Origin: Perkinsus chesapeaki
Taxonomy: Eukaryota; Perkinsozoa; Perkinsida; Perkinsidae
Reading direction: 5' to 3'
Length of the DNA stretch: 48,317 bases
Assembly (NCBI GenBank): GCA_013115145.1
Contig: JAAPAO010000242.1
Location: 1-48,317, forward strand
The position numbers and the translations under genes are program-made. The number at the start of each line of letters is the position of its first letter. Within the stretch, counting starts at the first letter, position 1. Positions 1 to 48,317 of this stretch are shown here, piece by piece. The notes under the pieces are model-generated. The model saw nothing but the letters and a program-made list of their open reading frames with translations. It did no database searches and was not told the DNA's origin.

Positions 1-67
1 ACCGAGAATCGAACTCGGGACCTACTGCGTGTTAGGCAGTCGTCATAACCAACTAGACCATTCCAGC
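1..67 (-). tRNA. tRNA-Val(AAC), 3' end cut by window edge
   Basis: Reverse strand folds as a tRNA: acceptor strand GCTGGAA, A-box-like TGGTCTAGTTGG, anticodon stem ACTGC/GCAGT with loop CTAACAC (anticodon AAC), T arm CCGAG/CTCGG with TTCGATT loop. The last 7 nt (rest of acceptor strand and discriminator) lie outside the window. It matches the tRNAs at the right edge almost base for base. Confidence 0.85.
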
Positions 68-141
68 AACCTGCAACCTGGGAAACTGTGGTAGTGTGTA
101 TCCCTATGTCATAGTGTCAGCGTGTCACTCGGTAGGGTGAA

Positions 142-217
142 TACTGGATCTAAGAATCGAAACCAGGACCTACTGCGTGTCAGGCAGGCGTCATAACAAA
201 CTGGGCCATTCCAGCAA
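142..217 (-). pseudogene. decayed tRNA-Val copy (anticodon position reads GAC)
   Basis: Same body as the neighbouring tRNA-Val, but the T arm no longer pairs and the anticodon stem has a mismatch. The loop reads CTGACAC, giving GAC in the anticodon position. Probably a dead member of the tandem field. Confidence 0.7.
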
Positions 218-289
218 CCCGCAAGGGCCAAGACTCTCGCGGTGTCCATCTCTATATGACAATCTCATCATGTCAATGAGTGAGATGAG

Positions 290-355
290 TACTGGAACCG
301 AGAATCGAACTCGGGACCCAATGCGTGTGAGACAGTCGTCATAACCAACCAACCA
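290..355 (-). pseudogene. tRNA-Val copy with eroded 5' end (CAC)
   Basis: The 3' half (T arm, CCA-proximal strand TTCCAGT, anticodon loop CTCACAC) is well kept. The 5' acceptor strand and D arm are replaced by a GGTTGGTTGGTT run and the anticodon stem is broken, so it is unlikely to fold as a tRNA. Confidence 0.65.
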
Positions 356-424
356 AAGTTTACTCGTCATGGTGCAACTACTACAACTCTATACCTTTCA
401 GAAATCTATTTCGCGTTCAAGGCC

Positions 425-893
425 ACCAATTTCGCGAATAGGGACATGAATTTCGCGTTAGGGATAGAATCGGGAAGTCAATTTCAAGAATAAGGATCAC
501 AATTTCGCGGATACGGAAATCAATTTCGGGCTGTACTTTCAACTACACGAAGAATCTTCGGAGTGCTAGAAATTGCACAATGTGCGAAGCCCCCTCACTG
601 AAACATAGCGCAGCTTGTACCTACCTTCCAGAAACGACTTTAATGGTTTATTGCAGCAACTCCGCATGCCATGAATGATATGACATATAAACATATATTA
701 TACGATGCGAAGACATATGATATGTCAGCGACAGACAATAGTATAGTTAAGGAAGGTTTTTTAAGATTTTTTTGTGTAGTTGAAAGTACAGCCCGAAATT
801 GATTTACTTATCCGCGAAATTCTGATTCTTATACGTGAAATTGACCTCCATATTCTGCCCCTACCGCGAAGTTGATGTCCCGATTCGCGAAAA
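425..893. repeat. imperfect long inverted repeat built of AATTTCGCG-type units
   Basis: Left arm 425-548 and right arm 774-893 are reverse complements of each other. The inner 30 bases (519-548 against 774-803) match perfectly; the outer parts match with substitutions. About 225 bp separate the arms. Within each arm the motif AATTTCGCG or a variant recurs every 20-30 bases. It could fold into a long hairpin. No transposase or coding frame is visible inside it. It could be a foldback/MITE-like element or a palindromic duplication; I do not recognise the family. Confidence 0.75.
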
Positions 894-1265
894 AGGTACA
901 GATAGTTGGTCGGGAGTGTGGGAGAGGACCAATATCCTGTGAGCTCGAAGCCTGAACACCAAACACGAGGTGCTATGCGCTGGCTGCACTGGCAATTGGT
1001 CACACTAGGGACGCTGGAGCACTGAATCAGTGCCACTGATAAATATAGCTTATATTATATACGTGCAGTCTCAGACATCTATGTCATTGACATAGCAGTG
1101 CAAATCCAAATATCCACTAGTGTCCCACGAACCACCTTCGAAAGAGAAAAACACTCACAGGTAATGATGCCGCCATTAAGATCAGTATCACCAGCGCGGA
1201 AACCAGGAATCGCACTCGATTCTATATGACCGGGAAAAGTGTAAAAGGGCGCACGCGCAACTTTG
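894..1265. other. non-coding stretch
   Basis: No supported gene. It holds AT-rich sequence and a short perfect palindrome near 1079-1095 (CTATGTCA, one base, TGACATAG). Confidence 0.5.
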
Positions 1266-1346
1266 CTGGAACCTAGAATACTAGAAGCCTAACACGCGTA
1301 AGGCAGTCGCAATATCGAATATGACACATCCGACTATATCAGCAAG
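1266..1346 (-). pseudogene. heavily decayed tRNA-Val relic
   Basis: On the minus strand the order of tRNA-Val landmarks is kept (TGCTG, GTC, CGACTGCCT, AGGTTCCAG), but stems no longer pair and the anticodon loop is lost. It extends the left tRNA field about 900 bp further in. Confidence 0.45.
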
Positions 1347-1536
1347 CAAAACAATGTCCAGAAAGTTCAAATTGTGTGTAATTCTATAAGGTAGATTAGC
1401 TAGTTACCCACCTGAGGTGAGGAGTCCTGGCCGAGGACTGCACACATATTGTGTTCTGGCCCACAAAGATCGACGCACAACACTACAACGCAACTTTTGG
1501 GAATAATGCAGCATTTGCTCAACAGCAGTCAAGTTC

Positions 1537-1909
1537 TCATGCTTCATTGACTTTGATATTATCGAACAAGTTGTCCATAGCTCTCAGATTCGACTTGTTG
1601 TAATCGGTACGAGACGTAGTGACGTATGAAGTAGGGGCGCTGTCTCCCTGAATAACCATAAAAACCTAGTAAGTTTTCTGTGCAGGTAAGGCCCCGAACT
1701 TACATTGTAAGATCGTCTCAGAGACTCACGTGCAAGTAGGGTCTGTAGCATGGGAGTTTGAACGGCTGGACGCGCAGTAAGGGGAACAACCACGCCGGGC
1801 CTTCCGCTCGATTTTAGTTGTCCTAAACAGTCCCACGAAGGTATGAGCTATTCCAAAGATCTCTAGTTTAATAGAGCCTACGGAAGTAAGTGCCGTTATT
1901 TCGCCACAT
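1537..1909 (-). CDS. small three-exon protein, 85 residues, unknown function
   Basis: Exons 1882-1909, 1704-1822 and 1537-1647 join in frame (258 nt with the stop). Introns start GTAGGC and GTAAGT and end TTTAG and TTCAG. The protein starts MWRNNGTYFR and ends DNLFDNIKVNEA. The middle (LLARESLRRSYN, then a Ser/Thr/Tyr-rich TSYVTTSRTDYNK stretch) is hydrophilic, with no signal peptide or membrane segment. Tyr-rich T-x-Y-x-x-x-Y sequence is seen in some microtubule-associated flagellar proteins, but that is only a hint. The very short first exon is the least certain part. It lies just inside the decaying tRNA field and is co-oriented with the next gene. Confidence 0.55.
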
Positions 1910-2150
1910 CACACAGGTTAAAAAACCGGCAAGGGGACAAAGCCGGAACCCCTTTCAATATGTTCGAAATGATTTCGACGAAATCAGAGCGTGAACCGGA
2001 ACACCCAGCGGAGCGGAATACCCGCCAGGGATAGAGTTCGTGTAGGAGCACTACTTAACTACACTTAGCACTACAAAACACTCAGCATCTTCAAGGGCGA
2101 CCTATGAATCATAGGCTATGATAGATCATCTACCCATGATATATCGCCCC

Positions 2151-5100
2151 TCACCCTGGCATTTCGGCCACGAATACTTGAAATACTGCGGAAATTTACA
2201 ACGCCCTCAATACATTGACGAATCGAAGTGACTTCATGTGAGTTACCTTTCTTTGGTGATAGGCTAGTCCCAATGAGAGCCAGTGACTTGATGAACTGGT
2301 CATGCTTTAGTGCTTGCATATGCCTTTCACGATCTCGGTGAGCAGCATCAACAGCCTCAGCTACAACTTGATCACGATCACGGGCCGCGACTGCTGCAAC
2401 GAACTACAGCAGCATCAAACACTCGAGCACAAAACGTCTTGAATGTCTGACCTGTTCCCGGCTTTGCCGAAGCTCGTCCAGAAGGGACTTATTCAGTTCC
2501 CTCTGTTCTCGCAGCATGGCCAGCAGAGCTGACGACTCTAGGTCTACAAATGATCCCTCCAAGAGGGCTTCTGCCACATTCTCACTTGTGGCGTCGCATG
2601 TGACATCATTAAGACGTTCCCGCAAGTCACCCCGTGTTGGAGAACCAAAGCTTCGATCAAATGCAGGACCGGTAGGAAAAGTCGAAGTTTCTACCCGAGG
2701 GTCTGAAACAACCCAGCGATGCATGAGGGGGGTCAACGTCTTCAATTTACCAGCGGTGAACTCGAATGAGGTAGACTGTCGCACCGCTTCCCTTACTGGA
2801 TCGGACTCTTCACCGTTGGGAGCTGGCAGCGAGCCTCGTATGATAGAAGGGAAATCGAAGATTGTTGCCGTCCTATCGGCTTTACTCTGGAGGGATGAAT
2901 GTACAGTGCGACCTCTATTGGGTGCACCTGTTAATGCACAGAGTAAACAACGATCAAATCTTAAGCTACTCGAATTTCTAGGCGACGGACCAGGCCCCGA
3001 GCGCTGGGGACCCTTTGAGAGAGGACTGTCTGACTCGCTGCTGCTCCCTTCCGGACTCAGCTGATGCCGAGACGACAGTTTCGGTAATGGTCTGATAATA
3101 TTTCATCGGCTGGCGGAAAGATCAGCAGCTGCTACAGGCAAGAGGGAAGTGACTTGGCAAGCACGCCAGCCTTCGCGCGACCTGGTCCTCGTAGAGTACT
3201 CAGCACAGCTGAAAAATTGGCGTACATTGAGGATCGAAAGCTGGACAGTTTTCAGTGAACTTACCGGTTTGTGGATCGACCTCTTCCATTGGTACCTACC
3301 ACAAATTCAAGTAAACAGCCACAGGGTCCATGACCGACTCCAAGTTCCTTGGCAAAGCTCACAATATTCTCAGCATCCAGCTGCATTACGAGCCTCTGGC
3401 ATCGGCCAAAGCTCTCAGCCAGGTCGAAGCTCAACCTGGAAGATGGCCAAGCTCAATAACTCGAGGGTGAGAAACCTGCTTCACCGATCGGCTTCCAGGA
3501 CTAGCGTGGATCCCCGGCCTGCCAAGCGGTCGACGAGGGTGCAGAAACGCCGTGCCAATTTGGACCAGTTTTGCTTCATTTCGCCGGTAGCATCTTCGTC
3601 CACCACTCTAGCTACCGTTATGGTATCTGGACACACGGAATCGTTGGATACTCAGAAAGGGAAGCTCTGCCTGTGCCAATATGGTCGATTCTGCGCACGG
3701 CATCCACCACATCTTCGAGGCGGCGCACTGAGTACTCGGACAGCCAACGGATGTCTCGGCACATGGTTGACCAACTAACTCTTGAATTGATGGAGAGGGA
3801 GTACACCTACAGGGACCTCATGGAATTACGCGCTTCTCAACAGTGTGTGTACCTCAACCAGAACTCCGAGTGCTTCAGCATAGGAGGGGCCGTCAAGATG
3901 CTCTTCATCTGTTAGTTGAGTCGGTCGTGGGGAAGACACCTTTTCCTTGCACAGGTAATATTAGTGAGTTACAGGCGCCCGTAACGACCACATGGCGGCG
4001 GAATCGACCATCTCCCAAGCTACTCACCATTGCGCTGTCCTTGCTAGAGACGCTCGAGTTGCTCTCATGATCATCGTCCTCTACGGGCGTGTCTACTGAC
4101 TAACGACACATAGCGTTTGAGATGGTCGCACGGTTCGTTGATTACTTTCGAGGGCGTGGGCAATAAAGAGTGCATGACGAGACAGCAGAGTATCTCCTCT
4201 GTTGTGGGTTCAGTGGGCCGACTGAGCTGCTCGAAAGCATCACAAACCGCAGAAAGAATTCGCAAGCATATAGTCTCCTACGGAAACCGATGGAGGCGGA
4301 GCAATTGCAACAAAAAGAAAGTTGCTCACTCTGATAGTAACATCAACCCTGTCGCAAGATCTATTGCTTACTACTCCCTTCAGGTGCCTTGGCATTGACC
4401 TCAACGCCTAAACACCAAAATGTAAGTTATAATTATCAAAGCCGAAAGCAAGGCTGCCCTACGTTCTGGAGCTCAACTGCCACGTGGTTCTGTAACCTAG
4501 AACCAAGCTCAAGAGTGATAGCTCGAGTGAACGTCCTCAACAGACTTGGAGCGGAGGGCCTGGGACGAGAGACGGAGGTATCGCTCCGGCAATAATCGCC
4601 GGGCACCACGGACGTACTCACCGGCGACTGCGACCAGCCCCTCGTCTACTCGGGCTGATGGGCGATACTGCAACAGCCGCCTTGATGCCTCGTATGAGCT
4701 TGAGGAACCCGCCGCAGCACGTAGAGACACGCAATACGGACGTGGCCAACGCTCGAACTTCGTCCTTAACATCTCTGATACAGAACTGTTTACGAAGAAG
4801 TTGACTTGGACCAAGCCTACTGTTTGGCTGAAGACGCCTGGAGAAGCAGCCACCAGTCGATTTGGTATCGGAACGAGACCTGGGATAGAATGCGGGGTGT
4901 CTAATTTGGGCACCACTGACGCACTCGCTGATCAGCTAGCAACTCGGCTACGGAGATGTCGATCTTGTGATCCCTCATAAGCCCTTTAACGGCTATCCAT
5001 CCAGGGTTGGCTGAAGCAACTCGATCTGGGGCCAGGGCCAACCTACGGAGCGATGTGTCTAGATACAACAAACGGCCGCTGGCTATCGCCTTGTAGATTC

Positions 5101-5834
5101 TGGTGGGATTTACTATTCTCCTATGCTTTTTGATGCTCAGTCTCACAATGGAGCTAGCGCCAAAGAAGTAGCGGTTACGTCATTTTGACGCCAGGATAAC
5201 GCCCCTACAGTATTAGACCGGTTTCATCAAGCACCCTCACCAATAAGAGACTATCCGCAAAGTGGCAACCTCAACGTTGAGCAGCCGAAGCGTTCCAGCC
5301 TTGAGGGCACTGACGACCTTCCTCTCGATCAATATAGTCCCTAGCCTGTTGGCCAGCAACCTGATGTTTTAATGGAATATTTTGCGTGGAAATGTTCACG
5401 GTGCCTCAGAAGCTGGGAAATAACTGTTACCTGTGAACCACTTTCGGTGGATGCGGCTGCTCATTCGTTGAAGGGAGTTGCCGGCCCTGTGATAACAAGT
5501 TTGTGATCAAAGCGTCGACACTATTCAGATAGTGAAGCTGAAATGAACTGTTACGGAGAACGCCGAGCTAGTCGACTACGTATTCCTCGGCAGTTGTTGC
5601 CCTCATCACCGAGCCCAGCCAGAGAACGTCGACAATAGCACGGACAGTTGCACCTAAGGCGAAGTCCCGGTCAATCGTGCTAGATGTTGTCTTTCAGCCG
5701 TTCTCACCAACGAAGTCATCCAAATACTGAAGTTCGCAACTATTAAGGATGCCTGACCACTCAATAACCGTTGCAAAGTCCACGGTTGATATTCCCCGGG
5801 CAGATGGCAATGAGAGGTAGGAAGCCCCTGACAT
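2151..5834 (-). CDS. 19-exon orphan protein, 886 residues, C-terminal coiled coil
   Basis: Exons, 5' to 3': 5708-5834, 5580-5653, 5431-5537, 5241-5360, 4925-5153, 4821-4879, 4618-4785, 4463-4559, 4348-4407, 4146-4277, 4028-4099, 3853-3945, 3652-3806, 3485-3607, 3296-3435, 3136-3208, 2452-3091, 2247-2403, 2151-2185. They sum to 2661 nt in one frame, with GT-AG at every junction. The ATG at 5834 is the first after an in-frame TGA. The N-terminal two thirds look helical and Leu/Arg-rich (for example VVHRLLANRLGTILIERK). Then comes a Ser/Pro-rich segment, and finally a predicted coiled coil (LREQRELNKSLLDELRQ, then VAAVAARDRDQVVAEAV) near the C terminus. I do not recognise the family. A scaffold-type role would be a guess. 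Confidence 0.7.
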
Positions 5835-6667
5835 ATTCCATCATGCAGCAATACTGTACTACAAGGCGTTGCTTCCCCTACGAGCTATTCTGCGGGCCAG
5901 ACGATGGAAGAGCTCAGGGTCCACGGATAAAGTGGTAGAGGCACCGCCAGCTCTTATGCCACTAGGGCTGCATGCGCCCATTGAAAGCTGTAATCCCTGA
6001 CTTGAAATGTATAGAAAAACACTTGGGCTTTTCTAATAGCTAACTCAAGGGAAAACAGGTGGAGGCATAAACTTTTCAAGACCAAGTCAGACCAGCCAAG
6101 TCACCGCCTTTTCCGAGGAACTGGCATAGCCCGCGAACTCGGACTGGCAGAAATAGCCCCATTGAGTAGTCTAGGTGATCACCTCCACTAAGGGTTATGC
6201 GTGCAAGTACCTCTGTACCCCATTCAGTTACCACATGCGGTAAGTAAGTTACTGGATCTACAACCCTGATTTATCATTATGAAGTACGGCTAATCCTTAC
6301 GGGTAGGAAATTCGAGGCTAGTGAACACATTTTATTCGGCTCTCTACTAGTGAGAGCACTGTGCGTTCCTACTGGAGTTAATTAACAGCGAACAAAACAC
6401 TGCCGATAAGGCGTAAAAGCAGAGCAAATGTAAGCACACTCCAACACCTGTGCAGCCTGTTGAACAGCATATGTCGAAATAGGTGATTGAGTTCTAAAAC
6501 TACTATCTGCTTTATCAACGTCCGATCCATCAATACTAGAACGATGGACTTCTGAGAAATATAGTCGAGTGATTGGTCACTTGAAATGACGAAGCGAGTA
6601 CTGATACTGGAATACCTGCGGGGCAGGACCAAGCCAACACCTACCGCATACTCAGTAAAGTGGGAAT
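5835..6667. other. intergenic region, no supported gene
   Basis: Upstream region of the 19-exon gene and downstream region of the next minus-strand gene. A frame open over 6378-6695 overlaps the end of that gene, lacks typical codon bias and joins nothing by splicing. Confidence 0.5.
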
Positions 6668-7726
6668 TTAGTACACTAGTCTGAGGTTCCCACAAATCTC
6701 ACTGCCGGCAACGCATCTACGACTAGGGAGGCAGAGACCTGTTTGAGAAGCCACGAAGTAGTATGGCTTAAACAGGCAACCAAACCCGAGTTGAGTCGGT
6801 AGCTTCTCTATTTCTTCTGCTGGAATATCGCCATCAGGGAGACGAAGCAAAACTAAGTCTGATGGCTCCACGCCTGCCATGAAGTGATAGAACGACTGTA
6901 CATATCCCATTGGGGATGGAGGCGCGCCACGAATCTTCTTCATAAAGAGCAGAGTATTTAGAGTCACGAACCTCACGTTGGAAAGGAAGCCTTCCCATTC
7001 GAAAATATTAAACCTTCCGCAGTCATCAAGTACACCAACAAAGGACTGGTAGTCGTAGCTATCTACAGCGACAATCTTAATGTTACCCCGAGTGTCTTCT
7101 ATAACATCAAATTCACGCACAAACATACTAGCATAGCCGACTGTACGTTGTTCTCCGGATATTGGGCATAGTTCCTTGAACTCTGTATAGAATGCACAAG
7201 GACCATACCAATCACTCTCACCTCGTTGCTTTCCCAAAATATATTCTTCTTCGGCAGTTAGTGACAGAGGACCATGAAGGCCAGCTACGTAAACCTTGCC
7301 CCGATAAGCCACTATTGTAGAATTGACACTAACAAGGCCTCTACCTCGAAAATTTAGGGGAATTATTCTCGTACCGGGTTCTGGAGGGGTTTCATCGAAA
7401 CAATAAACAATCTCAGGAAGCTTGAACGGTTCAGAGACCTTAGTCACACGTAGCTCGTTGACGCCGGAATCACTATGCAACTTGTAAAATGTGTGAGACA
7501 AGGGGTCTATAGAAGCATACAGCTTGCAGCGGAGAATCTTGTCTTCCCATCGTCCATGACGTGACCGAGCGGAGTTGGACGCGTAAGTCATACCGCGAGG
7601 TTCGCGATGCCCGAGATATTCCCATATAACTGACTGGACGTCAGGCACTGGATCTGGGCAAGAATGGTCTAAGACAGATTTCAGTGCCCTGAGATCAATA
7701 GCCAGATTGAAGATGGCTTCGACCAT
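6668..7726 (-). CDS. intronless orphan, 352 residues, possible F-box-like start and beta-propeller
   Basis: One uninterrupted frame from ATG at 7726 to TAG. Near the N terminus PVPDVQSVIWEYL resembles the first helix of F-box or similar motifs. The rest is rich in alternating hydrophobic strands and turns (GRGLVSVNSTIVAYRGKVYV, LPDGDI) as in beta-propellers. The gene at 35354-36427 has the same layout: intronless, about 355 residues, a short helical start (VPMEICISTWDYL), then strands. The two may belong to one lineage-specific family, but direct identity is too low for me to prove it. If the start is an F-box, the protein could be a substrate receptor for an SCF ligase; this is inference. 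Confidence 0.6.
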   Translation of the reverse strand: MVEAIFNLAIDLRALKSVLDHSCPDPVPDVQSVIWEYLGHREPRGMTYASNSARSRHGRWEDKILRCKLYASIDPLSHTFYKLHSDSGVNELRVTKVSEPFKLPEIVYCFDETPPEPGTRIIPLNFRGRGLVSVNSTIVAYRGKVYVAGLHGPLSLTAEEEYILGKQRGESDWYGPCAFYTEFKELCPISGEQRTVGYASMFVREFDVIEDTRGNIKIVAVDSYDYQSFVGVLDDCGRFNIFEWEGFLSNVRFVTLNTLLFMKKIRGAPPSPMGYVQSFYHFMAGVEPSDLVLLRLPDGDIPAEEIEKLPTQLGFGCLFKPYYFVASQTGLCLPSRRCVAGSEICGNLRLVY

Positions 7727-8810
7727 AGAAAATTATTATAAATATTACTGAGAAGCATAAGGAAGATTCGTTGTAGGCGGGAGTGCTAAGGAAAGCTATT
7801 GTCTACCCGATTTCCGCCGAGGTACGGAATTCAACACACACGACAGAAAAACAGAAGCGACAACTCAAGTGCCTGACTACGACCGATGCATGCGTTATGC
7901 CCAAGTAACAGCACGGATGAGATTACAAGGGCGACACTGTATGAACTAGAACAATTTGAACTGCTGAATCAACCACTTCCGCCCCTTGCCCTCGTTATAT
8001 TCCACTAACACAACATGATAACTTACTCTATAGTAGAAGGTAAGATCATCGTACACTAAGGTATCGGCCTCGAGAGTGGTTATGGAAAACAGAAGCCAAT
8101 ACTCACCGATTCGAACTTGGACTTGAGCTCGCGTATGGAGCAGAGGGTCTTTCGTGAACCATCGTAGGCTTCCCTTTAGTGCGAACGCTGAAGTACGCGC
8201 ATTGCAGCGGTACTTCTGCCCAATTGATTAATGTAAGAGTTAAGGTAATCAGTATTGAGGGCAACCGCGATAATAAATTATTCTACCGATAGCACCATCG
8301 GTGCTATCGAACCATCGAGAGGTCTCTACACACGAGAGAGAGACAAGCGACTAACTTGAGCTGAGCCGCACGTACTTATAAAGTTGTTTACAACTATCCG
8401 TAGAACGGAGAAAGTGGAAAAGTATTAAGAAACCCTTCAGCCAAGCGATTACAGGCTCTGGTCACTCGAGTACACAAAGCATGCATCCGTTGGCTTCAGA
8501 ATATTAGAGTAAGAAAGGGCGAGCCTCCAAAAGGCGGGAAGTAATATCAGATAGTTCTAGTTGAGGCAGCACTAGTCATCAACTAAGCAACAACGACGTG
8601 TAACGACATACACTACTAGACAGATAGAAGACAGTAACAGTAACTAAGCATTTAATGAACGACATTAACAAGAGCATCAGCCACAGGCTTTGCTTTCCGC
8701 ATCAGCCATGTGTCGTTTACAGACATATCGGGTTATCATGCCTAAGTCCATCGCGCAATTCTGCGCGAATCCTCGTTATAACAAGGTGACTCTACAGCAT
8801 TTACCCTCAT
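7727..8810. other. long intergenic region
   Basis: About 1.1 kb with stops in all frames. The only structure I see is the perfect hairpin at 8287-8309. It must hold the 3' region of the RING gene and the promoter of the 352-residue gene. Confidence 0.5.
8287..8309. repeat. perfect 10-bp stem, 3-nt loop hairpin
   Basis: CGATAGCACC, loop ATC, then GGTGCTATCG. It lies about 500 bp past the stop of the RING gene. There is no flanking coding sequence and no obvious T-run. Confidence 0.7.
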
Positions 8811-9564
8811 TTAAGCTCTATTAGATGAACCGTTCTCACTACCCTCATTAGAGGATGCATAATAATAAAGGCTGTTACCGTCGCTCCCAATTTCTTCATC
8901 GGGATTCACTTCTGGCGCCCAGGAGGCTCTACAGACAGGACAGCGAATGACATCTCCTTTAGCACCCACAGCGGTTGGGCCCCAATGCTCAATGTATACC
9001 CTTGCGCATTCCTTATCAAACTTATGATAACAGTAAACTGATTCTACAACATTGCATTGATCCGAGCTATTCTTGCTGGTATCATTGCCATCTTCAAGAT
9101 CGGTCTTGGAAACTACCGAGTCGTCCATGTCGCCCAGGCAAATTGGGCAAAGCTCCCCTTTTGATGGAGAAGCCAGTTTGAACAAACTATCAAACTCGGG
9201 CATCGGCGTCCGCTCCTTCCGACGTTTGATGGTACCGATGTTGAAGACTGTACTACGGCGCTTCCAAAACTGCAGCAGTAACGGAGGAGCAATTGCCCAG
9301 ACAATAACAAGGTATACAGGAAAGCTAAAATCTGCTGAACCTGACAGGAAAGGCGCACTCGACTCTCCCTAGCAAATGTCAGGCAGACGCACCTGTATTT
9401 GAGTAAACAGTTAAACCCACTAGGGCGGCTAGGATGACGAGCCACGAGGCAGCAAGAAAAACTAATATGCAGTAAGTACGACGCCGCTGTCCTGCACTGC
9501 TGTACTGGCGGCTTCGAGAGGTTAACTCATTTTGAGATACCATCGGTAAGGGGTATGGCTCCAT
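8811..9564 (-). CDS. membrane-anchored RING finger protein, 233 residues
   Basis: Two exons (9393-9564, 8811-9340) join in phase across a 52-nt intron (GTGCGTC...CTGTCAG). A basic RRR precedes the first membrane helix (about residues 31-53, YCILVFLAASWLVILAALVG); a second hydrophobic segment lies at about 64-82. The RING-like site uses C122/C125 (CPIC), C161, H163, D166, C169 and C191/C194 (CPVC). D166 sits where His or Cys is usual. A 35-residue insertion between the first and second ligand pairs and an acidic Ser/Asn-rich tail are unusual. RING proteins act as E3 ubiquitin ligases, so this would be a membrane E3 with its RING facing the cytosol; topology is inferred. Tail after the RING is about 39 residues. 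Confidence 0.75.
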
Positions 9565-9844
9565 TTATAAAAAACAACTAATAGCTGATTCAAAGTAACT
9601 CCGAGTATCGAGTTTGAACAGATGACTCAACAAGTAGGCAGGTAAAGACTATTGTAATGTGTATTTATCAGTGGGCAGAATTTTAAGGGTGTATGCCATA
9701 GTGCCAATAAAATAGAGAGTGCAGAATGCTACAGTATCGACCAGAAGGTCACTTCGGCGCAGATCAGTCGTCCTGGCGAATTCTCTCTGCGGCTAGTACC
9801 TGAACATGCACCGTGCAGAATAACACCATCTCCTCCGGCTGCGA

Positions 9845-11769
9845 CTAAAGTACCATCTGATTCTCGATACCAGCCTCCTTCAAGGTGATCTGGCGGTTGT
9901 CGAACACCCGTCGTGGCATTCGAGACACTAATTGATAACGGAGGTCAGCTTCGGTAAAATCCTGAGCGTCATCATCGCTGACGGATTTATCATAGTCGTT
10001 GAACAGCTCAGAGTCCATCCAATCATATATATCGGACACTGGCTCGCTATCTAACAGCAACAGAGGAGATTCATCTAACCAATCATTAAGCCTAGTTGAC
10101 CCACCAAGAAACGCCCTTTGGACCCGCTTTCCATTAAACAGTCGCGCGGCTATCTGAAATACACCCAACGTGAGCGTCCGCCTCCACAGCGAGTTACCTC
10201 AACACGGCCTTTCGCTCCTCTATCAGGCTCGGCTGGGAGGCTACTACGCTTTCTCTTCATCGCTGATTTCAGAATCACATATTTCGCTGCAGCATCCGAG
10301 ATCTCTTCCTCCCGTTTTCGTTTCTCCTCTTCACGTTTTCGATCCATCTGTGGACAATACACTATACTTAGCAGAGCTTACGAAGCAGCAGTCCGGCTCC
10401 CTAGCGTTACTTCCAAGCTTTGCTGGTACTCCTGATCCTGGACTTCGCGTGTTTCCCGGTCTACCATTGCCCGAAGTTGCTGTGTCTCCCGCTCAACGCG
10501 CTCAGCCTCCGACATTTGGCTAGCAGAAACGGCGCTTGGCGAAGGCCCTGAGAACGAAAATATCATAACTAAGAAAACAAACGCAATAAATTCCCGAACG
10601 ACCATATAGTTCGCAAGACGTTTTGTGCTTCCCATTTCTACAGGACCGCACTACTCGGGCGAAGAGACGTTGTTCTCGAGACATTGCGCAGTTCACGGGA
10701 GACCTCGAACAAAACAGCACCAACGAAAATGTGGATGTCGCATTGTACGAAAAGCCGACTCTAGTATCTCAAGCTTGATAGTGGATTCCATATCTATTTT
10801 TACCAGATAAAAAGTCACTACTGCGGGCTCGGTTATAAGCTGCTTCCTGTGACTGCATAATCTAAGGCAACACTTTTGAGGCTAGCGCGCAACGCTTGCA
10901 GCTGTCCCTACGGCATCATCGATGTGTTCGACACTGTCATCGGAGACACCCCCAGCAGCCTCACTAGTCGACCCAGAAGCATCGCCCGAAGCGTTCGCCC
11001 TGAAGAGAAGATTCTTAGGAAATTCTGGACCGACGACCCTTCGAATCTCCACCGCGTCCCATTTTGTGCAGGTCAGACTTGGTGATCGCTCTAGCCAAAA
11101 GATACATTATTACGTCTTTTTAGAATTCTCTATAGCCTGTCGTAGAGCCTCGTCCTCTTGTTGTTGCAAAGGGCTTGTCCATTGGTGCCGTTGAGCTAGG
11201 GCTTCCATGGGCGACGCTATCAGCCGTTCACCATCACCACTGTTGTCAGCCATTGGTGAAGTCTGCATGGGAACTGAGCAACATGATATAGGTTTCTGTT
11301 TATTGCATCGGCCCGATATGCCGTCCCAGAAGAATACTTGCCCCATATTCCTGAGCCTGCATCCGCCTGACGTAATCCAGGCTCATCTGCTCTTCCCAAG
11401 CACGTCTCTGAGCTTCCGGATCTACCTGTCATACAGAAACAAGTACTCGCAGATACCCGACTAAAGCTCACCCCTGGGAGCCTTTCCGGCGAGGCAGGCA
11501 GCATTGGTTCATCGGGCCCCCGCAGGGCTTCCCATGCTTTGGCTACGTCCCAGTCGTTAGCTGCCAGGATCTCCATTGCAACTTCCGGATCAATCTACCC
11601 CAACAAAGCTGCTCCAGATGAGTATTATGAATCATTCCATTACCTCCGACTCGGGCCCGGCCATGGACAGAAACTGGACCAACTTCTCATCCCTTTGCTC
11701 TATCTCCTCTGTTGTCGGTACAATCTGCTCATCTCCACCACTCAGCGACCGAATTGATGAGGATGACAT
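9845..11769 (-). CDS. UBA-UBX domain protein, p97/Cdc48 adaptor, 487 residues
   Basis: Ten exons: 11644-11769, 11472-11594, 11338-11425, 11114-11273, 10912-11077, 10804-10861, 10642-10767, 10411-10568, 10198-10347, 9845-10153 (1464 nt, one frame). Order of parts: N-terminal UBA-like motif (LVQFLSMAGPESE then AMEILAANDWDVAKAWEAL, about 30-70); a UIM-like helix (EDEALRQAIENSKK, about 150-165); a poorly conserved middle; a charged helix (QDQEYQQSLEMDRKREEEK); and a C-terminal UBX domain (GKRVQRAFL ... SRMPRRVF ... ITLKEAGIENQMVL, 386-487). UBX proteins recruit p97/Cdc48 to ubiquitylated cargo; UBXN7 has UBA, UAS, UIM and UBX. A clear thioredoxin-like UAS domain is not visible here and the UIM lies early. 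Exons 6-8 are the least certain. Confidence 0.8.
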
Positions 11770-12316
11770 TGAATAGATAGTAGCAGAACGTTGATAACAA
11801 TCTACCAACGTGGGAGCTGTATGACGTAGTACAGCAGCCAACGACAAGCGTCATACTCGTACTCGGCCCCTAGAAAGCTTTGCGAACCAAACTCGAGTTT
11901 CACATGAACTCTCAAAAAACAGCGAGTCGAATGACCGGCAAAACGGTGAGCCAGTTAATGGACAGTCAATATGAACTCCATCTTAATAGCTAATACTCGC
12001 TACGACTTACAGTGCCCCTGTGAAGCAATCTGTTGCTCAATAACACAGAGGCACGAGGCTTAAAATGCACTGAGAGCATAATAGTAGAAAAAGCGCAAAG
12101 TATACAATCGGTCGCTGGGACCGTGTAGCCTCGCATGAGGCATTAAGCTCGCCGGCGGCAAGCGAGCGATAAGTCGTTGCAGGAGCGCAAAATACGGCGG
12201 CACTGCCGTACATTTGGGAGCGGCCAAGCCACCGATAAAACAACACCAATGATACCAATGCGACACGGTTATAGCACGAGCATGTTGTAATCATGAATCA
12301 CGAATGTGACATTCAT
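11770..12316. other. intergenic region
   Basis: Promoter side of the UBX gene and 3' side of the transporter gene. A minus-strand frame over 12037-12294 is open, but a second overlapping frame is open too and nothing supports translation. Confidence 0.45.
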
Positions 12317-13282
12317 TCACTCAGCACCCTTACTCAACTTGATAGCTTCCACCTCACGTATCGGCTTGCGTGCTTGCGCCATCTTAAGATGCGTATAGCT
12401 GACGATACCGAATACTGTCAGGCCAACTCCAAGCAAGTTCGGCAAAGTGTACGGCTCGCCGAAGGCAATATATCCACTAGACAGGATAACGACCAATTTA
12501 GCATGGCCTAGTACGTTATACGATATCGGTGAAGTCTTTCCTATAACCAAGAAGATGGAAAGGTTCACCAGGAAGGCCATACCAGACGAAGCAATTACTA
12601 AACAGCCAGCATAGGTGTACCAATCGAACCGCATAAGTGTGGTAATGTCATCGGCCATCGGTACCACGAGCATGAGCATCAGTGCCGACAGCGGTGCTTG
12701 GTACAAGAGTAGCTGCTGGCTGCTACACTTGAGCTCATCCTGCTTAGTCTTGACCCAAATCTGATATAGACTTGTACTCAGTATACCAGCCACACCAAAG
12801 AAGATCCCGAGAGGGTTAACTTCTACGCTTGTGGCTGTAGCCAGGATAACTCCGAGGCATATCGGAACCAGGGCCAGGAGCTGGATGAGCGGAAGTGTTG
12901 TGGAGTAGCAGATGTACTGAATGACTACGATCACAGGAGTCGTCATGACTTTCATGAGCTGGTAGGTCCCAACCGTATTGTACTGCAATGAGAGATTATT
13001 GAAGACTACGAAGCCACAGAAAGCAACGCATAACGGGAGTACTGATCTCACAGAGATGGGCTTATAGGCGAACTGCCCACTCATGACACAGAGGCAAAGA
13101 CCGATGAATGTCACCAGAAAATGCATCACAGTCAGAGTGGTTGCCCAAGTAAAGCCGTTGTTATATGCTAGCTTGTTGATCCATATAATAGACGTTGAAG
13201 TTACGAAATTCAATGCCATGTACCCACAGATTGCAACGAACGAGGATGAGGCGACTTGTTCCTCCTTTACGACGCCGACCAT
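12317..13282 (-). CDS. SLC35E3-like nucleotide-sugar/triose-phosphate transporter family protein
   Basis: Intronless frame of 321 residues from the first ATG at 13282; the frame stays open upstream to 13354 only from a GTG. About ten membrane helices. It follows the SLC35E3 pattern closely: NLSLQYNTVGTYQLMKVMTT, LGVILATATSVEVNPLG, LSTSLYQIWVKTKQDEL, LLYQAPLSALML, NLSIFLVIGKTSPISYNVLG, GYIAFGEP. The family belongs to the drug/metabolite transporter superfamily and sits in Golgi, ER or plastid membranes; substrates of the E subfamily are mostly unknown. The lack of introns contrasts with its multi-exon neighbours. Confidence 0.85.
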   Translation of the reverse strand: MVGVVKEEQVASSSFVAICGYMALNFVTSTSIIWINKLAYNNGFTWATTLTVMHFLVTFIGLCLCVMSGQFAYKPISVRSVLPLCVAFCGFVVFNNLSLQYNTVGTYQLMKVMTTPVIVVIQYICYSTTLPLIQLLALVPICLGVILATATSVEVNPLGIFFGVAGILSTSLYQIWVKTKQDELKCSSQQLLLYQAPLSALMLMLVVPMADDITTLMRFDWYTYAGCLVIASSGMAFLVNLSIFLVIGKTSPISYNVLGHAKLVVILSSGYIAFGEPYTLPNLLGVGLTVFGIVSYTHLKMAQARKPIREVEAIKLSKGAE

Positions 13283-13415
13283 TGCAAGTAGGAAAAAGTC
13301 TAAACTTTTCTTTCCCTCAATTTCAAACTCAGCTATGCAAAAGTGGCCAATCACTCCTAGGAAACTGTTTTATTTTAATATAATACCGTCGTGATGATTA
13401 TGCCAATGGTTGATG

Positions 13416-14852
13416 TCACTCTGCTCTATTCTTAGCCTGCATCTCTGAATCGCTGACCGGGCGGACAATAACAGCCCGTGGAGGTTCAGGACTGAGATAG
13501 GAATCGAGACTACTAATACCTCTACAGCAGTCTCCCTTATTACTTTTTAGGACCATTGTCAAACGAGTAGCTAACACCCATGGCGAGACGTGTGCCGTCA
13601 GGAGAAAAACTGACGCTGGACACACCCACTGATGTGACCTCATCAGCCGTCATTCGCCACAAACGTTTCCGTGCCTCACCGTCCCACACGGACACAACCC
13701 CATCAGATCCACAAGTAGCGAACGTACCATGCCTGAAGTGACAGCAGCACATACAGTTCAAGATGAAACGGAGCGAACAACCCTCTCCTACTTGGGATGG
13801 AAAGCTACGCCATTCACTGCACTAACACCTGGGTCATCGGGATCCGTGGCTGAAAGTACACCGTACCGATTCGAAAGGAGAAAGCATAAGAATTACTCTT
13901 CTTATGGTGACATTTGAATGTGTACTTCGCCCGTACTTTATCCGAATGCTCAAACGGCTCCCACGCCGCCTTACCCTCCTGACTGCCGCAAACGAAGCCT
14001 GTCAATCAGTAAGAACAGCGGCACCGAATAGCTCGCACCTGTCCCTGTCGGATGGATGGCCAAGCACCTAATAGGCTGCGTAAAGGGAGAATCTCGAATT
14101 TGGACCGGAGTCCCAAGGTTACGTATATCAAGCTCCAGTATCTGACACAAGACGAAGCATTGTCCAGAAGTGGCGGTCTAGCAGACGCCGACCCCCGCGG
14201 CGAGCCTACCTCCCTCATGCTTGTACCCGCGATAACTCTAGTACCATTGCTAGGGTCCAAGGCCATACAGAATATCTTACCCTTGGCCGCAGTGCAGCTG
14301 GCACTCTCCTCTCGAGTGCGAGTATCCCACAAACGGACAGTACGGTCCCATCCACCGCTAACCACAAGATCTCGGTCAAGGAGACACTTCTCCACACAGG
14401 ATGCCGGAAAAGCATGAAAACTACCAAGCAAGAAGACTAGGGCCGACCACGAAGCGGGGCCCTCACTTGTCAACCCGATTAACCTCTTTGCCGCCCTGGG
14501 AAAAGTCTACCAGAGCCAGAGCTCCTCCCAGTGTTGCACAGACCGTCTGGGAAGAGTCGCTTAATGTGACGTCTAACAGAGGGTGCCTATCCTTCCACGT
14601 CGCCAGCAGTGCATTGCGGTTGGTGTCATAGAGACGACATGACTGAAAAACCAAAGTGTCCGACTACGTATTGGACTAATAAGATGTTAGAAGGCTCACC
14701 CCATCCCAACTGGACACTGCTAGTAGATGGGCTTGCGGGTTACCGTGACCAAATGCCCGAGTTGCCTCCACTGGGAACCGGACCCTGGATATGGCGTCCA
14801 GTGGCGGCGATACCAGTGTGGTAGTAGTGGCGAAACCCGATGATGTGGACAT
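13416..14852 (-). CDS. BUB3: BUB3 spindle-checkpoint WD40 protein, 355 residues
   Basis: Eight exons: 14700-14852, 14467-14642, 14210-14420, 14039-14141, 13897-13998, 13792-13849, 13544-13732, 13416-13491 (1068 nt, one frame). WD40 repeats read LLAVSSWDGSCRLYD, LVVSGGWDRTVRLWD, LELDIRNLGTPVQIRD, FVCGSQEGKAAWEPF followed by AKYTFKCHHKK, then HGTFATCGSDGVVSVWD and VSFSPDGTRLAMGVSYSFD. These match animal and plant BUB3 in order and spacing, including the KCH segment and the final VSDSEMQAK tail. Human BUB3 is 328 residues. BUB3 binds phosphorylated MELT repeats and BUB1/BUBR1 at kinetochores; the related Rae1 is less similar in the KCH and C-terminal segments. It is co-oriented with its neighbours. 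Confidence 0.88.
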
Positions 14853-15234
14853 CAGACCAAAGGGTGGCAAGAGTGGACACCCAGCTGCTTTCAACGGTAT
14901 TCGAGAGCTCCCTACCCCCACACCAACTCTACGTAATCTGTCTTTGCTGCTGCCGAGGCAAACAGTAAACGAAAAATATTATTAAGTCCAACCAAATATA
15001 ATAAAGAAGGCTGCCAGTAGTGAGGAAACACGCTACTGTAAGATATCAGACAGGAGGAACCCATTGCTGACCATCTCACGCTTGGAACAGTCCCCAGTAC
15101 TTTCGAGCCGGCAATGGAGTCAACGTCTTCTACCAGCACCTGGGTAACCTCCACTATCGTATCTATTGCCGCTACTTGAGGAGGTTGGAGGAGGATCCCT
15201 GCGTGAGCCTGGAATCGAACGCCTGAAAGAAAAA
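14853..15234. other. short intergenic region
   Basis: Lies between the start of BUB3 and the stop of the multi-KH gene. Frames here are open for short stretches only and I see no conserved motif. Confidence 0.5.
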
Positions 15235-18200
15235 CTAGTTCAAGATGTAGGTAGCCTTATAAGAGTCATCTCTGTACGACGGCAATAACAACAAGACATA
15301 TCCTAGTACTCTGCCCGCCGCCTTACCTCTGCTCGTACGGACTTTCCCATCCTGGAGCACCACCACGAGTCCCACTGGAAGGAGGCGGACCGTACTGATA
15401 TCCAGAGCGGTCTCCTCGCGATGGCGGCTCATGTCCATCTCTCCTTCCTTCCCAAGCCGGTCTGGGAACCTCAAGCCGCCTTCGCTTCGGGGAATCAGAT
15501 CTTCGGTAATATTCATCTCTTCTTGCCGCGGGTGAAGGTTGGCTCGAGTGGTAGTAATAGGAATCTTCCGCTTGATGAAATCTCTCCGCATGGATTCCGC
15601 GCCTCGAGGGCGGTGAATCCCGGTACCGACTCCTTTCTCTTGGCAGAGGTGATCGTTCCCTTTTCCTCTCCTCGTAAGACGACCGTGTTCGCTCAAGAGG
15701 ACTGCGCATCCTCGTCCTATCGAAGCGATGCGAGTAACCTTTGCCGCCTTCGGAAGAGTGTCCGGTACCCGATGGCGTCGCGGAGTCGCGGAAGGGACTA
15801 TAGCGATAGTCATCTCGATACGAAGTACGAGGGGAAGTTGATCCAGCCGGTGATCGAGACCGAAAAGTGGATCCCGAAGGCCGCGGTCCTCTGCCCATAT
15901 GCGAGCCTTGCCTTTTGAACCAGGTGTCGCCCGACGTTCGCCTAGGTGGACTCCTCGACCAGGACCTGATCACCGTGATCACACCAATCAGCAGCACGCC
16001 AGCGACTTACCTCTCCACGGGCCCATCCCGTCTCCTCACTGAATCGTCCTCGACCCTCTTCCAGTTACCCCATCGACCCTTCCCCCAATTGTTGTCATCT
16101 TTTCCCCACCCGGTCCCACTATTCTGCTTCCAATGCTCCCATCCTCCGCGCCTAGATTTCCATCCCTGATCATCTCCCCGCTCATCATCAATCTTCCAAT
16201 CAGAGCTTGACCGATTCCAGCTATCATTGTTCCAGTAACCCTTCTTACCCCAGGAACCATCACCACCCTTGCCACCCTTGCCACCCTTGCCACCCTTACC
16301 ACCCTTGCCCCACTTGTCCCCACTACCCTGCCACTTTCCCCATCCTCCAGAGTCTCCCCAACGCTTCCAAGGGCTGCCACGCCACCCTTCGCCAGACTGG
16401 CTGTCTTTATACCACTCATCCTTTGCATCGCCCCAAATGAGGTCTCGGAAGGCCCCCTTCACTGCGGTCGAAGCTGCGTCTCTACTCTCCTCCTTCTCAG
16501 CTAGTAGTAGCACTCTAATCTCAGGTAGCTTTCCCGACTTCTCCTCCACAGGACGGTCTGCAGCTAGCAAACACACTGTACCAGTGCGGTTCCCGATTCT
16601 CATCAAATCTTTCTGCCTGATGGACTCGCCCGACCCAGCCTTGGGTAGAGCCATCTCGAGCAGCCTGGAAGACATCGTGAAGTATGGACAGCAAAAAAGG
16701 CATACTACCTTTGCTTGTGCTCGATTGATTGATCGTCGCCTAGTAGGTCGACTTCGCTGCAGTCCTCTCTGTCTGCAACCGTTCGGGCAGATATGACCAA
16801 TAAACCTCTCAAGGCTTCTTTCGCTTTGCCCATCTTGAGATCAGTCTCTTGCCATGGCTCTAGTGTTTTCTTCGCCCTCTTTGATTCTCGGAGGTCTTCC
16901 TTTTCATCATTCTCATTTTTGCCTCCCAACTGCTGGAACTGCACTAACCTCTTCTCCGCCTCGAGTACCCATTTGGCGTACTGTTCGCCACGACTGCGCT
17001 GCTCGGGAGTACCCTCGATGAACAGCATCGGACCAACGACGGAGCAGACGGCACCCGATGCAGCCGACAGCGCGAAATCTTTCAAAGTTGGCGAGTTGTC
17101 GACCGGCTTCTCACTTGACAGCCACAGGCGATCGCAACAATACCCCTGAGCGGGAATAGCACATAGGGAAAACGAATTAATAAATGACGGAAAGAGCAGC
17201 GAGTGAATTCTACACGACGACGCACCCAAGACGCACCGGCCCAGCATAGGGTGTATAAAACACTTCCCGAAACTTATCAGGCAGGACTGGCATTAGTTAT
17301 TTCATCAGTGTGTCAATTACACAAGGAATGGTGACATCATATTTGATCACTCGGTCATCGATGATGATGCTGTTAATGCCCTCGCTACCTGAGCCTCAGT
17401 GGCCAGCCGTGGCTCGATCGATGACGTTATCCAGCCCGGTTTCTTAGTCTCTATCTCATCCAGAATCTCATACATGCACTCTCGCCGACTTCTGGCCCAT
17501 GGGCTCAATATCACTAGCGTAGTTGTTGTGGGCGGAGGGGTGGATGTATCATCATCATCCTTAGGCTGCTGCTCATCAGACGAGGGATCATTCTCTACAA
17601 GATCGAAGATTAAATACATCAGAACATCAGAGCTCTTCTTAACCCGCCTGTGCTGCCTCAGCTTTTGCTAGGCTTTCCTTCTCCTTCTCAGACTCTTTCA
17701 AGAAGAGCAGCAAGCATTGGAATTTCGCCTGCAGGTGACGTAGACGTCTTCGTCTACCCTTGCCGAAAGTCTCATCAACGAGCTCAGTCGGGATCTCCAC
17801 CTCAGTGCCTGCCGTACAGGCTTCACAGTCCACCCTCACCACTGATGATTCATTGGACAGTACCCTTACATTGGACCACGTTTGTGACGACAAAACCCTC
17901 ACGAGCCATCAAAACATCGACCTCTACTTTTTCCCGCTTACTGTCATCTCTGCTCTCCACATCGGAGACATGGACTGGCTCCCCTTGTAAAGTCGCTAAT
18001 GCCCATTTGATATACTCTCTGGCTCTAACTCGCTGCTGTTTAGTGCCACATATATCCACCTAAATTGCGCCCCTGAAAGCTCTGATCAGATACAACGCTT
18101 ACGAAGCTGCCAAGGCGGCTTATGACGGTGCCGCTTAGCTTCTCCAGCAGCTCTTTAACCTCCATATGGTCCTCAAAGAGAAGTATCGCATCAGATTTCT

Positions 18201-19714
18201 GGAGCAAAACCACCACTAAAACTTGCTCTATCAGCTTATCGAGCGTACGTCAATTTCAACCACATCGGAGACCTCTCCCTCATCTTCATTTGTGACCTCC
18301 TTCATACTGTCGGTATAGAAGCCATGAACTTTAGCTTCCACTAAGTTCTTCACCTCCATCTCGCACTGTTTCCGACCCCTAGGGGCGCCAAAGATTGCTA
18401 GCACCACTCTGTCCGGGGATATCTGAAAGCACCCCCTTTTTCCCGTTTATGCTAGCCTCGTTGCTACCTCATTCTCACCCGGTAGTGGTTCCGTATTGCC
18501 CAACAGAAAGACCATAGTTTTCCATTGTTCCTCCATCCTTCTCAGCTTAGCTCCCTTAGTGCCCAATATAAGGGCCACCGAGCTCCGAGGAACATCCATC
18601 ATAGCAGTGAGATCACCATCATTGTCCTTCTTGAGATCCACCCTCACCTCACCTCCTCCTCTACGTGACAAAACTATCCTTATGTACTTCGTCGCAAGCT
18701 CCCGAGCATGTGATGTGCCCTTCAAAACAACTGAGGCCTCCTGCGGGTCACCACCAGTCTGCAAAGATATCAAAACTCTCCGTATCAAACTCTATGCGCC
18801 GCGGCTTACATTTTCCTCCTTCTCGCGCACCATAGCCGACTTCACTCCACTGGCAAGCATGATCTTGTTCCTGGTACTCCCTCCCTTCCCAACGAAGCAG
18901 GGTACATCCTCGGCAGGTATCGGTACAATACTCTCCCCTATCTCGTCTTCATCGGTCTTCTCGCTTCCGGGTGCATCCCCTAGAGATGATAGTGACGATC
19001 AACGCCGATAACTCGCACATACTTGCGTCGACGGGCACCTGCTCCCAAGAGGCCACCAGTCGTTCCACAGTTCTTAGGCGTCGTGGGTCATCGCACTGAC
19101 TAGCTTGGGCAGGTTCATCATTCTCGCCAAGCAGCGCTCTTGGGCCGTCAGCACTCGATAACAGCGCCTCAACCTCAGGGAACGGCCCCTCTGTTACAGG
19201 CGGGGCTTTAGTTGGTTGTTTGTTCGTCTCGGGAGCGGTATCAGCTGAGGAAGGCTTAGAATACTAGCAAATGATACCACGACGACTACTAACCATCGTC
19301 CGCTTCATCCCGCTTAGCACTGTCATCTCGCTCTCTTTTCTTGCCCTCCTTTTCTCCTTCTTGCTCTGTGGTACTCAGCGCTTCGATTGTTGAGGCAATG
19401 TCAAGCGGTACGCTGGACCGCAACTGCTTACTATCATCGTCATTCTTCACACCCTGAAAGTCTAGGTATATCCCCCAAATAAGCTTATTCCCTACTACCG
19501 AGCCATCCCCTTCTGTAGTCATCTTCACGTCATCCGAGACCTCAACTCTACCTTGCTCCCGCTCATCTATCGCAGCTTGCTCACTGGATTGGCCTATGCC
19601 ATTCGCAGTGTGATCAGCTTCAGTCATCTTCTGGCTCTCCGCGTGCTCCTCCTTTGTGGGGCATTCCTCAACCTTCGTTTTCTTGGCGTCGTCCTCTGTG
19701 ATAGGCTTCTCCAT
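15235..19714 (-). CDS. giant multi-KH RNA-binding protein with Gly/Lys-rich and RS-rich tail, about 1,250 residues
   Basis: Exons resolved: 19499-19714, 19294-19453, 19023-19244, 18810-18979, 18468-18758, 18249-18422, 18103-18198, 17870-18059, 17644-17841, 17389-17594, one short exon near 17318-17370, then 16709-17145, 16011-16664, 15327-15965, 15235-15271. After an acidic N terminus come about six KH-like units: VPIPAEDVPCFVGKGG, MDVPRSSVALILGTKGAKL, a degenerate third, VEIPTELVDETFGKGRRRR, KYDVTIPC..., and ALPKAGSGESIRQK. Next is a Gly/Lys/Trp-rich stretch (GKGG repeats), then a long Arg/Ser tail (SRSPPRRTS, RERSPLPRERSRYR). KH domains bind single-stranded RNA and RS tails are typical of splicing or mRNP proteins, so a nuclear RNA-processing role is likely. 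One junction (17315-17389) does not close in frame in my model, and the intron at 17842-17869 is suspiciously short. Confidence 0.8.
16263..16307. repeat. five tandem 9-bp units inside the multi-KH gene
   Basis: CCACCCTTG or CCACCCTTA repeated five times on the plus strand. It encodes the Gly-Gly-Lys repeats of the low-complexity segment on the minus strand. Slippage-prone, so its length may vary between alleles. Confidence 0.85.
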
Positions 19715-19867
19715 TTCAAATACAGTATATATCACAGGCCTACGCAATAAAACACTACACTATCAGTTCAAGCACAAGCAAGATAGATCAAACTAAGCAC
19801 CTTTTTCGCGTGCGCCCGTGTAATCGATTATCAGCAAGGTCAGGTGATTCTTCCTTCCAACCAGACA
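19715..19867. promoter_or_regulatory. probable shared promoter between divergent genes
   Basis: Only about 150 bp separate the start codons of the minus-strand multi-KH gene and the plus-strand TTLL gene. I see no TATA box I would defend. Inference from layout only. Confidence 0.4.
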
Positions 19868-22800
19868 ATGTGGTGGAAAGGAGAGTATCCAGGGTGTCCT
19901 GCAGATGGACGTCTGAAGAACATTGATCTCGAGGAGGAGGTTCAGAGTATCGAGAGATATCTTGAAGATAGCGTCCATGCAATGGGGTTCACTAGTTTCA
20001 ACGCTGTTAACGATATAAAGATTCCCAGGTCCGTTTTCTCCCATCGCGCTTCACATCATACGAATAAACCGTTTAGGTGTATCAAATTCAAGCCTATTCC
20101 GGGGGAGCTCAGATCTCGGAAATCTCGGGGCTCCAAGGTCGCGGCGGACAAAAACCGCAGACCTTCCCGATCACCACCTATAGACACCCAGGTAACCATT
20201 GCGAATCAACAGCCCTTCGAGCGTATTTCTCTCAGGCCAGTACTTCAGCTTCATCAGCGGGCTCTGCGGCATTCCCATGCTCTGCTGCGGCAGCTTATCT
20301 ACCGTACTCGGCTGGTTTGGGGAAGTAATGAGCTCGGTAATAAGGCCAGACGTATCTTTCGACTCAGGCCTGGGTTCCGGCTAAGTCACAGCGATGCTCC
20401 CCTGATAAGAGAGACGATGTCTGGTAATGGGTTGGTTCAAATAAGTGGGGCGGATTGGGTGCTTTCTTGGAGTGGGGGGCACCCAAAGGAACAAACATTT
20501 CAACAATTGCAGGTAGTACGGGGGAGAACAGGCGGTTAATAAAACCAACCTTCTTGGTTCAACGGATCTTACCACGTTCAACTTGTAGATCTATCCTTAA
20601 CAATAGCACTAGTCCACACAATCTGTATCATACATCCCTGCTCAGGAGTGGCAGCGCATTAATCATTTTCCGCGATCGTCAGAGCTCACTCGTAAGGACC
20701 GCCTATGGTCGCACTATGCGGCCATGCAAGAGCTTTTTGGTGCTGAAGAGTTTGACTATCTCCCTGAGACATTCGTCTTGCCCGCGGATATGGACTCCTT
20801 CCTAGAGGTGAATGGTAACGCACAGCCCGATTCAGCCATATCTTCTAGGTCTACGACGTCAACCCTTCCTGGATCTGGATTGTCAAGCCAGCTTCCCAGT
20901 CTCGAGGCCGTGGAATCTTTCTGCTGCGCGACCTTGAAGATTTGCCTGTCGACTCGCACTGTGTCATCAGCCGATATATAGCGAATCCTTATTTAATCCA
21001 AGTAATTATAGCCTCTCTTCGTTTCTTTCCACAGTCTTCTTTCAGGGATATAAATTCGATCTTCGGGTGTACGTCCTCGTGACGGGCTTCGACCCACTTA
21101 GGATCTACATGTATAGGGAAGGCCTCACTCGGCTTGCGTGCAGTCCGTTCGCAGTGAAAACCACTGATGACCTCCAAAACAAGTAAGCCCACTGCACATT
21201 CCTTTATGTTTAATCAACTTGACAGATACAAACATCTTACCAATTACTCAATCTGTAAGAACTCGAATGACTATGTTGAAAATAGTGATGCGAGAGTGGA
21301 TAACTTCGGTCACAAATGGAGCCTTTCGGCATTCAATAAGCATTGTTCATACAGCAATCTAGACATGCCTAAGGTAGGGCTCCACAAAGGGCAATAGTCT
21401 TTATATTCTTCGTTCTCCAGATCTGGGCAAGAATAATAGATGCCATCCTGAAGACAATAATGGCTTCTGAGAGGCTCGGTCACGTTGGTAGGAGTGGCAT
21501 CAGTAGCCGTGCGGCCCACTGCTGCTTTGAACTCTTCGGGTAGTAAATACGGTAGTATCTTCGCACCTAGTTCATTCTCTTAGGTTCGACATCTTGCTGG
21601 ACTCCCGGCTCAAACCGTGGGTAATCGAAGTCAACCTTAGTCCGAGTTTAGTGGCCGATACGCCACTGGATCGCAAGGTAAGGGAGCTGGTCGATTTTCT
21701 TCCAGTCGATACTTGGGGCATTCAGATCAAAGCTCACCTCATTTCGGACGTTCTCAACCTAGTCGGCGTGCCTGTCTCCAGCCCACTAGGCGACAGTTAC
21801 CAGAGGTATTACGGCAGCAGCTTTGCATCAATGCTCAGTCGCCTTCCGAAGACCTTGCCTCCTAGCGGGGAAGGTAGAAGACACTCTTTTTGCTCAACTG
21901 CTACCCTTTCATACCCTTCAGATCGTCCTTCTACGAGCAACGGATGGGCAAATGGCAATGGGCTACCTAGGAGGAGAGAAGCTCATGGACATGGCATAGA
22001 TGAGAGGTCTTTCCGGGCACTGGTGCAAGTGTTGGGGGAGGTTAGGAGGCACCATGAGCATCTGAAAGGCAAAAGAGGGTCCAAGAACAACTTTATAAGA
22101 ATATATCCAACACCAGAGTCGGCTCGAAGGTAAGCGTCTGCTAAGTGCTGTCAGTGCTATATGTGTCTGGTGCAGGTTCAGAGGGCTGGTATCGGCTCAA
22201 AGCCGGTTCACTAGGCTTATCAATGATGTGCTGTATGGTCTTTTGGCTGGACCTGTCTGGCCCGTCCGTGATGAGCATAGTACCCCACCGAGGCGTTCTT
22301 CATCGCAACTGAGGATCTCCGCGGATATTAGGGAGAGCGGTCCGGCAAGAACCGAATCCCCTTCGAACGATATACGTGTCGGCCTTCTCATCCTAGAGTA
22401 TTGTGAGCGCCTTTGTATTTTACTGGAATCCCTATCGCCGAGTGCCCAAGCTAACATAGCTAGAACCGCGTCACTCTGGACACGATGTCAGGCTCTCGCA
22501 TCCGAAATTCCGAGTCAGCGACCATGGCACCCCGCGGTTAGCGCTCCAGACTTCGTGGATCGGATGCGAGCTCGGCTGAGTAGTCTGGCTTCTGAAGGCA
22601 TCTGGGCCAGCTACTCCCAGGACGAGGCTCCGCCATCCACCAGGGCAAAGTGCCGTCGCTACGTTCCCGCGTCTGTGGCTAAGTCCCCGACCGGATCGAA
22701 GCTGCTTCGTGGTCTCGCCGTTAGAAGCACCATGGATCTCGAGCGCGAACTCACGACGCTTGGGTTCTCGGCGGCATTCAGCGCCGTAATGGTGATTGCT

Positions 22801-23049
22801 GCGGACCCCAAGTCCTTCTCAAGAGTGAACACTTCCTTGGGACGGTTATCGACGTCTCGAATCGGAGAGGTGCGGAAACCGTCTGACATACTTCCTGATA
22901 TCCGACGAACGAAAAGTATTGGCACTTTGGTCGCCAAGAGCGACAAGAGTTCTTCTGCCATGGCCAAGACGGTTGCCGCGCCGTCAGTGAAGGCCCAGTT
23001 GGGCCACTTCTTCGAGGGGTTCACTGAGGAGGTCGATTTCGAGGTCTGA
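19868..23049 (+). CDS. tubulin tyrosine ligase-like protein (TTLL4-type, probable polyglutamylase), 898 residues
   Basis: Ten exons: 19868-20191, 20236-20324, 20368-20512, 20646-20807, 20849-21001, 21046-21182, 21226-21373, 21421-21539, 21584-22129, 22176-23049 (2697 nt, one frame). The TTL domain spans about 140-440: [34 protein letters not shown], the ATP-grasp nucleotide site [14 protein letters not shown] (250-263), [62 protein letters not shown], then VNLSPSL with the catalytic E-x-N. The spacing follows glutamylating TTLLs rather than tyrosine ligase itself. The 400-residue C-terminal part contains [11 protein letters not shown], seen in TTLL4/5 relatives, followed by unrecognised helical sequence. 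The family modifies tubulin tails in axonemes, which fits a flagellated cell. Confidence 0.87.
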
Positions 23050-23185
23050 TATCTTTACCCTCCATCGCTTCTGCCGTTGTTGTAGCATGCCTTACAAGCT
23101 GTGTCCTCATTTACCCTTACAATGTCTCGAGTTTCAGTTCTCATTAAACCTCTAATAGTATATTGTTTTTCGTGGATTATCAATA

Positions 23186-26100
23186 ATGTCGACGACAAAT
23201 ACTCCTTCTACACCAACCTCGTCTACGTCTTCCTCATCGGGGAAGTTCACTTGGTGTATCGGCATCGACTTTGGCACCCGTACCTCTGTGGTAGCCTCGG
23301 CCCTACCTGGTAACAAGACAACTGCTACTATCGGAATTGACGTTAACGATGTCTCTAACCGATCAACTCCCAGCATCGTCGCTCTTTCTGATGGTTTACG
23401 CTTGACCGGTGAACACGCCATGAACCAAGTAGGTTGTCACATCCCTGCAGTGGTTCGTGGTCATCCGCATCCTTTCAGACCGGCGGATATATATCACATT
23501 TGGCGTCTGCCCTCGAGGATCCCGTTGCCTGCAGCAAACGGTTCGAGTGTGCTTGGGAGACCAAGCTCGGCCCTGTTAATCATGCCGACCGTGAGGGAAT
23601 CGAGCTCACTCCAACACAGGCCACAGCCATCTATCTCAAAGTCAGTTGGTCGTTTTTATTTCCTTGCCGCTTCAATACCATGCTTTCTCAGAACCTACGT
23701 TCCTACGCCTCTTGTGGTGATGCCACCGCCCCAGACGTCATGACCATCGCCGTTCCTGATGGTTACTCAGATGAGGCTATCGACAGACTTGTGAAGGCTG
23801 CTGCACTTGCCACCCCGAGTAAGCCGGCATGAACGGGAAGAAGGCGTAGAGCTACTTATTTTCTCAGACCAGCACCTTGTCGTAGTAGACCATAACTTGG
23901 CCATCGCCAACGCCTACAAGCATAAGGAGTCCACGGCGAAGCTCGAGGAGTCTGGGTAAGTCTTTGACTAGTCCAGATTAGCATAATATTTTCAGATTGG
24001 TTCTCTTCGTTGATGTTGGATACTCCCATGCGACTGCTACTCTAGTATCTTACCCCGAGGGTAAAATAATTGCCACTGAGACCAATAAGGATGTCGGAGT
24101 TTTTGAGTACATCCGCACTATATGCGACATGGTATGGCTCGCATACCCTAGCGTTCCGATTTTTCCGTTGCTAGGTCCGCGACCAGTATGGCGCAGTTAA
24201 GCTGTGCACTCGCCGAGGGCGCCGTTTACTAGCTGCTGCCGAGAAGGCTCTCAAGCAGGTTCGTACCGTCTGAGTGTTTCTTCTGTCATACGCTTGCCTC
24301 CTCAGCTGTCAATGCTAGCTGATACCACTCTCGAGTTGGAATGCTTCACAGAGGATGATGGAGATGTCCGTCTTAACCTCACTAGGTTGGTGCTATCCGC
24401 CACCGCAGAAGTAATTACCATTTTTCAGAAGCAAGTTCGAGGATGCCTCTAAGGAGATTACGGCAACAATCGAGGCTTTAGTCGCACGTGTAGCCAGCGT
24501 TGCTGGGGACTCCCTCGGCCACGTCGAATTGGTGGGCGGTGGCAGCCGTATTCCCTGTGTAAAGGAAGCTATTGCGAAGTACACGACAAAACGTTGAGGG
24601 GTGCAACTCGTTACAACTTCTATTAGGGCCGCTAATGTATCACCTGACCAACTAGGCTCTGGCTTGGATGGCAGTAGCTGTGTTGCTGTTGGGGCCGCGG
24701 CTGTGGCTGTGGAGGTTGCCAGAGGCGAAACGGTAGAGGGTATCAAGAAGGATGTCAAACTTACGGACGACATGGTGGACCCTAGTGAAAGGGAGCTTGA
24801 GGAGTGGATGCAGCAAGTTCACGACAAAGAGGTCAGACATCTTGTCATTTAGTGCGGTCGCACTGTGATATCATTAGACCGCTCGACGCCATGCTAAGAA
24901 CGCCTTTGAGACTTACATTTACACTGTCCGCGACTGGATGAACAACGACAAGCAGGGACTTCTTCCCAAGGACAAGGTAGGAATCGTGGGATAGCATATT
25001 GCAATCGAGATCCCGCAAAACAGGGAGTAACTGATCATGCCTCGCTACGGCCTCGAGACGCTGTCTCGCCGTCTGAAGGCCCACAAATTGTGGGGAACTC
25101 CTTCCGTAATGTCTACTGTTCAGATCACGCCCAGGCTCGAAAAGGATGAGCTTTGGTTCGAAGATGAGCAGTATGGAGAAGTGCCCGTATCAACTGAGCA
25201 ATATGAGGAGAAGCTTAAGGCCCTTAAGGAGTTCGTCGAGGAAGAGGGGTAGGCATAGTCGTGGGTTGTTTAGTATGATGCGTCCGATTCAGAGAGGCGT
25301 ACTTCAAGGCTCGTGAAGAGGAGCGACAGAAGGCGGAGAAGGAGCTGGAGGATAGAGCAGCTCAAGAGAACGGTGGGTTGTGATGCAGGTGGCGAAAGTT
25401 GCACCGCTTTGGCAGGCAAGGAGAAGGAAGACCACGACTTCCGCAAGATGCCCGCCAGTGAGAGGTTGAGGATGGCTGCTAAGAACAAGGAGGAGGGAAA
25501 CGTTGTGTTCAAGGCAGGCAATCTAACGGATGCCGTCAACCGGTACGTTCTTTCCTCGATGCTCCATAGTATCCCTCACGCATCAGGTATGCTCGCGCCA
25601 TGCAGCATCTAAATAAGGCTTTCGATATGAGCCCTGAGCAGCAAGCTGAGCACGACTCTATTGCTCTCTCATGTCATTTGAATACCGCACAGTGTTATAT
25701 CAAAATGGCTGGAAGTGAGAGGTAACTAATGAGGGGGGCACAGCTTGTTTACAGTGTATGCCCGCGTTAAGCAAGTAGTTGTTCGTTGCCATTGGATAAA
25801 ACAACTATTTGTGTACAAAGGATCGCCCAACTTTGTGCGTTATAATGCATGTTGCTGACGCCTGATTTACAACTACTGATTTCTTCCTTATCAGTGATAA
25901 ACAAACCGCTGAGCGACTCTGGGGGAAGGCAGTTTCCGCCGCGAAGGATGCTACTCAGATTGACCATGGCAGCGTCAAGGCGCAGTAAGAAATCCTAATA
26001 ATATTATACTCTCTATCACTGCACTTTAGTTACCGTTTGGCATTAGCGCAGGATCATTTGGGCCAGTTCGATGAGGGTTTAACCTCAGTCAAGCGTGCCC

Positions 26101-26213
26101 GACACCTGGCGCCCGAGGACAAGGAGGTTGTTAGACTCGAGAGCAGAATACAAACACAAATTGACAGACAGAACGCCAAGGCCAAGAAAATGTATAAAAA
26201 AATGTTCGCATAA
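23186..26213 (+). CDS. Hsp110-type ATPase domain fused to a TPR carboxylate-clamp domain, 699 residues
   Basis: Sixteen exons: 23186-23428, 23479-23640, 23692-23818, 23868-23955, 23996-24131, 24175-24258, 24306-24385, 24429-24592, 24656-24831, 24878-24976, 25124-25248, 25293-25372, 25416-25542, 25587-25721, 25895-25984, 26030-26213 (2100 nt, one frame). The nucleotide-binding domain has GIDFGT (26-31), VLFVDVGYSHAT (Hsp110-like second phosphate loop, not the DLGGGT of Hsp70) and VELVGGGSRIPCVKEAI. It runs straight into the helical lid (HDKETARRHAKNAFETYIYT). The beta-sandwich substrate domain, normally about 110+ residues, is absent; about 30 residues take its place on one continuous exon. 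After a charged helix come three TPRs (about 535-690) with clamp residues: K and N in NKEEGN, N in HLNTAQCY, K and R in KAHYR. Such clamps bind the EEVD ends of Hsp70/Hsp90. Confidence 0.85.
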
Positions 26214-26413
26214 TTCGGCCTTTCCAAAAAGGCGATATAAATACCCTTTTAACCACTGTCAAGTTTCGGGAGGGTTTCGAAGAGTTGTGTTACACCAGTG
26301 ACGGGAGAGGTTACAACTTAACGCGATTCTGAGATGATAGAACGAATAAATGAGTTTGTAAATGGTGGAATTATAACAATATTAAAGAGCAAAAATGCAG
26401 GATGGTTAACACA

Positions 26414-29400
26414 CTACGAGAGGCCAAAACCAGCCTTGGCATAAATAGCCGTTAAGAGCTTTTTCCGCAACTTCTCCACATTCCCTCCGTAGTCGGGGAG
26501 TTTGAGGAGGTTCACGCAAGTGCTGGCAGTTGGCAAACGGTCAGGATCATCGACCCTTGCTATCGCAAATAAGGGAGAAAGTGTTTTGAAGCCAAGCAGA
26601 GGCGGTCTGGGATTGCTAGTCACAAATTGGAGCAATGCGTCTCGGTCGGCGTCGGTGAAGAGGTCTCTGACGACGTGCCAGAACGCGCGGATATTTGGAT
26701 GCTCTGCGAAGTAACCATTAGAGTACTCAGTATGCCGTTGAAGATCATCGACATCGAATCCGCGCCTTTCTTCTCCTGATATCAGCATGTTCAGTTCTTC
26801 TGGACAAAACAACTGAAGGAGATATAAACTGAGAATCAGAAACTCTTCTTTGGGAAGACCCTACCTGAAGCCATTGCACTGGAATGATATCACCAATGCC
26901 CTCAACGAATGCCTTAGTCTGCTGCTCAATTTGAGTGCACGTTTTGAACTTCGTCATTAGCAGTAGATACAGCATTCTGTTGTCAGCGGTTACGGGTATC
27001 TTGCAAGACAGCACAGTGAGGGCTGGCGACAGACGGAGGCGCCTGAACTACCTTGCTTCCACCAGGGATCAATTCCACATCCCGATTTCCTGCTGTAACA
27101 GTGAAAGTTAAGGAGAGGGCATCCACATCTTCCGGTGAGCAATGCCTTAAGTAAAGCAGACTTCGGCATACCTGGACCGATGCGCTAGCAACTTGTCCTC
27201 CGAACAAAACGCTGGTCTACCTCCTTATCGATGGTAGCAACTTCGTCAATGGAAAACTGTAATCCCAGTATACGATTAAGAAAAACAATAGAGAATCGTG
27301 TATCAACCAGAATCTAAGAAAACTGAGTGATCGCCTTCACACGAGGCATTTAACCCACCAATTCATAAACCGCCTTCCCAACCGCGCGACCAAGATTTCG
27401 GATCTGATTCAGCTCTTCCACTGTCGGAGTGGCATTGGGGATCGGATAAACTCCTATAGGAGGCAGTCTATCGACTACAGCTTCAATAATAGGCCGAACA
27501 TACCGCCGTTCTCGTCCGATGTGAAGAACTTGCCGAAGGCCTCTTTCGTCCAGAGGTTGAGGAACTCTTTGAACAGGCCGCCGCCGTCTATGCCGGGTTC
27601 CATTGCACCTGAAGAAAATATTTGATTGATATACAAGCGGATCTTACCAGTCTCATCAATCCATTCTACTCGCCATCGGGCATGACTCGATCCACTCGAG
27701 GACATGTTTTCCATCATCTTCATACCGTCTTTCAGAAGCAAATCAGGATCTGAAAACCAAGAAGCCCATAAAAGAAACAAAAAAAGGGAGGCGGTCTGCT
27801 GACCCCTATGGACTGTCTGCAGCGTTTCGTTCCGTCTCGAGCGCATCATGAACATCAAATCAGCGTGCCGTCGCTCGCCGCCACTGTGGTCGTTGAGGAG
27901 AACTGTATGGAATAGAGCGACTCGGTCCTTGAAAGCTATCTGAAGCACAAAAGATTATACGTGCGTTGAATAACAAAGGCAAACCCACCGAGTGAGGAAG
28001 TTCGGCAAGAACTGCACTGAGCTGACGCTGTTCGCCCTCGTGGGATCGACTACGGCCGTTAGATTTCGGAGTAAAGAAGTAGTGTACCGCAGGCTCCTGT
28101 TGCTGCGATCTGGCATCACAAGTCGAACAGCGTCGTGTGTCATCCACAACTCTCACTCTGACTGAGCGTTTTGCGTAGCCGAATCACCCTCCACATCGTT
28201 ATCTTCATCCATGTAATCTACGTCGTTCATTTCCTCGTCACCACCACCCCCTTCAGCGGCCAAGTCCGCCAATCGGACGTCTGCAGCTGCCCTCAAAAGG
28301 GGCCGAGAGGAACGAACCACCCAGTAGTCAGCCGAATCCAGACCTAGAGTCGATCTGAACAGTCAAGTCAATCACCAAAGAATCAGGCGAAGATTCGTTA
28401 CCTCCGTCCGTGAAGAGAGCGGCAGATTCTGCAAACCCCACTGACAAGTGTTTGCAGCTGCTGGGTGCAACCGGGCTGGGCCGAAGCTGACAACAACTTG
28501 AAGGCCACGAGGTTTAGTACGGGAATAGCTGATCGAAGTATCTGACATCACTTGGTCCCGGTAGTGTAGCGGCGAAGGGGCCACTGGACCCGGGCCAGGG
28601 GTGAGGCAAGCGAGACGGTACGTCAGGGTCCACGGGATTGCGGTCTTTCCTCTTCATATCATCAGCGTCCATGACTTGCAGGGCTGTCCCATAAAGAGTC
28701 GCCGAGGCGCTCAATCCTACATAAACAAGCTCGTCGCCCGACAGAACCTAGTAGCGATAGCAATGTACGAAAAACCTTCTACTTGATGAGGTAAGGTCTA
28801 CCTTATCTGCACAGGACTGCGCAAGGGACTCTTTTGCATTATCAGTTGCCGAAGGACAGACTAAGTACGGCTCCACAAAACGTCTCACAATAACCTCGTG
28901 AATCCGCGGGATCGACGCCAGTAACTAACGTAAGTATTGTTCCGGTAATGGTCTGACGGAGGTATCCTACAACTCTTGTGTCGTTCTCGAGAGCAATGGA
29001 GTTCTGCGTGCCGAAGTAAAGGCCAAGGAGGGCCCAGATCGCCTCGTCGTCACCGTGCCGAGCCAAGGCCTTCATAACGTGTGGCGACAACAGTACATCG
29101 TTCGAGTTGCCGCGCGATCGAGATCCCCACCAGACGGCGCGAACCACAGCACTAGATATTCCAGTAGTGGCCGAATCCTCAATCCATCGGCACAGATTCT
29201 GAGATAGATGCTGCGCTGTATCATCAGAAGGTTCCGGGAAATAACGAGAGAGCTCGGCTTCGACGTCGGGATACACACTTTCAAGGAAATGCACAGCCGC
29301 TGTGGTAATAGCCTGAAAAGAGCAGGTTTGCAGAGAGCTAGACGGTGATGACCAACCTGGAACTCGGGCTCATCGCGGTTGGCTGTCATTCCTTGCGTGA

Positions 29401-30344
29401 GCGTCGCCAACGCTAACACGCCCCCTATTTTGGCATCGTGGATGAGCTTCAAGGATCTAGAAGGCTCCTTCCACACGCCCCCGGCTAAGACCGCCAGCCG
29501 CTTCGAATCGGTTACAGCCTCTCCTAGCCCCCCATCGGGAAGGATCAAGGCTAAGTCGAACGACCGTGACGAATCGATGTCCAATAGGAGAGATAAGAAC
29601 CTCGGTAACTAAGAATAGACAACTGGCCATGGATCCCAAATGTTGTAAGGACCCTCACCAAGTCCTGTGGATAGGAGTCTACAAAAGCACTCACACAGCC
29701 GCCGGAGCGGACTACCGAAAGTTGGTAATGGTGAATCACCAATTCAGCGGTGTCCGACGATATGCGAAGGTCATCTTCCTTGTTCGATCGTATCTGCAGA
29801 GACAGGTATGTAGAGTATTTGATGGGGCGGTGACAGTCGTACTGAATGAGCAAATAGCAGTCTCTGGATCTGCCCCGGCAAAGCTTTAGCGAGAAACTTG
29901 CCGAGGACGGAGCTCTCCAATCCAAGGGACCGCACCGCCTACATAGTACAATGTACACTCAACCGAGTAGCCGATGATCAGGAAGCTTACTTTGCTAAGG
30001 TCACTATTTCGCTTATCAACGGTGGATCGCAATTCCTTGGCCACCTGACATGCTTCCCTTCGACCACGATACACGCGTTGAATAAACGCTGCAGCCGAGT
30101 TCCTTTTACGGTTTTGTTCCCGTCTGAGCCAGGGAAGACAATAGAGAAAGCATATCCCAACGGAAAAGGAAAAGCGCGAGATCAAAGGGTATAGTAGTTT
30201 CCACGTGAGAAAGACGATTATGTATCCGAATAGAACGTACCTCTGTCGCTCGAGCCGCTGCTGCTGCAAGAAGCGTGACTTGGTCATGGCCGCGGATCGA
30301 CCTGCCAGGTTAACACCGCCACCATGTTCGAGACCACTCCACAT
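26414..30344 (-). CDS. HECT E3 ubiquitin ligase of UBE3B/UBE3C (Hul5) type
   Basis: The N terminus (start 30344, MWSGLEHGGGVNLAGRS) continues across an intron into an IQ motif, AAAFIQRVYRGRREA, as in UBE3B and UBE3C. Next come helical exons, for example 28842-29300 region and LPRFLSLLLDID near 29600. The HECT domain is resolved exon by exon: ELPHS|IAFKDRVALFHTVL, AMEPGIDGGGLFKEFLN, NQIRNLGRAVGKAVYEL, LQFSIDEVATIDKE, IPVTADNRMLYLLL, FCPEELNMLISGEE, and the catalytic end RLPTASTCVNLLKLPDYG with the active Cys, ending in AKAGFGLS (stop at 26414). UBE3B/C ligases extend ubiquitin chains on proteasome-bound or mitochondrial substrates. Exon borders between 28,150 and 28,850 are not all resolved, so total length (about 1,000 residues) is approximate. 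Converges with the Hsp110-TPR gene, 200 bp apart. Confidence 0.85.
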
Positions 30345-30625
30345 ACTAAATAAAGCAAATTCTGAATGAGCCAATGTATATAGAAATGACGTGTTGCGAA
30401 GTTGCTACGCACACATGCCGCCCGAAAACGCAACGTCGACGAAACAAGTAAGATAAGCACGTTAAGCATGTCAGTTGAATCTGAGCTCATCCCTGAAGTT
30501 TCTTATGGCCGTCTGATGGTCAAATGGAAGACCTTTTAATGGGAACGAAAGATCTTTTAAAAGGGCGCATTCACGAATCTTCTCCCTGAATACCCACAGA
30601 TCAGATGATACACATGTGCACTTGT

Positions 30626-32146
30626 TCACCTTCCATGAAAGCGGCGCTTCAATTGTGCTACTATTAGCTGCTCCAAATTGGGTAATCTGTTGTCCACCGC
30701 ATATCCTCTAGGCGCCCGTGGACCTACCCAGGTAAGCTCTGAATCGAGCACAGGTCTTCTCTCACCGTCCTCCCACATTCGTCGGGTGTATGGATTAGCG
30801 TAGGAAGGGAGGGTATTGAGGGCGGGGCTAGAACCGAATATGCTGGTCATGCCTCGCTTGAAAGTGTCGTATCTGACGCTTGGTAGCTATATTCCAGTGG
30901 CCAACAGTTCCTTGGAAGATACCTTTTCCAGACAGTGGCCAGACGGCGCACAAAAGGGGAAGAAGGGATATTCAGAACATCTTCGTTAGATCGAATATCG
31001 CCTGCGTTCGCTGCCTGGAGGTAGCTAGCCCATTCATCAAACACTCGACTGTGGCACAGGAAATGACTGACCAAGTTGTACATCTAAAGCATTGATGAGC
31101 GTTCTCGGCCTGATACGTAATAGCTCCTATAGAGGCTACCTCCGCCGAAAGATGTCTAGCAAGCTTCGTAGAAGTAGTGGGATTGCCAGTAGAAGGGGTT
31201 GTGAGGCTATCCACGAGGATTCTGGCGCTGCTGGTTATACTGTCGGGTAACGCCTTTACATGATACTGCACCTATACAAGATAAATGCTCAATGCAGCTC
31301 GGTAACCATACCAACACACAAATTATGGCTGGAGACAATAAGGCCACGAATTCGATCAGTCTGATTAGAAAAGACAAGGAATGGGAAAAGCAAGTCGGGG
31401 CCGACACGACAAATGGACAAACTCCACTTGCTATTAGCAAAGAGCTGCTTTTGCAGTGAATAACCAGCTAATATTGAATTAAGTTACTACCCCTTTGCAG
31501 TGACCCGCCCTACTACCGTGTATTGTAGGCTAAGCAAACATAGTACTATGAAATGCAGTCCTCTCGACCTTCCGGCTATCTCTTGAGCTCGATTGAAGTG
31601 GTAAGGATGGCGACCAATAAATTCCTCCTCTTCCATACCCAATTGCCACCCATTCGGCTTCAGCCACTCCAGACGCTGTCGTGGTTCTAATAACCGCTCC
31701 ATACGTAGCAGGGCTTCGTAAGCATCTTTAGCAAGGCGGCGATCCTGCAAGTAGAAGAAAAATCAGAGGAAAAAACTGCGCAGCCAACGCTTGTACGACC
31801 ATTTTCGGACAACTTGATCCACTAGCGTCCTCCTGCTGCACTATGCGATTCCCTTCCTCAGAACAGGAATCCTCCTCACCATCAAGTGTCCTGAAATTTT
31901 CAACAATGCTGAGGTTTTACTAAGTTAACGTGAGAGCAGAATCCTACGGGAAAGTTCTCAGTGGTGACCGGATATCAGAAAAATCTCTAGCTCAGAAATG
32001 CAGCATGGATTCGCCGAATACCATGTTTGTTACCTCTTTCCCGGTTCTCTGAGTATTGGCGTGCCGATATCGCTTATGTAGGGTATATAAACCCAGGGGA
32101 TTCCACAAGCTAGACCTTCACCTTTAACCGAGTTAAAGGATGTCAT
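30626..32146 (-). CDS. seven-exon orphan, 365 residues
   Basis: Exons 32034-32146, 31800-31890, 31547-31744, 31312-31467, 31140-31265, 30923-31083, 30626-30878 (1098 nt, one frame). The start reads MTSFNSVKGEGLACG, then WVYIPYISDIGTPILREPG. Exon 3 encodes a charged helical segment (DAYEALLRMERLLEPRQRLE) and exon 4 a hydrophobic stretch (LSFLIRLIEFVALLSPAII) that could be a membrane helix. The C terminus is basic. The PYISDIGT string recalls the Frag1/DRAM family, but the expected six-helix layout is missing, so I do not assign that family. Exon 4 has a second open frame, which lowers certainty there. The stop lies 280 bp upstream of the HECT start, same strand. Confidence 0.6.
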
Positions 32147-32482
32147 AGCAAAAAATGATGAAGGCTCCTTACGGCGGTAGATGCCTTGCGCTTATTTTTT
32201 CGCCGACGCCCGACACTGTAATCGTAACGCAACACGACTTATGGCTGAGAAGGATCTCGAAGGAAATTATTCCACGCACCGCGCAAATGATGGTTCCAAC
32301 AAGATAGGGGTGTAAGACAGCAACTGTTATAGAAGCAACGGTGACATTAATTGCTACGAAAATTTGAAGCCATCGGTAGTATTACCGCTGGGGAATCGAA
32401 GAGCAGTGCCCAGACTCAGTACACAGGAGTAAGGTGCCCGCTGCATTGCGACAGATGCTTTGAGACGCGACTCTTAAGGTCC
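32147..32482. other. intergenic region
   Basis: Upstream of the 365-residue orphan and downstream of the next minus-strand gene. I see no coding frame or repeat. Confidence 0.5.
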
Positions 32483-33876
32483 TCAGGCTGAGCCGTCTGG
32501 CGCCGTTGCTTCACTGTAAGTGTCATCAGGGCTATAGAACAAGCTAGAGTCGGAGAATTCACCATAGTTAGGAGTAGGTCGCCTGCCAGAAAGTCTCACA
32601 GGAAGCCCCAAGCTATTGAATGCCGTTATTACCAAAGAACTCTTCCGTGTTCCTTTAGAACGTAGCCCATCCAATCCTTATCGTCGACAAAGTTCCAGGT
32701 AGGATCACTTTCCCGCCAATCTGTCGGAGTGAGAACGTTGTCTGTAGGAGCTGGGGCACCCGCCAACAATTTGGCGATTCTATGGGGATCCGCTCCTCGA
32801 AAGTTCTGCTCGTAACCTAAGAAGCATCTTCCTTTGACCAAGGTCGGCTGTGGACGAGCCTTACTAGTCTTCTCAGGTTGGACTAGCGCGCACCAATTAG
32901 TGCCGCTTGCAGCGTACTTTTCAGCTAGAGCTCTCTTGGTCGGCGTCTTCAGAACACTGGGAGAGCATATGTTAATTAAAGCTCTATATGCCAAACCCTA
33001 TTACATAACAGCAACCTCATCCTCCTCGTTAGAAAGGTAGTCCCCGAGAGGATCTCCTTGATCCAGTCTGACTAGGTTGGCCCTGGCCTGCGGCTCCATG
33101 TTATCTGGAGTTCCTGGTGTTATAGTGATGGACTCAATACGGGCTGGTATAACACATAGAATAGCCCAGAACATCTGTGACCAATCAGATGTACTCATTG
33201 CAAGTCTTGCCAGCTTGTTGTCCCAAAGGGAATGCATTATTTTACTGAACTTGAAATCCCAAGGCGGATATACCTCATCACAATCTCCGCTCTTAAACCA
33301 ATCCCAAGCCTCATCTTGGGTAGGATATGGAGGGTTAAGTCCTCTCGGTGTAATCTGGCTAATCGCCTCTCTCACTCCATCCAGAGGGACGTAGCCAAAG
33401 CCTTCAAAAAATACTTTTAATGCCTCCTCATTCTCCCAACGAAATCTTATAATAATATTCCGAGCCAGCCGAAAAAGAATAGGAACTCTCGAGCGTGTGG
33501 CAATCTCGCCAGAGAGGCCAGTTTGGCTCTTGAGTACCACTGAAAGATCTAGTTCGCCCGCTGTGATATCTTCCACAAGTCCCAGGTCGTATAAGGGGCA
33601 TATTAGACCCAATACAATGTCCTCTGCTCCATCGGCTAAGCTGGCATTACTGCCTTTTGCTCTGACACGATTAAACAATCGAAATACCATACCTCGAGTC
33701 GGCCCAACGAGCATCCTGTAGTGCTCAGAATCAATGTCATGGACAACTATAGCGTTGACCCTAGAATCCCCATTGGAGTTAGGATCAGCCACGCTACTGT
33801 AAAAGTAACCAGCGAGACCAGGAGCGTTGTTGGAATTACTGCAATAGCTGTCTTGAGATTCAAACGAGCCAGTCAT
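32483..33876 (-). CDS. three-exon orphan, 431 residues
   Basis: Exons 33005-33876, 32633-32956 and 32582 down to 32483 (1296 nt, one frame); introns begin GTAATAG and GTAATAA and end CCCAG and GGCAG. The start (MTGSFESQDSYCSNS) is polar. Motifs include HDIDSEHYRMLVGPTRGMV, RLARNIIIRFRWENEEAL and FKSGDCDEVYPPWDF. The second exon has GRCFLGYEQNFRGADPHRI. There are no clear membrane helices and no signal peptide. I do not recognise the family. It is divergent from RSPH9 with 148 bp between start codons, so they may share a promoter. Confidence 0.6.
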
Positions 33877-34024
33877 ACAAGATTCAAATTCAAGGTGATT
33901 AAGGATTGACTCTCTTGGACGATTATAAAGAGAGAGAAATATTCCGATATATGTCAGAATTGACGCAAACGATTTTACTCATTTCCTCGGCGCACCTTGA
34001 AGCAACAGGCTGCTCACAATTGAA
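33877..34024. promoter_or_regulatory. probable divergent promoter
   Basis: 148 bp between the start codons of the 431-residue orphan (minus) and RSPH9 (plus). AT-richer than its flanks. Function inferred from position only. Confidence 0.4.
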
Positions 34025-35221
34025 ATGGAAGCTCTCGCTCTCGATTCGGCCATAAAGTTCTGTGGTACCGGTGGCGCCACTCTCAGCCCCAAAGAGCTCC
34101 TGGCGCTACAGTCCGGAATGAACAAGCTGAAGTATGACGCCAAATTTGATAAGGTAAGACCGAGAGAGCCACTTCACCAAATCACCGTTTCGATGTGTAG
34201 GTATACTTTTGGGGTCGCATCTCGGGCTTGAAGGGGGACTACTACATTGCCTTTGGGCTTCGGTCTGTGTCCGAGGCTTTTCCTTGCAAGAAGTTCTACT
34301 TCTCTACATCGACGGACCCTGGTACTGACTTTCTAATTAGATATCTCATTGACCTTTGCGCTCCTTCAGATTTTGTAGAGCTTCCTGAGCTGACAGAGGC
34401 TGAAGAGGACATAGTTAAAGCGCTAGTGGATCAGAGGCTTCCTTTCGTAGGGGAACCTTCAAGGTAGTGGTGTGGGGCTCTAGATATACGGTGTGATGAT
34501 CCATCAGACCTGTTGCCACAGAGGACCTCCCTAAACCGCCAGAAGGGGAAGAAGAGAATGCTCCCGTCCCTCTTAGAGTGATTTAACTGATGCACGTAAG
34601 CTTTTATTGTCCGGTGTAGGTAACGGACTTGAAACGGTTGGCCGAAGTAGTCCCTCGTATCGATGCTGAGACGTCAGTGGTTCCTGCCGGTGCCCACTGC
34701 ATGACCGACTCTTTTAAGATAGTTGACAGTGTAGCATTCAAGGGTAGTAGGGCACGGTGCCTCTTTTCGCGGGAAGCCTAATGGAAACATCGCTTCTCAT
34801 CAGGTTTGAGCTACGCTGATGCGAGCTCTATCTCGTCATTTCGCCATTTCCGCCCATCGTCGGATGCCACTGCTTTGCGCGCTCTGGTAGTAGTAGCGGC
34901 CCGCTATGCGGTTTTGGCGGGATCGTTCATACTGTTAGGTCGCTGATGATGCCGCCTTCATGACGGCGTCGAATTTCTTGGACAATGTTGATGAAGATTC
35001 TCCTAAGGGAGCCGCTTGGGTACTTCGGCCGAATGTTTCAGTGCTGCAGGTAGCGTTTGGGCCGGTGTGTCATGTAAAACTGGTCGTCGTAGGGGGCCAC
35101 GGTCCTAAGGAGTCTGGTCTGGCCCGGCTATACTGCGTTCCATGTACCAGGATCAACGCTTTATGGCGGAGCCTACCTTGGAAACGGAATAAGGAACTCC
35201 GACCTGGCATTTATGCTGTGA
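34025..35221 (+). CDS. RSPH9: radial spoke head protein 9 (RSPH9), 286 residues
   Basis: Eight exons: 34025-34153, 34201-34321, 34370-34463, 34508-34577, 34620-34743, 34804-34886, 34939-35049, 35093-35221 (861 nt, one frame). It follows RSPH9 end to end: YDAKFDK then VYFWGRISGLKGDYYIAFGL, LPFVGEPSR, LKRLAEVVPRIDAETSVVP, SFRHFRPSSD, NFLDNVDEDSPKGAAWVL, TVLRSLVWPGYTAFHVPG and the closing LGNGIRNSDLAFML. Human RSPH9 is 276 residues. The protein is part of the radial spoke head, which signals between the central pair and dynein arms in motile 9+2 axonemes. Its presence indicates motile flagella at some life stage. Confidence 0.92.
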
Positions 35222-35353
35222 AAGACCCATACCTGTAATTCATGATGATGATAGGAAGTTGTGGTATAAGAAAGTCGTTTGGCGTTGAGGGGCTCTTTGT
35301 TGTTGGGGAACATGTTATCAGGTTTGGTGCTGCTCTTTCTTCGTTCCTAGGCC

Positions 35354-36427
35354 ATGACAAATGCCACTACTCATGACGTGCTATCCACGAGAACACTGCT
35401 GAGCTTAGCCTGCTTGTTGAGGAAGAGCCGAGGAGTGCCAATGGAGATATGCATCAGCACCTGGGACTATCTACGGCCGTCTATTAGAGGATTCAATCGC
35501 GGCCAGCAATATAATGTTGATACTGAGGATGGCAACATCTATCCGGTGTACACCAAGCTTACCCAGTCCAACGACTGCCATCTGGTGTGGGTTGCCTATC
35601 CTGATGATAAATACGTACTCGAGGGTCTCTCGCTTGACGGCACCCGGTCTCGTTTAGCGGAGATCCCTCTGCCTTACGTGCACAATTCGATCTGTGCCGA
35701 TATCAGAAAGGGCGGTCCTTGTATCACTTTTGTCTTCAATTCTTCGGTCACCCAAGTGACAGCTTGGTCTATTACTGGGACCTCTCCGCGGAGTGAGCTG
35801 CCCGTGGCCGATATAATGCAGTGTGGCGTGGCCACGGACCTATTGGTTGAGATTGCTACTGGAGCCCCCTTCAGCAACGCTATATATGGTGTGCTGCCTG
35901 GTCTTGGCTTTTCACGTAATCTTCTCATTCGGATGACCCCATTGGGGGGTATGTGGGCTTGCGACAACCTCTGTATAGTCCCAAATCTGATACAAGGGTT
36001 CGCCATCCTAGATACAGACATAGTTATTCTTACTGGCCTTGGGGACCACCCGGACCAAACTGTCTTACAACGCCGTGACGGGTCAGGATGGGAGACTCTC
36101 CTTATCATACCCCGACAGTGTGCTTCCATGGACATAGATCATAGACGTAACTGGATTTACATTCTCGGAGGGTCTCCCGATGTGCCCAATTGGCGTCTCT
36201 GGATTTATTCATTTCAAACCAGGACAGTTGTGCATGAGCTCGATCTGACTATGGAAGGAGGAGCTCGTGGTGGTACCGGCATCGCAGCCAACGCCGCAAA
36301 CATCACGCCTGAGCGGTTATTCGTACGGCCTGATGGCGCCCTGTGGATATCACGGATCCTTCAACCTGACCCGGAATTGCTGGACTTCGACCATCGAATC
36401 GAAACTTGGTACCCCGTAGTCGACTGA
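35354..36427 (+). CDS. intronless orphan, 357 residues, probable beta-propeller
   Basis: One uninterrupted frame from ATG at 35354 to TGA. The first 45 residues are helical (LLSLACLLRKSRGVPMEI). The rest alternates short strands and turns with repeated blade-like phrases (CHLVWVAYPDDKYVLEGLSL, GVLPGLGFSRNLLIRMTPLG, NWIYILGGSPDVPNWRLWIY, DGALWISRILQPD), as in Kelch or RCC1-like propellers, but no named repeat is clear. Layout is like the intronless gene at 6668-7726. It follows RSPH9 by 132 bp on the same strand. Function unknown. Confidence 0.6.
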   Translation: MTNATTHDVLSTRTLLSLACLLRKSRGVPMEICISTWDYLRPSIRGFNRGQQYNVDTEDGNIYPVYTKLTQSNDCHLVWVAYPDDKYVLEGLSLDGTRSRLAEIPLPYVHNSICADIRKGGPCITFVFNSSVTQVTAWSITGTSPRSELPVADIMQCGVATDLLVEIATGAPFSNAIYGVLPGLGFSRNLLIRMTPLGGMWACDNLCIVPNLIQGFAILDTDIVILTGLGDHPDQTVLQRRDGSGWETLLIIPRQCASMDIDHRRNWIYILGGSPDVPNWRLWIYSFQTRTVVHELDLTMEGGARGGTGIAANAANITPERLFVRPDGALWISRILQPDPELLDFDHRIETWYPVVD

Positions 36428-36775
36428 CTCGGGGTAGTCGTTCTCATCGTCCTCCGAATCGTTGATGTGTTCTCGTGTGAACTAGAATAATAATGCTTGT
36501 CTTTGATTTATTATCTATTGCATGCCTGCTTTGTTAACGTCCCTTGCCCTTTGTCCGGGCATCTGTTTTCACTGTATTCTATTGCTACTATCATAAAGTT
36601 GTGGCCCTAGTCGAGGAGCTGCATAGCAATCCCAACCCTGGCCGGTATAAATGCCTAATAATGAAGCAATCTGCATATATCTCTAGCTTTGAGTTGGCGA
36701 TAAATATTGAGGAAACAGCGGAAAGCGACATCGTCATTGATGATGTTCCCCGAAGGTTCTTTTGCCCTATCAACC
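36428..36775. other. intergenic region
   Basis: Separates the 357-residue orphan and the Nudix pair. A frame over 36544-36846 is open but overlaps the Nudix start and has no recognisable feature. Confidence 0.45.
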
Positions 36776-37711
36776 ATGCCAACGACTACAGTCTCTCAGC
36801 TAGCTTCTCTACTAGCACAGCAAAAACCAGTGCTCAGTGCCGCTAGGATGGCAGTAAAGTCGAGGGCCATGGTTGCGTGTATTGTTAGGGCAGCTCCTCG
36901 CTCACCCGGTACAGCAGAGATGCTGCTCATACGCCGAGCTGTCCGAGAGGGAGATCCTTGGTCCGGCCAAACCGCGTTCCCGGGAGGCCGCTGCGAGCCT
37001 AAGGATTACGGCAGCGATTTGGCTACGGCGATTAGGGAGGCTAACGAGGAAATAGGCGTTGATCTGAGTGATGAAAGACACTTTAAATTTCTGGGCCGGA
37101 TTAACGATATAGAGCTGTATCGCTCGGGAAGGGTCCATATGGTAGTAGGGTGCATGGTCTTCCATCAGCTCGCCCCACAACCGATTCGCGTCGACCCGCT
37201 TGAAGTGGCGGCTTGTGGTTGGGTGCCTCTGTCGGTGGTTGGACAGGCCACCAGTGGAGACCTTCGTATAGCGTATTGGTCTGTACCCAAGAACTGGGGA
37301 TTGCCCTCTTACCTCCATAACTATCTCAGTCTCATAGGCCTCAATGAGGTCGCTCTAGCAACGCTTCCGATAGACCTCCAGGATGCTGTTAAGGCTAATC
37401 CTGACGTGAAGGTGGATGATCTTGACCTTTGGGGCCTCACACTGCAGTTTGCTATGTTGATAACACGCGACCCTGGTGATCCTCTCGTCGTCTATAGGAA
37501 CCTGCCCGTATGCGGACTGCGAGTGCCTCATAAGTATCGATGGCCTGTCCATGATCTTGGGCTCGCTTTGTATCACACTATTTGGGACAAGGCCAGGTTG
37601 CGCCACGGTTCGGCTGTTCATGTGTCATATTTCTGTTTTTTTCATTGCTTACTGGCTGCGGTTCTCACGGCCGTTGGAGTGGCCACCGCTCGTCTTCGCA
37701 GTCGGCTGTAA
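36776..37711 (+). CDS. Nudix hydrolase, CoA-pyrophosphatase-like, with C-terminal membrane tail (copy 1), 311 residues
   Basis: Intronless. I chose ATG 36776 because the protein then matches the next gene from its first residues (SQLASLLAQQKPVLSAARMA). The Nudix box lies in WSGQTAFPGGRCEPKD followed by ATAIREANEEIGVDL, with the metal-binding RE..EE present. The AFPGG lead-in and the tail of the domain are like NUDT7/NUDT8-type CoA diphosphatases, which cleave CoA or acyl-CoA. After the domain come about 120 unrecognised residues and a hydrophobic end (FFHCLLAAVLTAVGVATA) with basic RLRSRL, which could be a tail anchor. Followed by a paralogue after 123 bp. Confidence 0.82.
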   Translation: MPTTTVSQLASLLAQQKPVLSAARMAVKSRAMVACIVRAAPRSPGTAEMLLIRRAVREGDPWSGQTAFPGGRCEPKDYGSDLATAIREANEEIGVDLSDERHFKFLGRINDIELYRSGRVHMVVGCMVFHQLAPQPIRVDPLEVAACGWVPLSVVGQATSGDLRIAYWSVPKNWGLPSYLHNYLSLIGLNEVALATLPIDLQDAVKANPDVKVDDLDLWGLTLQFAMLITRDPGDPLVVYRNLPVCGLRVPHKYRWPVHDLGLALYHTIWDKARLRHGSAVHVSYFCFFHCLLAAVLTAVGVATARLRSRL

Positions 37712-37834
37712 AGTTTTCTATCCGTACTGTTGTGGTGTTTGTATCAACTTGGGAAGGCTTCTGGGCTCGGTCAGTCTCTTGCAACTCGGCTTTGCGGGAA
37801 TGTGGTTCCTAGTTTCAGTTCATTTCATTTCCTT

Positions 37835-38770
37835 ATGTCCTCTCTGACGCTGCCTGAGATCGCGGCCCGACTAGCCCAGCAGTCTCCTCTACTAAGCGCT
37901 GCAAAATTGGCCGTGAAATCTCGAGCCATGGTAGCATGTATTCTTCGACCTGGTCCACGACTGGTAGATAGCGCTGAGATGCTTCTTATTCGTCGGGCTG
38001 CTCGAGAAGGAGATCCGTGGTCCGGCCAAACTGCATTCCCTGGCGGCCGATGTGACTTGGAGGATGGTGGCTGCGATCTGGCGACGGTGACCCGTGAGGT
38101 TCAGGAGGAGATCGGCCTAAATCTCGCCAACGAGGAGCACTACAGGCTACTGGGAAGAATTCGTGACCTTGAAACGTTCAGATCTAATCGCGCTGTCCGT
38201 ATGGTAGTTGGCTGTTTTGTATTTGAGCAACTCAGGCCAGAGCCATTGGAGCTAGCTGTAAATGAAGTTGCGGCTTGTGGATGGCTTCCAGTCGCAGCTG
38301 TAGCCTGTGCTAGGGAGGAGGACGTCAAGGAGGTCCAGTGGAGTATCCCAAATGCTGACCCCGCCTATTGGTACTTTAGGCTTCTTGGCTTAACTGAAGT
38401 GACGCTCCCCTCTTTAGTAGTCAGTCTGAAGGATGCCACCAAAGCCAGTCCTGATGTCGAAGTCACATCTTTGAATCTGTGGGGTATAACGATGTGCTTC
38501 ACGCAGATTCTAACTATGGACACCTCTCGGGCCCTACTGCCCTACAGGACAGTGCCGATAGTGGGATGGAGAGTACCGCATATATTCAATCCTTTAATCC
38601 ATGACCTCACTTTTTCCCTTTACAGAGCAGCCTGTCGTAAGGAGGATCTCACGGAGCACGCCTCTGGTATAATTTTGTCATATTTGAGATTCTTCCACTG
38701 TCTCTGTGGAGCAGCAGCATTCACTGCTGCTGCTGGCTTGTCATACTTGGGCATCCGTAGCAAACTTTAA
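37835..38770 (+). CDS. Nudix hydrolase, tandem paralogue with membrane tail (copy 2), 311 residues
   Basis: Intronless and exactly the same length as copy 1. The start at 37835 is chosen by alignment to copy 1 (PEIAARLAQQSPLLSAAKLA). The Nudix site reads WSGQTAFPGGRCDLED and TREVQEEIGLNL: the RE..EE core is kept, while the EP of copy 1 has become DL. The C-terminal part (LNLWGITMCFTQI, VPHIFNPLIHDL) and the hydrophobic end (LCGAAAFTAAAGLSYLG, then IRSKL) align with copy 1. This is a head-to-tail duplication with enough divergence to suggest both have been kept under selection. Substrate unknown; CoA or dinucleotides are plausible from family. Confidence 0.82.
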   Translation: MSSLTLPEIAARLAQQSPLLSAAKLAVKSRAMVACILRPGPRLVDSAEMLLIRRAAREGDPWSGQTAFPGGRCDLEDGGCDLATVTREVQEEIGLNLANEEHYRLLGRIRDLETFRSNRAVRMVVGCFVFEQLRPEPLELAVNEVAACGWLPVAAVACAREEDVKEVQWSIPNADPAYWYFRLLGLTEVTLPSLVVSLKDATKASPDVEVTSLNLWGITMCFTQILTMDTSRALLPYRTVPIVGWRVPHIFNPLIHDLTFSLYRAACRKEDLTEHASGIILSYLRFFHCLCGAAAFTAAAGLSYLGIRSKL

Positions 38771-39151
38771 TATTTCACTCGTTCGAGGAGCTGCGTTTTA
38801 GTCACAGTAAGTCACTTAATGTTTTCTTCGTCAGCAAGAAGATTCGTCGAGCTCCGTCGCTTGTTGTCTTCTGTTCACATTTAGGACTCTACATTGGGTA
38901 TCTTTCGGTGGAGCTATTGAAGAATATATTTGTCACAGCGTTGTGAAAGTTAGATCTTAAATCTCGGTAATCTTCTTCCTAAGAGAAGAGAGTAGAATTG
39001 AATTTTCATGAGATATTTGTCCTACCTCAGCTTCACCAGAACCAGTCTCCAATGATATTCTCAATACTAGCGATAATAATCGACCTGGGTTGCTTGACAA
39101 TGGGTGATATTACTACCATTACGAGCGACTTAGTTGACTTTGTTCATCTAA
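38771..39151. other. intergenic region
   Basis: AT-rich spacer between the Nudix pair and the helicase gene. I see no gene in it. A short upstream exon of the helicase cannot be excluded. Confidence 0.45.
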
Positions 39152-42100
39152 ATGTGCGACTTCGATTCTTGTCTAGCCAAGGTCGGCCTCGGCACGCATC
39201 CACAGTTGGGGGGTGGACAGCATGTGGACCTGAAAGCCGTTGGAAGGAGGAAGCGGACCCGCCGAGAGCTCCGGGCACCGCTAGAAGTCAACGACCAAGA
39301 TGGACTTGAAGTTTTCGGAGAAGAGGGGCAATTGTGGTCTGAGAGCATCGGTGCCCTGCCAAGAACTGAGACGCATTGTCTTACGGGTCGATTTGAGTGT
39401 CTGTACACCGAGCACGTGACGCAAAAACGGAAGCGCTTCCACGAGGGATTTATAGTTCTTCAGCAGGAAGCTGGAGTTAGCCTATTTAGTATGGATTCCG
39501 ACGATGCCATTGACAGTATTATATGGAGTTATACTCTTCGGCGAGACTGGAATAAGGCAAAGGCTGCCGCAGCTACGCTGGAGATGCTGCTCCAGCGGCA
39601 TATCGTTAGGGTGGAGTTCGGCACCGGGATGGGTGGAACTGTTCATACCACTGGCAGCTCAGGCATCAACGCGCGTGCGCGAGGGAGCGTGAATGTCGGG
39701 ATTGTCAGCGCGGATATGTTCCGCTCAGCGGCGGCCATCGAGAGCTCTGCATTCGGTGGGATCGGCCGAGCGTCACTCGATTCTGGGAGTGGCCGCTCGT
39801 TTGGCCCAGTCGAGGACGGGGAGTTCGAGGCAATCTTGCGGAGGGCCAAGGCGGAGGCCATGCCTCAACAGGAGGATGATCGTGCACCTCTTCTGCTTCA
39901 ACCCAGTAAGGTAGCACCTCGGGCATTTCCCCTGACAAATGCGGCTCAAGAGGCTACCGAAAAGAAGAGGGCCATTCCCGAGTTTCCCGCTTATTGTCCT
40001 CCAAGCACGCCATTCGACCTTCTTGACTTGGACTTTGCTGTGCCGTCCAAGGATGCTTTGGTCCCAGCGATTTCGTCAAGCTGTACTCCGTCTCCTATCT
40101 CGTCGCTACACAGTTACGCCCTTCATTACCTTGACGTTTTCTATAAGGCCATTTACTCTTCTGTTAAGGAATTGTCTGTGGGCGTGTCGCGTCGTGCAGC
40201 AGACGGCACCGTGGCTGGGCTTAAGAGATGTCCGCTAAGTTCAACGTGTAAGTTGAAGATCACCGATAAGGGCGATGCCAGGCTCTACTTTCCAGAACAC
40301 TCGGTGGCAGCCACTAGGAAGAAACGCGGCGGCGGAGCACGAGTGTTTCTAAAGTCCTCTTCTGTCCGTGAGAAAGCTAGTCATGTTGATACTCCTGATG
40401 TGTTCGTCCTCCTTGTGAAGGGAACGTGGGCTGTCTATGCTACGGCGTGGCGGGGTATGAATCCTCAAGGCCTTCTCCAAGTAAAGCCCTTAACTGAGGC
40501 GACGAAAAAGCTCCAAGAAGGCCTCGTGGTCGGAAGCACTTTATCCTGTGAGCGCCTGCACTCTATTGCAGGCATCAGCCAACGGCTGCAATACATAGAG
40601 ACCCTACGGTCATTGTTGGGTGCTAAGAAGGAGGATACTAGCGACAGCGAGAACGACTTCTTCAACGCCGGGCTGGCTTCTCGAGCTCACCTTGATCCCA
40701 CAGGCAGCTGTTGTACGAGTCTCTGTCTCCTTGGAGGTCAGGGCAGCCATCGGCTCCTCGGTCATTCTCTTAGCCTTCCTGGAGCCGTAGACCTCGACGC
40801 CTGCATGACGGCGACTACGGAGAAGTTTCCTGGGCTTAATTCAGAGCAAGTAGCGGTCCTTGAAAGGGTTAAGGATTGGTTCTCTACCGCAACTGCTGAG
40901 CCGTTACTCGTTGTTCAAGGAGTCTTTGGGTCTGGAAAGACCACGGTATTGGCCGCTATAGTGGCCCTGCTATACGAGATCCTAGTTGAGTCTCTCGGAC
41001 CAGTTGTTCCCGTGGCCCATAGGAGAGTGGGCTTGCTTGCCCTAACAAATGTAGCCGTTGACAATGTACTGTTAAAGCTCCAGTCGAGGGGCTTTGAAGA
41101 CTTTGTACGCTTGGGTGTCTATGACCGTATTGCCGCCAGCATCAGAGACCGATTTTATGCGAGGACTCAAAGTCGAGCTCAGAAGGAAGGCCCGCAGGGG
41201 TTGTCGGTCCTAGAGTGGAAGGCCCGATCGGTGGTCGCATCGACGCTGGCAGCTGCAGCGGATATCGCTCCTGGGGTAGGGTTGAGCTGCTGAGTGGATA
41301 CTGGTAAGTGTCATCATTTAGGTGCCATGCCCCTTCGTGGTGATTGACGAGTGCGGTCAGGTGACTGAGCCATCTTTGATGTTGCCGCTGATGCGCAGCT
41401 TGCGGCCTGTTCGAATCATTATGTTTGGCGATCCAAAGCAGCTTCCTCCTCCACCAGATGAATGCCCCATAAAAGCGCCTTCGGGTTCCGCATCGATTCT
41501 TCAATTAGTCACCGAGAGGCAGTGTCTGCAGCGTGGTGAATGTGCCCCATGTGTCGTTCCAGGCACGCCAGTCGCCGAGGGAGAGCTCTAATTCGACAGC
41601 AGCACCTGAGGACACAGTACAGATGCCACCCAGATATCGCTGCCATATGCTCTACTCTGTTCTATAACTGCCAAGTCTGCCAGCATTGTGCCAGGCGCTA
41701 CAGCTCAGTATGTGTCAGGTGTTAACTGAGTATAGAGCCCCGGCAACTGGTGCTCCCCTTCCTGGCATGTCTGCTGTGATTGCCTTTCAGCATAGGAGCA
41801 GCTCCGCACCCTTGAGGAAGGGTAAGGTGCTTGAGCCCTGCAGACACTTTCCTTGGGGCTCAGGTGACTCATTATATAATCCGGAAGAGGCCGATATTAT
41901 AGCCGGTTTGGTTCAGCGTCTTACCGGTCGTACTAGAGATATTTGCGTGATATGCATGTATAGGGCCATGGTGCAGGAAATCAAGGATCGGGTCTGTTTC
42001 GCTCCGTTTCGTTCTTAGCGTTTCTCCTAGCTCCTCGATGTTCAAATTCAGATAACACAACCCATCACCGTTGCCACTGTGGACAGTTTCCAGGGCTCTG

Positions 42101-42370
42101 AAGCCAGTATCGTCATCATCGCCTTGACCTACCAAAGAGCACAACGCACCGGTTTTGGTATATCTGTTGGCTTTTCACATTTAGTGTTTATCGGTTTCAG
42201 GCTTCTTCATATCGGACCCCCAGCGTGCGAATGTCGCCATCTCCCGAGCTCGGGATCACTTAGTGGTCGTCGGACACGAAACCGCCTTCAATCGCAGCTC
42301 GACGCGCGTTTGGCCTTTTGTCTACGAGAAAGCTCAAGTAGTGTCATCGCTTGATGCGCTCAGCGTCTAA
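39152..42370 (+). CDS. ZGRF1-like DNA helicase, 1001 residues
   Basis: Six exons: 39152-41275, 41322-41521, 41563-41674, 41719-41991, 42031-42157, 42201-42370 (3006 nt, one frame). An N-terminal domain at about 80-156 (RFECLYTEHVTQKRKRFHEG) is the small domain found at the start of ZGRF1 and yeast Mte1. After a Ser/Pro-rich linker comes an SF1 helicase: Walker A GVFGSGKTT (590-598), LTNVAVDNVLLKL, VVIDECGQVTEP (Walker B DE), MFGDPKQLPPP, LRTQYRCHPDIAAI, ATVDSFQGSEASIVII and motif VI RANVAISRARDHLVVVG. GVFG-x-GK(S/T) is typical of ZGRF1. ZGRF1 helps resolve crosslinks and recombination intermediates with RAD51. I see no GRF zinc finger between the two parts. An upstream first exon is possible. 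Confidence 0.85.
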
Positions 42371-42487
42371 TAAAGTTGTTCCTGTTTCTCACGGCATGAC
42401 CAAAGTGGGAATTTGCATCGGTCCTCCCAGTCTCTTTCGTTATGCCCCCCCTCCATCAGCTGCCCCTCGTTAGGTTTTTGTGTATAA

Positions 42488-44419
42488 ATGACTATCATAC
42501 CATTGGAGCGTAAAGGGCAGCAGCCACGTTTTAACCGAGAGGAAGCTCCGGAAATACGCACTAAAGCCTTTGTGAGAGTTGCTGTTCTAGTGCTTTCAAC
42601 GCTATGCTCCTTTCCAGGATTCCTCGCCCAGGGCCTCGTCGACTATTGAAAAATACCTCACTGTGTCGGACACGCCGCGGTCCTTAGCCATACGTTATCG
42701 CCCGGAAGAATTGAGGGAACCTAATACCAGCGCTGCCCTCGCCAGAGGTGGTACCAGAAACCGTTTCTGCAGAACGCCCTGTGGCGGCGGCAGTTCATTG
42801 GGATTGAGGCTGATCCTTTTTCAGGTGGCCCATGTAGCTGCCCGTCATGCCAGCAGTCTAGCAATAGCCGCGCTTACAATGTCACCAGTGCCTGTCCTGT
42901 GCTGAGACTATCACTTGAGTTCGGGTTAGAGGATCCACTTGCTACATCACCGGATGAGCCTGCCCGGGGATATCTATGGTTGCTTTCACGACTTGTGCAA
43001 GCTCGAGCAAGGTGAAAGGTGACTACAACACAAAGCCATGTCGTCCAAAGGTGCCCTGTGAGCGTCCCCGAAGTTGTCTTCTTCCGGAATGGTATCCCCT
43101 TCCGCTTCTTCGCGATGGGAGGAGAGAAGGGTTCCATCCTGACAATGACAGTCAAGAGGCGTGACAATGTCTCGGAGATGAGAATCGGTTAGGAAACGGA
43201 ATTCACTTATCTGCTCAGATGAGGTTCTTTTCTGGACTTGGTAGGCTTTAGGTGAGCTCCTGAAGACCTTATACCGTTTGGAGCGAAAGCGGTACGGCCA
43301 GAGTGAAGCATATATAGCGAGAGCCTTCAGCAGTGATATCAATGCAGCAGACGAAAGTGAGGTTATTCGACTATATTAGCCATAGTTGTGTGTCTAAGAG
43401 TTTTCTCGAGTAGGCCGGGTTCGAGAGAAGACGTGTGAGCCTTTTAAGGACTGCGAGGCTGTCCTTCTCATACGTTACATTGACGGAGCAGTTCGTTTGG
43501 TATCGGCAACCGAGGCGAGTCTCCTCATCACAACTTGGCTCCAGCTGTAGTTTCAGCTACGATCAATGGTACTTCAACGTCGCACTAATCGCACGGCCTG
43601 GTTGGACGTGGCATGGTTCTCCACGAGGCCTTATAGAGACGAGAACTCCTCCGTAATGCTCTCTAAAAAATTCAGTTCTGCCCTCGAGTTGCACCGGATC
43701 AAGCTTGAAGCTACGCTAACTCGGCTCGGTCCCCTACATCTTGTATATAGTTTCCCGGTGGCCGCCGCTCGACGCCGATATCGTATCGGTTCTTCAAGCC
43801 CGGTGCAGAAGCAGTGGTGACTATTGGCAGCGGGGGCGGTGACGATGTCCAGGAGCAGCTACCATCACCACTAGAAGGCATGAATGCACGAGCTCTGTAC
43901 CTCCCGGAAAAAGCTCAATTTTCAGAGCGTGTGCGGAGAAGTGTGATGAGAATAGCAGATCTACTGAGCCCGCAATGGAGGCTTTGGGGAGGCTTTTTCG
44001 AATTCGAGTTCGACGCTCTCACGGATCGTGTATGGCTAGTTAGCGCATCACATTTGAAGGTGGAAAAGAGTGTGTCGCCCTTCGAGACTCTTCCTGAGGT
44101 CACACTTGTTCGTCCTCCCCATACGTTCGGAGCTAGTTCCTGTCAGGTAAAACTTGAAGCAGAAGAAGATCAGACGGATGGTGAAGCTACTAAAGTGTGA
44201 TGTGGTCTTACGAGGTGTCTCTCAGAAGAGGCGATCGAACAAGAATGGGATGTCGTGAGCGGACCTGAGGAGATAGAGGCATGGTTGGGATCCAGAGAGG
44301 CCGAGCTTGGCAAACTAGTGGCACGCTGGAACTACGAGGTGCCATTATCGCTGTGGACGGTGATAATGCTGCTAATTGGCAGGTGCAAGAGGAAAGAGAT
44401 CGAAGAGAAGAGCGGTTGA
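42488..44419 (+). CDS. nine-exon orphan with C-terminal membrane segment, 495 residues
   Basis: Exons 42488-42571, 42618-42747, 42825-43011, 43051-43187, 43252-43356, 43414-43499, 43557-43749, 43809-44180, 44226-44419 (1488 nt, one frame). Near the N terminus is a short Cys cluster (CSCPSCQQSS). Middle motifs include VPEVVFFRNGIPFRFFAMGG, LLKTLYRLERKRYGQSEAYI and WRLWGGFFEFEFDALTDRV. The C terminus is acidic, then VPLSLWTVIMLLI followed by basic GRCKRKEIEEKSG, which could anchor it as a tail-anchored protein. The end of exon 7 has an alternative donor. I do not recognise the family. Same strand as the helicase, 118 bp downstream. Confidence 0.6.
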
Positions 44420-44917
44420 TGAAAGAATTCACTGCTGATGGTGACACATCTATAACAGAATCGTAACGGCATGCGCTCTTGAAGTGCTTGCCACTCTAAA
44501 TTAGGCGGCCGCATTCCTCTGAAGGGCTGGCAAAGCGGCAAAGCGTAACCACTCAAGTGGCAGAAATCTCAAAACTATGGGGAAAAGAGGACCTTGTTCC
44601 CATGCCTCATGTGGGTCCCCTGCACAACTGCGGATTAGCTCCATCTCGGTCTGCTCCGTCATCGGGTGCGGTACCTTTGCGATCAGATCCTCCATCGTTA
44701 CCGTGACTGTACATCCAAGATGGAGGCTTTCGCATCGCGTCATTTGACGAATGGCGATCGTGATATCGGCGGAGAGAGTTTGCTAGTTGCGAGTGAATCA
44801 TCGAATGCAGAGTTCTCCGGGTAGGCTTAGGTGCCCCTCCAAGCTGCGGATTAGTGGTGCCCCGTAGTCAACACGAAGTTTCAATTTCGAGTCTGGGGGA
44901 AGAGTCGAGTCCATGCG
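44420..44917. other. intergenic region
   Basis: About 500 bp. A minus-strand frame of 80 codons (44501-44743) is open from an ATG but has no neighbours to splice to and no recognisable motif, so I leave it unannotated. Confidence 0.45.
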
Positions 44918-45579
44918 ATGCTCATATTAGGGATGATGTTATTTCATAGCAACCAGCAACAGCTTGAGTTAGCCTGCCTTCCTACATCTCTGTTCCGTAG
45001 TCAGGATTATACAATGCCACAATTCCCACTGCGGCTTGCCTCTGTACTGGGTTTCCGAGCCTTGGATCCGCCTCAAGACACCCTTGAAATTCCAGAACCT
45101 CCTCGAACACGCCGACGGTGCTTGTCTGGGTCCCTCTCCTCCTGGGTGGAAGTTCAGTATGCCAACGAGAGATATCAGTCGATTCCACCATATAGGGAAT
45201 CCTTCCAGAATCCCTCTTGGGTGAGCATAGGAGCATTGGGAGTAGCTCGTGTGATTACACTACTTTCGTGCTTCAGATTCCGGCTCATACTATCGAGGTG
45301 GAGCCAGTTCCCGCAGAAGCCTCATGTTGCTGGGCTCCCAACCTAGGCATGAAGACTCCAAATCCATCTCAATGGATATTGGCTAAGATATACTATCCTT
45401 TATTCCACCAGATGCTTCTTCCTCCCGAGTATCTTACGCATACGGTATCCCTTCGCTATATACATGAGGATGACATCATATCGGTTACGACTAGCAGTAT
45501 AGATCCGGACTCACTCCTGACTGAGGAGTCCTTCAGTATTGTGGACGATTCCGACGATTCTGACTGGGAGGAGTTGTGA
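44918..45579 (+). CDS. probable two-exon orphan with acidic C terminus, about 190 residues
   Basis: Exon 44918-45156 joined to 45246-45579 gives one frame of 573 nt; the donor GTATGC and acceptor GGAGTAG are reasonable, but another donor near 45220 would also fit. The C-terminal half is convincing coding sequence: HTIEVEPVPAEASCCW, QWILAKIYYPLFHQMLLPPE, then an acidic end with DDSDDSDWEEL. No domain recognised. Confidence 0.45.
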
Positions 45580-45861
45580 GGACTGCCCCCGCCACGCTTT
45601 GATCCCCCTTCACGCCTATGATTGAATTACCTAACGTCTAGCCGTTTGTGTTAACATCGAGTTTAACTCGGCAGTCCTAAGCTGCCACATCATGATACAA
45701 TTATCTGCTGTCACTATCATTATTACCTATATACGACAAGCGCTGCATTTGGCTCGCACGAAGCTCATTCCGCTATTGCGTTGCAAGTGTCATGTGAGGA
45801 GTTGCAAAGAACATGCTCAACTCGACTGCAAGCATTTGTGTGTTTGTACCTTGTTTGCTTG

Positions 45862-46763
45862 ATGCTTTCATGCCTGGCGCGATCCATCGGACGATCGGCT
45901 CCAATTGTTGCTAGGACTTCACCACTTGTGCCTCTACGGCATCGGTGTCATAGCTGTAGTAAAGCTAACTTCGATACTGTACGTTTAGTGCAGAAAGAAA
46001 ACCCTAATACATGGCACCTCATCCTCGAAAAACAATTCAGTCAGAAATGGGTAAGCTCATCTTCATCATGTATGATAGCGCTCAGCCCGCGGGCAGTGTG
46101 GGATCCAAAATTTGAGGGTATTTTCGCAGTTGCCGCCTCCGATACGACTCGTCCACTGCGACAACCCCCAGTGCAAAACCTGTGCGGTTCTACGGGAGAC
46201 GCGCCCTGAAATTAGAACACTCAACCATGGGTGGATGGAAGAAAAAGAGCTCAGCTGCAGGTCAAGTAACCTTGTGTACGCGTTGGAGTGCCGTGGCTGT
46301 GGGGTCCTGTAAGTTTTGGTACACTGTATCACCGTCCTCACTTCTTTCCTGCTTCCAGTTACGTCGGCGAAACAAGACGGGAGCTTCGGCATCGAGTTAG
46401 CACTCATCTTCATGTGAAGGCCAACGGTCCAATGAGCATCCACTATCGCAGCGACGGAGATATTTGCCCTCTTTGCGCAGGTGAAGGGTTTGATGTCAGC
46501 TTGGGGTTGCCAGTAGTTTAGTTAGAGCAGGTAACTCAAATGAAAGCCTTCAAGGAGCAAATCTGGACAATTTCGACGTGATGATTCTCGAGAGTCTCAC
46601 TGAGGAGGATTTTGGAAACCCGTTAGAGCAAGGCCGACTACGGCGAGCTCGAGAGCGCTGGTGGATGCAAAAGCTGCATACTGTTTGGCCATTGGGTTTG
46701 AACAATCGTGGCCACCGATTCGCAGATGTTCCCCGGCCACATTCATCACTAATTTCTGTTTAA
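45862..46763 (+). CDS. GIY-YIG endonuclease-domain protein, Penelope-like type, spliced, no reverse transcriptase
   Basis: Exons 45862-46050, 46130-46308, 46359-46480 and 46531-46763 join in one frame (241 residues); the frame stays open upstream to about 45781, so the true start may be earlier. Cys motifs HCDNPQCKTC and CRGCG precede the nuclease core: VLYVGETRRELRHRVSTHL (the GIY-YIG strands and catalytic Arg), THLHVKANGPMSIHY, CPLCAG, then RARERWWMQKLHTVWPLGLN with the metal-binding Glu before the tryptophans. This order, including the Cys pairs and the final W-x-x-x-L-x-T-x-x-P-x-G-L-N, is that of the endonuclease of Penelope-like retroelements. No reverse transcriptase lies within several kb upstream. 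It may be a domesticated or separated endonuclease, or the 3' end of a decayed element. Confidence 0.75.
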
Positions 46764-47295
46764 AGTGAAAGTTGTAATTGAGCGAACGTGAAGTAGCACA
46801 CCTGTTGTTAATGATGTTAATATTGTCTTTGCATACTGTGGTAATATCTCGCTTGCACGATTTCATTTCATCAAACATTGAACATTGCTGAAGCTTCTGA
46901 TGTGCGTGGTGCCGAGTTACGCAAGTCATCGACAGTATCTTATTAAGTTTCTTCAGGCTGGCACGATATACCGCTTGGGAGCGGAAAATTCAATCCTATG
47001 TTCATTTTTAACGTGGTCGGACTGCCTTAAATGGCTAAATTAAATTAAGTGCCTTGCTGGAGTTCCGCTCTTTAAAAATGCCTTGCTGGAGTTCCGTTCT
47101 TTAAAAATGCCGGTTTCATCATGACATCATTTTTCCCATGGCGCGGGAGTTGGCTGTGGCAACTTCAAATGTGCGAGAAGCTCCTCAATGCTCCTGAATC
47201 AGAGAGTGAGTTGAATTCTGAATCGGAATCGAAGGGTGCAGATAGCGGTGCATGGCGCGCCTTACACGCTACCAGAGTCATGCCGCCTGCAGATT
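46764..47295. other. intergenic region before the tRNA array
   Basis: Non-coding apart from the short duplication at 47050-47107. A plus-strand frame over 47121-47381 runs into a tRNA-like copy and is not considered a gene. Confidence 0.5.
47050..47107. repeat. 29-bp direct repeat, two copies
   Basis: Units 47050-47078 and 47079-47107 start TGCCTTGCTGGAGTTCCG and end TTTAAAAA; they differ at one base. A third copy begins but stops after four bases. Confidence 0.85.
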
Positions 47296-47368
47296 GCTGG
47301 GATGGTCTAGCTGGTTATGAGTCTGCCTCACACGCAGTAGGTCCCGAGTTCGACTCTCAGTTTCAATA
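47296..47368 (+). pseudogene. degenerate tRNA-Val(CAC) copy
   Basis: First member of the array, one base short before the anticodon stem. The 3' acceptor strand is changed to TTTCAAT and no longer pairs with GCTGGGA. Anticodon loop CTCACAC. Confidence 0.6.
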
Positions 47369-47442
47369 CTCATGCGACTGAATGTGTTGATTAGATTATC
47401 ACATAGAGGTGCGCACTAATAGAGTCTGATCACCTGTAGATT

Positions 47443-47516
47443 GCTGGGATGGTCTAGTTGGTTATGACGACTGCCTAACACGCAGTAGGTCCCGAGTTCG
47501 ACTCTCGGTTCCAGTA
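47443..47516 (+). tRNA. tRNA-Val(AAC)
   Basis: 74 nt, all four stems pair (acceptor GCTGGGA/TTCCAGT with G-U pairs). Anticodon loop CTAACAC, T loop TTCGACT. Looks intact; no intron. The anticodon A34 would be edited to inosine. Confidence 0.88.
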
Positions 47517-47591
47517 TTCATACTACTACCTGTGTTGATTAGATTATGATAATGAGATGCGAGCTCCTAGAATTTTTCGTCGCTGCAGATT

Positions 47592-47665
47592 GCTGGAATA
47601 GTCTAGTTGGTTATGACGACTGTCTAACACGCAGTAGGTCCCGAGTTCGATTCTCGGTTCCAGTA
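47592..47665 (+). tRNA. tRNA-Val(AAC)
   Basis: 74 nt. Acceptor GCTGGAA/TTCCAGT, anticodon stem ACTGT/GCAGT with one G-U pair, loop CTAACAC. Looks intact. Confidence 0.85.
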
Positions 47666-47738
47666 TTCATACTACTACCTGTGTTGATTAGATAATGATA
47701 ATGAGATGCGAGCTTGTAGAATTTTAGTCCCTGCAGAT

Positions 47739-47812
47739 GGTGGAATGGTCTAGTTAGTTATGACGACTGCCTAACACGCAGTAGGTCCGGGGTTCGATTC
47801 TCGGTTCCAGTA
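47739..47812 (+). tRNA. tRNA-Val(AAC), weakened copy
   Basis: 74 nt. The acceptor begins GGTGGAA, giving a G-G mismatch at the second pair, and the T stem has a mismatch. Anticodon loop CTAACAC is intact. It may be a pseudogene. Confidence 0.6.
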
Positions 47813-47866
47813 TCATCCCACTGTGTGCCTTTGCTTGGATCGTTACGCACTACCGTTCCGTGGCTC

Positions 47867-47940
47867 GCTGAGATGGTCTAGTTGGTTATGACGACTGCCT
47901 CACACGCAGTAGGTCCTGTGTTCGATTCTCGGTTCCAGCA
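47867..47940 (+). tRNA. tRNA-Val(CAC), weakened copy
   Basis: 74 nt. Acceptor GCTGAGA/TTCCAGC has one mismatch and T stem CTGTG/CTCGG is poor. Anticodon loop CTCACAC. Confidence 0.55.
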
Positions 47941-48001
47941 TCATCCCACTGTATGCCTTTTCTTGGATCGTTACGCACTACCGTTCCGTGCTTGCTGACT
48001 C

Positions 48002-48075
48002 GCTGGGATGGTCTAGTTGGTTATGACGACTGCCTCACACGCAGTAGGTCCCGAGTTCGATTCTCGGTTCCAGTA
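48002..48075 (+). tRNA. tRNA-Val(CAC)
   Basis: 74 nt with all stems paired. It differs from the intact AAC copies essentially only at the first anticodon base (loop CTCACAC). Confidence 0.88.
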
Positions 48076-48136
48076 TCATCGCATTGTGTGCCTTTGCTTG
48101 GATCGTTACGCACTACCGTTCCATGATTACTGGCTT

Positions 48137-48210
48137 GCTTGGATGGTCTAGTTGGTTATGACGACTGCCTCACACGCAGTAGGTCCCGAGTTCGATTCTC
48201 GGCTCCAGTA
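48137..48210 (+). tRNA. tRNA-Val(CAC), acceptor mismatches
   Basis: 74 nt. Acceptor GCTTGGA against CTCCAGT leaves two mismatches; other arms are intact. Anticodon loop CTCACAC. Confidence 0.65.
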
Positions 48211-48283
48211 TTCATAAAACTAGCTGTTTGATTAGATAATGATAATGAGATGCGAGCTTGTAGAATTTTAGTTCCTGCAGATT

Positions 48284-48317
48284 GCTGGAATGGTCTAGTT
48301 GGTTATGACGACTGCCT
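48284..48317 (+). tRNA. tRNA-Val, 5' half only (window edge)
   Basis: Acceptor GCTGGAA, D arm and the first half of the anticodon stem are present. The window ends before the anticodon. Confidence 0.75.

Follow-up and report, generated by a model that had tools for sequence, protein, structure and literature searches.

An Hsp110-type ATPase fold and lid joined to an immunophilin-like TPR domain in Perkinsus chesapeaki: a putative exchange factor for Hsp70

The gene at 23186-26213 (+ strand) of the window, the whole 48,317-nucleotide stretch of Perkinsus chesapeaki DNA that was analysed, has 16 exons and encodes a 704-aa product in which an Hsp110/Hsp70-type ATPase fold is followed by a short connector, an Hsp110-type helical lid and a TPR domain. 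The protein is a member of an old, unnamed eukaryotic co-chaperone family common to several protist groups. We put at about even the chance that these proteins are client-free, non-hydrolysing Hsp110-type exchange factors on the tails of Hsp90 and Hsp70 at hand-over. The computations establish the domain order, the family and its clade, the lost and conserved residues, the predicted fold and the EEVD ends of Hsp70 and Hsp90 from this genome. Each mechanistic step beyond these is inferred, from the binding of nucleotide and its exchange to tail docking and the preference for Hsp90: the family protein would bind nucleotide without useful hydrolysis, its ATPase fold and lid would be held in a rigid Sse1-like arrangement, and the Sse1-like face would draw ADP from Hsp70; the TPR domain would dock the protein on Hsp90 (or Hsp70) by its EEVD tail, Hsp90's first, and nucleotide exchange and client release would occur at the Hsp70-to-Hsp90 hand-over.

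Gene model and domain order

GT..AG introns joined the sixteen exons into a single open frame from the ATG at 23186 to the stop codon ending at 26213, as a sequence-only reading of this DNA had described. All exons lie on the + strand. Exon 1 (23186-23428) encodes aa 1-81, comprising a Ser/Thr-rich N-terminus and the start of the ATPase fold with the phosphate-1 motif GIDFGT. The fold continues through exon 2 (23479-23640), exon 3 (23692-23818), exon 4 (23868-23955), exon 5 (23996-24131, with the phosphate-2 region), exon 6 (24175-24258), exon 7 (24306-24385) and exon 8 (24429-24578, with the adenosine-contact motif GGGSRIP), and exon 9 (24627-24831) carries its end, the connector replacing the beta-sandwich and the start of the lid. 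The lid occupies exon 10 (24878-24976), which bears N433 and E436, exon 11 (25124-25248) and exon 12 (25293-25372), where the final lid helix passes into a linker. Exon 13 (25416-25542) encodes linker and TPR1 with clamp residues K551 and N555, exon 14 (25587-25721) TPR1-TPR2 with N601, exon 15 (25895-25984) TPR3 with K642, and exon 16 (26030-26213) TPR3 with R646, a Cyp40/FKBP-like C-terminal helix ending in KKMYKKMFA, and the stop codon.

Two doubtful introns were not settled by frame alone, because 40 exon combinations stayed open on that basis, and the alignment with the P. marinus protein P0002 decided between them. The boundary 24578|24627 (a 48-nt intron, 24579-24626) gives 704 aa, and the boundary 24592|24656 gives 699 aa. 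The 704-aa model paired with P0002 at 704/704 residues with 82.2% identity, the only gaps being six additional P0002 residues. By this alignment the exon 8 donor lies at 24578 rather than 24592, and exon 9 starts at 24627 and not, as had been read, at 24656. The intron 24977-25123 was likewise backed by the alignment, so that the earlier exon chain held at this intron and in its single frame and failed at 24592|24656.

The NCBI model FOL47_004248 (P0001), the best protein match, also contains the fusion and is 100% identical to the 704-aa model across 659 common residues; compared with P0002, the end of its ATPase fold is short by 45 residues, and 22 of the residues that it does contain are placed by the alignment in an intron. 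In databases the protein is named 'Hsp70, putative' or 'hypothetical'. The two deviations of the NCBI model would fit an artefact, in which a wrong exon chain joins two genes or the locus is a pseudogene. Against this, P0002 pairs with all 704 residues, both halves occur in one frame in the transcript records P0005 and P0009, and a convergent gene adjoins downstream; we regard an artefact as close to negligible. The two-gene version was rejected on the P0002 alignment and the two transcript records, and the earlier reading of one gene stands. The downstream neighbour is a HECT ubiquitin-ligase-domain gene (26414-26860, - strand, 147.6 bits), about 200 bases away. Elsewhere the window holds a 713-aa open frame with ZGRF1-like N-terminal and AAA_11 helicase matches (39152-41290, + strand), a NUDIX-domain frame (36704-37708, + strand) and a triose-phosphate-transporter-type frame (12320-13369, - strand).

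Pfam and the alignments agreed on the previously claimed order of ATPase domain, lid and TPR. The Pfam HSP70 match covered only profile positions 2-383 of 599, that is, the ATPase domain; TPR matches fell at the C-terminus, every one under Pfam's own cut-offs; and the same search of the P. chesapeaki protein found no peptidyl-prolyl isomerase domain. Pfam, alignment spacing and predicted structure revealed no beta-sandwich between the ATPase fold and the lid, which also bears out the earlier description. Between the GAA conserved in the ATPase fold and the Asn of the lid, P. chesapeaki has 52 residues, compared with 161-166 in ten Hsp70/BiP/DnaK-type rows and 196-281 in ten Hsp110-type rows; the fusion-family rows have 39-154, the top values (145-154) belonging to P0013-P0016, which carry an insert. 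In the predicted P. marinus structure the ATPase fold ended near 395 and the lid helix began at 413, a short junction with which the earlier estimate of a connector of about 30 residues is in fair agreement. A hidden beta-sandwich exon was ruled out, because exon 24627-24831 alone bears both sides of the ATPase-lid join and leaves no room for one.

ATP site, exchange face and ancestry

Residue conservation was counted over the family rows with a letter at the column concerned, in cytosolic Hsp70 numbering. The results showed that Lys71 was kept in 0/23 family rows (in P. chesapeaki, M79, codon 23420-23422, occupies the Hsc70 Lys71 position), Glu175 in 0/28, Thr204 in 1/28, Asp366 in 0/34 and the second Gly of LGG in 1/31, whereas nine Hsp110 control rows had Lys71 in 8/9, the LGG Gly in 9/9 and Asp366 in 9/9. 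Asp10 was kept in 22/22 family rows, the Asp199 position held Asp or Glu in 28/28, and the GG..R nucleotide motif was present in 34/34. The columns of the interdomain linker DLLLLD were empty in the family rows; the canonical Hsp70 traits, namely catalytic Lys71, Glu175 and Thr204, the linker and the beta domain, are not those of this family. In P. chesapeaki the second Gly of the LGG-type loop is missing and VDVGYSHAT replaces the normal DLGGGTFD of phosphate-2, both as read earlier. Because Lys71, Glu175, Thr204, the LGG Gly and Asp366 are lost while Asp10 and GG..R are kept, ATP hydrolysis by the family appears very unlikely and nucleotide binding possible, though not assured; given the losses of Lys71, Glu175 and Asp366, the weak or absent turnover that had been suggested is probable. 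Sse1 itself acts with ATP bound and unhydrolysed, according to an excerpt of PMC4753570.

Two lid columns were invariant in alignment A2, N437 and E440 of P0002, which correspond to N433 and E436 of P. chesapeaki. Their counterparts in Sse1 are N572 and E575, and the two residues were kept in 34/34 family rows. For Sse1, the N572Y E575A double change is reported to cut Hsp70 binding to 20% and exchange to 5% (PMC11479587). The Asn/Glu pair also occurs in canonical Hsp70, and BiP and DnaK have Asn/Asp. In canonical Hsp70 the beta-sandwich is latched by the lid. Since the family is without a beta-sandwich, that reason for keeping the pair is gone, which would favour a role facing Hsp70. The retained Sse1-face residues point to nucleotide exchange on Hsp70 as a putative activity.

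A maximum-likelihood tree was computed from 47 ATPase domains (26 family, 10 Hsp110-type, 10 Hsp70-type and 1 ungrouped). The fusion family formed one clade (100/99), as did Hsp110 (95/87) and Hsp70 (100/99), and the Hsp70 side together with P0179 split off at 97/91; several family branches were long and were flagged by the tree program. When the tree is rooted among Hsp70/DnaK, that split makes the family the sister of Hsp110, and its ATPase domain then groups with Hsp110, not Hsp70, yet as a separate clade. The family profile scored 350 bits on Sse1 and 275 on the best Hsp70 chain. The family lid profile gave 47-66 bits on nine Hsp110 rows, compared with 42 on BiP1, 40 on P0137, 34 on BiP2, and 26 on cytosolic Hsp70, while the highest DnaK row reached 17. 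The remaining Hsp110 row, H110c638, came out at -5.6; its gene model stops short of the lid exons. Profiles, tree and lid profile together bear out the earlier assignment of the ATPase fold and lid to the Hsp110 type.

This ancestry bears on the idea that the protein is a brake like Hip, binding the Hsp70 ATPase domain and slowing its cycling or competing with true NEFs. An Hsp70-type ATPase fold in combination with TPR would suit such a role, and the engineered Hsp70-Hip TPR fusion 4j8f was among the top Foldseek matches; however, 4j8f aligned at rmsd 18-22, indicating a different arrangement, and by descent the protein belongs with exchange factors. We consider a brake improbable.

TPR domain and EEVD tails

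All five clamp residues claimed earlier (K551, N555, N601, K642 and R646) are present in P. chesapeaki. Across 34 family rows, clamp position 1 was Lys (31) or Arg (3), position 2 was Asn (22) or Thr (12), and positions 3-5 (N, K, R) were invariant. Among the 31 matches listed for the P. chesapeaki TPR, the best was Cyp40 (58.7 bits); an engineered TPR array came next, over short stretches (46.8), then FKBP51 (44), AtFKBP42 (40.5), a PPIase from Plasmodium (40) and FKBP52 (39-36). CHIP reached 25 bits and Hop had no entry among these 31. The C-terminal helix KKMYKKMFA paired with YAKMFA at the Cyp40 end, and no literature on this motif was found. The family TPR appears closest to an immunophilin-type (Cyp40/FKBP) carboxylate-clamp domain.

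The computed tails of the P. chesapeaki chaperones are TVEEVD in cytosolic Hsp70 and SKMEEVD in Hsp90. The sequence-only reading had proposed self-tethering, in which one and the same Hsp70 is gripped at its EEVD tail by the TPR and opened at its nucleotide site by the ATPase-lid part. The organism's own Hsp70 tail ends in EEVD, the clamp residues are intact, and FKBP51 takes both kinds of tail peptide alike, with IC50 values of 26 μM for Hsp70 and 16 μM for Hsp90 in PMC6212638, where it also takes the human Hsp105 tail (IC50 40 μM). The TPR is no generic clamp for Hsp70 tails, and the proposal did not hold in that form: its nearest relatives of solved structure across the full domain, Cyp40 and the large FKBPs, are Hsp90 co-chaperones, and the low CHIP score and missing Hop entry among the listed matches also count against self-tethering, which we judge rather unlikely. 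Because the nearest TPR relatives are Hsp90 co-chaperones, Hsp90 would be no less likely a docking site than the same Hsp70, and the predicted clamp may bind EEVD tails with Hsp90 preferred over Hsp70.

The family member P0009 bears on a further possibility, a pseudo-chaperone adaptor whose ATPase-lid part no longer acts on Hsp70 and holds another protein, while the TPR brings Hsp90 or Hsp70, for example in flagellar dynein assembly. SPAG1 is a TPR protein of dynein assembly, and many lineages with the fusion protein bear flagella. For the P0009 TPR, SPAG1 gave the top whole-protein score (87.9), and the deep decay of the ATP site would also fit an adaptor. However, the SPAG1 score was summed over three stretches, whereas Cyp40 gave the best single-domain match (80.4), followed by FKBP52 (66.6), with the Hop chain at 33.8; moreover, the exchange-face lid residues of Sse1 are invariant in the family. 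An adaptor role seems to us doubtful, less probable than self-tethering and somewhat more so than a brake.

If the preferred reading of a tail-anchored exchange factor is true, these proteins would form a ready-made Hsp70-Hsp90 link coupling nucleotide exchange to client transfer. Such transfer is usually pictured as proceeding via Hop and separate NEFs.

Family spread and known systems compared

Protein searches returned the fusion order also in P. marinus, P. olseni, Amoebophrya sp. A25, a Hematodinium record, ten named species of Phytophthora, one protein from a green alga and metagenome proteins; the searches were restricted by shared words, and the species are those returned. The record label Mesvir1 presumably denotes Mesostigma viride, and the green-algal record P0232 is cut at its C-terminus. 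The Hematodinium record P0005, with both halves in one frame, belongs to a transcript set with the prefix GEMP01, which an excerpt of PMC6642578 links to Hematodinium; P0009 is a transcript-style record with both halves in a single frame, and the P. olseni records are partial or disturbed. P0003, whose gene model is disturbed, was dropped from the tree and counts; P0224, P0225, P0004, P0207, P0215, P0220, P0230 and P0233 (<260 ATPase-domain residues) were left out of the tree, P0210, P0212, P0214 and P0228 out of alignment A2, and P0001 out of alignments A1 and A2. The single protein first described is thus genuine but not single: the domain order recurs in the alveolates Perkinsus, Amoebophrya and Hematodinium, and also in Phytophthora and a green alga. 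The word-limited searches returned no animal or yeast members, and to our knowledge the fusion is missing from the animal and yeast systems behind the chaperone textbooks. No description of the fusion was found in open-access papers, judged from listings. A separate record, P0134 (768 aa), shows the reverse order, with N-terminal TPR repeats before an apparently complete canonical Hsp70.

Three Hsp110 proteins were searched against the P. chesapeaki assembly, with 12, 11 and 15 candidates scored. The searches found Hsp70/BiP-type genes, on contig C362 an ER-type gene resembling Hsp110/Grp170 whose N-terminus is signal-like, and an intron-rich gene on C135; only the third reached the fusion gene, with one exon at E 0.16. 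A gene on C145 is HSPA13-like by our own reading. With these three queries, the only clear ordinary Hsp110 in the assembly was on contig C638, two stretches of which had 28.6% and 31.4% G+C compared with 45.5-52.6% in eleven other stretches, and the Hsp110 gene on it has AAT 36 times and AAC once; this AT-rich contig is probably a foreign contaminant. Absence of an ordinary Hsp110 is unproven because exons are short and the assembly is incomplete, and it is suggestive only that in Perkinsus the fusion protein may stand in for the ordinary cytosolic one. Searches for Fes1 and BAG gave no match in the P. chesapeaki genome or in 14 control genomes and were hence uninformative, and a viral fold library matched viral Hsp70 homologues only. 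We hold it unlikely, though a little less so than self-tethering, that the family is a third Hsp110/Hsp70 branch of exchange factors no longer able to bind clients, which an immunophilin TPR anchors on Hsp90 so that exchange on Hsp70 takes place at the hand-over site, and which in Perkinsus may even have replaced cytosolic Hsp110; if true, this branch of the eukaryotic line would extend over alveolates, stramenopiles and a green alga.

The family resembles Hsp110/Sse1: profiles, the tree, the lid profile and the predicted arrangement all tie its ATPase fold and helical lid to that type, and the exchange-face Asn/Glu are kept. It differs in having no beta-sandwich or acidic insert, in its altered Lys71, Asp366 and LGG loop, in its added C-terminal TPR and in forming a separate clade. 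Whether Hsp110 needs a client-binding domain of its own has so far been debated on the basis of yeast mutants. A family that has naturally lost this domain but keeps the ATPase fold, lid and exchange-face residues offers a direct test of that question. With Cyp40 and FKBP51/FKBP52 the family shares the three-TPR carboxylate-clamp domain and C-terminal helix, aligned along the full length to the last residues, but where those proteins carry a peptidyl-prolyl isomerase as effector half, it carries an ATPase fold and lid like those of Hsp110. The man-made Hsp70-Hip fusion 4j8f also has TPR and an Hsp70-type ATPase domain in one chain, although its whole arrangement is not superposable and Hip (ST13) itself has no ATPase fold. 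STCH/HSPA13 and Ssz1 likewise have an ATPase fold of Hsp70 type and an incomplete substrate domain (excerpt of PMC10687569), but neither has a TPR, and Ssz1 keeps the beta domain without a lid, the reverse of the fusion family. Human Hsp105 binds FKBP51 and AIP through its C-terminus, as given in part of PMC6212638, and there an Hsp110 and an immunophilin TPR meet as two proteins, whereas the fusion family holds both in one chain.
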